From the NCBI GenBank assembly GCA_003167555.1, contig PMSN01000004.1, positions 1 to 64,000 on the forward strand: a stretch of DNA of 64,000 bases, written 5' to 3'. This document shows, one piece after another, positions 1 through 64,000 of this stretch (positions are counted from its first letter, which is position 1; the number at the start of each line of letters is the position of its first letter). Origin of the DNA: Spartobacteria bacterium. GTDB taxonomy: Bacteria > Verrucomicrobiota > Verrucomicrobiia > Chthoniobacterales > UBA10450. The notes below the pieces were generated by a model. That model worked only from the letters and a program-made list of their open reading frames with translations, searched no databases and was not told the DNA's origin. The position numbers and the translations under genes were made by a program.

Positions 1-2358
<2,358 letters not shown>

Positions 2359-2417
2359 AATCTGTAGAACGCCAAATCGTTTCCAATTCGACGCTCAAAC
2401 TTGATAACTGAAACTCT

Positions 2418-2446
2418 CGGACCGGGACATCTTACCTTCCCGGCCT
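2418..2446 (-). promoter_or_regulatory. Hairpin in 23S leader
   Basis: On the minus strand GGCCGGGA and TCCCGGTCC pair around a ten-base loop, about 60-90 nt before the mature 23S 5' end. That position suits a leader processing stem or an antitermination boxB-like element. On the plus strand it is followed by T-rich sequence but no gene precedes it, so a plus-strand terminator is unlikely. The role is inferred. Confidence 0.4.
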
Positions 2447-2785
2447 TTCTTTTCAGACTCAGCTCTTAAAAGTTGTACTTACTACCCTGTATGTAGATAT
2501 CAAAGAACCAGCCGTTCGCGCCCACTTTCAGCCCACAAAAAAACCCAATCTGATCTCCGGCGATAATTCACGTTGCCGTTCATCATGCCGGGACAAAATT
2601 GAGTTCCAATTTGCAGTCCCAAAAATAGGCGAGAACCAACTCTTTTCGTCTTGCGACTACGGGAGTCCCGCTTCAGGCGGGGTCAACAAGGTAGCCGTCG
2701 AAAAATGACCGTCAACCGGGAAAAACGATTTTTTTCGAAAAAGTTACATTTTTTCCGTTCGGACGGCCGGGACGAGAGAGTTTTC

Positions 2786-2840
2786 CGCGGATTCCGCAGA
2801 TTATTTATTCTGTCATCGGCGCTAATCTGCGTAATCTGCG
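2786..2840. repeat. Inverted repeat with CGCAGATTA words
   Basis: CGCGGATTCCGCAGATTA is followed, about 20 bases on, by TAATCTGCGTAATCTGCG, its imperfect reverse complement. It lies directly in front of the TTG start of rph. The word resembles dispersed intergenic repeats of environmental bacteria; only this copy is in the window. Confidence 0.5.
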
Positions 2841-2846
2841 AACGAT

Positions 2847-3608
2847 TTGAATCCGCCTGACCAAAGTTCTCGCACCGACGGACGCGCCGCCGATCAGATT
2901 CGTCCCATCTCCTTCGAGCTCGGGATCGCGCCGCACGCGAGCGGATCCGTTCTCGTGGCGATGGGAAACACGCGAGTGATCTGCGGCGTGATGATCGAGG
3001 AAACGGTTCCGCGCTGGATGAAAGAACAAGGCGTGACCGGCGGCTGGCTCACGGCCGAGTATTCGATGCTCCCTTATTCGACCAATACGAGGAAGCCGCG
3101 CGACATCACGAAGGGCCGGCTCGATGGGCGCAGCAACGAGATTCAACGCCTGATCGGCCGCTCGCTCCGTGCGGCGGTGGATCTGGAAAAACTCGGACCG
3201 CGCACAATGTGGATCGATTGCGACGTGCTCCAGGCGGATGGGGGGACGCGCACGGCGGCGATCACGGGCGCGAGTCTGGCCGTGGCCATCGCCTGCCGGA
3301 AACTCGCCGACGAAAAGAAAATCGAGGCACCGCCGATCCGAAAGCTCGTGGCGGCCGTCAGCGCGGGGGTGTTAAACGGAACGGCGATTGTCGATTTGAA
3401 CTACGAGGAAGACAAAGGTGTGACGGTGGATTTCAATCTCGTCGCGACGGAGGATGGAGAGTTCGTCGAGCTGCAAGGCTCGGGCGAAGAAGCGACTTTT
3501 TCCCATGATCAACTGGCGGAAATGATGGCGCTGGGAAGGAAGGGCATCGCGGAATTGATCGCGGCGCAGCGCGCGATCCTGGCATCGTTGATGGTGGAAC
3601 CCGGCTAG
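2847..3608 (+). CDS. rph: Ribonuclease PH
   Basis: Phosphorolytic 3'-5' exoribonuclease that trims tRNA 3' ends, releasing nucleoside diphosphates; it normally works as a hexamer. The N-terminus shows the family DGR..DQIRP signature (residues 11-21), then [13 protein letters not shown], and the middle has the typical [16 protein letters not shown] block and [16 protein letters not shown]. Length is 253 aa against about 240 for the family. The start is TTG at 2847; no ATG lies nearer the conserved DGR motif, so the exact start is unsure. It stands alone, between an inverted repeat and gmd. Confidence 0.95.
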
Positions 3609-3618
3609 TTGTGCTACG

Positions 3619-3646
3619 GGATTCCTCGGCTTCGCTCGGAATGACA
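3619..3646. repeat. Half copy of family A palindromic repeat
   Basis: GATTCCTCGGCTTCGCTCGG then AATGACA matches the right arm of the larger family A elements (6270-6354, 19268-19353). The left arm is missing. The element ends in ATGAC, so its last bases supply an ATG at 3641 just ahead of gmd. Confidence 0.75.
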
Positions 3647-4660
3647 ATGAAAAAAGCGCTTATCACAGGGATCACGGGCCAGGACGGAAGTTATCTGGCG
3701 GATTTGCTTCTCGAAAAAGGATACGAAGTCCACGGGATCATCCGGCGGGCGAGCACGTTCAACACCTCGCGGATCGATCATCTTTACGCCGATCCGCACA
3801 TCAACGGGGTGCGTTTATTCCTGCATTACGGCGATCTGGCCGACTCGGTGAATCTCGTGAAGCTGCTTTACGAATTGAAGCCGGACGAAGTTTACCACCT
3901 CGGCGCGCAAAGCCATGTGCGGGTCAGTTTCGACATTCCGGAATACACTTCGGACGTGACGGGCGTCGGCACGATCCGGATCCTGGAGGCGATCCGCGAA
4001 ACTGGCATTCGCTCGAAATTCTATCAGGCCTCGAGCAGCGAGATGTTCGGCAAAGCGCAGCAGGTGCCGCAGACCGAGACGACGCCGTTCTGGCCGCGCA
4101 GTCCGTACGGCGTGGCGAAGGTATTCGCGTATTGGGCGACGGTGAATTACCGCGAAAGCTACGGGCTGTGCGCGAGCAACGGCATTTTGTTCAACCACGA
4201 GAGCCCGCGGCGCGGTGAGACATTTGTCACGCGGAAAATCACGCGGGCCGTGGCGGCGATCCGGTTGGGGCTCCAGAAGGAATTATTCCTGGGCAACCTC
4301 GATGCGAAACGCGACTGGGGTTACGCGCCTGAGTACGTGGAAGGCATGTGGCGGATTTTACAGGAAGGCGACGGCGACGATTTCGTTCTCGCGACGAACG
4401 AGACGCATACTGTCCGCGAATTCGTCGAAGCCGCGTTCGGCCACGTGAATCTCGATTGGAAAGATTATTTGAAACACGACGAGCGCTACGAGCGGCCGGC
4501 GGAAGTCGATTTGCTGATCGGCGATGCGGCAAAGGCGAAGAGAATTCTGGATTGGGAACCCAAGGTGCGCTTTCACGAGCTTGTCCGCATCATGGTGGAT
4601 GCCGACGTGGAATTGCTCTCGCGCACGACTGCGCAACAGCATCTCGGCAAGTTGCCGTAA
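3647..4660 (+). CDS. gmd: GDP-mannose 4,6-dehydratase
   Basis: NAD(P)-dependent short-chain dehydrogenase that turns GDP-mannose into GDP-4-keto-6-deoxymannose, precursor of fucose, rhamnose or perosamine sugars for surface polysaccharide. The Rossmann motif [10 protein letters not shown] lies at the N-terminus, followed by the family block [24 protein letters not shown] and the catalytic YGVAK (Tyr-x-x-x-Lys). The length, 337 aa, suits the family. The ATG at 3647 is preferred; the ATG six bases earlier and all further upstream codons belong to a dispersed repeat. No fcl, rmd or glycosyltransferase follows, so the end sugar cannot be told. A strong hairpin follows the stop. Confidence 0.95.
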
Positions 4661-4670
4661 TGTTTCCTTT

Positions 4671-4731
4671 GTAGCGGCGGTCTCTGACCGCCGACCGCGT
4701 CAGAAAGACGGCGGTCAGAGACCGCCGCTAC
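4671..4731. repeat. Family C hairpin repeat, likely bidirectional terminator
   Basis: Arms of 23 bases, GTAGCGGCGGTCTCTGACCG-CCG and its exact reverse complement, enclose a short loop. It lies between convergent gmd and the L,D-transpeptidase gene and could terminate both. Related copies are at 38509-38539 and 63867-63941. Confidence 0.85.
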
Positions 4732-4734
4732 AGG

Positions 4735-5406
4735 TCATTGCTTCATCGCATCAGCCACGGTGGGCGCCACTGCGGGCACCATGGTTTCGAGCGGTTCGTT
4801 TAGAATGGTGACCCGCGCGCGCGGGCCGACGATGTCGTAGAGCTGGATCACGTCGCGCGAGCGCATGCGGATGCAACCGAAGCTCGCCCGTTTGCCGATG
4901 TTTCGCTCTTCTGGCGTGCCGTGAATGTAAATGTAGCGGCTATACGCGTTCGCGTTCTGCGCCTCCCGTCCACGCAGCCAGAGAATCCGGGTCACGATCG
5001 GATCGCGACCGGGCGCATCGGGCTCGAGGATTTCGCCGGTCCGCTTTCGATCTTTGAAGACCGTGCCGCTCGGGGCGGAGTCGCCGATTTTTTCGGCGAT
5101 CTCCAGCTCGCCTAACGGAGTCCCGCGGCTCCCGGGCCAATCGCCGATGGCGAACTTCGAAGTCGAAACCGGATAAGTGTTCATGAGCACGCCGTTGTCG
5201 AGAAGCGCCATGCGTTGCTGCGGCACACTGATGATGACGTGATGCCGTGTGTCCGGCGCGACGCATGAGGTGATGAAAAAGGCAGTTCCTGCGAGGAGAC
5301 ATATCAGGTGGATCGTGCGCTCCGCGCGCGATGCCGAAATAGTCGCGGCTTCGCCACCATTCTTTATCATCGAGCGCGGAGCGCTCGATCCACCTTTGCC
5401 TATCAT
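4735..5406 (-). CDS. L,D-transpeptidase lipoprotein (YkuD domain)
   Basis: Predicted envelope enzyme making 3-3 peptidoglycan cross-links or anchoring proteins to peptidoglycan. The YkuD domain is seen in HGTPEERNIGKRASFGCIRM, containing the catalytic Cys; the usual SHGC reads SFGC. A hydrophobic stretch ending in FITSC is a lipobox, so it is probably a lipoprotein. The ATG at 5406 overlaps the tatD stop as ATGA, suggesting coupling; a second ATG at 5370 is possible. Codons just after either start fall in a family D palindromic repeat (5306-5395), so the N-terminal region before the lipobox is repeat-derived. Confidence 0.85.
   Translation of the reverse strand: MIGKGGSSAPRSMIKNGGEAATISASRAERTIHLICLLAGTAFFITSCVAPDTRHHVIISVPQQRMALLDNGVLMNTYPVSTSKFAIGDWPGSRGTPLGELEIAEKIGDSAPSGTVFKDRKRTGEILEPDAPGRDPIVTRILWLRGREAQNANAYSRYIYIHGTPEERNIGKRASFGCIRMRSRDVIQLYDIVGPRARVTILNEPLETMVPAVAPTVADAMKQ
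5306..5395. repeat. Family D palindromic repeat inside a coding start
   Basis: AGGTGGATCG...GCGCTCCGCG on the left and CGCGGAGCGCTCGATCCACCT on the right form inverted ends. The second copy is at 19895-19986. This copy overlaps the N-terminal codons of the L,D-transpeptidase lipoprotein. Confidence 0.8.
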
Positions 5407-6266
5407 CGGTTGAATCTGAAAAACTCTTCGGCCGTTTGAGTCGTGGCGCTCGCCAGCTCTTCGACGTTGATCCCGCGCGCGGCTGCGATCGAATCCGCGA
5501 CCAGCCGCGTGTGAGCCGGCTCGCAGCGTTTTCCGCGGAAGGGAACGGGCGCGAGATACGGACAATCGGTTTCCACCATGAACTGCCACAGCGGGACATT
5601 CGCCGCTACTTCGCGGACGCTCGCTCCGTTCTTGAACGTCACAATGCCGGTGAACGAGACAAGGTGATTCAGATCGAGAACCTCCTTCGCCTGCTCGAGG
5701 GTGCCACCGAAGCAATGGAAAACGCCGCGCAACTTATCCGAATACGGCCGGATGATTTCGAGCGTGTCGTCCCACGCGTCGCGTTGATGGATAACGACGT
5801 TGAGTCCGAGTTCCGCGGCCAAATCCAATTGCTGTTCGAACAGGCTGGCCTGTTTCGATTTGTATGAGCCGTCGTGGATGTCCGCCTCGATTTGTTCTTC
5901 GGTTGAGCTTTGGAGCGCCTTCGCAAAAACCTGCGCCTTGCGTTCCTTCGCCAGCTCGATGCTCGGCAAACGATGATAATCCAGGCCGGTCTCGCCGATC
6001 GCGACCACGTGTGGACTTTGCGCGAGTTCGCGCAGCGGCGTGATCACGTCCTCACCCGATTCGTCGGCCGCGGTCGGGTGCACGCCGATGACGGCGTAGA
6101 CATTTGGGTATTTTTCCGCGAGCGCAATCGCGCGCCGGCTGCTCTCCACCGACGTTCCGATTGTGATGATGCGCGTGACGCCCGCTTCGTTCGCGCGGCG
6201 CAAGACATCCTCGAAGTCGCCGGCGAAATCGGGGTAATCGAGGTGGGCGTGAGTGTCGATCAGCAT
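5403..6266 (-). CDS. tatD: TatD family metal-dependent hydrolase / DNase
   Basis: Cytoplasmic TIM-barrel metallohydrolase of the TatD family, usually a 3'-5' DNase/RNase. The first metal site HAHLDY is at residues 6-11, GVHPTA follows, then the Glu ligand in AIGETGLDYH, and later VIHQRDAWDD, FHCFGG and VETDCPYLAP, the standard family order. Length is 287 aa; members are about 260, the excess being a small insertion after GLDYHRLPS. It sits last but one in the coaD-to-transpeptidase run, with ATGA overlap to the next gene. Confidence 0.93.
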   Translation of the reverse strand: MLIDTHAHLDYPDFAGDFEDVLRRANEAGVTRIITIGTSVESSRRAIALAEKYPNVYAVIGVHPTAADESGEDVITPLRELAQSPHVVAIGETGLDYHRLPSIELAKERKAQVFAKALQSSTEEQIEADIHDGSYKSKQASLFEQQLDLAAELGLNVVIHQRDAWDDTLEIIRPYSDKLRGVFHCFGGTLEQAKEVLDLNHLVSFTGIVTFKNGASVREVAANVPLWQFMVETDCPYLAPVPFRGKRCEPAHTRLVADSIAAARGINVEELASATTQTAEEFFRFNR

Positions 6267-6269
6267 TTC

Positions 6270-6354
6270 GTCATTCCGAGCGAAGTCGAGGAACCCGTGG
6301 CGACACTGGCGATACTTCCGCGGGGTCCTTCGACTTCGCTTCGCTCAGGATGAC
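6270..6354. repeat. Family A palindromic repeat
   Basis: It begins GTCATTCCGAGCGAAGTCGA and ends with TTCGCTTCGCTCAGGATGAC, imperfect inverted arms around a GC-rich middle. It is almost identical to the copy at 19268-19353, including the inner CGACACTGGCGA words. It separates fabH from tatD. Confidence 0.9.
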
Positions 6355-6368
6355 AGCATAGGCGAAGC

Positions 6369-7391
6369 CTACCATTCGATGATGGTGCTTGCCCAGGTCA
6401 GGCCGCCGCCGAAAACGACCAGGAGCACGTAATCGCCGGCCTTGATGCGGCCGGTGCGATTCGCTTCGTCGAGCGCGATCGCCACCGCGGCCGCGGACGT
6501 GTTGCCATAGCGATCGAGGTTCACAAAGAACCTCTCGATCGGAATTTTCAGTCGATCGGCAATCGCTTCGATGATGCGGACGTTGGCCTGATGGGGAATC
6601 ACGCAGGCGATGTCGTCGATGGTGAGACCCGCTTGTTCGAGCGCCTTTTTCGAGGCGTTGAGCATGGCGATGATCGCTTGTTTGTAAACGTCCTTGCCGG
6701 CCATGTGAATGGTTCGGAGATTCTGATCGGCGTTCTCGGCCGTGATCGCGGTGCGGCAACCGCCGCCCGGCATGAAAAGAATGTCGGCAAATTGTCCGTC
6801 GCTGCCGATGTGCGTACTGATGACGCCGTGCGTGCCGCCGCGATGACGCAGGATGGCGGCGCCGGCGCCGTCGCCAAAAAGCACGCAGGTGTTTCGATCG
6901 CTCCAATTGGTAATCGAGCTGAGTTTCTCCGCGCCGATGACGAGCACGGTCTCGTAAGTGTGCGAGGTGATGAATTGCTGCGCGATCTCGACCGCGAAAA
7001 GGAAACCGGCGCACGCGGCGGAAACGTCTAGACAAGCGGCTTTGGTCGCGCCGATCCTCGTCTGCACGAGGCACGCGGTCGCTGGGAACAACATGTCGGG
7101 TGTCGCCGTGGCGAGGAGAATGAGATCGATTTCAGCCGGAGTGATTCCCGCCTGCTCGATCGCGGCGAGCGCGGCCTTCGTCGCCATGTCGCTGGTGTGT
7201 TCGTCCTTCGCGGCGATGCGGCGTTCTTTGATGCCGGTCCGCGTCGTGATCCACTCGTCGCTCGTGTCGACCATCTTCGAGAGATCGGCGTTGGTCAGAA
7301 TTTTTTCCGGCACGTAGCTGCCGGTCCCGATGATCGAGACTGTGCGCCGCGGTTTAGTGGAGCGCGGGCTCGAGCGAGGTTGTCGTTTCAT
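6369..7391 (-). CDS. fabH: 3-oxoacyl-ACP synthase III
   Basis: Initiates type II fatty-acid synthesis by condensing acetyl-CoA (or another acyl-CoA) with malonyl-ACP. The catalytic triad is visible: Cys127 in SAACAGF, His267 in VIPHQAN and Asn297 in RYGNTSA. GTGSYVPEK opens the domain and FGGGLTW closes it. Length is 340 aa with a basic N-terminal extension of about 16 residues. The start overlaps plsX by 38 bases, so the two are probably coupled. The plsX-fabH order is conserved in many bacteria. Confidence 0.95.
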   Translation of the reverse strand: MKRQPRSSPRSTKPRRTVSIIGTGSYVPEKILTNADLSKMVDTSDEWITTRTGIKERRIAAKDEHTSDMATKAALAAIEQAGITPAEIDLILLATATPDMLFPATACLVQTRIGATKAACLDVSAACAGFLFAVEIAQQFITSHTYETVLVIGAEKLSSITNWSDRNTCVLFGDGAGAAILRHRGGTHGVISTHIGSDGQFADILFMPGGGCRTAITAENADQNLRTIHMAGKDVYKQAIIAMLNASKKALEQAGLTIDDIACVIPHQANVRIIEAIADRLKIPIERFFVNLDRYGNTSAAAVAIALDEANRTGRIKAGDYVLLVVFGGGLTWASTIIEW

Positions 7392-8385
7392 GATGGCGGC
7401 GAACTTCCTCGACGATATGCGGGTTCACCTGCTGTTCAATCGATTCGGCGGCGACGCGCAGCGCATTCTTGATCGCGAGCGGCGTGCTTGCTCCGTGCGC
7501 GATGATGCAAATACCGTTCACGCCCAGGAGCGGCATCCCGCCGTATTCCTCGTAATTCGTCTTTTTCTTGATGGCGCGAAACGCGTTGCGCGCGAGATAG
7601 GCGCCGGCCATTCGGGTTTTTGATTTCATCAGCTCGTGCTTGAGCCATTTGAAAATCGCGTCGGCGATCGATTCGCACGTTTTCAAAATCACGTTGCCGA
7701 CAAAACCATCGCAGACCACGACCTCGACCGGGTCGGCAAAAAGATCGTGGCCCTCGATATTGCCGCGAAAATTGAGCGCGCTTTGCTTGAGCATCTTGAA
7801 AACTTCCTTCGTCAGGTCGCTGCCTTTGACGTCTTCGCCCCCGATCGACATGAGGCCGACCGCCGGCTTCTGATAACCGAGAACGTGCCGGGAATAGACC
7901 GAGCCCATGATGGCGTATTGCAACAGGTGCTCGGCCCGCGCATCGCTGTTCGCGCCGGCGTCGATCAGGACAAAAACATTCGTCTCCGATGGAATGACGG
8001 CGGCAATGCCGGGCCGGTCCACGCCGGGCAAAGTGCGGAGCTTGATCGTGGTGGCGGCGACCGCAGCGCCGGTGTGGCCCGCGCTGACGATCGCGCTCGC
8101 CTCGCCTTTTTTCACCAGATCGACGGCGCGGCTGACGGATGAATCTTTTTTCCGGCGGACCGAATCGACGGCCGCGTCACTCATCTCGACGACCTGGGTC
8201 GCGTGGGTGATCTCGATGCGCCGATCGTTGCAACCGAGCGTCTTCAGCTCTTTCTCGATCTGGGGTGTGTCGCCCACGAGATAAAGCTTCTCGATGTGGC
8301 GGTATTCCTTCAGCGCCATGACTGCGCCGCCGACGATATTCGGAGGCCCAAAATCGCCGCCCATGGCATCCAGTGCGATTTTCAT
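7354..8385 (-). CDS. plsX: Phosphate acyltransferase PlsX
   Basis: Converts acyl-ACP to acyl-phosphate for phospholipid synthesis. The N-terminus MKIALDAMGGDFGPP is the family signature, with GHTGA and VVCDGFVGNVILK further on. Length is 343 aa, normal. It lies between rpmF and fabH, the standard rpmF-plsX-fabH order, with a family A repeat upstream of it. Confidence 0.96.
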   Translation of the reverse strand: MKIALDAMGGDFGPPNIVGGAVMALKEYRHIEKLYLVGDTPQIEKELKTLGCNDRRIEITHATQVVEMSDAAVDSVRRKKDSSVSRAVDLVKKGEASAIVSAGHTGAAVAATTIKLRTLPGVDRPGIAAVIPSETNVFVLIDAGANSDARAEHLLQYAIMGSVYSRHVLGYQKPAVGLMSIGGEDVKGSDLTKEVFKMLKQSALNFRGNIEGHDLFADPVEVVVCDGFVGNVILKTCESIADAIFKWLKHELMKSKTRMAGAYLARNAFRAIKKKTNYEEYGGMPLLGVNGICIIAHGASTPLAIKNALRVAAESIEQQVNPHIVEEVRRHHETTTSLEPALH

Positions 8386-8438
8386 CGGAGCGGGATTTTG
8401 CGACCTTCAGGAGGTGAATGCAAAATCAAAAACGCCTT

Positions 8439-8520
8439 GTCATTCCGAGCGAAGTCGAGGAATCCCGTGGAGTTACCTGCACGTTTCGCTCCGGGATCCC
8501 TCGACTGCGCTCGGGATGAC
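8439..8520. repeat. Family A palindromic repeat
   Basis: It starts GTCATTCCGAGCGAAGTCGA and ends CTGCGCTCGGGATGAC. It lies between plsX and rpmF inside what should be one operon, so it is either read through or attenuates transcription. Confidence 0.88.
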
Positions 8521-8525
8521 GGCGA

Positions 8526-8705
8526 TTACGCGCCGACCGTCAGCACTTGCCGGCCTTTATAATAACCGCACGATGGGCAGGCGGTGTGTGACGCCACGGT
8601 GCTCCCGCACTGGGTGCATTTATTGAGCTGCGGCGGCTGCCAACGGTGCGACGCCTTGCGCGTGCGCAGGCGCATCTTCGAAGTTTTACGTTTGGAAACT
8701 CCCAT
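8526..8705 (-). CDS. rpmF: 50S ribosomal protein L32
   Basis: Small ribosomal protein of 59 aa, read by translating the minus strand from ATG at 8705: MGVSKRKTSK..., then RWQPPQLNKC. Two Cys pairs, CTQC and CPSC, form the zinc site of the C+ type of L32. It keeps the standard yceD-rpmF-plsX neighbours, although palindromic repeats separate it from both. Confidence 0.95.
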   Translation of the reverse strand: MGVSKRKTSKMRLRTRKASHRWQPPQLNKCTQCGSTVASHTACPSCGYYKGRQVLTVGA

Positions 8706-8756
8706 GGTGAGCGCTTACGGAAGCATCGTTTCCAAAAAAGACAAATTTTGGTAGCA

Positions 8757-8846
8757 GTCATCCCGAGCGAAGTCGAGGGACCCCGAGAAAAGTCGTTCGA
8801 CGTGCAACGGGGTCCCTCGACTCCGCTTGCGCTCCGCTCGGGATGA
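8757..8846. repeat. Family A palindromic repeat
   Basis: Begins GTCATCCCGAGCGAAGTCGA and ends GCTCCGCTCGGGATGAC, with GGGACCCC and GGGGTCCC inner arms. Lies between yceD and rpmF. Confidence 0.88.
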
Positions 8847-8856
8847 CTAGGTGCCG

Positions 8857-9309
8857 CTAGAGTTTCAACTTATCCAGCGCGCTCCAATCGGGTTGGCGTT
8901 TGCCATCCTCAGCCGTTGGTGCTTCCGCCGCCGCTTGCGTGTCTGCCGGGCATTTCCTTCCGCCCTCACGGTCGCAATGTGGATGAGCGGGCAGATTGAG
9001 CAGGATGTCTTCGCGCAGATAAGGGGTGAGATCGATCAACTCCGGGCCGGTCAACTCGAGATGGAGCGAGAAAGCTTTCACTTCGATCTCGAATGGAAAT
9101 GGCTCCAGACAGCGAACGCAACGCAGCTCGACCGGTTGCGCGAGCGAGCCGCTTCCCCAGAGCGCCCCTTCGGAAATTCCCACGTCGATCGAATAGCGGA
9201 GCGGGCCGGTGCAGCGCACGTCCTCCGCTTCGAGATCGGGAATCGGGCAATCCTCCTCGCCTTCGAGGTGCAGACCCTCGGGGTGAATTTGCCGGAGATG
9301 GATCTTCAT
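8857..9309 (-). CDS. yceD: YceD family (DUF177) protein
   Basis: Member of the YceD/DUF177 family, linked in other bacteria and plastids to 23S rRNA accumulation and always found by rpmF. The family CxxC site appears as CVRCLEPF, and LREDILLNLPAHPHC carries the second conserved part. Length is 150 aa. The start overlaps the coaD stop by ATGA. Confidence 0.9.
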   Translation of the reverse strand: MKIHLRQIHPEGLHLEGEEDCPIPDLEAEDVRCTGPLRYSIDVGISEGALWGSGSLAQPVELRCVRCLEPFPFEIEVKAFSLHLELTGPELIDLTPYLREDILLNLPAHPHCDREGGRKCPADTQAAAEAPTAEDGKRQPDWSALDKLKL

Positions 9310-9788
9310 TTTGCGAGCTTGCTCCGAAACGCCTCCGCCACCCGGGGCGGCACAAATTCCGCGATGTTCCCGCCGAGCCGCGCGATTTCCTTCACGATCC
9401 GCGAGCTGAGATAAGTGTATTCCTCTTTCGGCATCAGGAAAATCGTCTCGACGGTCGCCTCGAGCTTGCGGTTCATCAGCGCCATTTGGAATTCGAATTC
9501 GAAATCGGAGACAGCGCGCAATCCGCGAATGACCGCGGTGGCCTGGCGGGCGACGGCGAAATCCACCAGCAACCCATCGAGCGGCGCGATCTCAACGTGG
9601 TCCAAATTTCCCAGGGTGTCCCGGAGAAGTTGGAGGCGTTCCTCGAGCGAAAAGAGCGGCTGTTTCTGATCGTTATGCGCGACGGCGACGATCACTTCGT
9701 CGAAGAGTTTTCGGGCGCGATCGATGACATCGAGATGACCATTCGTCACCGGGTCGAAACTGCCGGGATAAATCGCGCGTCGGATCAT
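9306..9788 (-). CDS. coaD: Phosphopantetheine adenylyltransferase
   Basis: Fourth step of coenzyme A synthesis: transfers AMP from ATP to 4'-phosphopantetheine. The nucleotidyltransferase motif PGSFDPVTNGHLDVI contains the TxGH signature; the C-terminal YTYLSSRIVKEIA block is also typical. 160 aa is normal. It is first of the minus-strand run leading to yceD, rpmF, plsX and fabH, tying CoA supply to lipid synthesis. Confidence 0.96.
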   Translation of the reverse strand: MIRRAIYPGSFDPVTNGHLDVIDRARKLFDEVIVAVAHNDQKQPLFSLEERLQLLRDTLGNLDHVEIAPLDGLLVDFAVARQATAVIRGLRAVSDFEFEFQMALMNRKLEATVETIFLMPKEEYTYLSSRIVKEIARLGGNIAEFVPPRVAEAFRSKLAK

Positions 9789-9882
9789 GGCGGCATGTTC
9801 AACTCCGAAAGGGTTCGGAGCAAGCGGCTCCCGATGACAGTTGCCGACTGCTCACAAACCTCGCAGACTACCCGCGCCAGAA

Positions 9883-10713
9883 ATGATCGATCCACCTTAT
9901 CGGACCGTCGCCGTGGCCAGCACGTTTTCGCCGCGCTTCCTCCAAGTGCTGGCGGAGGGAAAACGGATCCGGGACCGGCTTTGCCAGCAGATGCATTTGA
10001 TCTACGTCGGGAAGTGCGATGAGGAGACGACCCGCAAATTCAGTGACGCGTTTCTTCAGCTGGAACTGCCATCGGATTCGACCATTCATTATCAGGAGGG
10101 CGACCCGGCTGTGGCGATTCTCGCGGTTGCGACGGCAAACGAGGTCGATCTTCTCGTGGCCGGCGCATTGGAAAAAGAAGCGGTGCTTCGTCCGTTTCTC
10201 GGCAATGTCGCCCGCCGTCTCGTGCGCGAGGCGTCGTGCTCGGTGATGCTTTTCACCAAGCCCGAGCAGGAACCGAAACCGCTCGGCCGCATTGTTTTCA
10301 TGGCGGAGTATTCCGAGCACGGGCGCTCGGCATTGCAAAAGGCGCTGCGGCTCGCGGCACTCGAAAAGTGCGAAAAGCTTTTTGTGATCCGAGTCTATAC
10401 GACCTTCGATGAAGCGCGGGCGAAGGGACGGTCGAGCGCGCCCGAGGTGGCTGGCTCCGAGTTGCCGCGCACTTTGGAGGAAGAGGAGACGGCGCTGGAA
10501 GAATTCATTGATTCGGTGGGACAGACCGATGTCCCAATCGAGGCGCGGTGCATTCGAGGAAACACGGGCTACGCGGCGCTGGACTTCGTGCAAGCGATCG
10601 AGGCGATGCTTCTCGTAGTGCCGATCGATCCGCAACAGTCGGCGGACGGTCTTCCGCCTCATGTCTCGTGGGTGACCGACGTGATTCCCTGCAATCTCTG
10701 GGTGATTCGCTAG
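9883..10713 (+). CDS. Tandem universal stress (UspA-like) protein
   Basis: Cytoplasmic protein with two UspA-like halves. The first (residues about 5-120) has YRTVAVAS, a hydrophobic VDLLVAGALEKE strand and RLVREASCSVMLF, matching the end of a Usp domain. The second starts near GRIVFMAEYSEHGRSALQKAL and ends VTDVIPCNLWVIR. The classical ATP-binding G-2x-G-9x-G(S/T) motif is not clear in either half, so nucleotide binding is doubtful. The ATG at 9883 is preferred to the TTG at 9841 because the Usp fold begins just after it. Divergent from coaD. Confidence 0.7.
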   Translation: MIDPPYRTVAVASTFSPRFLQVLAEGKRIRDRLCQQMHLIYVGKCDEETTRKFSDAFLQLELPSDSTIHYQEGDPAVAILAVATANEVDLLVAGALEKEAVLRPFLGNVARRLVREASCSVMLFTKPEQEPKPLGRIVFMAEYSEHGRSALQKALRLAALEKCEKLFVIRVYTTFDEARAKGRSSAPEVAGSELPRTLEEEETALEEFIDSVGQTDVPIEARCIRGNTGYAALDFVQAIEAMLLVVPIDPQQSADGLPPHVSWVTDVIPCNLWVIR

Positions 10714-10737
10714 CGCTGTTCGAATCGGAGCTGGTGC

Positions 10738-11466
10738 ATGATCGCGACGATCGAAGCTGAGACGGCGTTTCAACGTTATGGTCCGGCGCATCTTGTCGTC
10801 ATCGTGCTGACGATCGCGCTGCCGTTTCTCCTCGCGGCATTTGCGCGCAAATCGCGCTGGCCGCGGAGCGAACGCGTCATCGCCCGCGTCCTGGCCCTGT
10901 TGCTCGGAATCAACTATGTCGGCTACGCGATTTATCTTTCGGCGATCGGCGCGACAACCTGGGAAAAGGAACTCCCTCTCCAACTTTGCGATTGGGCCAT
11001 GATCGCGATCATCGTCGCGTTCCTAACCGGCCGCGAGCGCTGGCTGGAGGTCGCCTATTTTTGGGGAATCGGCGGCACCGTCCAGGCAATCGTGACGCCC
11101 GACCTGCGCTACGCCCTTCCCGATATTCGCTTCGTGAGTTTCTTCATCGGCCATTCCGGCATCGTGATCGGCATTATTTTTCTGATGGTCGTGCGCGGAT
11201 TTCGCCCGCATTTCAATTCCATCTGGCGCACCTTTGCGTGGACGGAGGTTTACTTCGTGATCACGATCATCGTCGACCTGATCACCGGTGTGAATTACGG
11301 ATACCTGCTACATAAACCGGAGGCATCGTCGCTCTTGAGTTTTCTGTCGGAGTATCGCCCGCTCTATCTTCTCGAAATGCACCTGCTCGCCCTGTGTTTC
11401 TTCCTGCTGCTGTATTTTCCGTTTGCGATTTACGATCTCATTACGCGAAAGAGAAAACCGGCGTGA
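10738..11466 (+). CDS. YwaF / TIGR02206-like integral membrane protein
   Basis: 242 aa with six or seven predicted membrane helices and little loop sequence. Landmarks of the YwaF/TMEM164-like family are LPLQLCDWAMI, FWGIGGTVQAIVTPDL, FFIGHSGIV and INYVGY. Substrate and reaction are not known to me. It lies 24 bases after the UspA-like gene and could share its transcript. A family B repeat follows. Confidence 0.75.
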   Translation: MIATIEAETAFQRYGPAHLVVIVLTIALPFLLAAFARKSRWPRSERVIARVLALLLGINYVGYAIYLSAIGATTWEKELPLQLCDWAMIAIIVAFLTGRERWLEVAYFWGIGGTVQAIVTPDLRYALPDIRFVSFFIGHSGIVIGIIFLMVVRGFRPHFNSIWRTFAWTEVYFVITIIVDLITGVNYGYLLHKPEASSLLSFLSEYRPLYLLEMHLLALCFFLLLYFPFAIYDLITRKRKPA

Positions 11467-11476
11467 CTCCTTGCCT

Positions 11477-11644
11477 GTCATCCCGAGCCGCGCAGACGGC
11501 GAGGGACCTCACAGTCGCGGTGAGACCTACGCCAGAAACGCTTTCGCGGTCTGCGAAGCGATGACCTCGAACATGCCGGCTTTTAGTTTGTGTGATCTTC
11601 GAGCTATTGTGAGGTTCTTCGTCGTCTGCGCGACTCAGGATGAC
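11477..11644. repeat. Family B long palindromic repeat
   Basis: About 168 bases. Left arm GTCATCCCGAGCCGCGCAGA, right arm GTCGTCTGCGCGACTCAGGA then TGAC; GGGACCTCACA and TGTGAGGTTC are internal inverted words. Related copies are at 40392-40564 and 47770-47929. It lies between the YwaF-like gene and kdsA. Confidence 0.87.
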
Positions 11645-11664
11645 ATGCGGTCCACGCTTCTAGA

Positions 11665-12483
11665 ATGAAACCAGCGCCACTTAAGATCGGTAAAGTCACC
11701 ATAGGTGGCAGGCAGCCGGTGTTCATCCTCGGTCCCTGCGTGATCGAATCGGAGAAGTTTGTCTGGCGGATGGCGCGGCGCATCGCGGAAATTTGCGCGG
11801 CGGAATCGACGCCTTTCATCTTCAAGGCGTCCTACGACAAGGCGAATCGCACCTCGGTCCGTTCCTATCGCGGCATCGGCGTTGTCGAGGGCTGTGAAAT
11901 TCTCGCCGCGATCGGCGCGGAATTGAAAATCCCGGTGACGACCGATGTCCATTCGCCGGCGGAAGCAGAAATCGCGGGTCACGTCATCGATGTGTTGCAG
12001 ATCCCGGCGTTTCTCTGCCGGCAAACCGATCTGCTTCGCGCCGCCGCCGAAACCGGGCGCGTGTTGAACGTGAAGAAGGGCCAGTTCCTCGCCCCGTGGG
12101 ACGTGAAGAACATCGCTGAAAAGATCTCGAGCTTCGGCAACCAAAAATTTGTCTTCACGGAGCGTGGCACCACCTTCGGCTACAACAACCTCGTGGCCGA
12201 TTTCCGCTCGCTCTACTGGATGCGCGAAGCCGGTTACCGCGTCATCTTCGACGCGACCCATTCCGTGCAACGGCCCGGGGGCGCGGGCGATTCCACTTCT
12301 GGCGATGCAGCTCTCGCGCCCGTGCTCGCGCGCGCGGCGATCGCGGCCGGTTGCGACGGAATTTTCATGGAGGTGCACGAGAATCCGGCGCGCGCTTTGT
12401 CGGACGGGCCGAATCAGATTCCGCTAAAGCAGTTGCCGAAGCATCTCCGCATGTTAAAAGCTATTCATGCTGCCGTTTCGTAG
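11665..12483 (+). CDS. kdsA: 3-deoxy-8-phosphooctulonate synthase (KDO-8-P synthase)
   Basis: Condenses phosphoenolpyruvate with arabinose 5-phosphate to KDO-8-phosphate for the LPS inner core. The signature GPCVIESEKF lies near residue 24; FKASYDKANRTS, TTDVHSP and DATHSVQRPGG are the substrate loops. The final FMEVHENPARALSDGPNQ is diagnostic. Length 272 aa is normal. Its last 17 bases overlap lptC, making an LPS synthesis-export operon. Confidence 0.97.
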   Translation: MKPAPLKIGKVTIGGRQPVFILGPCVIESEKFVWRMARRIAEICAAESTPFIFKASYDKANRTSVRSYRGIGVVEGCEILAAIGAELKIPVTTDVHSPAEAEIAGHVIDVLQIPAFLCRQTDLLRAAAETGRVLNVKKGQFLAPWDVKNIAEKISSFGNQKFVFTERGTTFGYNNLVADFRSLYWMREAGYRVIFDATHSVQRPGGAGDSTSGDAALAPVLARAAIAAGCDGIFMEVHENPARALSDGPNQIPLKQLPKHLRMLKAIHAAVS

Positions 12484-13012
12484 CGGTCGCGCCGGATTCT
12501 CGCGCGCGTCGTTCGTTTTTTTGCTTCTCGCTCTTCTGAGTTGCGTCGCGCTTGCTGCCGAGAAAGCGACGCCGACCCCGCAGCCGAAAACCAAAAAGGC
12601 GCGGCCCAAACCGGAGGAAGGCGTGACAAATGTCCCAATCGCCCCCGGCCATGACGCGAAGGGCGTGGTGTTGCCGGATTTCGATCTTTCCGGACGTTTG
12701 CGGGGGAAACTTCAGGCGGGAATCACAAGGCGGCTCGATGACGAACACCTCGAGTTCAAGGCCGTGAAGTTCGTGACCTTCGTGCCCGAAACGGAAAAGC
12801 CCGACATGGAAGTCATCATGACCACTTCGGTCTTCAATTTGAAAACGCAGGTCCTGACTTCGAACGAGCGCACTTCGGTGAAGCGGATGGATTTCGAAAT
12901 CTCCGGGGACAGCATGAAGTTCGAAATGATCTCACGGCAAGGGACTCTGGCGGGCAACGTGAAGATGGTCGTGCGGGGAAAAGCCCGGACTCCGCGTGCG
13001 GAAGGCGAATGA
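12467..13012 (+). CDS. lptC: LptC-like LPS export protein
   Basis: 181 aa envelope protein. After a hydrophobic leader (residues 15-31) comes a Pro/Lys linker and a beta-rich segment with repeated strands (LEFKAVKFVTF, MEVIMTTSVFNLKT, MDFEISGDSM) like the LptC/LptA jellyroll. LLSC in the leader could be a lipobox; cleavage after ALA is the alternative. The call rests mainly on position between kdsA and lptA-lptB; sequence similarity alone is weak. Its start overlaps kdsA and its stop overlaps lptA (ATGA). Confidence 0.65.
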   Translation: MLPFRSGRAGFSRASFVFLLLALLSCVALAAEKATPTPQPKTKKARPKPEEGVTNVPIAPGHDAKGVVLPDFDLSGRLRGKLQAGITRRLDDEHLEFKAVKFVTFVPETEKPDMEVIMTTSVFNLKTQVLTSNERTSVKRMDFEISGDSMKFEMISRQGTLAGNVKMVVRGKARTPRAEGE

Positions 13013-13704
13013 GAAATCTTCGCAGGATTTTCGCAGTGCTCTTCTTCGCACTGACCGCCGGAGTGGCGCTGGGGCAGGGGTCCGCGCCCCCCACGTTGTC
13101 TACGCGAATTAAGCCGGCGCCAGCCGAAAAAACGCCGGCGGAGAAACCAGCGCCAGCGACGAGCCCATCGCCGACACCGAAATCTACTCCAGCCAACTCA
13201 CCGGAAAAAACTTCCACGGAAAAAAAAGATAAGAAGAACCCGGCCGTCCCGCAGGAGCAGATCGTGACCGAGATTTATGCCGATCAAGCTGTCTTCGATT
13301 CGACGAAATCGATCGGCGTCTTCACCGGAAACATTGTCGTCACCGATCCGCGCTTTAAGATACAGGGCGACAAATTGACGATCTATCTGAGCAACAAACA
13401 GAGCGAAGGCCTCGACAAGGCCGTCGTCGAGGGCAACGTCGGTGTCGTGCGCGACCGGCCCCGAGCGGACGGCGGGCCGCCGGACCACATGGTGGGGCGT
13501 TCCGATAAGGCGGTTTATACGGCCAAAGACGGGAACTTCGAGCTGACGGGCAATGCGCGCGTCCAGCAGGGACTCAACACGCATGTTGCGACCAGTCCCG
13601 ATACTGTCATGATTTTAAATGAAAAGGGTCAGCTTCAAACCAAAGGCCCCAGCCGAACCGAAATCCGCCAGGCGCCGTCGCCGACACCAACTGCCACCCC
13701 GTGA
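13009..13704 (+). CDS. lptA: LptA/OstA-domain periplasmic LPS transport protein
   Basis: Predicted periplasmic bridge for LPS. A signal peptide (residues 1-22, ALG|QGS) is followed by a long Pro/Ala/Thr-rich linker to about residue 80 and then the OstA fold: ADQAVFDSTKSIGVFTGNIVV, the GDKLTIYLS strand, AVVEGNV and FELTGNARVQQ. Length 231 aa; typical LptA is about 180, the excess being the linker. It overlaps lptC by ATGA and lptB by GTGA. Confidence 0.85.
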   Translation: MRNLRRIFAVLFFALTAGVALGQGSAPPTLSTRIKPAPAEKTPAEKPAPATSPSPTPKSTPANSPEKTSTEKKDKKNPAVPQEQIVTEIYADQAVFDSTKSIGVFTGNIVVTDPRFKIQGDKLTIYLSNKQSEGLDKAVVEGNVGVVRDRPRADGGPPDHMVGRSDKAVYTAKDGNFELTGNARVQQGLNTHVATSPDTVMILNEKGQLQTKGPSRTEIRQAPSPTPTATP

Positions 13705-14486
13705 TCAGCGAAACAGCGCCCACTTCTTCGCCGATGCCGCCGGCCGCGAAACCGCTCGCGCAGGGACACGTCCTCGTCACTGAGCAGCTCGTGAAGATTT
13801 ACGGCGGTCGCTCCGTCGTGAACGGCATCGACATCAAGGTCCGCGCCGGGGAGATCGTCGGTCTGCTCGGGCCGAATGGCGCCGGGAAGACGACGAGTTT
13901 CTACATGATCGTTGGACTCGTTAGGCCAAACAGCGGGCGGGTCGTTTTTTCCGGCCGGGACGTGACGAGATACGCCATGTATAAGCGCGCGCGGCTCGGC
14001 ATGGGCTATCTCCCGCAGGAAGAATCGATCTTTCGCAAGATGACGGTCGAGCAAAACATCATGGCGATTTTGCAGACGTTGCCGCTCAGCAGATACGAGC
14101 GGAAACAGCGTTGCGAACATTTGCTCCACCAGTTCGGGATTGAGCGCATCGCGAAAAATCTCGCCATCACGCTCAGCGGCGGTGAGAAGCGGCGGCTCAC
14201 CATCGCGCGCTCGCTCGTCACCGAGCCGACGCTGCTCATGCTCGACGAGCCGTTCAGCGGCGTCGATCCGATCGCCGTTTACGATGTGCAGCAGATCGTG
14301 GTGAATCTGCGCAAGTCCGGCCTGGCCATTCTCATCACCGACCACAACGTGCGCGAGACCCTTTCGATCGTGGACCGCGCCTATCTCATTTTTGAAGGCC
14401 GGGTCGAGAGCGAAGGCACGAAAGATTTTCTGATCAACGATCCGATCAGCCGCCAGTTGTATCTCGGCGAGCGTTTTCAAATGTAA
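13701..14486 (+). CDS. lptB: LPS export ABC transporter ATPase LptB
   Basis: Cytoplasmic ATPase that powers LPS extraction with LptFG. Walker A GPNGAGKTTSFYM, the LptB-type PQEESIFRKMTVEQNI, signature LSGGEKRRLTIAR, Walker B LLMLDEPFSGVDPIAV and the switch His in LITDHNVRETL are all in place. Start is GTG at 13701, overlapping the lptA stop. 261 aa, with about 20 extra N-terminal residues. lptF and lptG are not in the window. Confidence 0.96.
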   Translation: MISETAPTSSPMPPAAKPLAQGHVLVTEQLVKIYGGRSVVNGIDIKVRAGEIVGLLGPNGAGKTTSFYMIVGLVRPNSGRVVFSGRDVTRYAMYKRARLGMGYLPQEESIFRKMTVEQNIMAILQTLPLSRYERKQRCEHLLHQFGIERIAKNLAITLSGGEKRRLTIARSLVTEPTLLMLDEPFSGVDPIAVYDVQQIVVNLRKSGLAILITDHNVRETLSIVDRAYLIFEGRVESEGTKDFLINDPISRQLYLGERFQM

Positions 14487-14501
14487 GCGAAAGGAACCCA
14501 A

Positions 14502-15077
14502 GTGATATCGACCAACGCTCATCCGCACGTCAAAGTGACCGGCCGCCATTTGCAGATCACGGACGCGATCAGCGATTACTGCACGCGCAAGATCGAGAGC
14601 CTGCATCTCGATTATCCGAAGATCATCGAGGCGCACGTCATCCTCGAGGTCGAAAAATACCGGCACTCCGCCGAAGTCGTGCTCGTCTGCTCGAACCACA
14701 TCACCATCGAAGCGTGCGAGGAAACCAACGACATGTACGCCGCGATCGATGCCGTCACCGACAAAATCGCGCGGCAGATGCGGAAATATAAGACGCGTCT
14801 CATGCGCAAGCACCGCCCGCGAAAAGATATCGTGCAGCATCTTGAGGAGCACGTGCTGCAATCGGAGCCTACGGAGGAGGACGAGCATCAAGTGCATGCG
14901 ATTGTCAGCTCGGAGCGACTCCCGGTTAAACCGATGTTCGTGGACGAGGCCGTCCTGCAATTGGAAATGTCGCACCGGCAGTTTCTCGTTTTTCTGAATG
15001 CGCGCAGTTCGCGCGTGAACGTCCTTTATCGCCGGAAAAGCGGCGACTTCGGCCTGATCGAGCCGACGGCGAATTAA
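14502..15077 (+). CDS. hpf: Ribosome hibernation promoting factor, long form
   Basis: Binds idle 30S subunits and promotes 100S dimers in stationary phase. Residues 8-105 form the HPF/YfiA beta-alpha-beta domain (VKVTGRHLQITDAISDYC, DMYAAIDAVTDKIARQMRKYK). The C-terminal domain from about 140 (KPMFVDEAVLQLEMSHRQFLVFLNAR, VNVLYRRKSGDFGLIEP) is the dimerising part of the long form. GTG start, 15 bases after lptB. In many bacteria rpoN separates lptB from hpf; here it is absent. Confidence 0.93.
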   Translation: MISTNAHPHVKVTGRHLQITDAISDYCTRKIESLHLDYPKIIEAHVILEVEKYRHSAEVVLVCSNHITIEACEETNDMYAAIDAVTDKIARQMRKYKTRLMRKHRPRKDIVQHLEEHVLQSEPTEEDEHQVHAIVSSERLPVKPMFVDEAVLQLEMSHRQFLVFLNARSSRVNVLYRRKSGDFGLIEPTAN

Positions 15078-15092
15078 GCGGCGGTTACTCCG

Positions 15093-15920
15093 ATGCTAAA
15101 AACAACAGCGATACTCTTTATGGCATTGGCCGCGGTCGCATCCGCACAAACACCAAGCTCAACTGCTATTCCAGCGCCCGAGGATGTGGCCGCGCCACCA
15201 GCGGATGCGGAGAAAACCGCATCGGGCCTCGCTTCGAAAGTGTTAACGCCGGGCAAGGGCGAAACGCATCCGGCGAAAACCGATCGCGTGACCGTGCACT
15301 ACACAGGCTGGACGACGGACGGCAAAATGTTCGATAGCTCGGTGGCGTCGGGAAAGCCGGTCACCTTTCCGCTCGATCGGGTGATCGCCGGATGGACCGA
15401 GGGCGTGCAACTCATGGTGACTGGAGAGAAGCGAAGGTTCTGGATTCCGGAGGAGTTGGCCTACAAAGGAAAAGAAGGCAGACCGAGCGGGATGCTGGTC
15501 TTCGACGTCGAGCTGATTTCGTTCGCCGCGCCGCCGCCGAAACCGACGCCGTCCGATCCGACGAAAGCGCCGGACGACGTGAAGAGACCGCCGGACGACG
15601 CGAAGCGCACGCTCAGCGGTCTCAGTTACAAGATCCTCAAGCCGGGAGCCGGCGGCCGCCATCCCACCGCGACCAGCTCCGTCACGGTGCATTATTCCGG
15701 TTGGACGACGGATGGAAAATTATTCGACAGCTCGGTGGTGAACGGAAAGCCGGCCACGTTCCCGCTCAACCGCGTGATTCCTGGTTGGACGGAAGGAGTC
15801 CAGTTGATGGTCGAAGGCGAGAAGCGGCGCTTCTGGATTCCCGAGAGCCTCGCCTACGCGGGCAATGGACCAGTCTCCGGCGACCTCGTGTTCGACATCG
15901 AGCTGATCAAGATTAATTAG
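15093..15920 (+). CDS. Secreted protein with two FKBP-type peptidyl-prolyl isomerase domains
   Basis: A signal peptide (residues 1-18, ASA|QTP) leads into two FKBP domains joined by a Pro/Lys linker. Both show VTVHYTGWT or VTVHYSGWT, DGK.FDSSV, the I.GW.EGVQLM block and KRRFWIPE.LAY, ending VFD.ELI. The halves are clearly an internal duplication (about 50-143 and 175-275). It probably helps fold envelope proteins; the LPS export genes upstream fit an envelope role. A palindromic repeat follows the stop at once. Confidence 0.93.
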   Translation: MLKTTAILFMALAAVASAQTPSSTAIPAPEDVAAPPADAEKTASGLASKVLTPGKGETHPAKTDRVTVHYTGWTTDGKMFDSSVASGKPVTFPLDRVIAGWTEGVQLMVTGEKRRFWIPEELAYKGKEGRPSGMLVFDVELISFAAPPPKPTPSDPTKAPDDVKRPPDDAKRTLSGLSYKILKPGAGGRHPTATSSVTVHYSGWTTDGKLFDSSVVNGKPATFPLNRVIPGWTEGVQLMVEGEKRRFWIPESLAYAGNGPVSGDLVFDIELIKIN

Positions 15921-15922
15921 AG

Positions 15923-16003
15923 ACCAAGGAGGGGCGGTTTGTAACCGCCCTCTGTTTTCTTTAACGCAAAAGAATGGGCGATTTAAAATCGCCCCTCCTT
16001 GGT
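15923..16003. repeat. Palindromic repeat, likely terminator (family F)
   Basis: ACCAAGGAGGGGCGGTTT...AACCGCCC on the left, GGGCGATTTAAAATCGCCCC then TCCTTGGT on the right. Outer and inner arms pair, giving a branched fold just after the FKBP stop. One copy in the window. Confidence 0.8.
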
Positions 16004-16055
16004 TTCTGCATCCACGGTGGAAATTCTTTCCGTCCCGCGATAAAGGAAGGGTGCG

Positions 16056-17051
16056 ATGAGCGATAAGCCGATGACGCAGGCCATTTCTTCGGGCAGCGAT
16101 CAGCGCAAAAACATCCCGGTCGTCACGGTCGAGAGTTTCTATCGCGCGCACGCGGAGAAGCTGCACTTGAAGCTCGAGGGCAAGCGCGTTGGTTTTCATC
16201 GCAAGATCCGCGAGCCGACCATCAATCGCCCCGGCCTCGCGCTCTCCGGCTTCTACAATTACTTCGCCGAAAAACGGGTGCAGGTCCTCGGCGCAGCCGA
16301 GCAATCGTACCTGAAAAGTCTCCCGCGCAAGAGACGCATCGAGCGTTTCCGCGGTTTGTGCGCGCAAAAAATTCCGTGCCTTGTCACCTCGCGCGGCGCC
16401 CATCTCGAGGCGGACTTGCTCGCCGTGGCGGAAGAAGAGCAGGTCGCAGTCTTCCGCACGCCGATGGTGACGATGCGATTCATCAACGCCGCGACGATCG
16501 CGATGGAAGTGGATTTCTCACCGACCGTGACGGAGTTCGGCAGCATGGTGGATGTTCTTGGCATCGGCGTTTTGATTCGCGGCCAGAGCGGCATCGGAAA
16601 AAGCGAGTGCGTCCTCGGCCTGATCGAGCGCGGCTACAGCCTCGTCTCGGACGACGTCACGCGGGTGAAATCGCTCGAAGGCCGCGAGCTGGTGGCGACC
16701 GCGCCGGAGCTGACGCGCTACCACATGGAAGTGCGCGGGATCGGGATCATCAACGTCGCGTCGATCTTCGGCATCAGGAGCATTCGAATCGAAAAGCGGC
16801 TCGACATGGTCGTGACGTTGCAGGATTGGCAGGAACTCGAAGAGGTGGACCGGATCGGACTCGACCAGGAATATTACGAGATCCTGAAGTTGCAGGTGTC
16901 GCACATCACCATCCCCGTGCGACCGGGCCGCGACATTGCGCGCTTGATCGAGGTTGCGGCGATGGACCAAAAGCTGAAAGGTCTTGGGCGGAACAGCGCG
17001 TCGGATTTTAATGAAAAATTGCTGGGCTTGATGGAAACGAAAGAAACTTGA
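16056..17051 (+). CDS. hprK: HPr kinase/phosphorylase
   Basis: Bifunctional enzyme that phosphorylates HPr on a serine using ATP or pyrophosphate and removes the phosphate again. The P-loop RGQSGIGKSECVLGLIERG and the SDDVTRV motif are diagnostic, as is EVRGIGIINV. Length is 331 aa. The stop overlaps the ptsH start (TGATG), so kinase and substrate are translated together. Confidence 0.96.
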   Translation: MSDKPMTQAISSGSDQRKNIPVVTVESFYRAHAEKLHLKLEGKRVGFHRKIREPTINRPGLALSGFYNYFAEKRVQVLGAAEQSYLKSLPRKRRIERFRGLCAQKIPCLVTSRGAHLEADLLAVAEEEQVAVFRTPMVTMRFINAATIAMEVDFSPTVTEFGSMVDVLGIGVLIRGQSGIGKSECVLGLIERGYSLVSDDVTRVKSLEGRELVATAPELTRYHMEVRGIGIINVASIFGIRSIRIEKRLDMVVTLQDWQELEEVDRIGLDQEYYEILKLQVSHITIPVRPGRDIARLIEVAAMDQKLKGLGRNSASDFNEKLLGLMETKET

Positions 17052-17362
17052 TGGGCTTATTGAACCGGAGATCGGCGCAGACAGGGCGCGGGCAAAAGGT
17101 CGAGAAGGAGATCGCGATCGTGAATCGGCTCGGCCTGCACGCGCGGCCCGCGGCGATGTTCGTGCGGATCGCAAGCCGGTTTCGCTGCGAGATCTGGGTC
17201 GAGAAGGAAGGCGAGCAGATCAACGGCAAAAGCATTATGGGCCTGATGATGCTGGCCGCCGGCCAGGGGTCGACGCTGCTGATCCGCTGCGAAGGCCCCG
17301 ACGCGGACAAGGCGATGGAAGAACTGGAAGCGCTGATCAAGGCGAAGTTCAACGAGGATTAA
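17051..17362 (+). CDS. ptsH: HPr phosphocarrier protein
   Basis: Phosphocarrier between EI and downstream acceptors. His30 in LGLHARPA is the EI phosphorylation site, and Ser61 in NGKSIMGLMML is the HprK target; their spacing of 31 equals His15/Ser46 of classic HPr. The protein is 103 aa because about 15 residues precede the usual start. The ATG at 17051 overlaps the hprK stop. With EI next and no EII gene in view, the set may be regulatory. Confidence 0.95.
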   Translation: MGLLNRRSAQTGRGQKVEKEIAIVNRLGLHARPAAMFVRIASRFRCEIWVEKEGEQINGKSIMGLMMLAAGQGSTLLIRCEGPDADKAMEELEALIKAKFNED

Positions 17363-17365
17363 GCG

Positions 17366-17454
17366 CTGTAGTCACGGCGCTCTGTCGCCGTGAGGTTGTG
17401 AATAGTCGCCACGCGAGAATCGAAGAACGCCTCGACAAAGCGAGGCGACTACAG
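17366..17454. repeat. Palindromic repeat with CTGTAG ends (family C-like)
   Basis: CTGTAGTCACGGCGCTCTGT-CGCCGTGA on the left, CGCCTCGACAAAGCGAGGCG-ACTACAG on the right. It shares CTGTAG..CTACAG ends with family C but has different inner stems. Lies between ptsH and ptsI. Confidence 0.8.
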
Positions 17455-17484
17455 CTTTCTTGACATCCGCGCTAGTCTCAATGG

Positions 17485-19251
17485 GTGAGCGACGATAACG
17501 CGAGACAGGAAACGCGCTTTCAAGGCATCGGGGTTTCTCCGGGCATTGCCCGGGGGAAAATCCTGGTCGTGCGCGATGATGGCGACGAGGTCGCGCGGCA
17601 TCGTATTCAGTCCGGTGATATTCCGAACGAGATCGCGCGCTTCGAGACGGCGCTCATTCAGACGCGCGCGCAGATTCTCGAAATGCAGGAACGCATCGCC
17701 GAATCGATCGGCGCGAAAGACGCGGGGATTTTCGATGCGCATCTCCTTGTGGTCGAGGATCGGACATTGATCGATGAAGTCCTGCGCAAACTGGTGGCCG
17801 ATCTCTGCAACGTGGAATTTGTTTTCCATGAAGTGGCCAAGCATTACGCCGAAACGCTCAGCCAGATCGACGACCCGTATCTCCGCGAGCGCGCGCTCGA
17901 TATCCAGGACGTGACGCGCCGCGTTATTCGAAATTTGCAGGGCAAAGCGCCGAAATCTTTCCTGGCCATGGCGGAGCGGCACATTCTCGTCGCGCACAAC
18001 ATCACGCCGTCGGACACGGCGACGATGAATCGCGAGTTCGTGCTCGGCCTTGCCACCGATCTCGGCAGCCGCACGTCGCACACGGCGATCATGTCCCGCT
18101 CGCTTGGGATTCCGGCCGTGGTGGGATTGCACGATGCGACCGACAAACTCGAGACCGGCCAGGACGTCCTGCTCGATGGTTACAGCGGTCTGCTCATTCT
18201 CGATCCGACGCCGGATACGCTCTGGCATTACGGCGAGCTGGAGCACAAGAAGGGGCAGGTGGCGCAGGAGTTATCCGGTTTGCGCGAAACCAAATCCACC
18301 ACGCGCGATGGCCGGCACATTGTTCTCTCTGCCAACATCGAATTACCCGCCGACGTGGAAGCGGCGCCGCGTAATGGCGCGGAGGGCATCGGCCTTTACC
18401 GGACAGAATTCCTTTATCTCAACCGCACCACGTTGCCCGGCGAGGAAGAGCAGTACGCGACTTATCGCCAGGTCGCGGAACAGGTGCATCCGCATCCGCT
18501 CATCATTCGCACGTTCGATTTGGGCGGCGACAAGCTGGCGGGTTCGATGGATAGCAACGACGAGTTGAACCCTTTCATGGGCCATCGCGCGATCCGGTTT
18601 TCGCTCGAGAACGTCGATATTTTCAAGGCGCAGTTGCGCGCGATCATCCGGGCCAGCGCCGTCGGCAACGTGAAGATCATGTTCCCGATGATTTCGGGAC
18701 TGGAGGAACTCGGCCGCGCGCTCGCCGTTTTCGAAGAATGCAAATCGGAGCTGGCGAATGAGGGACAGCCGTTCGATCCCGGCACCGAGGTCGGCGCGAT
18801 GATCGAGATTCCAAGCGCGGCCATGTGCGCCGATCGGCTCGCGCGCGAGATCGATTTCTTCAGCATCGGCACGAACGATCTCATCCAGTACGCGATTGCG
18901 GTGGATCGCGTGAATGAACGCGTCGCGCATCTTTACGAGCCGACGCATCCGGCCGTCCTGCGCCTGCTCAAGATGGTGGCGGACGCGGCGCACACGCATG
19001 GGATTTGGGTCGGGGTGTGCGGCGAAATGGCGGGCGATCTCGCGCTCACTCCGTTGCTCCTCGGTTTGGGAATGGACGAGCTGAGCGTGGGCGCGTCGCT
19101 TGTTCCGCGGGTGAAGCGTGCCGTGCAAACGCTCACTTACTCCGAATGCCAGGAACTGGTCCAGCAGGCGTTGGAACTGGATACTCCGTCTGCGATTCTC
19201 GCGCGCTGCACGGAGATGGCGCAGGCGTGTTACGCGGAGTTGTTAGGATAG
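17485..19251 (+). CDS. ptsI: Phosphoenolpyruvate-protein phosphotransferase (enzyme I)
   Basis: Autophosphorylates from PEP and passes phosphate to HPr. Residues 12-25 FQGIGVSPGIARGK open the HPr-binding domain. His199 in GSRTSHTAIMSRSLGIP is the active site. GIGLYRTEFLYL, FPMISGLEEL, the PEP-site SIGTNDLIQYAIAVDR and GVCGEMAGD follow in the standard order. 588 aa, near the usual 570. GTG start. A palindromic repeat parts it from ptsH, which may lower its expression. Confidence 0.96.
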   Translation: MSDDNARQETRFQGIGVSPGIARGKILVVRDDGDEVARHRIQSGDIPNEIARFETALIQTRAQILEMQERIAESIGAKDAGIFDAHLLVVEDRTLIDEVLRKLVADLCNVEFVFHEVAKHYAETLSQIDDPYLRERALDIQDVTRRVIRNLQGKAPKSFLAMAERHILVAHNITPSDTATMNREFVLGLATDLGSRTSHTAIMSRSLGIPAVVGLHDATDKLETGQDVLLDGYSGLLILDPTPDTLWHYGELEHKKGQVAQELSGLRETKSTTRDGRHIVLSANIELPADVEAAPRNGAEGIGLYRTEFLYLNRTTLPGEEEQYATYRQVAEQVHPHPLIIRTFDLGGDKLAGSMDSNDELNPFMGHRAIRFSLENVDIFKAQLRAIIRASAVGNVKIMFPMISGLEELGRALAVFEECKSELANEGQPFDPGTEVGAMIEIPSAAMCADRLAREIDFFSIGTNDLIQYAIAVDRVNERVAHLYEPTHPAVLRLLKMVADAAHTHGIWVGVCGEMAGDLALTPLLLGLGMDELSVGASLVPRVKRAVQTLTYSECQELVQQALELDTPSAILARCTEMAQACYAELLG

Positions 19252-19267
19252 CGCGCGACAAGCGTCT

Positions 19268-19353
19268 GTCATTCCGAGCGAAGTCGAGGAACCCCGCGGC
19301 GACACTGGCGACACTTCCGCGGGGTCCTTCGACTTCGCTTCGCTCAGGATGAC
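19268..19353. repeat. Family A palindromic repeat
   Basis: Same ends and almost the same middle as the copy at 6270-6354. It lies between convergent ptsI and the bifunctional nuclease gene, so it may terminate both. Confidence 0.9.
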
Positions 19354-19366
19354 AGCTGGGACTGCG

Positions 19367-19855
19367 TCACTCTTCCTCGGTGGATTCCGATTCGGATTCG
19401 ACGTCCGGCTTGATTCCTTCTTCTTCCATCTTCCGGAGGACGTCGCTCATGTCGTCGACTTCATCCCAGACTTCCTGGCTCACGTACATCGGCGCCTTTT
19501 GTTGCGTCGCCATCGCGATGCAATCGCTCGGTCGCCCGTCGAGTTCGATGATTTTCTTCTGCTGCAATTCGTTCTCGGCGCGAATGATCATACGCGCGTA
19601 ATAGGTCGCGTTCTTCAAGTCGTTGATGATGACGCGTTCGACTTTCGCGCCAAGCGCGGTCATGAGATGGCCCATCAAGTCGTGGGTGAGGGGACGCTCT
19701 TTCGAGACATCGCGCATGAACATCGTGATCGCGCTGCCAACTGTTTGGTCGACGTAAATGATGAAGACTTTGTCGTTGTTCCCGAGGAAAACGGCGCAGC
19801 CGCCGCTCGTGGGTAAAACCGCGCGGACCTGCACCTCGATCACCGTCTTGTTCAT
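19367..19855 (-). CDS. Bifunctional nuclease family (DUF151) protein
   Basis: Cytoplasmic protein of 162 aa of the DUF151/BFN family. Conserved parts are VFLGNNDKVFIIYVD, GSAITMFM, RPLTHDLMGHLMTALGAKVERVIINDL and ELDGRPSDCIAMA. Plant and some bacterial members have DNase/RNase activity; the role here is not shown. The C-terminus is very acidic. The ATG at 19855 is chosen; the upstream extension crosses a family D repeat and matches nothing in the family. Confidence 0.9.
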   Translation of the reverse strand: MNKTVIEVQVRAVLPTSGGCAVFLGNNDKVFIIYVDQTVGSAITMFMRDVSKERPLTHDLMGHLMTALGAKVERVIINDLKNATYYARMIIRAENELQQKKIIELDGRPSDCIAMATQQKAPMYVSQEVWDEVDDMSDVLRKMEEEGIKPDVESESESTEEE

Positions 19856-19894
19856 TCGCGCAAACCGTAACAGGGCGGTTACGAAAAACAAGCA

Positions 19895-19986
19895 AGGTGG
19901 ATCGCGCGCGCCGTCGCGCGATGCTGATGAATGGCGGCGAAGCCGCGTAGCTGGAAACATCGAGCGGCGGAGCGCTCGATCCATCT
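19895..19986. repeat. Family D palindromic repeat
   Basis: AGGTGGATCGCGCGCGCC at the left and GGCGGAGCGCTCGATCCAT at the right; second copy of the element seen at 5306-5395. Lies between divergent DUF151 and speA, in the likely promoter region. Confidence 0.8.
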
Positions 19987-20033
19987 TCAGATTTTCGCGA
20001 CGCGTGCTTGCATGTTCGCGGCGCTGATTGATT

Positions 20034-22019
20034 ATGCGCTCTGCGGCTGCCGCCGCTCAAAAAATGAAGACCGAGTGGGACGTTGACGCCGCCATTTCCA
20101 CCTACAACGTCGATGGCTGGGGCACCGGTTATTTCACCATCAACAGCGCCGGCAACGCCGAAGTGCGCCCGCTCCAGGAAAAGGGCGGCGTGATCGACAT
20201 CCTCGAAGTCGTCAACGAAGCGCGCAGCCGCGGGCTCGGGTTTCCACTCGTGCTGCGCTTCCAGGATTTGCTTCGGCACCGGGTCGAAGCCGTCAACTGC
20301 GCGTTCCAAAAAGCGATCGAGGAGTTCGGCTACAAAAATCATTACCGCGGCGTTTTCCCGATCAAGGTCAACCAGCTCCGCGAAGTCATCGAAGAGATCG
20401 TCGACGCCGGCCAGGAATTTCATTTCGGTCTCGAAGCCGGGAGCAAACCGGAGCTGGTCGCCGCGCTCGCGATGCACAAAGACCCGGAGAGCCTTATCAT
20501 CTGCAACGGCTACAAGGATCGCGCCTTCATTCGCATTGCGCTGCTCGGCCGGAAGCTCGGCAAGTCCGTCATCATTGTGGTGGAAAAACTTGAAGAGCTC
20601 GAGCAGGCCATCCGCGCCTCAAAGGAAGTCGGCGTCGAACCACACATCGGCATCCGCGTCCGCCTTTATAGCAAAGGCGCGGGCAAGTGGTCGCCGAGCG
20701 GCGGCGAGAACGCGAAGTTCGGGCTCGATACCGCGAGTCTCATCGCGGCGAGTGAGATGTTGAAGGCGGCCGGGCTCGGGCATTGTTTCAAGCTCGTCCA
20801 TTTTCACGTCGGCTCGCAGGTGCCGGACATCTCCACGATCAAGCGCGCGGTGCGCGAAGCGGCCCGCTATTACGCGAAGCTGGCGAAGCTCGGTCACGAC
20901 CTTGGTTATCTCGATGTCGGCGGCGGACTCGGGGTCGACTACGATGGATCGCGGAGCGATTTCGATAGCTCGGCGAATTATTCGCTCCAGGAATATGCGA
21001 ACGACGTCGTCTGGAACATCATGGACGTGTGCGATTCCGAAGGCGTCGCGCATCCGGCGATCGTGAACGAAGGCGGGCGCGCGATCGTGGCCCATCACTC
21101 GGTCCTGGTCGTGGAAGCGTTCAGTTCCATCGAGAAAACCGCGCCGAAGCTCAAGGTCGACATGAGTGAGAAGGATCACAAACTCGTGCGCGACATTCTC
21201 GATGTGAAGCAGCGCTTGAAGCGCGGCAACCGCCTCGAAAGCTTGCACGACATCCAGCAGATCAAGGAAGAAGCGCAGCAGACCTTCACGCTCGGTCTGC
21301 TCGATCTCGAATCGAAGGCGAAGATCGATTGCGTCTACTGGCAGCTCGCCCAGCAGATCGTGAACATGCATCGTGGCCTGCGTTTTGTGCCCGAGGAAGT
21401 GAAGGAGCTGGAGACCTCGCTCGGCGATCAATACATCTGCAACTTCTCCGTTTTCCAATCGCTCCTCGATCACTGGGCGCTCGGGCAATTGTTTCCCATC
21501 ATGCCGATCCATCGCCTTACCACGCCGCCCGATCGCAACGGGATGCTCGTCGATATTACCTGCGATTCCGACGGCAAGGTCTCGAAGTTCATCGATCTCC
21601 AGGACGTGAAAGACACGCTTCCGCTCCATCGGATTATTCCCGGAGAAATTTATTATCTCGGGGTCTTCATGGTGGGCGCTTATCAGGACATCATGGGCGA
21701 CCTGCACAATTTGTTTGGGCGCGTGACCGAAGCGCACATCTTTCTCGACCCCGATGAAGAATCAGGCTGGTACATCGAGGAGGTGATTGAGGGCAGCACC
21801 ATCGGCGAAGTGCTGGCGATGACGCAGTGGGACAAGGTCGAGTTGATGCGTCTTTTGAAAACGCAAGTCGACAGCGCCATCAAGAGCGACCGGCTGAAGC
21901 CGAACGATGGAATGAAATTGCTCTCCGACTACGAGCGCCTCCTCCACGAATACACCTACCTTTCGCTCACGGAAGGCAAGCCGCCCCCGCAACCCGGCAA
22001 CTGGCTCCCGCTCAGCTAA
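20034..22019 (+). CDS. speA: Biosynthetic arginine decarboxylase
   Basis: PLP enzyme turning arginine into agmatine for polyamine synthesis. TGYFTINSAGNAEVRP opens the family domain, YRGVFPIKVNQ holds the PLP lysine, GLEAGSKPEL and ICNGYKD follow, then FHVGSQVPDI and DVGGGLGVDYDG. C-terminal landmarks are NFSVFQSLLDHWA and DITCDSDGK. 661 aa, typical for SpeA (about 640). The ATG at 20034 is used; TTG at 20028 or ATG at 20064 are possible. The 3' end overlaps the convergent hydrolase gene by 8 bases. Confidence 0.95.
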   Translation: MRSAAAAAQKMKTEWDVDAAISTYNVDGWGTGYFTINSAGNAEVRPLQEKGGVIDILEVVNEARSRGLGFPLVLRFQDLLRHRVEAVNCAFQKAIEEFGYKNHYRGVFPIKVNQLREVIEEIVDAGQEFHFGLEAGSKPELVAALAMHKDPESLIICNGYKDRAFIRIALLGRKLGKSVIIVVEKLEELEQAIRASKEVGVEPHIGIRVRLYSKGAGKWSPSGGENAKFGLDTASLIAASEMLKAAGLGHCFKLVHFHVGSQVPDISTIKRAVREAARYYAKLAKLGHDLGYLDVGGGLGVDYDGSRSDFDSSANYSLQEYANDVVWNIMDVCDSEGVAHPAIVNEGGRAIVAHHSVLVVEAFSSIEKTAPKLKVDMSEKDHKLVRDILDVKQRLKRGNRLESLHDIQQIKEEAQQTFTLGLLDLESKAKIDCVYWQLAQQIVNMHRGLRFVPEEVKELETSLGDQYICNFSVFQSLLDHWALGQLFPIMPIHRLTTPPDRNGMLVDITCDSDGKVSKFIDLQDVKDTLPLHRIIPGEIYYLGVFMVGAYQDIMGDLHNLFGRVTEAHIFLDPDEESGWYIEEVIEGSTIGEVLAMTQWDKVELMRLLKTQVDSAIKSDRLKPNDGMKLLSDYERLLHEYTYLSLTEGKPPPQPGNWLPLS

Positions 22020-22608
22020 CTCTCGCCACGAACTGCGCGATCGCTTCAACGATCCGCCGCTCGACCTCATCCTGCGTTTCGCCGGCTGCAGTTAGTTGGC
22101 GCTTTGTCACCATTAGCGAATGATCGCCTCCTTCTACAACGTGAAGAAGGTGCGGCGCCTTCATTTCCATGCGAACGTTTTCGAGCAGATCGAGCGCGCA
22201 AAGTGAGTCGCGCGTTCCCTGGACAAGAAGAATCGGCGTCGCCAGCGATCGCAGAACCTTGTCACGCAACTTTGCCGGATCGCCTCCGCCGCAGAGCGGG
22301 TAGCCCAGGCAAACAATTCCAGCCACAGCTGCTTCGAGAGCCACGTGACAACCAACGCGGCCGCCCATGCTTTTCCCGATAAGGATTGCCGGCCCGGTGT
22401 GGATGCGTCGCGCCTCGGCCAGCGCTTCGCGGTGCGCTGCGATCAACCGCGGCAGAGGATCGGGCCGCCGCTGACCTTGCTGCAGGTAGGGGTAATCAAG
22501 AGTTACCACATCGCCAATAGTCGAGAGCCGGTCCTTCCACCTACGCATCCAGGGATGAGACGATGGCGCGCCAGCGCCGGGAGCAAAAAGAAAGAAAGGA
22601 GTTGCCAT
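22012..22608 (-). CDS. Small alpha/beta hydrolase (KANL3/Tex30-like)
   Basis: 198 aa cytoplasmic hydrolase-like protein. FLFAPGAGAPSSHPWM is the oxyanion strand, GKSMGGRVG the nucleophile elbow (Ser), ILLVQGTRDSL the acid loop and GGDHSLMV the histidine. This is the KANL3/Tex30 or dienelactone-hydrolase-like family; the substrate is unknown. It is next to NUDIX and could be co-transcribed with it. Confidence 0.85.
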   Translation of the reverse strand: MATPFFLFAPGAGAPSSHPWMRRWKDRLSTIGDVVTLDYPYLQQGQRRPDPLPRLIAAHREALAEARRIHTGPAILIGKSMGGRVGCHVALEAAVAGIVCLGYPLCGGGDPAKLRDKVLRSLATPILLVQGTRDSLCALDLLENVRMEMKAPHLLHVVEGGDHSLMVTKRQLTAAGETQDEVERRIVEAIAQFVARVS

Positions 22609-22609
22609 C

Positions 22610-23098
22610 CTATTCCTTTCCGATGCGTGAACCTAACGACTCGACCAGCCGGTCGAGAAAAGATTGCTGGGCCGCGTTTATCTTCTTTCGCGCTTCATCC
22701 AACGAAAAGAAGCGGGCCTGATCGATTTCGGGAAACTCTTTCATTTTGCCTGAGCGCGGCGGCCATTCCATTTCGAAGGTGTTCGATGACAGCTTGAAGT
22801 CATTCTTGAGGTCACCGGCAAAAGCCCATCCATGCACCGTCTTGCCGCCCTTCTGTTTGATGCTGCCTAACTCAATCCAATCTCCTCCCGTCGCCGCAAT
22901 CCCCAGCTCTTCTTGAAACTCAATCTTCGCGCGGCCAAGAAGATCCTCGCCTTCCGTTGCTTCACCCTTCGGGATCGTCCAGGCTCCATCGTCTTTGTTC
23001 CGAAAGAAGGGGCCACCCGGATGAACGAGCAAAACTTCCAGCTCGTCTCCTTTTTTGCGGAACATGAGCAGGCCGGCGCTTGTTCTCGATCGCTTCAT
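22610..23098 (-). CDS. NUDIX hydrolase
   Basis: 162 aa protein beginning MKRSRTSAGLLMFRK. The Nudix box reads as GEATEGEDLLGRAKIEFQEELGI, with the REUXEE core given as IEFQEELG: the Arg is replaced by Ile-Glu-Phe-Gln context but both catalytic glutamates remain. PGGPFFRNKDDGAWTIPKG matches the family of diadenosine or sugar-nucleotide hydrolases. The start at 23098 lies 12 bases after the upstream stop, so the two genes are probably one unit. Confidence 0.88.
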   Translation of the reverse strand: MKRSRTSAGLLMFRKKGDELEVLLVHPGGPFFRNKDDGAWTIPKGEATEGEDLLGRAKIEFQEELGIAATGGDWIELGSIKQKGGKTVHGWAFAGDLKNDFKLSSNTFEMEWPPRSGKMKEFPEIDQARFFSLDEARKKINAAQQSFLDRLVESLGSRIGKE

Positions 23099-23109
23099 CG
23101 CCAGCCACG

Positions 23110-24246
23110 TCACCAACCCAGCGCCGATTTCGGAAGCGCGCGCAGAAAATCGTCCATCAGTTCCTCGCCGCCCTTCCACCTCTCATTGCCTTTGGCATGA
23201 TAGCGCTGGCAAACGGCGCCGCCATTCAAGTAATGCCCGTCCAGGAGCGCGTGTGAGCCTTTGATCCGCACAACCCACGCTGGAATTTTTTCGCCGGGCG
23301 GAAGCAACTCCGCCGCCGATTCAGCCATGCCGTCGCATGGACCCATCCATCGTTGCCTTTGAGTCGATCTCTGACTTACCCAATGAAAAAAACCATTCGC
23401 GTGCGGGTAACCATCCGCGCCTTCGGCCACGGCAACATACTCGATCGCACGCAACTGCGGCGCGACCGCGCGGAGCGAAGGAGAATTCTCCCGGCTCCAG
23501 GGATCCTTCGACAACGAGCGCAAATATTGCGGAGTCGCCCCCTTTGCCCCAAACCGCACAAGCATCATCGAACGAAGGAGCGTGGCGTCCAGCCCGTGAT
23601 CATTCGCGGCCCATCCGGCGATGGTGGAACCGCGCAAGATCGCGGCGAAATCCACGAGCAGCCGAATCTTCTTTCGCTCTTCCGCAGGTAGATTCATCGC
23701 TGGACCGTGAAACCAGTTTATCCAATCCCAGCCGCCTTTTGAAAAACCGACCAGGATGGCGCGGTCCACCGTCGGCAGTTCCCGCGCGATCGTTTTGTCG
23801 ATGGCCGCGACATCGTCTGCCGCCGACGCGGACCATTCCGGTACGTCGATCAATTGCGCGTGCCATCCATTTTCCTGAAGTTTGTTTGCCACGTATCGGA
23901 CGACGCGCTGCGAACGACCGGTACGCTGCCGGTATCCGAGCACGATAAAAATTCCGGTGCGCGAACGCTCCGCGGCGGAGCACTGCGCGGCCGAGTCGGG
24001 CCAGACGCGGCCCTTGTCCGCGTTCGTCGCCCAAATGCGGCGCTCGAACTCACCTTTGCTGGAATCCTCCCGCGGCAGCGCCGCGAGAAGTTTGTCTCTC
24101 GCGCCGGCGAGGCCATAGCGCTGTCGCCAGATTCTCGCTTGCGTCAAGAGATCAGGGCTGTTCGACTCGTCGCTGGCCACGTTCGCCGAGGCCGCCGTGC
24201 AAAAAAGGAGAAACGAGATCGCGTGGAACGGGAACTTTATCGCCAT
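23110..24246 (-). CDS. Secreted alpha/beta-hydrolase-like protein, function unknown
   Basis: 378 aa. The signal peptide (MAIKFPFHAISFLLFC.., cleavage near ASA|NVA) marks it as exported. The middle has IFIVLGYRQRTGRSQRVVRYVANKL, then AILVGFSKGGWDWINWF, which looks like a GxSxGG nucleophile elbow of an alpha/beta hydrolase. A late His in KGSHALLDGHY could be catalytic. I do not recognise a named family. The ATG at 24246 is preferred because the signal peptide begins there. Confidence 0.6.
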   Translation of the reverse strand: MAIKFPFHAISFLLFCTAASANVASDESNSPDLLTQARIWRQRYGLAGARDKLLAALPREDSSKGEFERRIWATNADKGRVWPDSAAQCSAAERSRTGIFIVLGYRQRTGRSQRVVRYVANKLQENGWHAQLIDVPEWSASAADDVAAIDKTIARELPTVDRAILVGFSKGGWDWINWFHGPAMNLPAEERKKIRLLVDFAAILRGSTIAGWAANDHGLDATLLRSMMLVRFGAKGATPQYLRSLSKDPWSRENSPSLRAVAPQLRAIEYVAVAEGADGYPHANGFFHWVSQRSTQRQRWMGPCDGMAESAAELLPPGEKIPAWVVRIKGSHALLDGHYLNGGAVCQRYHAKGNERWKGGEELMDDFLRALPKSALGW

Positions 24247-24372
24247 GGGCCTAAGAGTCTTTCGCTCAAAGCGCGGCCAGTATCTCATGCTGTTTTTCAA
24301 ATTCGCGGGTTACGTTAATGGAATGGGCATTGTCTTTCGAACCTAAACCGCTAGACGATCAACGCCTCTGAT

Positions 24373-25116
24373 ATGAGTACCGAAACTGTCGCTTCGCCCG
24401 TCGGCGCCAGCCCGTTGGTCGTACTCAAGGGCGTCCGGAAGGAATACCACCTGGGTAAAACTATCGTGGTCGCCTTGCGCGAGATCACGCTTTCGATCGA
24501 GCGAGGATTTTTCGCGGCCATCGCCGGGCCATCCGGGAGCGGCAAGACGACGCTGCTCAATATTATCGGATGCCTCGACGACCCAACCGCTGGAAAGGTT
24601 TTTATCGCCGGGCAGGATGTCGCCGAATATTCCGATAACGAACTTTCCCATTTTCGCGCGCACAAGCTCGGCTTCATTTTTCAGAGTTTTAATTTGATCC
24701 CTGTCCTGAACGTCTACGAGAACATCGAATATCCATTGCGCTTGAATGGCACGCCGAGAAAGAATTTGAAAGAACGCACTTGGGAACTGATCGAAGCCGT
24801 CGGTCTGACGGCGCAGAGTAAGCAACGGCCTAACCAGTTGTCCGGCGGACAACGGCAACGCGTCGCCGTGGCTCGCGCGCTCGTGACGCGCCCGGATCTT
24901 GTCCTAGCCGACGAGCCGACGGCTAATCTTGATTCGGAAACAGGCGAAAAGGTCCTTCATCTAATGAAGCAAATGCGTGACCGCCTGGGGACGACTTTCC
25001 TCTTCTCGACGCACGACACCATGATGGTCGGCCACGCCGATCAACATTTCACGATGCGCGACGGAACGTTGGTGCAAACGAAGAACGGCAACGGTAGCGC
25101 TGCTTCATCGCTATGA
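24373..25116 (+). CDS. ABC transporter ATP-binding protein, LolD/MacB type
   Basis: 247 aa ATPase of the MacB/LolD group. Walker [18 protein letters not shown]-loop [22 protein letters not shown], signature [15 protein letters not shown], Walker [14 protein letters not shown] and switch His STHDTMM are complete. It is first in a three-gene cassette with an FtsX permease and a LolA-like periplasmic protein. The stop overlaps the permease start (ATGA). Confidence 0.95.
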
Positions 25117-26537
25117 TCGCTTTCCAGGATCTCAAGCTGGCTTACCGAAACGTTTTCCGGAACACGCGACGTTCCCTCGTCACCATCATTGCCATCATGC
25201 TTTCCTGCGCGGGCTTGATCCTTTTTGCCGGTTACGTTGCTTGGGCTTTTAAGAGTGCGGAAGCGCAGGCCGTCGTCATCTTCTCGCATCTTCAGTTAGC
25301 CAGGCCGGGCTTCTACGAGAAAGGAGCGGGTAACCCGACCGCTTATGCTATTGATTCCTACGGCCAGATCAAGCAACTGCTCCAGGATGATGCGGTGATC
25401 GGCCCGAAGCTGCAGCTTGTCTCTGCTCAGACTGTCTTCAAAGGAATCGTGAGTTACTCGGCCGCGCATACTTCCTCCACTTTTGTCGGCCTTGGCGTTT
25501 TCCCGGAGGACGATTGGACGCTTTTGCACTGGAACCCATACAAGCTAACGAGTCCTCTCGACCTCCCTGTTAACAAGGCGGTCTACGGAAGCGCGCCCGA
25601 ATTGAGCTCGAACGACCCCGAGGGCGCCACTATCGGAATCGGCCTGGCAAACGTGCTTCAAGTAAACCCTGATGCGAAGGTGTTGGACAAGCAGATCAAT
25701 GCCTCCAGGCCGGCGCCGTCCCCCCAGCAAAGCGATCCAGACCTCGCGGCTCTTAGCCAGGAGGTAACTCAAGAGGCTGCCACCCAAACGCTCCGTCCCA
25801 CGATTGAGCTTCTTTGCGCACCACCCGGCGGAGGCATGCCGAACGCGATGACTATGTCGGTGCGCAAAATCTTTAACCGGCCCACCAAGGAACTCGACAA
25901 CCAATCGGTTAAGCTCGACATCCGGCGCGCTTCGGAGCTGCTCTTCCCGGGAGAAGAACTGAAAGTTACGTCGATTCTTGTCCTACTCAAGCAGACCGCC
26001 GACCTGCCGGTTGTCGTCGCGCGTCTTCGCGAACTCATAGCTGGCGGAAAACTTGACGTAGATTTCCGCACCTGGACCGAGCTGCGTCCCTTCTACAACC
26101 AGCTTACCCAGATGTTTCGCGCGATGTTCACCTTTATGTTCTGCATCATCGTGGTCATCGTGATCTTTACCATCTATAACACGCTCTCGACCGGCATCGC
26201 GGAACGCATCCCGGAGATAGGAACGTTAAGGGCCATGGGTGTAACCCGCGCCGGTATCCGCAAAACCTTTCTTCTCGAGGGGATGTTCCTGGGCTTGTTT
26301 GGTGGACTCCTCGGTGTGCTTCTTGCCATTGCGGGCGAATTGGTTGTCAATTCGCTCGGCGTCGTCTACGTGCCGCCAGGCGGCTCGTTCTACACCAAGC
26401 TGGAGGTGCTCGTGCTTCGTGCGCCCATCATCCTGGTTGTCTGCTTCGGCGGTTTTCTCCTGGCCGCTTTGTTTTCCGCTATCTTTCCCGCCCACCGAGC
26501 CTCACGAATGATCATAGTAGATGCGTTACGTCACTAG
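25113..26537 (+). CDS. FtsX/LolE-type ABC permease
   Basis: 474 aa. One helix near the N-terminus (residues 21-45), a large periplasmic domain of about 240 residues and three C-terminal helices from about residue 335 on (MFRAMFTFMFCIIVVIVIFTIYNTL onward) give the MacB/LolCE topology. ERIPEIGTLRAMGVTRAGIRKTFLLEG is the coupling segment typical of FtsX-domain permeases. Only one permease gene is present, so it probably forms a homodimer. Cargo unknown; the LolA-like partner suggests lipid or lipoprotein. Confidence 0.9.
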   Translation: MIAFQDLKLAYRNVFRNTRRSLVTIIAIMLSCAGLILFAGYVAWAFKSAEAQAVVIFSHLQLARPGFYEKGAGNPTAYAIDSYGQIKQLLQDDAVIGPKLQLVSAQTVFKGIVSYSAAHTSSTFVGLGVFPEDDWTLLHWNPYKLTSPLDLPVNKAVYGSAPELSSNDPEGATIGIGLANVLQVNPDAKVLDKQINASRPAPSPQQSDPDLAALSQEVTQEAATQTLRPTIELLCAPPGGGMPNAMTMSVRKIFNRPTKELDNQSVKLDIRRASELLFPGEELKVTSILVLLKQTADLPVVVARLRELIAGGKLDVDFRTWTELRPFYNQLTQMFRAMFTFMFCIIVVIVIFTIYNTLSTGIAERIPEIGTLRAMGVTRAGIRKTFLLEGMFLGLFGGLLGVLLAIAGELVVNSLGVVYVPPGGSFYTKLEVLVLRAPIILVVCFGGFLLAALFSAIFPAHRASRMIIVDALRH

Positions 26538-27336
26538 GAGTTCTACCAGGCGTCGTCACCTTGGAGCCGGCTTGCTCCCCATTCCAGCCTTCCTGCTGCT
26601 CGCGCTGTCATCCTTCGGTGAAGACAAAAACTCCGCCGAACAAATGCTGGCCCAGCTCGATCGCATCCGTTTGCCGGCCCGCTCCTTTGTCGCCGACCTC
26701 TCCATAACGGACTTTCGCCAGGGCAAAAGGGAACGAGAAGGAACCTTTCGTCTTTACTCGAGAAGGACACTTAACGGTTTCGATTCCCTCGCGGTCTGCC
26801 TTACGCCCGCGGGAGATCGCAACAAGCTCTTGCTTTCAAAAGGGGATAGACTCTGGTTCTACGACCCGCGATCGGCCCGGGCCGTGCCGGTTTCTCCTTC
26901 ACAATTCCGAAGCCACTCATTCGTTCTCGATCTGTTCGGCAGTCCTTTGAGCTCCAGTTACTCCCCCGAGCTTGAAGGAGAAAGCAGCACCACAGACCTG
27001 TCCCGGCGCGAGATCACAGCCAATCGCTTGAAGCTTACTTTACGCGGACGCGGTAAATCAGGAGCGACCGTTCGCTATTGGCTCGACAAGGAGAATAACC
27101 GTCCATTGAAAACGGAAATGTTCAGCAGTAGCGGCAAGGTTCTTCGCACAGTTTACTACAGCGAGTTTAGGAGCGTCCTGGGCGAGCAACGTCCTACGAG
27201 GCTTGTCGTAGTCAACCCGGTCGAGACAAGTGTGAACGAAGTCAAGTTCGCCAGTTTCTCCTACCACGACACGCCCGATCCCGTCTTCGAGGAAACTCTA
27301 CTTCCCGGAGCTGTAACGTTGCTGAGGTTGAAATAG
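26521..27336 (+). CDS. Outer-membrane lipoprotein-sorting (LolA-like) protein
   Basis: 271 aa exported protein. A basic N-terminus and hydrophobic stretch (to about SSFGEDK) form a signal peptide. The body is of the lipoprotein-sorting family: a helix AEQMLAQLDRI, then strands SFVADLSITDFRQGKREREGT, LFLS-type KLLLSKGDRLWFYDP, YWLDKENNRPLKTEMFSSSGKVL and the ending NPVETSVNEVKF. It overlaps the permease by 17 bases, so ATPase, permease and carrier form one unit. Confidence 0.85.
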   Translation: MRYVTRSSTRRRHLGAGLLPIPAFLLLALSSFGEDKNSAEQMLAQLDRIRLPARSFVADLSITDFRQGKREREGTFRLYSRRTLNGFDSLAVCLTPAGDRNKLLLSKGDRLWFYDPRSARAVPVSPSQFRSHSFVLDLFGSPLSSSYSPELEGESSTTDLSRREITANRLKLTLRGRGKSGATVRYWLDKENNRPLKTEMFSSSGKVLRTVYYSEFRSVLGEQRPTRLVVVNPVETSVNEVKFASFSYHDTPDPVFEETLLPGAVTLLRLK

Positions 27337-27359
27337 GAGCTGGCGAATGGCACGCGAAC

Positions 27360-28499
27360 CTAAGGCCGGAACGTGATCGGGACGCTGAGGCTCCATTCCT
27401 GGCCGGGTGCGCATTTCCAGAGACGTAGCGCACTCAACGCGGCGGTATCGAGAAGGCTGCTGCCGGTCGATTGGATCACGTCGACGCTCCTGGCGTCGCC
27501 GGCGGTGGAGAAGTTGATCCGGAAACGGCCTGATCCTTTTATCGGAGGATTCGATCGCCGTGCCGCCATGGGGTAGGCGGGTTGCGGGTTGAATACCAGT
27601 CTGGAAGGTAGCTTCGGCGAAGGTGTAGGTGTCGGCTTCTTCGGCGAAGGAGAAGGAGTCGGGGAAACTGTGAGACCGCTGCTGCCTGGCCAGCGTGGAA
27701 CGGTAGTGGCGGAGATCGAGTCGAGCAGGGGAAGCAGCGCGGTTGCGGGCCTGACCACGATCGAAGCTTCGGCCCGGCCGGTGGTTGAAGTCACGATGCC
27801 TATTACTTCTCCTTTGTCGTCGAGAACAGGCGCGCCGATCGCCTCCTTGTCGAGAGTAAGGGGTAATTCAAACCATTCGCTATTCGCATCGAAGAGTTTC
27901 GCGGAAAGGGCGGCCTCGACCGGAGGCCGAGTTTTACTTTTCAGCGGACTGCCGATAACGGCGGCCAGTGCGCCGGGCGCGGGCGTGGTGGTTTTGTTCA
28001 GGGACAAGAACGGAACGCGCTTTACCTCGGCTTGAAGCACGGCCAGATCGAGCGGGCTCGAGACCGAGAGGAAGCCCGTGACATTGTAGATCTTTCCATC
28101 CGCCGTTTTGGCGACGGCGTTCTCGCCGCCTGCGATAACACGCGCGCTCGTGATGAAGCGGCCGGTCTCGCTGACAAAAAAACCGTTCCCGGTCGTGATC
28201 AATTTTCCCGACGGATCGAACACGCTCAGGAGAATCACGGCGGGACCGGCGTCTTTGGCAAGCTTCGCCAGGTCGAGGTGCGGAACCGGGTTCAGGCTTG
28301 GGGCGGGCTGCGGCGTCGCGGACTTATTCTCGACGGGTCCTTCCCCGGGTGGGGGAGGATTAGGCGAATCGAGGAGTGAAAACGGTTTGTCGGGCGACTG
28401 CGTGCGAGGGACCGGAGAATTTTGTTTCCGTTTGCAACCTCCGATGGCGAGGAGGCTGACACAAAGTGCGGCGCTGAGAATGCGACAGGGATTTTTCAT
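27360..28499 (-). CDS. Lipoprotein with inactive trypsin-like domain and TonB C-terminal domain
   Basis: 379 aa. SLLAIGGC gives a lipobox with Cys22. After a Pro-rich linker, residues 75-260 follow the HtrA/trypsin pattern (GNGFFVSETGRFITS, DLAVLQ, GAPVLDDKGEVIGIVTS). The catalytic His is Arg120 (ITSARVI) and the Ser is Ile221 (EAIGAPV); only Asp151 remains. A second Pro-rich linker leads to a TonB C-terminal domain from about residue 300 (PAYPMAARR, GRFRINFSTAGDARSVDVIQSTG). It probably binds peptides or peptidoglycan partners rather than cutting. Convergent with the LolA-like gene. Confidence 0.82.
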   Translation of the reverse strand: MKNPCRILSAALCVSLLAIGGCKRKQNSPVPRTQSPDKPFSLLDSPNPPPPGEGPVENKSATPQPAPSLNPVPHLDLAKLAKDAGPAVILLSVFDPSGKLITTGNGFFVSETGRFITSARVIAGGENAVAKTADGKIYNVTGFLSVSSPLDLAVLQAEVKRVPFLSLNKTTTPAPGALAAVIGSPLKSKTRPPVEAALSAKLFDANSEWFELPLTLDKEAIGAPVLDDKGEVIGIVTSTTGRAEASIVVRPATALLPLLDSISATTVPRWPGSSGLTVSPTPSPSPKKPTPTPSPKLPSRLVFNPQPAYPMAARRSNPPIKGSGRFRINFSTAGDARSVDVIQSTGSSLLDTAALSALRLWKCAPGQEWSLSVPITFRP

Positions 28500-28654
28500 G
28501 TTTCTGACGCGACACGACGGTTATATCGCCTCGCGTCGAACAAGCCATGCTATTCTTCGCAACGCGAGCGCGAAAAATGTGCCTGCAGCTGGCGAGGTCC
28601 CTGGAAGATTCGTGAGTTGTTGGCGCGATCGGTCGGTTTGGGCGTGAAGGAAAA

Positions 28655-29380
28655 TCAGGCCGCTCCGCGTAACTTGTCGTAAAGCCCAAAGGCGCGCTCC
28701 CGCAGGCGGTTGTCCGTTCCGGTCAAGTCGCCAAGTGCGAGATCATCGCCAAAGGCCGAGCCCGGAAAGACAAAGAAGAGCACGTCTTCTTCGATGCTCG
28801 AGTCGAAGATGCGCTGGCAGAACCCGGTCTCTGGGTCGCGATGATTCTTGCAAGGGTCGGGCGCCGCCGGGCGGAGCTGTTCGTGAAGGCAAATGGAGCC
28901 TTCTCCGATTTTCTTGAGAGGGCCGATGTCGCCGCAGATGGCCGCGGTCTTTTGTCCTTTGTAGATCACCACCGCCACATCACCGATTTCGAGGTTCGGG
29001 TGGAAGGGCCCGTTTCCAGCTGCGTTCATCGGCAGCACCAGATAAGGCGCCACCTCGCTCGGCAAATCGCCCCCGCTCTGCGGCAGGTGGAACGACGTTT
29101 TATTCTGCCCACTATCGGGATCCATCTGCTTGCCGGTGCAGCGCCTGGCGTCATCGGGCGCGGCTGGGCCATCGGAATCAATGCCCATCTTCGAACTCCA
29201 AAAGACGGTGCCATCCTCAAAATGGAAGAGGCCTTTGCACATGTTTTTGTCGCGATTCTGCGGCGTGTCAAAGGCGTCGTAGCGTTGTTTGGCCGCGCTT
29301 TCCTCGTCACTGGTTTGGGCCTGGTCGAAGGGAACTCCCTGCAATTGGGCCAGGGAGGCAGCTGGTGGTGTGAATGCCAT
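28655..29380 (-). CDS. GH75-like (fungal-type) chitosanase domain protein
   Basis: 241 aa. VFWSSKMGIDSDG corresponds to the DMDIDCDG catalytic segment of GH75 chitosanases, followed by a QNKTSFHLP segment, APYLVLPMN, FHPNLEIGDVAVVIYKGQKTAAICGDIGP and GEGSICLHEQL, in family order. No signal peptide is visible (MAFTPPAASLAQL...), which is odd for a secreted glycosidase. Assignment is by motif memory and needs a profile search. Confidence 0.6.
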   Translation of the reverse strand: MAFTPPAASLAQLQGVPFDQAQTSDEESAAKQRYDAFDTPQNRDKNMCKGLFHFEDGTVFWSSKMGIDSDGPAAPDDARRCTGKQMDPDSGQNKTSFHLPQSGGDLPSEVAPYLVLPMNAAGNGPFHPNLEIGDVAVVIYKGQKTAAICGDIGPLKKIGEGSICLHEQLRPAAPDPCKNHRDPETGFCQRIFDSSIEEDVLFFVFPGSAFGDDLALGDLTGTDNRLRERAFGLYDKLRGAA

Positions 29381-29645
29381 GATAGTTAGTCCGGTTTAGT
29401 TTTGATCTTGGTTGGGGTGTTTCAGAAGTTTGGGTTCATGAAAGGGATGGCGGGAGTGTTGGAGTGGGGGATTAGGCAGACTCTGGCAGCCGGTGTGATG
29501 GATCGAGGGGAGTTGTGTAAGAAAATAGTGGCAGGTGCTCAGAGCCACAGCAAGCATAAATTAGTGGTGGAGTGGCGACGCTCCGGTGATCGCAACGGTT
29601 TTTGGGAATTGCCGTGCCGATGGCGGGCAGGCTAACGTTCGAGAA
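29381..29645. other. Intergenic region, G/T-rich, no gene
   Basis: Divergent promoters for the GH75-like gene and the permease should lie here. The stretch 29400-29490 is unusually rich in G and T on the plus strand and lower in GC than its neighbours. The one open frame shows no protein family feature. Confidence 0.5.
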
Positions 29646-31067
29646 ATGAGCCTTCCCGAAGAGAATGCCCCTCAACTCGAGCGCGCCCTGACCTTGCGCG
29701 ACCTCGTGCTCTTCAATCTCGTCGCGGTGGTCGGCATCACCTGGGTGGCGACGGCGGCCAAGGCCGGACCGAGTGCTTTAACGTTGTGGCTCCTGGCGGC
29801 CCTCCTCTTTTTCATCCCGCAAGGTCTCGCCGTCATCCAACTCTCGTCGAGTTATCCCGATGAAGGCGGCATCTATGCCTGGACCAAGAAGGAGTTTGGC
29901 GAAGGACATGGCTTTCTTTGCGGCTGGTGCTACTGGATCAACAACGTCCTCTTCTATCCCACCTTGCTTCTTTCCGCCGCTGTCATGGCGACCTATGTGA
30001 TTGGCCGTGGCGGGAGCGGTCTGGCCGATAACTGGAGCTATGTGCTTCCCTTCACCTTGATCGCGTTGACTGCGGCGGTATGGATCAACGTTGTCGGTGT
30101 AGGGACAGGCAAATGGCTCCAGAACATCGGAGGTCTAAGTGTTTATCTTCCCGGAATTCTTCTCGTGCTGCTAGGTCTCCATGGCGCGCTAACCAGATCT
30201 CCGGCAAATGCTCTTAGTTACGGTCAGCTAAAGCCGGACCTAACGAACCTGCCCTTACTCAACTTATGGGCTACGATTGCCTTCGCCTTCGCGGGTCTTG
30301 AACTTTCTTCCACAATGGGCCATGAGATCCAGAACCCGCGCCGCAATTTGCCACGCTCAATCTATATTGCCGCGCCGCTGGTCGCAGTCGTCTACCTTTG
30401 CGGGACGGGTTCCATGCTTTGGCTTGTCCCCAGGGATGAAATCAACATCGTCGCCGGCCCGCTGCAGGCGCTTGCAAATGGAATGCGCAATCTCGGCAGC
30501 GGCGGTTGGTGGGTTATTCCGCTGGCCGCGCTTCTCCTCGCTGTAGCGCGGGTGGGCGCGGTGGGCGCATGGCTGACCGGCTCGGCCCGGGTCGCGTTCG
30601 TGGTGGGACTCGACCGGTATTTCCCGCCCGCCTTCGCGCGGATCCATCCGCGGTGGCGCACGCCTTATTGGGCGATCCTTATCCAGGCGCCCATCGCCGT
30701 TTTCTTTCTGCTGTTATCGGTGCTGGGCAAAGGGACGTCGGTCGAGAAAGCCTTCCTGATTCTGCTCGATATGTCGCTCCTCATCTACTTCATTCCCTAC
30801 CTCTACCTCTTCCTCTGCTTTATGGTTCATTGCTGGAGAGGGCGAGAGCTTCGCGACGCAAGCTTGCTCGTTCCGGGCGGACCGACGGGAGCGCTGGTCA
30901 TCGGGCTGTGTGGCCTTTCCATCACGCTCTTTGCCATGATCGTCGCCCTGATTCCGCCGCCTGGCACTGCCGACATTTGGATTCACGAAGCCAAGGTCGC
31001 AGGCGGCTCGCTTCTCCTGGTCTTTCTCGGCTTGTTTATTTACTGGCGCGCGAAGAGAAACGCTTGA
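29646..31067 (+). CDS. APC-superfamily amino-acid permease
   Basis: 473 aa inner-membrane transporter with about 12 helices. Helix 1 has the AVVGITWVATAAKAGPSA unwound segment; SSSYPDEGGIYAWTKKEFGEG in the helix 2-3 region and FAGLELSSTMGHEIQNPRRNLPRS in helix 6 are typical of amino acid/polyamine antiporters. Substrate cannot be told. The ATG at 29646 is preferred over the upstream ATG-like starts because family homology begins at LTLRDLVLFNL. Confidence 0.9.
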   Translation: MSLPEENAPQLERALTLRDLVLFNLVAVVGITWVATAAKAGPSALTLWLLAALLFFIPQGLAVIQLSSSYPDEGGIYAWTKKEFGEGHGFLCGWCYWINNVLFYPTLLLSAAVMATYVIGRGGSGLADNWSYVLPFTLIALTAAVWINVVGVGTGKWLQNIGGLSVYLPGILLVLLGLHGALTRSPANALSYGQLKPDLTNLPLLNLWATIAFAFAGLELSSTMGHEIQNPRRNLPRSIYIAAPLVAVVYLCGTGSMLWLVPRDEINIVAGPLQALANGMRNLGSGGWWVIPLAALLLAVARVGAVGAWLTGSARVAFVVGLDRYFPPAFARIHPRWRTPYWAILIQAPIAVFFLLLSVLGKGTSVEKAFLILLDMSLLIYFIPYLYLFLCFMVHCWRGRELRDASLLVPGGPTGALVIGLCGLSITLFAMIVALIPPPGTADIWIHEAKVAGGSLLLVFLGLFIYWRAKRNA

Positions 31068-31086
31068 CCTCCGGTGTTACGCGATA

Positions 31087-31704
31087 ATGTATTGCGCTTC
31101 GATGGTTATTCTTCCTTCTCTTCGCCTTTCAGCCGCCGTTGCGGTCGCGTTTGTTTTTGTAAGTTGCGCCTCCTTCGCCCGCGCGAACATTTTCGTATCG
31201 GCCGGGGACGAAGCAGCCACCCATTCGACTTCTGATGAAGCATCGTCCGTCGCGGCCTTGCGAGATCGGATCGCGAAGCTCTCTCCCAGCGTGCGAAAGG
31301 ACGAGGCCCAGCGATTAGCCCAGTGCGCCTACACCAACTCGCGACGGCTGGCGCGTGAATACCGCGTGGTCTGGCCGCCGGGCCTGCAGAATTTCCTTAT
31401 CAAAACGGGGGCGAGAAAGCGGGGCTACTGTTATCAATGGGCGGAAGACCTGCTCGTCCCTCTGGACGCCTTGAAACTCCAAACGCTGGAATTCCACTGG
31501 GGAGAATCCTTTGCCGGAACGGAGAGCGAGCATAATAACGTCGTGGTTACGGCCAAGGGCCAGCCGTTTCAACAAGGTCTTCTGCTCGATTGCTGGCGCT
31601 ACGGCCGCCTCATCTGGATGTCCGTTGTGGCCGACCGCCACTACAAGTGGACCGAGAACAAGGCGGTCGCCGAGCGTGTCTTGAAGACGCACAGCAGTCG
31701 GTGA
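31087..31704 (+). CDS. Secreted protein with possible Cys-His-Asp catalytic site
   Basis: 205 aa. Signal peptide or lipoprotein leader at the N-terminus (VFVSCASFARA). The C-terminal half has Cys115 in GYCYQWAEDLL, His149 in SEHNNVVVTAKG and Asp168 in LLLDCWRYGRLIW. That order and spacing resemble papain-like, NlpC/P60 or transglutaminase-like enzymes. I do not recognise a named family; function is inferred from this pattern only. Twenty bases after the permease, so possibly co-transcribed. Confidence 0.6.
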   Translation: MYCASMVILPSLRLSAAVAVAFVFVSCASFARANIFVSAGDEAATHSTSDEASSVAALRDRIAKLSPSVRKDEAQRLAQCAYTNSRRLAREYRVVWPPGLQNFLIKTGARKRGYCYQWAEDLLVPLDALKLQTLEFHWGESFAGTESEHNNVVVTAKGQPFQQGLLLDCWRYGRLIWMSVVADRHYKWTENKAVAERVLKTHSSR

Positions 31705-31887
31705 CCCTGCGATCGCCGCGCGGCGGCGCGCTTCCGGTTGCCCGTTCTGATTAGGTCGTATTCTGGCCCTTTCGCGATTATTTCCTTGTTCATAGGCGGC
31801 CATGCGCCCCAACCTATGCTTTGCTCGTCGCATTGATAGTCAGTCGACCTCGGACATTTCGATAACAGGAACAAGGAAGGAACACGT

Positions 31888-32109
31888 ATGACTGAAGAGA
31901 GAAAGGCAGACGGCCAAGGGCGGCAACCTGAGGGGAAAGGTGGAAGAAGTTTCCCCGAGACTGCTCAGCAGACCGCGGAAGAGGTCGCAGGGCGGTCGCG
32001 CACGATGAAGGTCACGTGCTGGAATTGTGGCAGCACTTCGCTGGCGTACGACGATTGGACCTGGGTCACGTGCTGGAAGTGCGGGGCTCTGTTCGGCGAC
32101 AAATCCTAG
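31888..32109 (+). CDS. Small zinc-ribbon protein
   Basis: 73 aa. A polar, Gln/Gly-rich N-terminal half precedes two Cys pairs, CWNC and CWKC, 18 residues apart, which fit a zinc ribbon. A good ribosome site, AAGGAAGG, lies 7 bases before the ATG. No enzymatic motif. Partner unknown; it precedes the DoxX gene. Confidence 0.7.
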   Translation: MTEERKADGQGRQPEGKGGRSFPETAQQTAEEVAGRSRTMKVTCWNCGSTSLAYDDWTWVTCWKCGALFGDKS

Positions 32110-32132
32110 GAGTTAGCGCGACTTGTAACTCC

Positions 32133-32573
32133 TTGGAAGCTGAACACCATAACCTTACTCGCGCCTGGGCGTTGCTCTTTGCCCGGCTCGTCCTTGGATT
32201 GATCTTTTTCATGGCGGGCTTCTGGAAGGTCTTTCAATTGGGACCGCTCGAACACGCCCGAAAATATTTCCTGCCCTTCTCCGATACTTTTCTGCCTGTG
32301 TGGTCTCTCTGGTTTGTCGGTGTCACTGTCCCTTTGATCGAACTCCTTGCCGGAGCGTTGTTGATCCTGGGTCTGCGCACCCGCGACGCTCTCATCGCCC
32401 TCGGCTTTGTCCTTGTCGTCGTGACCTTCGGCCACCTTCTGCACGAACCGCTTTACAACTTTAGCGGTCACGTCATCCCGCGTCTTGCCCTGCTGCTATT
32501 GGTCCTCTGGTGCCCGCGAGAATACGATCGGTTTTCGCTGGATTACGTTCTAACTCTGCGCTCCAAGCGATAA
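32133..32573 (+). CDS. DoxX-family membrane protein
   Basis: About 146 aa with four helices: ALLFARLVLGLIFFMAGFWKV, WSLWFVGVTVPLIELLAGALLIL, ALIALGFVLVVVTFGHLL and PRLALLLLVLW. The FARLVLGLIFFMAGFWKV helix and ELLAGALLILGLRTR match the DoxX/TQO subunit-like family. The start is unsure: the frame is open from inside the zinc-ribbon gene, and TTG at 32133 is the nearest candidate before the first helix, without a clear ribosome site. Confidence 0.75.
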   Translation: MEAEHHNLTRAWALLFARLVLGLIFFMAGFWKVFQLGPLEHARKYFLPFSDTFLPVWSLWFVGVTVPLIELLAGALLILGLRTRDALIALGFVLVVVTFGHLLHEPLYNFSGHVIPRLALLLLVLWCPREYDRFSLDYVLTLRSKR

Positions 32574-32622
32574 TCTGATTCTTTCCAAGGAGCGGCTGTT
32601 TACAAACCGTTTCCCGAAGGCG

Positions 32623-33330
32623 CTAGTTTATTTCGTATTCAACATCAACCACGACACGAACGATCTTGCGTTCGGGCGTAGCGGCGTCGCGATTCTCCAC
32701 CTGGAACCAACCTTGCGTGGCGTTGCGCAATTTCCCCAGGGTGGTTTGCGAGTCCCGGGAGAATTGTTCGGCAGCGATGCGGGCGTTCTTGGTCGCCTCC
32801 TGGATCATGCCTGGCTTGATTTCGTTGAGTTTGTTAAAGATGTAGTTCGGTTCAGCCTTACCAGATAGAAGAACGCCGCTTACCATAAGATTGGAAGCAG
32901 AGGCGAGGGCCGGCTTGATCGCGTCGACTTTCGAGGTGCGTAACAAGACGGCTTGATCGGCTCGGTATCGTTCTGGTGGCGGCGGAGAATCCTTCTCGCG
33001 CTCGTCCATGCTGGTATCGTGGAGCGAGGGAGGTTGGACCGCCATGTCGATCTCAGCGAAGCCTGCTTCTTTGAGGAACGCCAGGACGGCTTTGGTGCTC
33101 TCTGCTAATTTCCTGTTGATCTCGCCGAGCTCATTGCCGGTGGCGGTGTAGCCTACCGTCCAGGTGGCGACGCTCGCCGGCACCTCCTTTTCTGAGAGTC
33201 CCTTTACCGAGATGATCCTGCGCCCGGCGCTTCTGCCGGAGATTCCTTCTCCGATAAAGTAACCGGCGGCGGTCAGGCCCAGGCCGATGAGGAAGGCCGC
33301 AAGGACGAGCGATATTCGAGAGGAACTCAT
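32623..33330 (-). CDS. SIMPL domain (DUF541) envelope protein
   Basis: 235 aa. An N-terminal helix (residues 6-26) anchors it or acts as signal. RRIISVKGLSEKEVPASVATWTVGYTATGNEL is the start of the SIMPL/DUF541 fold; the C-terminal part with NARIAAEQFSRDSQTTLGKLRNATQGWFQV is typical of the YggE-type group. Related proteins affect oxidative stress or surface assembly; no role can be fixed here. Confidence 0.85.
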   Translation of the reverse strand: MSSSRISLVLAAFLIGLGLTAAGYFIGEGISGRSAGRRIISVKGLSEKEVPASVATWTVGYTATGNELGEINRKLAESTKAVLAFLKEAGFAEIDMAVQPPSLHDTSMDEREKDSPPPPERYRADQAVLLRTSKVDAIKPALASASNLMVSGVLLSGKAEPNYIFNKLNEIKPGMIQEATKNARIAAEQFSRDSQTTLGKLRNATQGWFQVENRDAATPERKIVRVVVDVEYEIN

Positions 33331-33377
33331 GAACCAGGATAACTAACTAACGACGACCAGGCGGGATAGTCCGCGCG

Positions 33378-34388
33378 TTATCGCGGACCGCTGGTCTGAG
33401 TTGTTGGCTTCTTTATGACGCGCTTTCTAGGAGTAGGCGAAGGATTGGGTTGGTAGGTAGTTTGGGCGCGCGTGGTGGTAGTAGTTACTGGCGCCTTGGT
33501 GGTGGTTTGATTAGGTCCCCGACGCGTTAAGATTTGTGGCGGAGTAGGAGTAGGAGCCGGGTTGTTTTGATTCGTCGTCGGCCCTACCACGGGGCGCGTC
33601 CCGGGAGGATTCCGGTTCGGGCGCGGTGGTGGCTGTGGCGGGTTGCGGTTTGGCGGCTGGCGGCGCGGTGGCCCTCCGAATATGCTGATGATGGGCAGGA
33701 TGGGGAAATTCGGCCCGGTGGACGCAGTGGGATTTTGCTGCTGGGCCGCCGCGGTAATGAGGTCGCGGCTCGGCAACGGGCCGAAGTCGGTGATGAGCGG
33801 GTGCGTCTTCATCACCTCGTTCAGATCGATGTTCACCGGCATCGGCAAAGTGGTGGCGCCCGCCGGAACGTCGAGCATCTGCCCCGCCTTCACGTAGCGC
33901 GATTCGCGCGAATGTTTCACCAACGAAAGGCTCGCGCCGCCTTCGAGCGTAATCAGTTTGCTTTTACCCGCGCGCGTCGTTTCAAGGATGACCGTCGTGC
34001 CGGTCACCGCCACGGTGACGGCGCTTGTTCTGATGGAGCCGCCGCCGGAATCCTTCGGCACGCGCAGGAGAATCGAGCCGCTCTCGATCTTGTCGTTGCG
34101 CCCGGCTTTGTTGAAACTGAAAATCGTATTGGCGCCGAGGCGCGTGATGGTGAGATCGGAGAAGGTCAACTCCGAGCGCGAATCGCCTCCCGTGCGCACG
34201 CCGGTGTCCTCGGCGACTCTGTCGTTGACGACGGCGGCGCGGACGGCCGCGTCGGATGGGAGGAGCTTGACGTCGTGGATGATTTGCGTGACGCGCGCTT
34301 CCTTGTTCGACGAACTGGCGGCAACGGCGAGCCCCGCGCAGAGCAAAGCGGCGGCGCCGCGCGTGAGAATTTTGTGTGCGGCATTCAT
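33378..34388 (-). CDS. FecR-domain exported protein with Pro/Thr-rich tail
   Basis: 336 aa. Signal peptide (residues 1-24, AVA|ASS). Residues 30-165 have the FecR pattern: LLPSDAAVRAAVVNDRVAEDTGVRTGGDSRSELTF, LGANTIFSF, GSILLRVPK and VAVTGTTVILET. The C-terminal 120 residues are low complexity, rich in Pro, Asn and Thr (NPPQPPPRPNRNPPG). Such FecR proteins in Verrucomicrobia-like genomes are common and not tied to iron sensing. The ATG at 34388 begins the signal peptide. Confidence 0.85.
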   Translation of the reverse strand: MNAAHKILTRGAAALLCAGLAVAASSSNKEARVTQIIHDVKLLPSDAAVRAAVVNDRVAEDTGVRTGGDSRSELTFSDLTITRLGANTIFSFNKAGRNDKIESGSILLRVPKDSGGGSIRTSAVTVAVTGTTVILETTRAGKSKLITLEGGASLSLVKHSRESRYVKAGQMLDVPAGATTLPMPVNIDLNEVMKTHPLITDFGPLPSRDLITAAAQQQNPTASTGPNFPILPIISIFGGPPRRQPPNRNPPQPPPRPNRNPPGTRPVVGPTTNQNNPAPTPTPPQILTRRGPNQTTTKAPVTTTTTRAQTTYQPNPSPTPRKRVIKKPTTQTSGPR

Positions 34389-34498
34389 TTTGGAAACTCC
34401 GTTTGGCGGAAGCAGCCAGAGTGATAAACACGAAATGAAATGTCTAGCCGAAAACGCGGGGCAACGATTGGGACCAACGACGACGCTGCCGATAATAA

Positions 34499-35308
34499 TC
34501 ACGCCCCGATTGCCCGCAGATACCGCTCGGCCGAACGAATGAGCGCGGCCTTGGCGTCGGACAAGACATTGCGCTGCCACCACGCGCCGTAAACCTGTTC
34601 GAAGGCGAGCGGCTCAATGCTCGCGATGATTTTCGCGACGGCGCCGGCCGAGAGCGGAATCAGATTCGGATAGCTGCGCATGAAGCTGACGTAACGACGG
34701 TCGAAGACGACCTGGATAATGTCGCCGGTCAACAACGCACCGCGTCCGCCTCCTCCGCCCGGAAAATGCAAAGCCATTCCGCCGTCGAAATGGCCGCCGC
34801 ACTGCACGAGCGTCATTCCATCCCAGAGGGAATGCGTCTCGCCTTCCCAAAATCGAATGCTGGAATCGTCGCGCATGACCCACTCGCGATCGGCCGCATG
34901 CAAATAAATGGGCGCGTCATGAAAGGCGTGGCTCCACTCGACCATCGCCGAGTAGTAGTGCGGATGGGAAATAGCGATCGCGCGAATGCCACCGAGCGCA
35001 TGGACGCGTTGAATGGTTTGCTCGTCGAGCAGCGTCACGCAATCCCATAAAATATTTCCGTTCGGCGATTGCGCGAGAAGCGCGCGCTGACCGATCGCGA
35101 ACGAAGGTTCGGTCCCGATGCCCCAAAGGTTCGCTCCTTCAGCCTCGATCCGATTCGAGTGACCGACTCTCAACTGCGCAAGCGTGGTCCATTGCTGCCC
35201 GTCCCAGTTCACGTACTGCCGCTCATCTTCGCAAACCGGGCAACTGGCCGGTGGCTGCTCGGTTTCGCCGAACTGCGTGCCGCACGTGACGCAAATGTAG
35301 TTACTCAT
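34499..35308 (-). CDS. MBL-fold metallohydrolase with N-terminal rubredoxin-like zinc site
   Basis: 269 aa. The N-terminus has CVTCGTQF and CPVCEDE, a rubredoxin-like four-Cys site. The metallo-beta-lactamase domain follows with [18 protein letters not shown] (HxHxx-type motif reduced to HPHYY), [12 protein letters not shown] and GDIIQV. The changed first metal motif (no Asp/His pair as in HxHxDH) suggests altered metal binding. The ATG at 35308 begins the zinc domain. Confidence 0.85.
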
Positions 35309-35318
35309 ATTCTTCCGT

Positions 35319-35398
35319 CTGTAGCCGCCGCCCTGCGGGCGGGCGGCGTGGTTCGCAGCTGCCCCCATCCCACGCTTCGCACAGCGAAGCGGCTACAG
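35319..35398. repeat. Palindromic repeat with CTGTAG ends (family C-like)
   Basis: CTGTAGCCGCCGCCCTGCGG on the left, CGCTTCGCACAGCGAAGCGG-CTACAG on the right. It lies between divergent MBL and asnS genes. Confidence 0.75.
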
Positions 35399-35449
35399 AA
35401 GAGAACAGAAGAACTTGTCGAATTGCAATTGACCAGCAAACTTCCCCCA

Positions 35450-36838
35450 ATGCCAGCAACCACCTCGGTAAAAGCTGCACTGCAAAGTGCTGCTCCGATT
35501 GCTCCGATCCAAGTCCAGGGCTGGGTGCGCACGCGTCGCGATTCGAAAGATTTTTCGTTCATCGAGCTGAACGATGGCTCCTGTCTGCGCAATCTTCAGA
35601 TCATCGCGAAGAACACGCTGCCAAATTACGCGGCGGTCCAGCACTTGATCACGGGCGCGTCGATCACCGTGCGTGGCGCGCTGGTGGCGTCGCAGGGCAA
35701 GGGCCAGAGCTGGGAAATCGTGGCGGACGAGATCGAGATCGTCGGCGCGTCGGACGACACCTATCCGCTGCAAAAGAAGGGACACACGCCGGAGTTTTTG
35801 CGCGAGATCGCCCATCTGCGGCCCCGCTCGAATTTGTTCGGCGCGGTCTTTCGCGTCCGGAGCCGGCTCGCGTTCGCCATCCATCAATTTTTCCAGGAAC
35901 GCGGCTTTGTTTACGTGCACACGCCGATCATCACGGGGAGCGATTGTGAGGGCGCGGGGGAACTGTTTCGCGTCACCGCGATCGATCCGAAGAATCCACC
36001 GCGCCGGCCGGACGGGGCGATTGATTACGCACAAGATTTTTTCGCGCGCTCGACCTTCCTCACCGTGAGCGGACAACTGGAAGCCGAGGCGTTCGCTTGC
36101 GCGCTTTCGAAAGTTTACACCTTCGGCCCCACCTTTCGCGCGGAGAACTCGAACACTTCCCGGCATGCGAACGAATTCTGGATGATCGAGCCCGAGATGG
36201 CCTTCACCGATCTGCGCGGCAACATGGATGTCGCCGAAGAGATTGTGAAATATCTCATTCGCGATATTCGCCAGCATTGCGCGGAGGACCTCGAGTTGTT
36301 CGCGAAGTTCGTCGACAAGGAATTGCTGGCGCGACTCGATTTCGTGATGGAGCGGCCGTTCCAGCGCATCACTTACACGGAGGCGGTCGAGTTTTTGACG
36401 AAGAGCGGAGAGAAATTCGAATTCCCGGTCGCGTATGGCGCCAACCTGCAATCGGAGCATGAGCGCTGGCTCACGGAAAAACATTTCAAATGTCCGGTGA
36501 CGGTTTTCGATTATCCGAAGGAGATTAAACCGTTCTACATGCGGTTGAATGACGACGGCAAGACGGTGACGGCGATGGATGTGCTCGTTCCCGGCATTGG
36601 CGAGATCGTTGGAGGAAGTCAGCGCGAAGAGCGGCTCGAAGTGCTCGAGGAAAACATGCGCCGGCACAAGATGGATCCGGCGGATTACAAATGGTATCTC
36701 GATCTGCGCCGCTATGGGACCGTGCCGCATTCCGGTTTCGGACTCGGGTTCGAGCGCATGCTGATGTTCGTCACCGGCGTGTCGAATATCCGCGATGTGA
36801 TTCCGTTCGCGCGCACGCCCGGCAGCGCGGAATTCTAG
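35450..36838 (+). CDS. asnS: Asparaginyl-tRNA synthetase
   Basis: 462 aa class IIb synthetase. Residues 20-110 are the OB-fold anticodon domain ([25 protein letters not shown]). The catalytic core has [17 protein letters not shown], motif 2 [25 protein letters not shown] and motif 3 [15 protein letters not shown], all in the asparagine-type form. The ATG at 35450 fits family starts. Since AsnRS is present, the GatB further on is probably needed for Gln-tRNA. Confidence 0.97.
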
Positions 36839-36840
36839 AC

Positions 36841-36913
36841 CTCACACGAAGGTCACAAAGGATCACAACGAAGGGCTGGGGATTATGAAATCCCTTCGCG
36901 CCCTTTGTGTGAG
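36841..36913. repeat. Inverted repeat, possible asnS terminator (family I)
   Basis: CTCACACGAAGGTCACAAAG on the left and CCCTTTGTGTGAG on the right, with CGAAGGG/CCCTTCG inside. It begins two bases after the asnS stop. Confidence 0.65.
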
Positions 36914-36987
36914 CTGCCTTTCTCTCTTGTTTTAGTTAGCGGGAAAGTTCTAACTTCCCGAACTCACTTCTTAACCGGGGAAAATCC

Positions 36988-38493
36988 ATGATCACCATCC
37001 ATCGCCAAACTTTCATCAAAGGCGCCGCACTCGCCGTCGCCGCCATTCTTAGCTTGAACCAGCAACTCGCGGCCGCGGACGATCTCGCGCCGATCAAAGC
37101 GGAGATCGTGAAGCGTCACGATGAAGCGCTCAAGCGTCTCCAGGATTGGATCAAGCTGCCGTCGATCGCGGCGGAGAACCTTAACTCCGCGGAAGGCGCG
37201 GAATACATGGCGAAGCTGGCGAAGGACGCGGGTTTCCAGCAGGCGACCGTGATTCAGACGGATGGTAAGCCAGGCGTGTTTGCGACGCTGGATGCCGGCG
37301 CGGCTAAAACGGTCGGGCTTTATTTCATGTATGACGTGAAGCAGTTCGATCCGAAGGAATGGACCTCGCCTCCCCTGGATGCGGCGCTGATCGATAAGCC
37401 CGGATTAGGAAAGGCGATCGTCGGTCGCGGCGCGGTGAATCAAAAGGGACCGGAGTCGGCGTTTCTGGCGGCGTTGCATGCCATCAAGGGCGCGGGCAAG
37501 AAGATGCCGGTGAACCTGGTGATGGTCGCGGAGGGTGAGGAAGAAATTGGTTCCCCGCACATCGCCCAAATCGTGCACAAGCCGGAAGTGCAGGCGGCGC
37601 TCGCGAAAACCGTGGGCGTTTTCATGCCGTCTACGATGCAGGATCTCGATGGCATCGTCACGGTGAGCCTCGGTGCGAAGGGCGTGGTCGAGTTGGAGTT
37701 GGTTTCGAGCGGCGAGAAATGGGGACGCGGACCCGGGAAGGACATTCATTCCTCACTGAAAGCGATGGTCGATAATCCGGCCTGGCATTTGGTCAAAGCG
37801 CTCAACACGCTCGTCTCGGAAGATGGCAACGAGATCGCGATCGATAATTATCCGAAGCCGCGTCCGATCAGCGACGAGGAAAAGAAGATGATCGTGGACG
37901 CTTCGAAGATTCGCAGCGAAGCGCAGGCGAAGAAGCAGATGAGCGTGCAGCATTGGATCAATGATCTGCCGTGGGAGCAGGCGAATATTCGCCTGGAATC
38001 GCAGCCGACCGCGAACATCGAAGGGCTGGTGGGCGGTTACACCGGTCCGGGAGGGAAAACGGTGCTGCCCCACAAGGCGGTGGCGAAAATGGATTTCCGA
38101 TTGGTGCCCGATATGAAAGCGGCGGACGTGGTGCCGGCCATCAAGGCGCATCTGGCCAAGCGCGGTTTCGGCGACATCGAAGTGAACATGAGCGGCGGTT
38201 ATGATCCGACGCAGACCGTGGCGAGCGCGCCCTTGATTCAAGCGCAGATCGCGGTCTTGAAACGCGCCGGCATCGCGCCGGTGATGTGGCCGCGCAACGC
38301 CGGCTCGTATCCGGGTTTCGTCTTCACCGGCGAGCCGCTAAAATTAGCCTCGGGCCATTTTGGTCTTGGTCACGGCAGCGGCGCGCATGCGCCGGATGAA
38401 TATTACGTGATCGAGTCCGCGAACCCGAAGATCCAAGGTTACGACGGCGCCGTGATGTCGTTCGTGGAATATCTCTACGAGCTGGCGAAGTAA
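36988..38493 (+). CDS. Exported M20-family peptidase-like protein with altered metal site
   Basis: 501 aa with a signal peptide (cleavage near AAA|DDL). The M20 fold is clear: AEGEEEIGSPH holds the catalytic and ligand glutamates, and GHGSGAHAPDEY the last His. The first ligand motif, usually GHYDV, reads YFMYDVKQ with Met114 for His, and the shared Asp of GATDDKG reads GAVNQKG with Asn151. The pattern MYDVKQ with WTSPPLDA suggests a distinct subfamily. Metal binding may be changed or lost. Confidence 0.85.
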   Translation: MITIHRQTFIKGAALAVAAILSLNQQLAAADDLAPIKAEIVKRHDEALKRLQDWIKLPSIAAENLNSAEGAEYMAKLAKDAGFQQATVIQTDGKPGVFATLDAGAAKTVGLYFMYDVKQFDPKEWTSPPLDAALIDKPGLGKAIVGRGAVNQKGPESAFLAALHAIKGAGKKMPVNLVMVAEGEEEIGSPHIAQIVHKPEVQAALAKTVGVFMPSTMQDLDGIVTVSLGAKGVVELELVSSGEKWGRGPGKDIHSSLKAMVDNPAWHLVKALNTLVSEDGNEIAIDNYPKPRPISDEEKKMIVDASKIRSEAQAKKQMSVQHWINDLPWEQANIRLESQPTANIEGLVGGYTGPGGKTVLPHKAVAKMDFRLVPDMKAADVVPAIKAHLAKRGFGDIEVNMSGGYDPTQTVASAPLIQAQIAVLKRAGIAPVMWPRNAGSYPGFVFTGEPLKLASGHFGLGHGSGAHAPDEYYVIESANPKIQGYDGAVMSFVEYLYELAK

Positions 38494-38508
38494 CGACGGA
38501 ATTTCTTC

Positions 38509-38539
38509 CTGTAGCGGCGGTCTATGACCGCCGCTACAG
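38509..38539. repeat. Short family C hairpin
   Basis: CTGTAGCGGCGGTC and GACCGCCGCTACAG pair almost directly. It lies between convergent M20 and rpsA genes, where it may terminate both. Confidence 0.85.
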
Positions 38540-38560
38540 AAGAGCGCGCCAACGCGCCAA

Positions 38561-40243
38561 CTATTTCTTTTTGCCTTCGCCCGGCCGGTAATCTTCCTCG
38601 GCCGCTTCGAACGCTTTCTCGAGGCCGACCATGTCTTCGCCCGGACGCAGGTTGTCGAACGCTTCGGATTCGCGCTTGAGTTCCTCTTCGGAATAATTCG
38701 CGGCCTTGATCGAGAGGCCAATGCGGCGCTCGACTTTGTCCACCTTGATGACGCGCGCTTCGACTTCCTGGCCGACCTTGAGCACGTCCTTCACCTTCGC
38801 GACGTGATCTTCGCTCAACTGCGAAATGTGGACGAGCCCATCGATTTCGTCCTGCAATTGCACGAACGCACCGAAGCTCGCGAGCTTTGTGACTTTGCCG
38901 GTCACGAGATCGCCGATCTTGTATTTCGTGTCGATTTCCTTCCACGGATCGTCGCTCAGCTGTTTGATGCCGAGGCTGATCCGCTGGTTCACCTTGTCGA
39001 TGTCGATCACGACCGCTTCGACTTCGTCGTTCTTCTTAAAGACTTCGCTCGGGTGATTGATCTTCCGGGTCCAGCTCAAATCGGAGACGTGGATCATTCC
39101 ATCGATGCCATCTTCGAGCTCCACGAACGCGCCGTATGCCGTCATGTTGCGGATCGCGCCTTTCACGTGGCTGCCGATGGTAAATTTCTTCTCGATCTCA
39201 TCCCACGGATTCGCTTCGAGCTGGCGCAGGCCTAACGAAATCTTCTGCTCCTCCTTGTTCACGCCAAGGACCACGGCTTCGATTTCCTGCCCCTGCGTTA
39301 GAACATCGGACGGCCGCATGATGCGTTTCGTCCACGACAATTCGGAAACGTGAATGAGACCCTCGACGCCTTCCTCGAGCTCCACGAATGCGCCGTACGG
39401 CACGAGGTTCGTGATCTTGCCTTTGACGTGCTGCCCGGCCGGGAAACGCTCTTCGATCTGGTCCCACGGATTTTTCTGGGTCTGCTTCAGGCCTAACGAG
39501 ACGCGCTCTTTCTCTTTGTTGATGTCGAGCACGATCACTTCGAGCGGCTGGCCGACTTTGAGTAATTCGCTCGGGTGACCGAGGCGGCCCCAGGTCATGT
39601 CGGTGATATGGAGCAGGCCATCCATCCCATCGAGATCGATGAACGCGCCGAAATCGGTCAGGTTTTTCACGTTGCCCTTCACCAGGTCGCCGACTTGGAC
39701 GCCTTCGAGGAATTTCTGGCGCTTCTCGCTCCGCTCCTGCTCGATCAATTCGCGCCGGCTCAGGACCACGTTCTTCCGGTCGTCGTTGATCTTGACGATC
39801 TTGAAATCGTAAGTGTTGCCGACAAACTGCTGCAAATCTTTCGGCGGAACAATGTCGATCTGCGACGCCGGCAAAAATGCCTCCACGCCGATGTTCACCA
39901 TCAGGCCGCCTTTCACGACGGACTTCACCTTGCCTTTGATCAACCCGTCGCCGGCAAAGACCTGCGCGATCTTGTTCCAATTCTGGCGATAAGCCGCTTT
40001 CTCCTTCGAGAGGACCACCATGCCTTCGTCGTTTTCGAGGCGCTCGAGGAGCACTTCCACTTCGTCGCCGACCTCCATCGACTCGATGTCCTCGAACTCG
40101 GCGGAGGGAATGACGCCCTCCGATTTGTAGCCGATGTCGACCAGGACTTCGCGCGGGCGAATCTCGAGAACGCGTCCTTTGACGATGCTACCTTCTTTGA
40201 ACTCGCGGTACGAGCTCGCAAGTAAATCCTGCATTTGCAACAT
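38561..40243 (-). CDS. rpsA: 30S ribosomal protein S1
   Basis: 560 aa with six S1 RNA-binding repeats. Each later repeat shows the G..V.G.V....YGAFV.LE...GLIHVS..SW pattern (for example GKITNLVPYGAFVELEEG and GAIRNMTAYGAFVELEDG). Repeats 1-2 are the ribosome-binding ones with GRVLEIRPREVLVDIGYKSEG. The C-terminus is acidic then Lys-rich. Two TCGTTAGGC motifs fall in it at 39230 and 39491. Start ATG at 40243. Confidence 0.96.
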   Translation of the reverse strand: MLQMQDLLASSYREFKEGSIVKGRVLEIRPREVLVDIGYKSEGVIPSAEFEDIESMEVGDEVEVLLERLENDEGMVVLSKEKAAYRQNWNKIAQVFAGDGLIKGKVKSVVKGGLMVNIGVEAFLPASQIDIVPPKDLQQFVGNTYDFKIVKINDDRKNVVLSRRELIEQERSEKRQKFLEGVQVGDLVKGNVKNLTDFGAFIDLDGMDGLLHITDMTWGRLGHPSELLKVGQPLEVIVLDINKEKERVSLGLKQTQKNPWDQIEERFPAGQHVKGKITNLVPYGAFVELEEGVEGLIHVSELSWTKRIMRPSDVLTQGQEIEAVVLGVNKEEQKISLGLRQLEANPWDEIEKKFTIGSHVKGAIRNMTAYGAFVELEDGIDGMIHVSDLSWTRKINHPSEVFKKNDEVEAVVIDIDKVNQRISLGIKQLSDDPWKEIDTKYKIGDLVTGKVTKLASFGAFVQLQDEIDGLVHISQLSEDHVAKVKDVLKVGQEVEARVIKVDKVERRIGLSIKAANYSEEELKRESEAFDNLRPGEDMVGLEKAFEAAEEDYRPGEGKKK

Positions 40244-40651
40244 GGCGGTAAGTTTTCTCCTCGCGGCGCGGAGCCGCTTTTCTGTCTTTAGCGCAGGCGA
40301 TCATCGCCGAGGCTGTCCCGCAGAAATGGGACGGCATATTAGCCCGTTCTCACGAGAGGTCAACCGGGGGAAATGGGGTGGAAAAATGCGTGTCATCCCG
40401 AGCCGCGCAGGCGGCGAGGGACCTCACACCCGCAGATTGGCTCCTCGCTTAAACGCGGCGCGTAGCCTGACGTAGACGCCCGGTGTATGGCGGAAGCCGA
40501 AGACCGCTTGCGAGGTCGGCGCTCCTCCCATGTTCGCGGTCCCTTCTGCGCGGCTCGAGACGACAGCCTTCACGTCTTGAGCCGCGCGGATTTCTCCGCA
40601 TATTGGTGTTGTCCGCGAAGCCAGCCCCCTTCGTTTCGCCGCGACGTTTCC
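40244..40651. other. Intergenic region with rpsA leader and a degenerate family B repeat
   Basis: About 400 bases between divergent rpsA and the thioredoxin-like gene. The first 140 bases form the rpsA leader and promoter zone, including a GCGGCGCGGAGCCGC hairpin. The repeat fills 40392-40564. The rest holds no gene; the upstream extension of the thioredoxin frame here looks spurious. Confidence 0.6.
40392..40564. repeat. Family B palindromic repeat, degenerate right arm
   Basis: Left arm GTCATCCCGAGCCGCGCAGG then CGGCGAGGGACCTCACA matches the other family B copies. The right arm, with GCGAGGTCGG..CTGCGCGGCTCGAGACGAC, is diverged. Confidence 0.7.
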
Positions 40652-41146
40652 ATGAAAAGAATCCTCATTTCATTTCCTGTCGTGCTCTCAATGATCTGTG
40701 CGGTAGGTCTTTTCGCCGCGTCACCGGCGGAACAGCAGCTCGCGGAGGCGATCAAAGCGCCGGGGCTGAGCGTTGTCCATCTCTGGGCGCCGTGGTGTTC
40801 GAATTGCCAGGCGGAATTGAAAAGCGGCGGCTGGCTGAAAATCGTGAAGGAAAATCCGACGACGAAATTTTGCTTCGTCTCGGTCTGGAATGGCGGCGAC
40901 GATGGCCGCGCCATGCTGACGAAATTTCAACTCGTCGACCAACCCAACGTCACCATCGTGGCCGATCCTGGACCACGCAGTGGTGACGGCAAGATCAAAC
41001 GTTTCCTCGATCTGCCGCTGAGCTGGATTCCGACCACGTGGGTGTTCAAAGGCGGCGACCTGCGTTACGCGCTGAACTACGGCGAAGTGCGTTTCGATAC
41101 GCTCCAGCAATTTCTCGCCGACAGTAACTCGGAGTGGTCGCACTAA
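40652..41146 (+). CDS. Exported thioredoxin-like protein
   Basis: 164 aa. Signal peptide (residues 1-24, LFA|ASP). VVHLWAPWCSNCQAELKSGG holds the redox CxxC (CSNC), typical of TlpA/thioredoxin-like periplasmic proteins; SWIPTTWVFKGG carries the cis-Pro. It lacks other domains. The ATG at 40652 begins the signal peptide. Followed closely by the CBS gene; the join may be operonic. Confidence 0.87.
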   Translation: MKRILISFPVVLSMICAVGLFAASPAEQQLAEAIKAPGLSVVHLWAPWCSNCQAELKSGGWLKIVKENPTTKFCFVSVWNGGDDGRAMLTKFQLVDQPNVTIVADPGPRSGDGKIKRFLDLPLSWIPTTWVFKGGDLRYALNYGEVRFDTLQQFLADSNSEWSH

Positions 41147-41163
41147 AGAACGGCCGAATCAAA

Positions 41164-42573
41164 ATGTCCGCTACTTCGCTCGCTCCCATTCAGTCCACTT
41201 CGAAACCGCCCGCGATCCTCTCGCTGATCGGCGACACGCCGCTCGTCGAGATCACCCGAATCGACACCGGCCCGTGCCAGCTCTTCGTTAAGCTCGAAAA
41301 CCAGAATCCCACCGGCTCGATCAAGGATCGCGTCGCGCTGGCCATGGTGGAAGCGGCGGAGCGCGATGGGAAACTCGGGCCGGGCGGCACGATCGTCGAG
41401 GCGACTGCGGGCAACACAGGATTGGGCCTCGCTCTGATCGCCGGTGCGAAAGGTTACCGCATCATCCTCGTAATCCCCGACAAGATGTCGCAGGAAAAAA
41501 TTGCGCATGTGCGCGCGCTCGGCGCGGAAGTCCGGCTCACGCGTTCCGATGTCACGCGCGGCCATCCCGAATATTACCAGGATGTCGCGGCGCGGCTGGC
41601 CGAGGAAATTCCGGGCGCGTTTTACGTGAACCAATTTGGCAACCCGGCTAATCCGCTCGCGCACGAGCGTGGCACCGGCCCCGAGATTTGGGAACAAATG
41701 CGGCACGATGTCGATGCGGTCGTGGTGGGCGTGGGTTCCGGCGGAACGCTCACCGGGCTCAGCCGATTTTTCTCGCGCGTGCGCCCAAGGCGCGGCGTGG
41801 AAATGATCCTGGCCGATCCCACCGGCTCGATTCTTTATGAGTACGTCAAGACCGGCAAGCTGGTCGAAGCCGGGAGTTGGGCCGTCGAAGGAATCGGCGA
41901 GGATTTCATTCCCGACATCGCGGACATGAGCTACGTGACCGACGCGTTCGAGATCGATGACGCCGAAAGTTTCTCGACGGCGCGCGAACTCCTGCGGCTG
42001 GAAGGAATTCTCGGTGGCTCTTCGACCGGCACGCTCGTGGCCGCGGCGCTGCGTTATTGCCGGCAACAAACCAAACGGAAACGCGTGGTCACTTTTGTCG
42101 CCGATGACGGGAACAAATATCTCTCGAAAATGTTCAACGACTTCTGGATGGCGGACCAGGGCTTCGGTCGCCGGCCCACTCAGGGCGATCTGAGCGATCT
42201 GATCAGTCATCGCTACGAAGCCGGCGAAGTCATCACGGTGGGACCGGGCGACACGTTGCTGACGGCGGTCAAGCGCATGCGTGCCGCGGGTGTTTCGCAG
42301 GTGCCGGTGGTCGATGAAAACGGACGCGCCATTGGGATTCTCGATGAATCCGACGTGCTCGTGAAGGTGCACCACGATCCCGACCATTTTCATCATGAGG
42401 TGAAGACGGCGATGACCGATCGGCTGGAGACCTTGTCGCCGTCCGCGAAGATCAAGGATCTGCTGGAAGTTTTCGATCGCGGCCGCGTCGCCATCGTGAT
42501 GGACGGAAACAAATTTCTCGGCCTAATCACGCGGAGCGACCTGCTCTCTTATCTGCGGCGCCAAATGCCGTAG
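41164..42573 (+). CDS. Cystathionine beta-synthase (PLP domain plus CBS pair)
   Basis: 469 aa. The PLP-dependent fold has NQNPTGSIKDRVAL with the Schiff-base lysine, EATAGNTGLGLAL, and GVGSGGTLTGLSRF. Residues from about 340 form two CBS domains (VITVGPGDTLLTAVKRMRAAGVSQVPVVDENG and the VAIVMDGNKFLGLITRSDLL half). Joined to the next gene it makes a homocysteine-to-cysteine route. An O-acetylserine sulfhydrylase role cannot be ruled out. Confidence 0.92.
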   Translation: MSATSLAPIQSTSKPPAILSLIGDTPLVEITRIDTGPCQLFVKLENQNPTGSIKDRVALAMVEAAERDGKLGPGGTIVEATAGNTGLGLALIAGAKGYRIILVIPDKMSQEKIAHVRALGAEVRLTRSDVTRGHPEYYQDVAARLAEEIPGAFYVNQFGNPANPLAHERGTGPEIWEQMRHDVDAVVVGVGSGGTLTGLSRFFSRVRPRRGVEMILADPTGSILYEYVKTGKLVEAGSWAVEGIGEDFIPDIADMSYVTDAFEIDDAESFSTARELLRLEGILGGSSTGTLVAAALRYCRQQTKRKRVVTFVADDGNKYLSKMFNDFWMADQGFGRRPTQGDLSDLISHRYEAGEVITVGPGDTLLTAVKRMRAAGVSQVPVVDENGRAIGILDESDVLVKVHHDPDHFHHEVKTAMTDRLETLSPSAKIKDLLEVFDRGRVAIVMDGNKFLGLITRSDLLSYLRRQMP

Positions 42574-42586
42574 CGCCCACATTCCC

Positions 42587-43747
42587 ATGAAGAAGCAACA
42601 CGACATCGCCACGCGCGTCATCCACGCCGGCCAATCGCCCGACCCTTCGACCGGGGCGATCATGACGCCGATCTACCAGACGTCGACTTACGTCCAGCAA
42701 AGTCCCGGCCGGCACAAGGGCTACGATTATTCGCGCTCGATCAATCCCACGCGCAGCGCCTACGAGCGTTGCATCGCCGATCTCGAAGGCGGCACGCGCG
42801 GCTGGGCGTTCGCGTCCGGTCTCGCCGGGATGGCCACGGTCCTGGACGGACTCGACAGCGGCTCGCACGTCGTCGTGAGCGACGATCTCTACGGCGGAAC
42901 GTTCCGGCTTTTCGAACGCGTCCGCCGCCGATCCGCGAATCTCGATTTCACTTTTATCGACATGACCGATGCGAGCGCGGTCGAGAAAGCGATGCGGCCA
43001 AACACGCGCATGGTCTGGGTGGAAACGCCGAGCAATCCGTTGCTCAAGCTGATCGACCTGGAAGCGGTCGCGAAAATCGCGCGCGCGCACAAGGCCATCA
43101 GCGTTTCCGATAATACTTTCGCCAGTCCGTGGATTCAGCGGCCGATCGAATTCGGATTCGATATCGTCGTTCATTCCGCCACGAAATATCTAAATGGCCA
43201 CTCCGACATGGTGGGCGGCGTTGTCGTCGTGGGAGAAAACAAGGAGCTCGGCGATCAGATCGCGTTTTTGCAAAACGCGGTCGGTGCGATCGCGGGGCCG
43301 TTCGACAGCTTTCTGGCATTGCGTGGATTGAAGACGCTCGCGCTCCGGATGGAGCGGCATTGCGAGAACGCGATGGAAATCGCGCGCTGGCTCGTGGCCG
43401 AACCGAAAGTCGAGACGGTGAAATACCCGGGCCTTGAAGAGCATCCGCAGCATGCGCTCGCGAAAAAGCAGATGCGCGGCTTTGGCGGCATGGTCACGAT
43501 CGTCTTGAAAACCGATCTCGAAGGGACGCGGCGGTTTCTCGAGAACACGCATTTATTTTCGCTCGCGGAAAGCCTGGGCGGCGTCGAGAGCTTGATCAAC
43601 CATCCCGCGCTGATGACGCATGGATCGATCCCGCCGGAAATGCGCGCGTCGCTCGGCATCACGGATTCGCTCGTTAGGCTCTCGGTCGGTGTGGAGGATG
43701 TCGCCGATTTGATCGACGATTTGCGGACCGGTTTCGCGGCGATTTAG
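42587..43747 (+). CDS. Cystathionine gamma-lyase / gamma-synthase family enzyme
   Basis: 386 aa PLP enzyme of the Cys/Met metabolism family. TRVIHAGQSPDPSTGAIMTPIYQTSTYVQ at the start, YSRSINPTR, FASGLAGMATVLDGLDSG, and VVHSATKYLNGHSDMVGG with the PLP lysine. ESLINHPALMTHGSIP is typical of lyase and synthase alike. 14 bases after the CBS gene, so the pair probably carries out reverse transsulfuration: homocysteine and serine to cystathionine to cysteine. Confidence 0.92.
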   Translation: MKKQHDIATRVIHAGQSPDPSTGAIMTPIYQTSTYVQQSPGRHKGYDYSRSINPTRSAYERCIADLEGGTRGWAFASGLAGMATVLDGLDSGSHVVVSDDLYGGTFRLFERVRRRSANLDFTFIDMTDASAVEKAMRPNTRMVWVETPSNPLLKLIDLEAVAKIARAHKAISVSDNTFASPWIQRPIEFGFDIVVHSATKYLNGHSDMVGGVVVVGENKELGDQIAFLQNAVGAIAGPFDSFLALRGLKTLALRMERHCENAMEIARWLVAEPKVETVKYPGLEEHPQHALAKKQMRGFGGMVTIVLKTDLEGTRRFLENTHLFSLAESLGGVESLINHPALMTHGSIPPEMRASLGITDSLVRLSVGVEDVADLIDDLRTGFAAI

Positions 43748-43748
43748 G

Positions 43749-43819
43749 AATGTGGGAGGGACCTTTGCGTCCCGACTCTTGCCGAAGCGCTGTCGCGGCG
43801 CAGAGGCCGCTCCCACATT
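43749..43819. repeat. Family E palindromic repeat
   Basis: AATGTGGGAGGGACCTTTGC..CCCGAC at the left, GCAGAGGCCGCTCCCACATT at the right. Second copy at 57386-57465. Lies between the gamma-lyase gene and aroC. Confidence 0.85.
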
Positions 43820-43852
43820 GTCAATCGCGAGGCCGCGTCTAAGATTGCTCAA

Positions 43853-44947
43853 ATGGGCAGCAGCTTCGGACAACTTTTTCGGATCACGACCTGGGGCGAA
43901 TCCCACGGCGGCGGTGTCGGCGTGGTGATCGATGGTTGCCCGCCGCGAATCGAGCTGAGCGAAGAAGACATTCAACGCGACCTCGACCGGCGCCGTCCCG
44001 GACAGAGCAAAATCGTCACGCCTCGCGACGAGGCGGATCGCTGCCGGATTTTGTCCGGTGTCTTCGAGGGCTGTACGCTCGGCACTCCAATCTCGATCCT
44101 GGTGATGAACAAGGACGCGCGGCCCGAGGCGTACTCCGAAATGAAAGCCACCTATCGTCCGTCGCATGCGGACTTCACCTACGAAGCGAAATACGGCATT
44201 CGAAACTGGCAGGGCGGCGGCCGGGCTTCCGCCCGAGAAACGGTCGGGCGCGTCGCGGCCGGCGCGGTGGCGAAAAAAGTTCTGAGCAAACTTTCGCCGC
44301 GACCCTTGGAGATCGTCGCGTACGTCACGCAAATTCAGGAAGTCTCCGCTCGAATCGATCGCAGTTCGGTCCGGACCGAAGACGTCGAGCGCAATGCCGT
44401 GCGCTGTCCCGATGAAGCGGCCGCGGAGCTGATGACCGCGTTGATTCAATCTGTGCGCGACGAAGGTGACTCGTTAGGCGGCGTGATCGAATGCGTGATC
44501 CGCGGCGTTCCTCCCGGTCTCGGTGAGCCGGTCTTCGATAAGCTCGAAGCCGATCTGGCGAAAGCGATGTTGAGCCTGCCCGCCTCGAAAGGTTTTGAGA
44601 TCGGCTCCGGTTTCGCGGCGACGCGGATGAAAGGCTCGGAGCACAACGATCCTTTTGAAGTGCGCGATGGAAAGGTCCGCACCACGACGAACAATTCCGG
44701 CGGCGTCCAGGGCGGGATCAGCAATGGCGAAGACATCTTTTTCCGCGTCGCCTTCAAGCCGACTTCGACGATCGCGCGCGATCAGAAAACCGTGACTGCC
44801 TCGCACGAGGAGACGACGCTCGCCGCGCGCGGCCGCCACGATCCTTGCGTTCTGCCGCGCGCCGTGCCGATCGTCGAAGCGATGGCCGCGCTCGTCCTCT
44901 GCGATCACGCTTTGCGGCAGAAGGCGATTTCGGATTTCGGAAAGTAG
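43853..44947 (+). CDS. aroC: Chorismate synthase
   Basis: 364 aa FMN-dependent enzyme, last step to chorismate. [27 protein letters not shown] is the N-terminal signature; [36 protein letters not shown] and [19 protein letters not shown] are the other family blocks. Length is normal. Confidence 0.97.
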
Positions 44948-44961
44948 CGCAAGCGCTACCA

Positions 44962-45876
44962 ATGAAACCCGAAATTGAAAGCATCGCTGGCTCAGCGACC
45001 TGGCAAATCATCTTCGTCTCGTTCGCTGTTGTCCTCATTCTCCTGGAAATCATTCGCGGATGGCGGCTCGGGATTTTGCGCCAGCTGATGCGCGCGGCCG
45101 CGATCATCGCCGCCTACGCCGCCGCCTTTTTCTTTGGGAGCATGACAGTTTCGCTCCTGCGGCCCATCGTCAAAATGCCGGACATCATTCTCTCCGTTTT
45201 GGGCGGCGCGATCCTGGCGTTTCTGGTTTACGCGCTTGTCGCCAGCGTCGGCTCCATTCTTTTCAAACGGACCGCGCAACAAAGTTCCGGCGCGGTCCGC
45301 CTGGTCTACGGCCTGAGCGGTGCGCTGGTCGGTTTCCTTTTCGGCGCATTCTTTATCTGGCTCGTGCTGGTTGGAATTCGGTCCCTTGGATCAATCGCCG
45401 AGGCAACGGTCCGCGCGCGGCCCGCAAATGACCCGGCCAGAAATGCGAGCCCTCTGCCCAATCGCAACCAATCCGAGGAGCGAGCGCCATCCTTCGATTC
45501 CGATTCCATCGCTCCACTGCTCGCGCGCCTGAAAAATTCCGTCGAAATGGGCGCGCTCGGCGATTTCGTGAAAAAGACGGACGCGATGCCGCCGGGCGTT
45601 TACCAAACTCTCACGGACGTCGGCACGGTATTCTCGAATCCGGAAAGCGCGCGGCGCTTTCTCGCGTTTCCGGGCGCGGCCGAGTTGAGCGAGCAGCCGA
45701 AAATCGTCGCGCTCCGGAACGATCCCGAGATCATGGCGATGATTGAGCAAGGCCGCCTCGTGGAATTGCTGCGCGACCCGCGCATCCTCGACGCCGCGAA
45801 CGACCCGGCCCTGGCCGAGCGGGTGAAGAAATTCGATCTGAAGAACGCGCTCGAATACGCGGCAAGAAAGAATTGA
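44962..45876 (+). CDS. CvpA-family membrane protein
   Basis: 304 aa. Four helices fill residues 14-150 (WQIIFVSFAVVLILLEIIRGWRLG, AAAIIAAYAAAFFFGSM, IILSVLGGAILAFLVYALV, LVYGLSGALVGFLFGAFFIWLVLVGIRS). This is the CvpA/colicin V production layout; the GWRLGILRQLMR part is typical. The C-terminal half is soluble and Ala/Asp rich. Function uncertain. The stop codon falls in the left repeat of the four-helix module. Confidence 0.75.
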   Translation: MKPEIESIAGSATWQIIFVSFAVVLILLEIIRGWRLGILRQLMRAAAIIAAYAAAFFFGSMTVSLLRPIVKMPDIILSVLGGAILAFLVYALVASVGSILFKRTAQQSSGAVRLVYGLSGALVGFLFGAFFIWLVLVGIRSLGSIAEATVRARPANDPARNASPLPNRNQSEERAPSFDSDSIAPLLARLKNSVEMGALGDFVKKTDAMPPGVYQTLTDVGTVFSNPESARRFLAFPGAAELSEQPKIVALRNDPEIMAMIEQGRLVELLRDPRILDAANDPALAERVKKFDLKNALEYAARKN

Positions 45877-45917
45877 AGATTTCAGATTTCAGATTTCAGA
45901 TTGCAGATTGCAGATTG
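45875..45917. repeat. Left arm of four-helix module (CAGATT repeat)
   Basis: Tandem CAGATTT/CAGATTG words: GAAGATTTCAGATTTCAGAT and on to GCAGATTGCAGATTG. Its reverse complement occurs at 46269-46296 beyond the four-helix gene, so the gene is bracketed by inverted repeats. Confidence 0.85.
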
Positions 45918-45923
45918 GACAGA

Positions 45924-46289
45924 ATGAACCCTGAAGAACTAAAGGATCGAACAAAGCAGTTTGCGTTGCGCGTTTTGAAACTTGTCGCTGCGATGCCGAA
46001 AACTATCGAAGGACGCGCCATTGCGAATCAACTGGTTCGCTGCGGGACATCCGTGGCAGCAAATTATCGGGCAACGTGTCGCGCGCGCTCGAAAGCCGAG
46101 TTCATCGCTAAGATTGGCGTCGTCTTGGAGGAAGCTGATGAGGCATTGCTTTGGCTTGAGCTGATTGCAGAAGCAAACCTTCTCCCGCCCAAACGCATCG
46201 ATCCTCTTTTAGCCGAGGCCAATGAGTTGGTCGCCATTATGGTGGCGTCGCGCAGGTCGGCCTCTTCAAATCTGCAATCTGCAATCTGA
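45924..46289 (+). CDS. Four-helix-bundle protein (23S rRNA-intervening-sequence protein family)
   Basis: 121 aa from the ATG at 45924. ELKDRTKQFALRVLKLVAAMPKT, then RAIANQLVRCGTSVAANYRATCRARSKAEFIAKIG and EEADEALLWLELIAEA is the four-helix-bundle signature (TIGR02436-like). It is not inside 23S here but in a gene gap, bracketed by inverted CAGATT repeats, whose right arm contributes its last codons. Its stop (TGA) overlaps a possible CTG start of gatB. Family members are often in repeat-bounded cassettes; function unknown. Confidence 0.85.
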   Translation: MNPEELKDRTKQFALRVLKLVAAMPKTIEGRAIANQLVRCGTSVAANYRATCRARSKAEFIAKIGVVLEEADEALLWLELIAEANLLPPKRIDPLLAEANELVAIMVASRRSASSNLQSAI

Positions 46290-46296
46290 AATCTTC
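46269..46296. repeat. Right arm of four-helix module
   Basis: AATCTGCAATCTGCAATCTG-AAATCTTC, reverse complement of the left arm at 45875-45917. It covers the end of the four-helix gene and the likely 5' codons of gatB. Confidence 0.85.
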
Positions 46297-47746
46297 AATC
46301 CTCACCACGATCGGTCTCGAAGTGCACGTCCAGCTCAAGACGCGCTCGAAAATGTTCTGCGGCTGCCGGGTGGAATTCGGCGCGGCGCCGAACTCGCACA
46401 CTTGTCCGACTTGCCTCGGGTTGCCCGGCGCGCTGCCAGTGATGAACCACGAAGCGCTCCGGCTCACGGTCCTGACCGGACTGATGCTCGGGTGCGACAT
46501 CGCGCCGCTCAGCAAGTTCGATCGCAAAAGTTATTTCTATCCGGACATGCCGAAGAACTATCAGATTTCCCAATACGATCTGCCGTTGTGCGCGAACGGC
46601 AGCGTGCCGTTGCACGACCTCGCTTATCCAAAGGACGCGCAGAAGAAGATTGCGACGCCGGAGAAAGAAGTGCCGCTCGTCCGCATTCACCTGGAGGAAG
46701 ATGTCGCGAAAAGTTTTCACCTCGAAAATAACACCGCGATCGATTTCAACCGCGCGGGCACGCCGCTGATGGAGATCGTGAGCCAGCCCGAAATCAATTC
46801 TCCCGAGGAAGCGTTCGCCTTTCTCACGGCGCTCAAACAAATCCTGATTTACGGCGCGGTCAGCGACGCGGACATGGAGAAAGGCCAGTTGCGTTGCGAC
46901 TGCAATATCTCGGTCCGGCCCGCGGCCCAGCAGGAACTCGGCGCGAAGATCGAGATCAAGAACATGAACTCGATCAGCGCGGTCCGGCGCGCCCTCACTT
47001 ACGAAGTGGAGCGGCAAACAGAGGCGCTCGCACGCGGCGAAAAATTGGAGCAGGAGACGCGCGGCTGGGATGATGGCGCGGGCAAGACGTTTCTGATGCG
47101 CACGAAAGAGTCGGCGCACGATTACCGTTACTTCGCCGAGCCCGATCTCGTGCCGGTGAAGACTGAATCGCTGCTCGAGGAGGTGCGCGCGCGATTGCCG
47201 GAGCTGCCGCGCGCGAAGCGAGCCCGGTTCGTCGAGCAGTATGGCGTGAGTGTCTACGACGCGGCTGTGTTGGCGCACGACCTGGCGCTCGCTGCATTTT
47301 TTGAGGCGGCCGCGAAAGGCGCGCGGAAACCGAAGAGCGTCGCGAATTGGATCTTGAACGATCTGCAAAGCGCTCTGGCTGGCGCGGGCCGCGCGATCGG
47401 AGATTGTCCGATCTCTCCCGCGGCACTCGATGAATTGGTGAATCTGATCGAGAGCGGAAAGATCAGCGGGAAGCAGGCGAAGGAAGTTTTCTCGGAGATG
47501 TTCGCGAGCGGGAAAAGCGCGGCGGCGATTGTGAGCGAAAAAGGGATCGAGCAATTGAACGATCCGACTGAGATCGAAACGCTCTGCGAACAAGTGATCG
47601 CCGCGAATCCGAAACCGGTCGCGGATTTTCGCGGGGGAAATTCCGCGTCGCTAAATTTTCTCAAGGGACAGGTGCTGAAGCTTTCGAAAGGCAAGGCGAA
47701 CCCGGCGCTGGTGGGGGAAATCTTGGAACGGCAACTGAAGACATGA
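46286..47746 (+). CDS. gatB: Asp/Glu-tRNA amidotransferase subunit B, start codon disturbed
   Basis: Kinase/transamidation-binding subunit of GatCAB, correcting Glu-tRNA(Gln). TIGLEVHVQLKTRSKMFCGC, CPTCLGLPGALPVMN, KSYFYPDMPKNYQISQYD and EEDVAKSFHLE are family hallmarks; the C-terminal YqeY-like tail ends at ILERQLKT. The conserved IGLEVHVQL begins before the first canonical start (GTG 46322). The frame is open back to 46226 without ATG, GTG or TTG ahead of that. I propose CTG at 46286, overlapping the previous stop as CTGA, which gives a full-length N-terminus. GTG 46322 would lose about 12 residues. Confidence 0.88.
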   Translation: MKSSILTTIGLEVHVQLKTRSKMFCGCRVEFGAAPNSHTCPTCLGLPGALPVMNHEALRLTVLTGLMLGCDIAPLSKFDRKSYFYPDMPKNYQISQYDLPLCANGSVPLHDLAYPKDAQKKIATPEKEVPLVRIHLEEDVAKSFHLENNTAIDFNRAGTPLMEIVSQPEINSPEEAFAFLTALKQILIYGAVSDADMEKGQLRCDCNISVRPAAQQELGAKIEIKNMNSISAVRRALTYEVERQTEALARGEKLEQETRGWDDGAGKTFLMRTKESAHDYRYFAEPDLVPVKTESLLEEVRARLPELPRAKRARFVEQYGVSVYDAAVLAHDLALAAFFEAAAKGARKPKSVANWILNDLQSALAGAGRAIGDCPISPAALDELVNLIESGKISGKQAKEVFSEMFASGKSAAAIVSEKGIEQLNDPTEIETLCEQVIAANPKPVADFRGGNSASLNFLKGQVLKLSKGKANPALVGEILERQLKT

Positions 47747-47769
47747 ATGAGTGTGCGCGTCTTTCTTTG

Positions 47770-47929
47770 CTTGTCATCCTGAGCCGCGCAGACGGCGAAG
47801 GACCTCGCACCCGGTCATCGGCCAGCTTGCGCAAAGGTCGGACCTTCGACTTGAACGGTGTGGTGAAGGCGCAAGCTATTTCGCATTGCAGTTGTGAGGT
47901 CCCTCGCCGTCTGCGCGGCTCTGGATGAC
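47770..47929. repeat. Family B palindromic repeat
   Basis: GTCATCCTGAGCCGCGCAGA at the left, GCCGTCTGCGCGGCTCTGGA then TGAC at the right; inner GGACCTCGCA and TTGTGAGGTCC arms. It fills the gatB to glycerate kinase gap and ends in ATGAC. Confidence 0.87.
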
Positions 47930-47945
47930 AAAGCGAAACCGTTCC

Positions 47946-49052
47946 ATGCGAATCCTCGTCGCGCCGGATAAATTCAAGGGCTCGTTAGGCGCGCGCGAAG
48001 TCGCGGCCAGGATCGCGGCGGGATTGCGCGACGCTCGGCCGGGGTTGGAAATCGAGGTGCAGCCTGTGGCGGACGGAGGTGAGGGGACCGCCGATTTGAT
48101 TCGCGAGGCATGCGACGGCGAATGGATCACGTGTGCCGCGCAGGACGCGCTCGGGCGTGCGATCGAGGCGCGATATGGCTGGCTCGCCAAAACCGCAACA
48201 GCGGTCCTAGAGATGAGTGAGGCCGCGGGCTTCTGGCGAATCGCGGCGCACGAGCGCGATCCGATCCGCGCGAACACATTCGGCGTCGGCGAAATGCTGC
48301 GCGACACAATCGCGCGCGGCGCAAAGGAGATCGTCGTCGGCTTGGGCGGGAGCGCGACAAATGATGGCGGTTTCGGAATGGCGCGCGCTTTGGGTTTTCG
48401 TTTTCTGAGCAAGGCGGGCGCGGAGTTGGCCGACGCAGTGATCGATCTGCGGGACCTCGAACGGATTTCATCACCGCGCGATCTCACCCTTCCGCGTGTG
48501 ATTGCCGCAACCGATGTGCTGAATCCGTTCCTCGGTCAACGCGGCGCGACGCGAACCTTCGGACCGCAGAAAGGCGCGACGCCGGATCAACTCGGCTCGC
48601 TGGAAGAAGCGCTTGCGCGTCTCGCCGATGTCGTGGCGCGCGATTTGGGCCGCGACTTTCGGGACGCTCCCGGCGCCGGCGCGGCCGGCGGATTGGGCTT
48701 CGGTCTGATGAGTTTTTGTGGCGCGACGGTGCGGCCCGGTTTCGATCTCGTCGCGGAGATGGTCGATCTCGAAGCAGCGGTTGGACGCGCCGATGTTGTC
48801 ATCACCGGCGAGGGCAGCCTGGATGAACAGACGCTCGACGGGAAAGCGCCGGCGGGAGTGGCGCGGCTCGCGCGGAAGCATGGGAAGCGCTCCTTCGCGA
48901 TCGTCGGATCTGCGGCGGAGGGCGGGACGTCACGTGATCTCTTCGATGGCGTCCTGGTTCTGGCAACGCCGCCGATCACGCGGGAAGAATCGATGGCGCG
49001 GACCGCGGAGCTCTTGCAGGAACGCGCGCGAGAATTGGCCCAAATGATGTAG
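47946..49052 (+). CDS. Glycerate kinase (GarK/GlxK family)
   Basis: 368 aa. Phosphorylates glycerate to a phosphoglycerate. MRILVAPDKFKGSLGAREVA is the diagnostic N-terminus; PVADGGEGTAD, GLGGSATNDGGFGMARALG and VITGEGSLDEQTLDGKAPAGVA follow. The ATG at 47946 is the family start; an ATG at 47925 comes from the repeat just before. Confidence 0.94.
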   Translation: MRILVAPDKFKGSLGAREVAARIAAGLRDARPGLEIEVQPVADGGEGTADLIREACDGEWITCAAQDALGRAIEARYGWLAKTATAVLEMSEAAGFWRIAAHERDPIRANTFGVGEMLRDTIARGAKEIVVGLGGSATNDGGFGMARALGFRFLSKAGAELADAVIDLRDLERISSPRDLTLPRVIAATDVLNPFLGQRGATRTFGPQKGATPDQLGSLEEALARLADVVARDLGRDFRDAPGAGAAGGLGFGLMSFCGATVRPGFDLVAEMVDLEAAVGRADVVITGEGSLDEQTLDGKAPAGVARLARKHGKRSFAIVGSAAEGGTSRDLFDGVLVLATPPITREESMARTAELLQERARELAQMM

Positions 49053-49067
49053 AATAGGCCTCCGTAA

Positions 49068-52000
49068 ATGGAAGAGAACGCCCCACATTCCGTCACGCCG
49101 TTCGTTTTCTCGGATCCCGCCGGGAAACGCTGGCCACGCCTGCGCCTCGTGCTCCTCATCGCGGGCGTCCTGATTTTTCTCGGCACGATTCTTTTCGTGC
49201 AGACGCTCTTTGTCGCCCCGCAACTGAATCTCCCTTTTGCCCTGCGACAGTTGAAAGGGCAACTGAAGTCGCTTCAGAAAGTGAATCCGGCCGGGCAACA
49301 GCCGGCGAACCTTGCGCTCTGGGAAAAATTCGCCGCGACCCGCCTGGCCTCGAAGAAGACTCCGGGACCAGCGCCTTCTCCGCCGGCGCATCCGCGGAAG
49401 AAATCGGCGGACAATGAAGTGCGCCTCGCGTTTTACACCAACGGCGATCCCTACAGCTACACGTCGCTCGAGCAGCACGCGGCCCAGATCACGCATGTGT
49501 GCCCTGAATGGATGGCGATGACGAATGGCTCGGGCGATCTGCAAGTCGATGCCGACGAACGCATCCCGAAACTCGCGGCCAGCAAAGGGATCGCATTGAT
49601 GCCGTTGCTGACGAATCTCGTCGGCGACACCTGGCAACCGGAAGCGGTCGAGAATCTCGCGCACGCTTCCACGGAACGGCAGGACCGTTTCATCCAGAAG
49701 GTGCTGGCGATTTTGAACGAGGCGAAGGCGGCCGGCGTGGTGGTCGATTGGGAGCAGATCGATCCCGCTTACAAAAAAGACATCACGATATTTCTCGACC
49801 GTTTCACGGACGCGCTCCACTACGATGACAAACAGCTCTGGCTCTGCGTCCAGCCGGGCCAGGACCTCGATTACATCGATTTCGAGGAGATCTCGGATAA
49901 CGTCGATCGCTTCGTCGCGTTGCTCTTCGACGAAACGTCCGACATCGATCCGGCCGGCCCGCTCGGTTCGCGGCGATGGTTCGAAGGATGGCTTAACGTC
50001 CTGATGGATGGCGCGGAGGCGAAGCAATGGATCATCGCGCTCGGCAGTTACGGATACGATTGGACCAACGGCGCGAAGAAGGCGGAGCTGATCAGTTTCC
50101 CCGAGGCGATGAGCCGCGCGAGCTACGCCGAGGTGGCTGGGCTCAACATCGCCGCGCCGGATTACAGTCCGTATTTTTATTACGAAGACGCGGACAAGGA
50201 CCATTCCGTCTGGTTCCTCGATGCGGTGACGTTCCTGAATCAATTGCGCAAGGTGAGGGAAGTGAAGGCCGGCGGGTTCGCGGTCTACCGCCTCGGCACG
50301 GAGGATGTTTCGATCTGGGACGCGCTCGGCGTTCCTCAGGATTTTAAGATGGAAGCGTCGTTGCGTTCGGCGCTCGAGGTTCTCCGAGGCACCGACACGA
50401 TCGCCGATGTCGGCGAGGGCGAGATCGTCTCCGTCGATGAGACGCAGTCCGACGGATTCCGTTCGCTCGCGGTGGACAAGGACGGCTACCTTACCGCCGC
50501 GTATTCGAAGTTCCCGCAGTTCCCCACGCTTTATCATCAAGGCGCGGGCGAGCCGCACCAGGTCGCCATCACCTTCGATGACGGGCCCGACCCGGAATGG
50601 ACGCCGCAAATTCTCGACATCCTGAAAGCGGCAAATGTGAAAGCCGCGTTTTTCCTCGTGGGCGCGAACGCGGAACAATATCCAGCACTCGTTAGGCGAA
50701 TCGTCGAGGAAGGCCACGAGATCGGAAACCACACCTATTACCATCCCAATCTCGCGCTCTGCTGGCCCGAGCATATCCGGATCGAGCTCAACGCCACGCA
50801 ACTTCTCCTCGAAACGATCACCGGCCGTTCGACGACACTCTTTCGCCCGCCCTACGCCGCCGACACGAGTCCTTCAAAAGTTAGTGAGCTGATGCCGTTG
50901 AACCTGGCGCAGGAGCTCGGTTATCTCGTCGTGCTCGAAAACATCGATCCCCAGGATTGGGCGCGGCCGGGCGCCGACATCATCCTCCAGCGCGTGAAGC
51001 AGCAGCGGCATGACGGCAGCATCATTTTGCTCCACGACGCGGGCGGCGACCGCGAGCAAACGGTCGAAGCGCTGCCGCGGATTCTCGATTATCTCAAGGC
51101 GCGCGGCGATACCGTCGTGTCGTTAGGCACGCTCCTCGGCACGACCCGCGATGCGTTGATGCCGCCCGTGCAGACCAAGGGCTTGAATCATTTTGTTTCC
51201 GGCGCCGGCTTCCGGATTTTCCACGCGTCGGAAGAATTTCTCTGGGCGTTCATGATTGTCGCGACCGCGCTCGTGGTGTTGCGGACGCTCACGGTGATCT
51301 GGCTGGCTGCGCGCTTCCGCCGGACCTGGCCGTCGAATTTCGCCGAACCTCTCAGCGTGCTCGTGGCTGCCTACAACGAAGAAAAAGTGATCGGGGAAAC
51401 TTTGCGCACCGTTCTCGCGACTGATTATACGGGGGAAATCGAGGTGATCGTGGTCGATGATGGATCGCGGGACCAGACGGCGGCCGAGGTGGAAGCAATC
51501 GCCGCGACCGATCCGCGGGTGCGTTTGTTGCGTCAGGAAAATCGCGGGAAAGCGCGCGCGTTGCAGCGCGGTCTCGCCGCGGTGCGGAGCGGGGTCGTCG
51601 TTTTTCTCGATGCCGATACGCATTGCCAGCGCGATACGCTCCGGCGATTGGTCGAGCCGTTTTCCGATGAAGGCGTGGGCGCCGTGTCGGGGCACGCGAA
51701 GGTCGGCAATCTCCGCACATTCATCGCGCGCTGCCAGGCGCTCGAATACACCTGCGGCTTCAATCTCGATCGGCGCGCCTACACGCGCTGGAATTGCATG
51801 ACGGTGGTTCCGGGTGCGATCAGCGCGATCCGGAAATCCGCCATCGACGACGCGGGCGGGCTCAGCCTCGAAACGCTGGCGGAAGACACCGATCTGACGC
51901 TCTCCCTGCATAAGCGCGGCCACCGGATGGTTTACGTTCCCGAAGCGATCGCGTGGACCGAAGCGCCGGAGACAGTGCGCACTCTTGCGCGGCAACGTTT

Positions 52001-52418
52001 TCGCTGGGCTTACGGCACGCTGCAGTGCCTGTGGAAACATCGTGACATGGTCTTCAACTGGAACTACCGCGCGCTCGGCTGGTTCAGTTTGCCGAGCGTC
52101 TGGTTTTTCCAGATCATTCTCGTCGCCATCACGCCGATGGTGGATTTGTTTCTCCTCGCCTCGCTTCCTTTCGGCGCGTGGCGCGCGGTGTTGCCATTTG
52201 TCATCGCGTTTTTGAGCATGGACGTGCTGCTCGCGACGCTCGCCTGTATCCTGGAACGCGAATCCGTCCTGCGCGCGTGGCGGATTCTCCCGATGCGACT
52301 GATCTATCGGCCGATGCTGAGCTACGTGATTTGGAAAGCGATCCTGCGCGCGATCAAAGGCGCCTTGGTGGGATGGGGAAAATTGGAACGAACCGCGTCG
52401 GTGCCGGTGAGGGTTTAG
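49068..52418 (+). CDS. Fusion of GH18-like domain, NodB polysaccharide deacetylase and family 2 glycosyltransferase
   Basis: 1116 aa membrane protein. One N-terminal helix (residues 24-48), then a GH18-like barrel (about 115-470) with the GVVVDWEQID motif. The NodB deacetylase follows (about 495-690): AITFDDGPDPEWTPQ near 503, HEIGNHTYYHP and FRPPYAAD. Another helix precedes the GT2 synthase (about 755-1000): VLVAAYNEE, VVDDGSRDQTA, DADT and QRFRW near 976, with C-terminal helices. One chain could polymerise, deacetylate and cut an exported beta-linked, chitin- or PNAG-like polymer. Direction of transport and sugar are inference. Confidence 0.9.
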   Translation: MEENAPHSVTPFVFSDPAGKRWPRLRLVLLIAGVLIFLGTILFVQTLFVAPQLNLPFALRQLKGQLKSLQKVNPAGQQPANLALWEKFAATRLASKKTPGPAPSPPAHPRKKSADNEVRLAFYTNGDPYSYTSLEQHAAQITHVCPEWMAMTNGSGDLQVDADERIPKLAASKGIALMPLLTNLVGDTWQPEAVENLAHASTERQDRFIQKVLAILNEAKAAGVVVDWEQIDPAYKKDITIFLDRFTDALHYDDKQLWLCVQPGQDLDYIDFEEISDNVDRFVALLFDETSDIDPAGPLGSRRWFEGWLNVLMDGAEAKQWIIALGSYGYDWTNGAKKAELISFPEAMSRASYAEVAGLNIAAPDYSPYFYYEDADKDHSVWFLDAVTFLNQLRKVREVKAGGFAVYRLGTEDVSIWDALGVPQDFKMEASLRSALEVLRGTDTIADVGEGEIVSVDETQSDGFRSLAVDKDGYLTAAYSKFPQFPTLYHQGAGEPHQVAITFDDGPDPEWTPQILDILKAANVKAAFFLVGANAEQYPALVRRIVEEGHEIGNHTYYHPNLALCWPEHIRIELNATQLLLETITGRSTTLFRPPYAADTSPSKVSELMPLNLAQELGYLVVLENIDPQDWARPGADIILQRVKQQRHDGSIILLHDAGGDREQTVEALPRILDYLKARGDTVVSLGTLLGTTRDALMPPVQTKGLNHFVSGAGFRIFHASEEFLWAFMIVATALVVLRTLTVIWLAARFRRTWPSNFAEPLSVLVAAYNEEKVIGETLRTVLATDYTGEIEVIVVDDGSRDQTAAEVEAIAATDPRVRLLRQENRGKARALQRGLAAVRSGVVVFLDADTHCQRDTLRRLVEPFSDEGVGAVSGHAKVGNLRTFIARCQALEYTCGFNLDRRAYTRWNCMTVVPGAISAIRKSAIDDAGGLSLETLAEDTDLTLSLHKRGHRMVYVPEAIAWTEAPETVRTLARQRFRWAYGTLQCLWKHRDMVFNWNYRALGWFSLPSVWFFQIILVAITPMVDLFLLASLPFGAWRAVLPFVIAFLSMDVLLATLACILERESVLRAWRILPMRLIYRPMLSYVIWKAILRAIKGALVGWGKLERTASVPVRV

Positions 52419-52428
52419 CATTTTTATC

Positions 52429-52531
52429 GTCATGGTGAGCGCAGTCGAACCATCCCGTGTATTCCTGCGGCAGCGTCGCTCGCGAGAAACTACGGGGTTC
52501 TTCGACTCCGCTGCGCTCCGCTCAGAATGAC
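52429..52531. repeat. Family A-like palindromic repeat
   Basis: Begins GTCATGGTGAGCGCAGTCGA, ends CCGCTGCGCTCCGCTCAGAA then TGAC. The ATG within its terminal GAATGAC is the apparent start of the GH26 gene. Confidence 0.8.
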
Positions 52532-53651
52532 AAGCAGGGTACGCTTCGCGGTCAGTCTGCTCACCGCTGCTCTTGTTGCGACGACCGGCTGTCGCAAGCA
52601 GAGCACCGTCCACCCGCCCGATCCGAACGCGCCGGTCGAAGTTCTCGCGCCGGAGCGCGGCGCTTACACGGGCGCGTTCATGGATTTCGGCGACGCGGAA
52701 GATGAAGTCACGCTCGAGATGATCGAGGAGTTCGAGACGATGGTCGGCAAACACCAGGCCATCATCGCTTCCTCAAGCTACTGGGGTGAACAAAGTTTTC
52801 CCACCGCGAACCTGAACGTGGTCTGGCGCCACGGCGCGATGCCGCTCGTCTTTTGGTCGCCCTGGGACCGGCCGTATGAACAGAATCGCGGCCCGGACAA
52901 GTTTAGCCTCAACGCCATCATCGAGGGAAAATGGGACGCGTACATCGATAAGTGGGCCGATGCCGCCCGCGAGTTCGGGAAGCCGATGATCGTCGCGTTC
53001 GGTGTGGAGATGAATGGCGACTGGTTTCCATGGTCCGGTTGGTTTTACGGAGGCGAGGAGTGGGTCGGTGACACGCCCGATCAGTGGGAAGGTCCCGAGC
53101 ATTTCAAGAAAGCGTATCGGCATGTGGTCGATCGTGTCCGCGCGCGCGGCGCCAAGAACATCCAGTGGATGTTTCACACGAACAATTATTCATACCCGCT
53201 GGATACCTGGAACTTTGCGCCGGCGTATTATCCGGGATCGGATTACGTGGACTGGCTCGGGATGAGCGTTTACGGCCAGCAGTTCAAGGACGAACCGAAT
53301 CCGGATATTCCGTCGCTCCTCGACTGGCCCTACAAGGAATTGTGCGGACTCGATCCGCAAAAGCCGGTCATGATCGCGGAGTGGGCCACGGGCGATTTTC
53401 CGTTCTCGGCCGATGCGCAAGGAATGCTCAAACCGCAGTGGATCAGTCAGGCGCTGGAGATGTTTCGGACGCGTTATCCGCGGATTAAAGCTGCGATTTA
53501 CTGGCACGAGCGCTGGCAGAATCCCGACCAGACCTACAGCAACCTGCGGGTGAACTCGTCGGTGGAATCGCTGGAAGCATATCGAGCAGGCGTCGCGCAT
53601 CCTGATTGGCTGGGAAACTTGCTCTTGCGACCGGTCCACAGCGAGCGGTAA
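52527..53651 (+). CDS. GH26-like (beta-mannanase type) lipoprotein
   Basis: 374 aa. The leader ends LVATTGC, a lipobox with Cys22. GAFMDFGDA opens the barrel; Glu161 in FGVEMNGDWFPW is the acid/base, and Glu285 in VMIAEWATGD the nucleophile, as in GH26. IYWHERWQ closes it. Likely anchored on the envelope and acting on mannan or a related beta-glycan, possibly the polymer of the preceding synthase. Its start codon lies in the end of a dispersed repeat. Confidence 0.85.
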   Translation: MTSRVRFAVSLLTAALVATTGCRKQSTVHPPDPNAPVEVLAPERGAYTGAFMDFGDAEDEVTLEMIEEFETMVGKHQAIIASSSYWGEQSFPTANLNVVWRHGAMPLVFWSPWDRPYEQNRGPDKFSLNAIIEGKWDAYIDKWADAAREFGKPMIVAFGVEMNGDWFPWSGWFYGGEEWVGDTPDQWEGPEHFKKAYRHVVDRVRARGAKNIQWMFHTNNYSYPLDTWNFAPAYYPGSDYVDWLGMSVYGQQFKDEPNPDIPSLLDWPYKELCGLDPQKPVMIAEWATGDFPFSADAQGMLKPQWISQALEMFRTRYPRIKAAIYWHERWQNPDQTYSNLRVNSSVESLEAYRAGVAHPDWLGNLLLRPVHSER

Positions 53652-53681
53652 GGAGTAGCGGGAAGTGGGGAAATCTCTTTC

Positions 53682-54848
53682 ATGCTTGAACGAGTAAAAG
53701 AATTATTGCCGATGTTGCGCTGTCCTCGCACCCACACATCGCTTCACTTGGGCAATGGCAAATTGATCTCCGATAGCGGCGAGGAATACCCAATCGTTAA
53801 CGGCAAACCGATTCTCGTTAGATCGCCGCGAACGCATCATCTGACGCCACCATCAGCGGAACACATATCGCAAAACCACAAACGGTACGTCGTCGAGGAG
53901 AGGTGCTCCAGTTCGCCGAGAAGATGTTTGCATCTCGGTTCCGGCAACGTCCCTTGTACGGATCCGCGTGTTATCTCGTTCGATGTGTTGCCGTGCGAGA
54001 ACGTCGATATCGTAGGCGAGGCCGAGGAGTTGCCGTTTGTGGATGATGTTTTCGATCTGGTGGATTCAGGCGCGGTCTTCGAACATTTGCGCGACCCGCT
54101 CCGCGCGATCAAAGAGGTGAAGCGCGTCACCGCTCCCGCGGGACTCTATCTGATTGATACGGCGTTCCTGCAATCATATCACGGTTTTCCTGCGCACTAT
54201 TTTAACCTGACGCCGCTCGCCGCGGAATCGTTCCTCGTCGACGATTTCCTTCTTGAAGATTCACATGTCCCGGGATCCGCGACTCTTGTGCAGACATTTC
54301 TTGATCTGAGCGAAAGATTTCTCGCGGCTTTGCCCAAGGAGAGGCGCTTGGCGGTGGAGCGCCTGGCGCTGCGTGACCTGCTCGACGTATTGAAAAACGA
54401 CGCGCTGTTTCGCGACCAATTGCTGCAAGAATTCTCTGAATATTCAAACCGCTGTCTTGCCGCCAGCTTCGTGATAGCTGCGCGCAAACCAGCGCGGTGG
54501 AATGAAGCGCAACTCGTCTGGGAGCAGGTGCCGGGCTTAGCCGAGGAGTGTCGGCTGGCAAGAAGAGAACATTACGAGCTGCGCATGACTGCTATTCTCA
54601 GGCATCACGAAGTTCTTTTGTATGAGCGTCTTTGCCGGGAAAGTGGAGTCGAGTTAAATGCTGGGCGGCCTAACGACCCGGCACCGATCAGGGACATTCT
54701 CGCGCGATGTAAGCCGGACGACATCCTCAGCCACAAATCGGTCCTTGCGGCGAACGACGCGCTACGTTGCGTGGAGCAGGATCTACGAGTCTCCCGTGAC
54801 GAGTGGATCAAACTGTACACCGGTGCTATTTCTTGCGCTCAACGGTGA
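53682..54848 (+). CDS. SAM-dependent methyltransferase with N-terminal Trm112-like region
   Basis: 388 aa. LPMLRCPRTHTSLHLGNGKLISDSGEEYPIVNGKPIL is like the Trm112/YcaR zinc-less segment. CLHLGSGNVPCTDP is the SAM-binding loop, with EELPFVDDVFDLVDSGAVFEHL and KEVKRVTAPAGLYLID as motifs II and III of class I methyltransferases. The last 200 residues are helical with no known domain. GC content is visibly lower than neighbours, which may mean recent gain. Substrate unknown; its place by glycan genes suggests a surface molecule. Confidence 0.8.
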   Translation: MLERVKELLPMLRCPRTHTSLHLGNGKLISDSGEEYPIVNGKPILVRSPRTHHLTPPSAEHISQNHKRYVVEERCSSSPRRCLHLGSGNVPCTDPRVISFDVLPCENVDIVGEAEELPFVDDVFDLVDSGAVFEHLRDPLRAIKEVKRVTAPAGLYLIDTAFLQSYHGFPAHYFNLTPLAAESFLVDDFLLEDSHVPGSATLVQTFLDLSERFLAALPKERRLAVERLALRDLLDVLKNDALFRDQLLQEFSEYSNRCLAASFVIAARKPARWNEAQLVWEQVPGLAEECRLARREHYELRMTAILRHHEVLLYERLCRESGVELNAGRPNDPAPIRDILARCKPDDILSHKSVLAANDALRCVEQDLRVSRDEWIKLYTGAISCAQR

Positions 54849-54892
54849 GATTGGCGTTCGTGTAGTCGTGCGCAGTAAGAAAAACGGACTGG

Positions 54893-57328
54893 CTACTCCG
54901 CGCGCAACGCCACCATCGGATCGACGCGGGTAGCGCGATGTGCGGGCAGCAGACACGCGAGGAGCGCGACCGTTCCCAATAACACCGTGACGATGATGAA
55001 CGTCATCGGATCCATCGCGTCCACGCCGTACAGGACGCTCTTGAGCAGACGCGTGGAGGCGAAAGCAATGATAAGTCCGATCACCGAACCGATTAGTGCC
55101 AGCGTCATTCCCTGCCGCAAAATAAGTCTGCGCACGTTCGATGATTGCGCGCCCAGCGCCATACGCAACCCAATCTCGCGAGTGCGGCTGGCCACGACAA
55201 AAGACATCACGCCGTAGATGCCGACAGCCGCGAGCACGAGCGCCAGCACGCCGAAGCTGCCCAGCGCGCCCGCCGCCATTCGCGCCGGGAAAAGCGGGAT
55301 GTTCATATGTTCCGTCAGCGTCTTCGCGTTGAAGACCGGCAGAGTGGGGTCGAGTTGCTGCACCTCGCGCCGCATCGCGGCGAGCGTGCTTTCCGGCTGG
55401 TTGCCTGTCCGGGCGACGACCGTCACCATCGTGCTGTAATCGCGCAGGAGCGGCCGATAAAGCGCGATCTTCTGCTCTTCGCCGAGGCTATTGTATTTTC
55501 CATCCGGGACGACGCCGATGATTTCCCAGAACGGTTTGTCCGGGCCGTTGAAATTAAAACGTTTCCCGATCGCTTCCTCGCCTTTGAAAAAACGGCGCGC
55601 AAAAGTTTCGTTCACGAGCGCGACGCGCGATTCGGTTTGGTTTTCGTCCTCGCGAAAATCCCGGCCCCGCACGGGAATGCCCATGGTGTGAAAATAATTT
55701 GGGCCCGCTTCGAGTGGAATCGCGAGTGGAAGATTACCGTTGCCCGTGGACGGCTGGCCTTCGATATAAATCGTGGTCGAGTTGTAGTTGAGACTCAGCG
55801 GCAGCTCGCCCAGCGCCGCGGACCTGACTCCTGGCAATGCCCGGATGCGCTCCAGCACTTCCTTTTGGAAAGCGCGTCCCTTGGCTTCATCGTACCCCTG
55901 CAAGCCGACGTCGAAGGAAAGTGCGACCGCGTTCTGCGGATCGAAGCCGGGGCGCATCCGCTGCGCGGCCTGGAGACTGCGCACGATGAGCCCGGCGCAA
56001 ATGAGCAGCACGAGCGAAAGCGTGATCTGTGCTACGACGAGGCTGTTGCGCAAACGCGAGCGGCGAAATCCCGCCATGGAGGTTTCATCTTTCAACGCCG
56101 GCACCAGCGCCGGCTTCGACGATTGCAACGCGGGAAGGAGGCTGAAGAGAACGCCGGTCAGAAGAGAGAGGACGATGGTGAATGTGAGCACTCGCCAATC
56201 GAGGCGCAGATCGAAGATCAACGCGACATCGGTGGGCAATTTGATTGCGCCGACGATTCCATTGATCCAGGCGGCGAGCAGAATCCCGAACGCGCCGCCG
56301 ATGAGGGAGAGCATTACGCTTTCAGTCAGTAGTTGGCGGACAAGGCGTGCGCGACTCGCGCCGACCGCCAGCCGGATCGCGATTTCCTTCCGGCGCTGGG
56401 TGGCGCGCGCGAGAAGGAGATTGGCGAGATTCACACAGGCGAGCAGCAACACCAGCGCACCCACGGCCGCGAGGACGAAGGAAAACGCGAAGATGCCATT
56501 GCGGATGTCGGGAATGAACAGGCCGGGCGGGATGAGTTTGAGTCCGCGTCCGGCATCTTCTTTCGGAAAATCTTTCGCGAGCTGCAGCGTGATCGTCTGG
56601 AGCGCCGCCTCCGCTTGCGTGCGCGTCACCCCTGGCTTCAGGCGGCCGACAACGAAGAGGTTGTCGCTGTCGCGTGAGTCGAGGTAGTTACTGCCCGGCT
56701 CGATTTCCTTCGACATCATGAGCGGCACCCAGAATTCCGGCGCGTAGGCGACTTCCGTGCCGAAGAAACCCTTGGGCGCGACACCGACGACGGTGTAAGC
56801 GCGATTGTTGAGCGAGATCGTTTGTCCGACGATCGCCGGATCCGACCCGAAGCGGCGCTGCCAGGTGCCGTAACTAAGAACGGCAACCGGATGCGAGCTC
56901 GGCGTTTGATTTTCTTCCGGGAGGAACGCGCGCCCGAGGGCGGGCTTCACCCCGAGAACGTCGAAGTAATTTCCGCTGACGAGATAACCCCAGACGCGCT
57001 GATTATTTCCGCTGTGACTCAGGCTTGTGACCACCATCCGGTAGGCGAAGAGTCCGGAGAGAACGTCGTTGCGATCGCGGTATTCCTTGTAGTTCGGATA
57101 GGATTGGATCGTGTAGTCGGCGTTGTTATGGAGCGTGCCATAAAGCTCGACGAGCTGGGACGCGTCGCGCACCGGGAGCGGCCGGAGCAACACGGTATCG
57201 ATAAGACTGAAGATGGCGGTGTTCGCGCCGATGCCGAGGGCCATCGAAAAGATCGCGAGGAAAGTGAAGGCGGGACGCTTGCAAAGCTGGCGCGCGCCAT
57301 AACGAAGATCCTGGAAAAGTGTCTGCAT
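54893..57328 (-). CDS. ADOP-type (MacB-like) ABC permease
   Basis: 811 aa. Two FtsX domains: helices near residue 20-45 and 285-400 in the first, 420-440 and 690-800 in the second, with two periplasmic MacB-like domains between. RYGARQLCKRPAFTFLAIFSMALGIGANTAIFSLIDTVLLRPLP is the opening typical of the acidobacterial duplicated orphan permease family. SRTREIGLRMALGAQ is the second coupling region. No ATPase is adjacent, as usual in this family. Confidence 0.93.
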   Translation of the reverse strand: MQTLFQDLRYGARQLCKRPAFTFLAIFSMALGIGANTAIFSLIDTVLLRPLPVRDASQLVELYGTLHNNADYTIQSYPNYKEYRDRNDVLSGLFAYRMVVTSLSHSGNNQRVWGYLVSGNYFDVLGVKPALGRAFLPEENQTPSSHPVAVLSYGTWQRRFGSDPAIVGQTISLNNRAYTVVGVAPKGFFGTEVAYAPEFWVPLMMSKEIEPGSNYLDSRDSDNLFVVGRLKPGVTRTQAEAALQTITLQLAKDFPKEDAGRGLKLIPPGLFIPDIRNGIFAFSFVLAAVGALVLLLACVNLANLLLARATQRRKEIAIRLAVGASRARLVRQLLTESVMLSLIGGAFGILLAAWINGIVGAIKLPTDVALIFDLRLDWRVLTFTIVLSLLTGVLFSLLPALQSSKPALVPALKDETSMAGFRRSRLRNSLVVAQITLSLVLLICAGLIVRSLQAAQRMRPGFDPQNAVALSFDVGLQGYDEAKGRAFQKEVLERIRALPGVRSAALGELPLSLNYNSTTIYIEGQPSTGNGNLPLAIPLEAGPNYFHTMGIPVRGRDFREDENQTESRVALVNETFARRFFKGEEAIGKRFNFNGPDKPFWEIIGVVPDGKYNSLGEEQKIALYRPLLRDYSTMVTVVARTGNQPESTLAAMRREVQQLDPTLPVFNAKTLTEHMNIPLFPARMAAGALGSFGVLALVLAAVGIYGVMSFVVASRTREIGLRMALGAQSSNVRRLILRQGMTLALIGSVIGLIIAFASTRLLKSVLYGVDAMDPMTFIIVTVLLGTVALLACLLPAHRATRVDPMVALRAE

Positions 57329-57385
57329 ATTCGCGGTTTCCCAGATGAGATGCGCCGAACGTGCGCTTTGGATTCAAAATATCTT

Positions 57386-57465
57386 AATGTGGGAGGGGCC
57401 TTTGTGCCCCGACAACGAGCGTTCAGCAAAGCGAAGAGTCGGGACACAAAGGTCCCTCCCACATT
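57386..57465. repeat. Family E palindromic repeat
   Basis: AATGTGGGAGGGGCCTTTGT..CCCCGAC left, GTCGGGACACAAAGGTCCCT-CCCACATT right. It lies between two minus-strand genes. Confidence 0.87.
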
Positions 57466-57474
57466 TCAAGGCAG

Positions 57475-58347
57475 TTACTTCTCTGCCGGCAGCGCCTGCT
57501 GCCAATCGAGAACGAGCTTCCACTCGCCCGCAGCGTCGGCCTGCCAGATCTGAAGATAGTGGCCTTGCTCTGTGCCTTTATCGCGCACGCTGGAATACTT
57601 GCCGTAAGCATAAGCCAGATCGGCCGATTGGCTCATATCGCCTCCCAGCGATTCGAAAGACAGCTTGCCACCTGTCTCATTGAGCAATGAGCGGGCAGCA
57701 TCCTTTCCGACAGAAGGGAAGTGGCCGTCGCGATAGACGCGGACCTCATCGGCTGCAACCGCGAGCGCGGCGGCGCACAAATCGGCCTTAGCCGCGTCGG
57801 CAAATTTTTGCTGCGCCGCACGCAAATTCTTGCGCGCAGTTTCGAGACCGCCTGCAACCTTGGCGCGGTTGTCCGGCGCGACAGCCCGGAGCGGCCCTGG
57901 TTTGTTGGCTGGCTCGGGATTCTCGATCCCGCAATCCAGCGCGACTTTCCATGAGCCATCCTTTTGCTTCTTCCAGATGGAAACAAATTGCCCGTGGCCG
58001 AGAAACTTCTCGTCCTTCTTGTTCGCTCTCCATTTGGCAGGTCCGGTGTCATAGCCAAAATCGCCGCTGCGCGCGATTGCGGCGAAGGTCGGTTCCCAAA
58101 TCAGGTCCAGGCCATTCTCCGTGCGCTTACTCCAAGCCTCTTTGCCACTGACCGGGCCCGGCTGGAAAACGATCGCGTCATCCGCAAGAAAGGCGAGGAA
58201 GGCGGCGCGAGTGCCTTGTTCCTGGCCGGTCTGGTAGAATTTCCTTTCCGCATCCACCATGGCGCGGACCGCTTCCGCGGGTGTTTCCGCCCGGGCAACG
58301 ACGCAGGTGAGCAGGACATACAGAAGCGAGAGTGAGCTCCGGCGCAT
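57475..58347 (-). CDS. Exported protein with two NTF2/SnoaL-like (DUF4440) domains
   Basis: About 290 aa. Signal peptide MRRSSLSLLYVLLTCVVARA, cleaved near ARA|ETP. The first half has AERKFYQTGQEQGTRAAFLAFLADDAIVFQPGPVSGKEAW, GDFGYDTGPAKW and WKVALDCG, a DUF4440/SnoaL pattern. The second half repeats it more weakly (AADEVRVYRDGHFPSVGKDAARSLL, YAYGKYSSVRDKG, WKLVLDWQQ). Function unknown. It is divergent from the first FHA-cyclase. Confidence 0.75.
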   Translation of the reverse strand: MRRSSLSLLYVLLTCVVARAETPAEAVRAMVDAERKFYQTGQEQGTRAAFLAFLADDAIVFQPGPVSGKEAWSKRTENGLDLIWEPTFAAIARSGDFGYDTGPAKWRANKKDEKFLGHGQFVSIWKKQKDGSWKVALDCGIENPEPANKPGPLRAVAPDNRAKVAGGLETARKNLRAAQQKFADAAKADLCAAALAVAADEVRVYRDGHFPSVGKDAARSLLNETGGKLSFESLGGDMSQSADLAYAYGKYSSVRDKGTEQGHYLQIWQADAAGEWKLVLDWQQALPAEK

Positions 58348-58390
58348 TTGCATCTGATTGTTTCCAGTCATCGCCGCGATGCCAAGAAAC

Positions 58391-58436
58391 AAATGTAGAG
58401 GCTTTTCTTTTCCGGGAGTTCCACTAGAACGCTGGG
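58391..58436 (+). promoter_or_regulatory. 46-base conserved leader of FHA-cyclase copy 1
   Basis: AAATGTAGAGGCTTTTCTTT..CGCTGGG directly before the ATG; the same 46 bases with two changes precede copy 2 (62962-63007). Its survival suggests a recent duplication or a shared control site. Confidence 0.6.
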
Positions 58437-59294
58437 ATGGATTTGGACGAGGCGGGGGCCTGGCTGGAATCTCCTGGTCGCGAGCGCGTCCAAATTCACG
58501 GGAACTGTTCCTTGGGCAGATCGCTCAAGAGCTCTGTCGTCCTCGATTCGCCCAAGGTCTCGCGCCGTCATGCCGTCATCAATCTGCAAAATGTGGGCGA
58601 GTTCTGGCTTATCGATCTGGGCAGTAGCAACGGAACCTTGCTGAACAAGCGCCGCGTTCACCAACCGGTCCGGCTTTGCCACCTGGATCAGATCACGATA
58701 GGCGACGCTACCTTTACCTTTCGGCAGCCGGAGGAACTTTCCAATGAGTTCCGGACGACTTTGGCCGAGCGCACCATCCGTGAGACGGAGGACCTTCCCT
58801 GCTGGCTCCTTGTGGCCGACATCGAAAATTTCACGCCCTTGAGCCGCAGTCTGGTCAACGACAAGCTTGCCACCCTGATCGGAGGCTGGGTCTCCACCTG
58901 CAAGGAGATCATCGAAGAGCACCAGGGGATGATAAACAAGTATCTTGGTGACGGGTTTCTCGCTTATTGGCGGGAGGACGAAAAAGCGGCGGAGGATGTC
59001 GCCGCGGTGCTCGCTGCTCTCAAGCAAGTTCAGACCCAAAAGCCGCGCTTCAGGATCGCATTGCATTTCGGGTTGGTCGCAGTCGGCGGCATGGAGTCGA
59101 TGGGGGAAGAGAGTTTGATAGGCAAAGAGGTCAACGTCGTTTTCCGAATGGAGAAGCTTGCCGGATCGCTAGGTATCGAATGCCTAACGAGTGCTGCCGC
59201 CAACGATAAGCTCGGGATATTGCTTCCCTCCCATTCAATCGGCTCCCACGAACTCAAAGGCTTCGAAGGGAAGTCCGAGTTCTTCAGTTGTTGA
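58437..59294 (+). CDS. FHA domain-class III nucleotidyl cyclase, copy 1
   Basis: 285 aa cytoplasmic protein. Residues 1-100 form an FHA phosphothreonine reader: GRS (27-29), SRRH (42-45), SSNG (63-66). The cyclase domain follows: Asp128 in VADIENFTPLS, Lys168 and Asp172 in NKYLGDGFLAYW, Asn233 and Arg237 in EVNVVFRME. Metal, base and transition-state residues thus all seem present; the Lys suggests ATP. It faces a Ser/Thr kinase cluster that could supply the phosphothreonine ligand. A paralogue lies at 63008. Confidence 0.9.
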   Translation: MDLDEAGAWLESPGRERVQIHGNCSLGRSLKSSVVLDSPKVSRRHAVINLQNVGEFWLIDLGSSNGTLLNKRRVHQPVRLCHLDQITIGDATFTFRQPEELSNEFRTTLAERTIRETEDLPCWLLVADIENFTPLSRSLVNDKLATLIGGWVSTCKEIIEEHQGMINKYLGDGFLAYWREDEKAAEDVAAVLAALKQVQTQKPRFRIALHFGLVAVGGMESMGEESLIGKEVNVVFRMEKLAGSLGIECLTSAAANDKLGILLPSHSIGSHELKGFEGKSEFFSC

Positions 59295-59331
59295 AGCGGA
59301 CAGGCCGATGTGCGAGAGAAAGTCGCATTTA

Positions 59332-59829
59332 CTACCGTCGGAAAATCGCAGAAGGATTGCCGACAAATGGGCCCTTTAGGGCACCCGTCGCTGTTTTTCC
59401 GTCCGCATTTGGCGTCAACGTCCACGTATACTCCTTAAACCAGCCGGATCGCCATGTAATCGTTGTGCCGTCGCTCGAGACCTTCCTCGTCCCAGTTCCG
59501 AGTCTGGACTTTTCAATCACCGACGTTCCTGAAGGGTCAACCACAAGTGTGTACTCGACGTCCCCCCATATTCCGAACCCCTTAATTGTTCCAATCCAAG
59601 TCCCGGCAAAACGTGCCGGACCCTGTGTCGGTTTCGCGGGAGGTTTCGGGACAGTTTTCGTTTTGAATTCGGACTCGATCGATTTTGATTTCGATGGCGT
59701 CTTCTTCGGCCTGGCTGGCTGTGTCAGAGGCGGTGTCGGGCTTTCCGGAACTTCTTGAATCGGCGCGGGGAGCCGGTGAGCGGAAAACAGAAATAGAACC
59801 AGGCAAAACCACGGCCGTATGACTTTCAT
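59332..59829 (-). CDS. Small exported protein with GTW-domain
   Basis: 165 aa. Signal peptide MKVIRPWFCLVLFLFSA, then HRLPAPIQEVPESPTPP and a Lys/Pro linker. The domain from about residue 68, GPARFAGTWIGTIKG...NADGKTATGALKG, is shared with the preceding gene product, which also carries HRLPAPI. I know no named family. It overlaps that gene by ATGA and is last in the kinase operon. Confidence 0.7.
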   Translation of the reverse strand: MKVIRPWFCLVLFLFSAHRLPAPIQEVPESPTPPLTQPARPKKTPSKSKSIESEFKTKTVPKPPAKPTQGPARFAGTWIGTIKGFGIWGDVEYTLVVDPSGTSVIEKSRLGTGTRKVSSDGTTITWRSGWFKEYTWTLTPNADGKTATGALKGPFVGNPSAIFRR

Positions 59830-60659
59830 TGTGAAGTGACGCTGTAGGTGATCGTCATCGGGACCTCTCGTGGGCAGCCCGGAGTGGCGTGCCATTTCCG
59901 CAACGTCGCGATGGCGGCTTGATCGAGAATCGTTACGCCGGTGGATTGACGCACAGTCACGTCAATTAGGTTTCCCGTTGGTTTGTCGAAATGCAGGAGG
60001 TAGATACCTTGCCCGCTGTAGTGTTGGCCGCGCGCTTCCGGAGGGAGATCAGGACGGGGACCGGACATGGTCCCAGAAGGCGTCAAGGCTACGGAAACAG
60101 TGCTCGGGTTATCCGTGCTTGCTTGCGATGTTATCGCCGGGGTCTCTTTTGTGGCTGCAGGGGTGGTCGTGGTAACGGGCGCTGAACTTCGGTGCAATGT
60201 AGCCGTATTGCTTGCCAAAAGACCTTTGAGAGTCAATTGCGCCGTTTGGCCGTCGTTATTGAGAGTGAGGCTTGCGTTGCTGCCGAGTATGCCGGTGTTC
60301 CAGGAAATAGTATCGCCGCTTACCGTGGCCTCGTGCGTGCCGCCGCCCATGTTCTGGCTTACTTGCACCGAAGTAGCATCGGGATTGATAGTGAACGTGC
60401 CGATGACGTGGCCGAGAAGACCCTGATTGATTTTTCCGCTCCACGTTCCCACAAACCGGGCAGGGCCTTGCAAGGGAGCCGGTGTAGAACGGGTCGTGGC
60501 AGTCTTCTCTTGCGAATAGGTTCGGTGCTGCGATTTCCGTTTGGCGGGCTGTTCCGTCGCCGGCGGTTTGTCCGGAGTTTCGACGATGGGCGCTGGAAGG
60601 CGATGTGACGCTGCCATCAGCAAGCCAAACGTGAGGCAAATGCGAATGGGTCGGTTCAT
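59826..60659 (-). CDS. Exported GTW-domain protein with TonB C-terminal domain
   Basis: 277 aa. Signal peptide (RICLTFGLLMAAS), HRLPAPIVETPDKPP motif, basic linker, then GPARFVGTWSGKINQ... to about residue 150. A Thr-rich linker leads to a TonB C-terminal domain (GQGIYLLHFDKPTGNLIDVTVRQSTGVTILDQAAIATLRKWHATPGCPREVPMTITY). It lies 62 bases after the kinase gene on the same strand. Confidence 0.8.
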   Translation of the reverse strand: MNRPIRICLTFGLLMAASHRLPAPIVETPDKPPATEQPAKRKSQHRTYSQEKTATTRSTPAPLQGPARFVGTWSGKINQGLLGHVIGTFTINPDATSVQVSQNMGGGTHEATVSGDTISWNTGILGSNASLTLNNDGQTAQLTLKGLLASNTATLHRSSAPVTTTTPAATKETPAITSQASTDNPSTVSVALTPSGTMSGPRPDLPPEARGQHYSGQGIYLLHFDKPTGNLIDVTVRQSTGVTILDQAAIATLRKWHATPGCPREVPMTITYSVTSQ

Positions 60660-60721
60660 GTTAAAAAAACGCCGTGAATGTTGCTGCGTTGCGCTACCTA
60701 TGGCGGCGCCGAGAGCACTCT

Positions 60722-62905
60722 TCATGGCGTCAAAGTGGCGACATAAGTTTTTCCGTTGGCCTTGCATTCATAAATCCCGCCGGTGCCATCGGCGTTAAAC
60801 TGGAGCGTAAAAGATTCCGGCTGCCACTGAATGCCTGCCGGTTTGGAGACCACGTCGTCCGTCACAGCGTGCAAAGTTGTTCCATCCAGGACGCCCTTGA
60901 ATTTTACTATCGTATCACCCTTCTTGCTGCCGTAGGTCATCGTACCGGATTTGCGGTCGGCTTCCAGTCTGACGGTTAGTGCCGTTCCCGGCCCGGCTTT
61001 GTCATCGGTGGCGCGAATCGTTCCCTTATAGGTCGCCGGCGAATTTACCGCTGAGATCGTCTGGCCGCTCAGCTTCGCGATATAAGCCTTTCCGCCGGCA
61101 TTGCACTCGTAGGTCGCGCTACTTCCGTCAGAGGTAAAACGCAGGTTAAAGGACTCTGGTGTCCACCCAACCTTTGCCGGTTTGGAAATCACTTCATCAG
61201 TAACGGCGTGCAAAGTTGCTCCCTCCCAGATGCCGTTAAACTTCACCACCATATCGCCGCTCTTGCTGGTTTGGGTCATCGTACCAGATCGCCCGTCAGG
61301 ATTCAGCTTGATACTCAAAGGCACGCCGGGGCTGCTGGAAGGATCGAGTGGAACCGAAATCATTCCTTTGTAAATGGCGGCCGGTTTGCTCAGCGCCACT
61401 GTGGCCTTGAACATCTCTTTGGGTGAAAGCGTTGCCTTCAATTCGCTGGGCAGATAACCCTCGAGCACTAACACGAACGTGGCCTCGCCAGCCGATAAGT
61501 CAGCGCGTTGGAATGGCGTGGTACCTAACAAGGTCGCGCCTCGAAAGACCTGCGCCCCGGCAGGAACACTGTTTAGCTCGATCGCCGACTTGGTGGCTTG
61601 CAGCGTGAGCGTGCCGAGATCGGTAAACTCATTGCCTTTAATCTCGATATCTTTTTCAATAGTGTCGTAGCCGCTCAAGGCGATTCGCATTGGATATTTG
61701 CCGGGCCTAAGTTCTTTGAACGTCACCGGACTTTTTCCCGCGGACGTGCCTCCCAGAGTCACAGTCGCTCCTTCCGGGGAAGTACTCACAATCAATCCGC
61801 CAAGCAGGATGGCCGGTCCCGGCGCTGCTAGGTCGGTCTTGATCGGCTCCGCGACAACGGTTGTCATCTGCGCGGGCTTTGGCGTCGAACGATAGAAACC
61901 AAAATACCAGATGCCCGCTGCCAGGAGGCAGAGAGCACCGGCCACACCCGCGACGATGCGGTAGCTCTGGCGCCGGGGTTTCGGGAGCGGCGGCGTCTTG
62001 CGCGTTTTCGTTTTCGGCGAAGCCAGGGCGAGATGGTCGGCGATGTGGGCGATCGATTGCGGCCGGCGCACCGGATCTTTCGCCAGACAGCTTGCCACCA
62101 CCCGCTCCCAACTTTCGTCGATCCGGTCCCCCTCGATCTCGAGTTCCTTTCGCCGTTGCGTCATGCTGGGCGGGATTTTCTCGCGAATCTGCCGGTCGAC
62201 ATTTCCCGACGAAAAAGGCGGTCTGCCCGTTAGGAGTTCGTAGACGCAGGCGCCGAACGAGTAGATGTCGTCCAAGTGAGTGCCGCGTTCGCCGTCGAGC
62301 TGCTGCGGGCTCATGTAAACGAGGGTGCCGCTCTTCCCGTGCTGCATCGTCACCTTGCTCATCGAGTCGCTTAAGCTGCGGGCAATGCCAAAGTCGGTTA
62401 CCTTGAGGTCGCCGCGCTGATTCACCATGAGGTTCGCCGGTTTGAGATCCCGGTGAATGATGCGCGCGTGATTATGCGCGTAATCGAGCGCATCGCAGAG
62501 CTCGCTCGTCCAATCGGTCAGTTCCGGAATCTCAAAGACTTTGCGCGGTTTGTCCGCGCGCAAATTGGAAAGCGTATCGCCGTCGACGTATTCCATCGAA
62601 ATGCAGCCCGATTGCCCGTCATGCACAAAATCATGAATGCGGACGATGTTCTTATGCGTGAGCTCCAGGCTGCGGCGGGTCTCGCGTTTCAGATCCGACA
62701 AGACCGCGCGATCGTGCACGATCAGCTCAGGCAAAAACTTGAGTGCGACCTCGCGTTCGAGTTCCTCATCGCGAGCCAGCCAGACGACGCCCATGCCGCC
62801 GCGGCCCAACGTCTTGATAAGCGTGTAACGGCCAAAAAGCTTCTGCCCGCCAGAAAATTCTCGCAGGGTAGCATCGAGCCCATTGCTCGAAGTCTCGGCA
62901 CTCAC
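60722..62905 (-). CDS. Membrane Ser/Thr protein kinase with PEGA domains and a duplicated sensor module
   Basis: 727 aa. The kinase domain (residues 24-290) is complete: GRGGMG (35-40), Lys56, HRDLKPAN (151-158), DFG (171-173). One helix at about 316-338 sets the rest outside. Two PEGA domains (about 370-437 and 440-506) carry STSPEGATVTLGG and NSVPAGAQVFRGA. Then two 100-residue repeats (511-613, 625-726), each with SGTMT..S..GD..VKF.G and TLHAVTD..SKPA. GTG start. It is first of a three-gene operon and divergent from cyclase copy 2. Confidence 0.92.
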   Translation of the reverse strand: MSAETSSNGLDATLREFSGGQKLFGRYTLIKTLGRGGMGVVWLARDEELEREVALKFLPELIVHDRAVLSDLKRETRRSLELTHKNIVRIHDFVHDGQSGCISMEYVDGDTLSNLRADKPRKVFEIPELTDWTSELCDALDYAHNHARIIHRDLKPANLMVNQRGDLKVTDFGIARSLSDSMSKVTMQHGKSGTLVYMSPQQLDGERGTHLDDIYSFGACVYELLTGRPPFSSGNVDRQIREKIPPSMTQRRKELEIEGDRIDESWERVVASCLAKDPVRRPQSIAHIADHLALASPKTKTRKTPPLPKPRRQSYRIVAGVAGALCLLAAGIWYFGFYRSTPKPAQMTTVVAEPIKTDLAAPGPAILLGGLIVSTSPEGATVTLGGTSAGKSPVTFKELRPGKYPMRIALSGYDTIEKDIEIKGNEFTDLGTLTLQATKSAIELNSVPAGAQVFRGATLLGTTPFQRADLSAGEATFVLVLEGYLPSELKATLSPKEMFKATVALSKPAAIYKGMISVPLDPSSSPGVPLSIKLNPDGRSGTMTQTSKSGDMVVKFNGIWEGATLHAVTDEVISKPAKVGWTPESFNLRFTSDGSSATYECNAGGKAYIAKLSGQTISAVNSPATYKGTIRATDDKAGPGTALTVRLEADRKSGTMTYGSKKGDTIVKFKGVLDGTTLHAVTDDVVSKPAGIQWQPESFTLQFNADGTGGIYECKANGKTYVATLTP

Positions 62906-62961
62906 GCCGGGAGGTTAGCGACCCGGAATCCTGGGATAAAGCACAAAATGGCGACGTGCAT

Positions 62962-63007
62962 AAATGTGGAGGCTTTTCTTTTCCGCGAGTTCCACTAGAA
63001 CGCTGGG
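62962..63007 (+). promoter_or_regulatory. 46-base conserved leader of FHA-cyclase copy 2
   Basis: Same length and nearly the same bases as 58391-58436 (two differences seen). It lies in the 102-base gap shared with the divergent kinase gene. Confidence 0.6.
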
Positions 63008-63865
63008 ATGGATTTGGAAGAAGCGGGAGCCTGGCTGGAATCACCCGGTCGCGAGCGCGTCCCACTTCGTGGCAACTGCTCGATCGGCCGCTCGCCTAAG
63101 AGCGCTGTCGTCCTCGAGTCCCCCAAGACCTCGCGCCGCCATGCCATTATCAATCTGCAAAACGTCGGCGAGTTCTGGCTCATCGATCTGGGCAGCAGCA
63201 ACGGGACCTTCTTGAACAGGCGCCGCGTTCATCAGCCCGTCCGGCTTTGCGACATGGACCAGATCACCGTCGGCGACGTGGCCTTCACCTTTCGGCAGCC
63301 CGAGGAAATTACCAACGAGATGCGCACGACGATGGCCCAGCAAACGATTCGCGAGACCGCGAACATTCCTTGCTGGCTCCTCGTGGCCGATATCGAAAAT
63401 TTCACGCCGCTCAGCCGGAGCATGGTGAGCGACAAGCTGGCCACGCTCGTCGGCGTCTGGGTCGCGACCTGCAAGAACATCGTCGAAGAGCAGCACGGCG
63501 AGATCGACAAATATCTGGGCGACGGCTTCCTCGCCTACTGGCACGACGACGAGAAGGGCGCGGAAAATCTCGCGACGGCGCTGCAGAAGCTGAAGGAGAT
63601 TCAGAAGAACGAGCCGCGCTTCCGGCTGGCGTTGCACTTCGGGCTGGTCTCGAGTGGTGGCCTCCGCTCGATGGGCGAGGAGAGCTTGATCGGCCGCGAG
63701 GTCATCTTTGTTTTTCGGATGGAAAAACTGGCCGGGTCGTTAGGCGCGCATCTGCTCGCGAGCGAGCCGGCGCGGACAAAGCTGGGCGCACTTGTCCAAT
63801 TTCAACCGGCTGGGTCTTACGACCTCAAAGGCTTCGAAGGCACCTTCGAGTTCTTCAAGAGCTGA
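63008..63865 (+). CDS. FHA domain-class III cyclase, copy 2, with Asn233 changed
   Basis: 285 aa, collinear with copy 1 and highly alike. FHA residues GRS, SRRH and SSNG are kept. In the cyclase domain Asp128, Lys168 and Asp172 (DKYLGDGFLAYW) remain, but Asn233 is Ile (EVIFVFRME), while Arg237 stays. Loss of the transition-state Asn usually weakens class III cyclase activity, so this copy may be a regulator or pseudo-cyclase. It stands divergent from the kinase gene. Confidence 0.9.
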   Translation: MDLEEAGAWLESPGRERVPLRGNCSIGRSPKSAVVLESPKTSRRHAIINLQNVGEFWLIDLGSSNGTFLNRRRVHQPVRLCDMDQITVGDVAFTFRQPEEITNEMRTTMAQQTIRETANIPCWLLVADIENFTPLSRSMVSDKLATLVGVWVATCKNIVEEQHGEIDKYLGDGFLAYWHDDEKGAENLATALQKLKEIQKNEPRFRLALHFGLVSSGGLRSMGEESLIGREVIFVFRMEKLAGSLGAHLLASEPARTKLGALVQFQPAGSYDLKGFEGTFEFFKS

Positions 63866-63866
63866 C

Positions 63867-63941
63867 CTGTAGCGGCGGTCTCTGACCGCCGAACGAGTCT
63901 TCCCAAGGCATGAATCCGGCGGTCAGAGACCGCCGCTACAG
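63867..63941. repeat. Family C hairpin repeat
   Basis: CTGTAGCGGCGGTCTCTGAC-CGCCG and CGGCGGTCAGAGACCGCCGC-TACAG; same arms as at 4671-4731 with a different loop. It begins just after the cyclase stop and lies between convergent genes. Confidence 0.88.
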
Positions 63942-63951
63942 TCAGAGACGG

Positions 63952-64000
63952 TTACTTGGCGCGGCGATAGATGACGGCGTTGGGATCGTTGACTCTGCTC
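63952..64000 (-). CDS. C-terminal end of an unidentified gene, cut by window edge
   Basis: Reading the minus strand gives ...RVNDPNAVIYRRAK then TAA. The hairpin beyond the stop, and the convergent layout, support a real gene end. Too short to name. Confidence 0.4.
   Translation of the reverse strand, partial: SRVNDPNAVIYRRAK

Follow-up and report, generated by a model that had tools for sequence, protein, structure and literature searches.

The window analyzed here, a 64,000-nucleotide stretch of contig PMSN01000004.1 from a Spartobacteria bacterium (Verrucomicrobiota, order Chthoniobacterales), carries between 58437 and 63865 two genes that each fuse an FHA domain to a class III nucleotide cyclase, and a kinase gene lies between them. 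This arrangement raises the question of which genes form a unit, and whether the kinase could act through the FHA domains to switch the cyclases. An earlier note on this DNA had proposed such a relay, with one kinase operon serving the paired cyclases around it. The core of that proposal stood up well, in that the association of the genes and the residues involved are well supported; the unit did not, as it consists of two modules rather than one.

Gene content and the tandem modules

All five genes of the region have intact reading frames, and domain matches confirm the content first read from the letters: a transmembrane PEGA kinase and two secreted partners (TonB_C and GTW) between two FHA-cyclases. 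FHA-cyclase 1 (58437–59294, plus strand; Pfam FHA 71.6 bits, Guanylate_cyc 22.7 bits) and FHA-cyclase 2 (63008–63865, plus strand; FHA 70.9 bits, cyclase 12.0 bits) are each 285 amino acids in length, share 72% identity, and carry FHA at the N-terminus and the class III cyclase domain at the C-terminus. On the minus strand between them lie kinase A (60722–62905, 727 amino acids; Pkinase 168 bits, PEGA 79 bits), a secreted GTW protein with a TonB_C domain (59826–60659; 42.2 bits), and a small secreted GTW protein (59332–59829) in which a signal peptide precedes a predicted eight-stranded beta barrel. The open reading frames of the two secreted proteins (59826–60767 and 59332–59895) have long overlaps, which are removed when the starts are placed by signal peptide at 60659 and 59829.

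Kinase A is a Hanks-type transmembrane Ser/Thr kinase with all expected motifs (GRGGMG at residue 34, VALK at 53, HRDLKPAN at 151, DFG at 171), arranged as a cytoplasmic tail, the kinase domain, a transmembrane segment (residues 317–337), two PEGA domains, and a C-terminal repeat region. It falls outside the PASTA/PknB equivalog family (NF033483; 239 bits against a cut-off of 450) and bears PEGA instead of PASTA domains. For the small GTW protein of module A, AlphaFold gives a pLDDT of about 90 over residues 76–164, and the barrel retrieves weak calycin-like matches (designed barrels, lipocalins, and fatty-acid-binding proteins; E about 1e-3 to 1e-2) that are compatible with a putative binding role, as a lead only.

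The contig extends 27 kb past the window end at 64000. Following cyclase 2 is a second secreted GTW gene (63952–64557 of the contig, minus strand), whose 3' end at 63952–64000 is within the window, and then kinase B (64538–66007, minus strand; GTG start, 489 amino acids), which has a PEGA domain and belongs to the same clade as kinase A. The repeated unit is an FHA-cyclase gene converging on one or more secreted GTW genes and a kinase gene, present twice in tandem. The unit was misread earlier because the window edge conceals the second GTW gene and the second kinase: what looked like a single kinase between two cyclases is two modules in local tandem, and this layout is not conserved in relatives, which mostly carry a single module. 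An extra TonB_C protein distinguishes module A, and TonB_C accompanies the A-type block only. In two relatives (G007, of the same genus, and G004), the lone B-type module has a DUF4440 gene immediately upstream, so compared with them the window has an additional A block, which separates DUF4440 from cyclase 2.

In the genome as a whole, cNMP-binding domains occur at about nine places, together with further cyclases, and FHA-cyclases account for three of its four FHA domains. Only two SpoIIE-type phosphatases were detected in it, and no classical PP2C.

Kinase–cyclase pairing in Verrucomicrobiota and beyond

Relatives of the cyclases and of the kinase domain were sought in 147 genomes, with the kinase clade delimited by a gap in score (at least 334 bits for members versus at most 235 bits for other full-length kinases). 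Only kinases A and B represent the clade in their own genome, where the other kinases score at most 133 bits. Clade kinase and FHA-cyclase occur together in 26 of the 147 genomes, the cyclase alone in 6, and the kinase alone in 9 (Fisher p = 8e-16, or 4e-11 for the family alone, values that genome relatedness inflates). The earlier note had made its proposal dependent on neighborhood conservation in relatives; the kinase–FHA-cyclase adjacency proved to be conserved, with a clade kinase within 5 kb at 28 of 41 loci. Seven of the 13 FHA-cyclases lacking such a kinase within 5 kb are at a contig end. The cyclases of G004 and G035 lie near a contig start, with the kinase expected beyond it, and in G004 the truncated open reading frame at that point matches the kinase over its PEGA region. 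In G032, a kinase lies 0.9 kb from the FHA-cyclase but is of another class. Three are clear orphans (G000:C18 in the window's own genome, G005:C30, and G041:C175), and some clade kinases have no adjoining FHA-cyclase, which counts against the pairing model. The orphan on C18 was recently copied from FHA-cyclase 2 and comes with the 5' end of the gene for kinase A. A broken kinase near this third FHA-cyclase (C18:65997–66754) was considered as a module relic and rejected, being of another kinase class (44 bits).

The pair is kept through changes of orientation, which is convergent in the window's genus and divergent in other genera. For 26 pairs, the kinase and cyclase trees recover the same main groups, among them the A-type, the B-type, and the G052/G081 pair, and the two distance matrices correlate at 0.89 when three long branches are left out (0 of 2000 permutations as high). 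Both the window's genome and G005 hold an A and a B pair, with both partners in matching groups, showing that the module genes travelled together through duplication. The sensor parts differ between modules (PEGA, GTW, or TPR), and the kinase domain and the FHA-cyclase are constant.

For a broader view, a named genome collection provided 18 FHA-cyclases, with 62 class III cyclases of other types serving as the internal control. Of the FHA-cyclases, 8/18 have a Ser/Thr kinase no more than 2 kb away, versus 1/62 of the controls (p = 1.2e-5); without Verrucomicrobiota, the figures are 2/10 and 1/59 (p = 0.053), a marginal excess on small numbers. A TPR kinase and an FHA-cyclase share an operon in Aminicenantes (L119), and a deltaproteobacterial operon (L145) encodes an FHA-cyclase, an FHA protein, and a kinase. 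The paired kinases of these two lineages belong to other clades than those of the window, so the association probably has more than one origin. Counting against the model, no neighboring kinase was found for the cyanobacterial FHA-cyclases of the collection (L115, L117, L118, L121, and L123). That the pairing is conserved, co-inherited, and recurrent with unrelated kinases supports a functional link between kinase and cyclase. Our search of an open-access literature collection found no earlier description of FHA-cyclase and kinase pairs.

Catalytic residues, linker threonine, and kinase tail

Cyclase 1 has the complete set of class III nucleotidyl cyclases (PF00211), namely D128, K168, D172, S226, N233, and R237; the codon for Asn233, the transition-state residue, is at 59133–59135 (plus strand). 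Its structural model matches CyaB, CyaC, and Cya2. In class III cyclases, Lys with Ser or Thr at the purine-specifying positions suggests ATP as the substrate. Given Lys168 and Ser226 at these positions, the product is most likely cAMP.

Cyclase 2 falls below the Pfam cyclase cut-off of 21.9 bits and has Ile in place of the transition-state Asn at position 233 (ATC, 63704–63706, plus strand), with the fold, both metal-binding Asp residues, Lys168, and Arg237 retained. Ile233 is found in 9/9 B-type copies, and the same change appears in the distant L113. The cyclase domain of the B-type has a dN/dS of 0.10, compared with 0.12 for the N233 type, indicating that the gene is maintained under purifying selection; decay of cyclase 2 is thus not supported. 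Ma1120 of Mycobacterium avium naturally lacks the transition-state Asn yet is active (PMC4215837), so the activity of B-type cyclases is not to be judged from sequence. Cyclase 2 may be catalytically altered and, having lost the transition-state Asn, is probably retuned.

The phosphothreonine-binding residues of the FHA domain (G27 and R28, S42 to H45, and N65 and G66, forming the GR, SxxH, and NG motifs) are invariant among 17 diverse members. By these motifs, the domain (PF00498) appears to be of the phosphothreonine-binding type and is predicted to bind a phosphothreonine peptide. Within linker positions 97–122, the sole invariant residue is Thr113 (32/32 in the family), a candidate phosphosite encoded by ACC at 58773–58775 in cyclase 1 and by ACG at 63344–63346 in cyclase 2 (both plus strand). 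The residue at +1 is hydrophobic in 32/32 and that at +3 acidic in 29/32, and the neighboring positions vary freely. AlphaFold predicts the stretch at a pLDDT below 50. Thr113 is therefore a conserved same-chain Thr outside the folded domains, as expected of a self-ligand of the DgcB or GarA kind. A Thr placed like Thr113, exactly 15 residues ahead of the metal-binding Asp, occurs in 46/60 FHA-cyclases versus 7/60 class III cyclases without FHA. It is also present in 12/14 named loci outside the window's family (13/15 with one family member included), from Cyanobacteria, Deltaproteobacteria, Aminicenantes, and distant Verrucomicrobiota. Ten order-level Verrucomicrobiota FHA-cyclases (L068–L077) have no Thr at −15, although in seven it is found at −16, and these count against the switch proposed below.

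Nearly all clade kinases have a fixed Thr in the cytoplasmic tail, 21 residues before the glycine loop, which in kinase A is Thr13 within DATLREF (codon 62867–62869, minus strand). Most pairs show T-[LSMI]-R-[ED]-F at this site, deep branches have T-I-R-G, and the Thr is absent from the other kinases of the window's genome. Identical motifs in tail and linker were considered as proof of a shared ligand, an argument weakened by TIRG in the deep clade kinases and by the pairs of G017 and G020, which have TQRG or TMRG on the kinase versus TVRD in the linker.

Proposed switch, alternatives, and known systems

A close precedent is DgcB of Bdellovibrio bacteriovorus, in which the FHA domain binds a phosphothreonine of its own chain and gates a GGDEF domain (PMC6733907). 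DgcB, the top Foldseek match for the whole-chain FHA-cyclase model, resembles FHA-cyclase 1 in fusing FHA to a nucleotide cyclase and in having a conserved same-chain Thr as ligand, which is a candidate here. It differs in that its GGDEF domain makes c-di-GMP, its ligand Thr is in an N-terminal tail, and its kinase has been proposed but not identified, whereas the window encodes a class III cyclase with the Thr in the linker and the kinase next door. In GarA and OdhI, the kinase (PknG or PknB) acts on a Thr of the FHA protein that its own FHA domain then binds, but these proteins have no cyclase and control metabolic enzymes. The cyanobacterial proteins likewise join FHA to a class III cyclase, in about 350 amino acids and with Thr at −15, but they are only about 30% identical and have no neighboring kinase. 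Synechocystis Cya1 (slr1991) presumably shares this layout. In Synechocystis, Cya1 serves as the main adenylate cyclase (PMC10117731). Myxococcus Pkn2 and the TOMM kinase/cyclase fusions couple a Ser/Thr kinase to a class III cyclase-like domain (PMC1262709). These fusions are single chains without FHA, in contrast to the separate genes of the window, whose kinase scores 88 bits against a cut-off of 705.75 for the TOMM family (TIGR03903). The window modules are a variant of known FHA-switch and kinase–cyclase themes.

From the genes, domains, residues, conserved pairing, co-inheritance, and linker Thr enrichment observed here, we infer, at a probability of roughly 0.5, that each module is a dedicated signaling pair in which the kinase phosphorylates Thr113 and the FHA domain reads it to switch the cyclase. 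The phosphorylation, FHA binding, activation, product, and signal of this scheme are all inferred. The membrane-spanning kinase would sense the state of the envelope through its interchangeable outside part (PEGA, GTW-type, or TPR), assisted in the window's genus by the secreted barrel proteins. Once active, it would phosphorylate Thr in a T-x-R context, both in its own cytoplasmic tail and at Thr113 of the cyclase linker. Binding of phospho-Thr113 by the FHA domain of the same or the other protomer would rearrange the cyclase dimer and thereby switch cyclic nucleotide production, with cAMP the most likely product; the copy B enzyme, which lacks the transition-state Asn, would probably be retuned. 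Kinase action on Thr113 and rearrangement of the dimer are suggested by the invariant FHA residues, the conservation of Thr113, the tail motif, and the DgcB example.

A less probable account, though one with a real share of the odds, is that the FHA domain has the kinase tail (T-x-R-[E/D]-F), once autophosphorylated, as its ligand in place of the linker Thr and only docks the cyclase at the membrane kinase. Recruitment of FHA proteins by kinase tails is known from PknG and GarA, the tail Thr is nearly fixed in the clade and confined to it within the window's genome, and the acidic +3 residue of the tail suits an FHA ligand. However, the tail Thr is kept in clade kinases that have no adjoining FHA-cyclase, and the linker Thr is conserved where such a tail does not exist (L119, L145, and the cyanobacteria). 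It is unlikely that Thr113 instead acts structurally and unphosphorylated, as a helix cap in the transducer element before the cyclase domain, with the FHA domain reading a third protein. Its constant spacing of 15 residues to the metal Asp does place it where class III cyclases have their transducer element; yet Thr is rare there in class III cyclases without FHA, and the low pLDDT and variable neighbors of the stretch do not suit such a role.

Turning to the cyclase domain itself, we also hold it unlikely that this domain, at least in module B, is a pseudo-enzyme within a phospho-dependent scaffold or partner subunit. The consistent loss of Asn233 in B-type copies and again in L113, along with the weak Pfam score of cyclase 2, would fit this idea, but both metal Asp residues, Lys168, and Arg237 are kept, the dN/dS matches that of the N233 type, and Ma1120 is active without the Asn. 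Least probable by far is that kinase and FHA-cyclase are mere neighbors through local gene order and lineage. Related genomes do inflate the counts, and three clear orphan cyclases exist, but the pair survives duplication and changes of orientation and flanks, and it recurs with other kinase clades in other phyla.

Few outputs are known for the many Ser/Thr kinases of bacteria. The dedicated kinase–cyclase pair proposed here gives a concrete output candidate for a group of kinases in poorly studied soil bacteria, and Thr113 is a single residue bearing on how FHA-cyclases in general, the cyanobacterial ones included, are switched. With somewhat less than even confidence, we suggest a recurring two-protein kind of system, composed of a transmembrane Ser/Thr kinase with interchangeable sensors and a class III cyclase of its own, which the FHA domain gates and a phosphothreonine in the linker switches. 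If this is true, the pair would act like a two-component system with a cyclic nucleotide output, the linker Thr would control FHA-cyclases generally across several phyla, and in duplicated modules one of the cyclases would have been retuned through losing its transition-state Asn.

DNA flanking the FHA-cyclase genes

Immediately 5' of the FHA-cyclase start codons, a stretch of ~45 bp is conserved in nine copies within the genus, represented in the window at 58393-58436 and about 62961-63007. It closes with GTTC-N5-GAAC, ~7 bases 5' of the ATG, and its sequence suggests one of two elements: an operator, or a promoter of the leaderless kind (CTTTTC-17-TAGAAC). Also near the module lies a gene for a MacB/FtsX-type permease (811 aa; 54893-57328), which is kept next to B-type modules in the relatives G004 and G006.

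FHA-cyclases beyond the window

The genome that supplied the window carries a third FHA-cyclase (L042, G000:C18:67834-68688), with 91% DNA identity to cyclase 2. Over the 158 bp 5' of this gene, the sequence is 89% identical to the start of the kinase A gene, which marks L042 as a recent duplicate without its kinase. An orphan FHA-cyclase in G005 (L041, G005:C30:22512), which combines I233 with a damaged metal-site motif (DKYRCDG), is by its sequence apparently decaying. A contig labeled Acidobacteria gp4 AA25 (L109, QHXH01000370.1) also has a module, in which an FHA-cyclase with 67% identity is accompanied by GTW/TonB-like genes, reflecting either misbinning of the contig or transfer.

Kinases and phosphatases

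At least 12 Ser/Thr kinases are encoded in the window's own genome, where a search for PP2C and PP2C_2 phosphatases found none; the only two phosphatases found are both SpoIIE-type. In the relative G007, six or seven clade kinases, the group paired with FHA-cyclases, are arrayed at G007:C1:97000-115000 (L218, L219), adjoining one divergent FHA-cyclase. These kinases have LDLGQTIRGF-type tails and differ in their outside parts.
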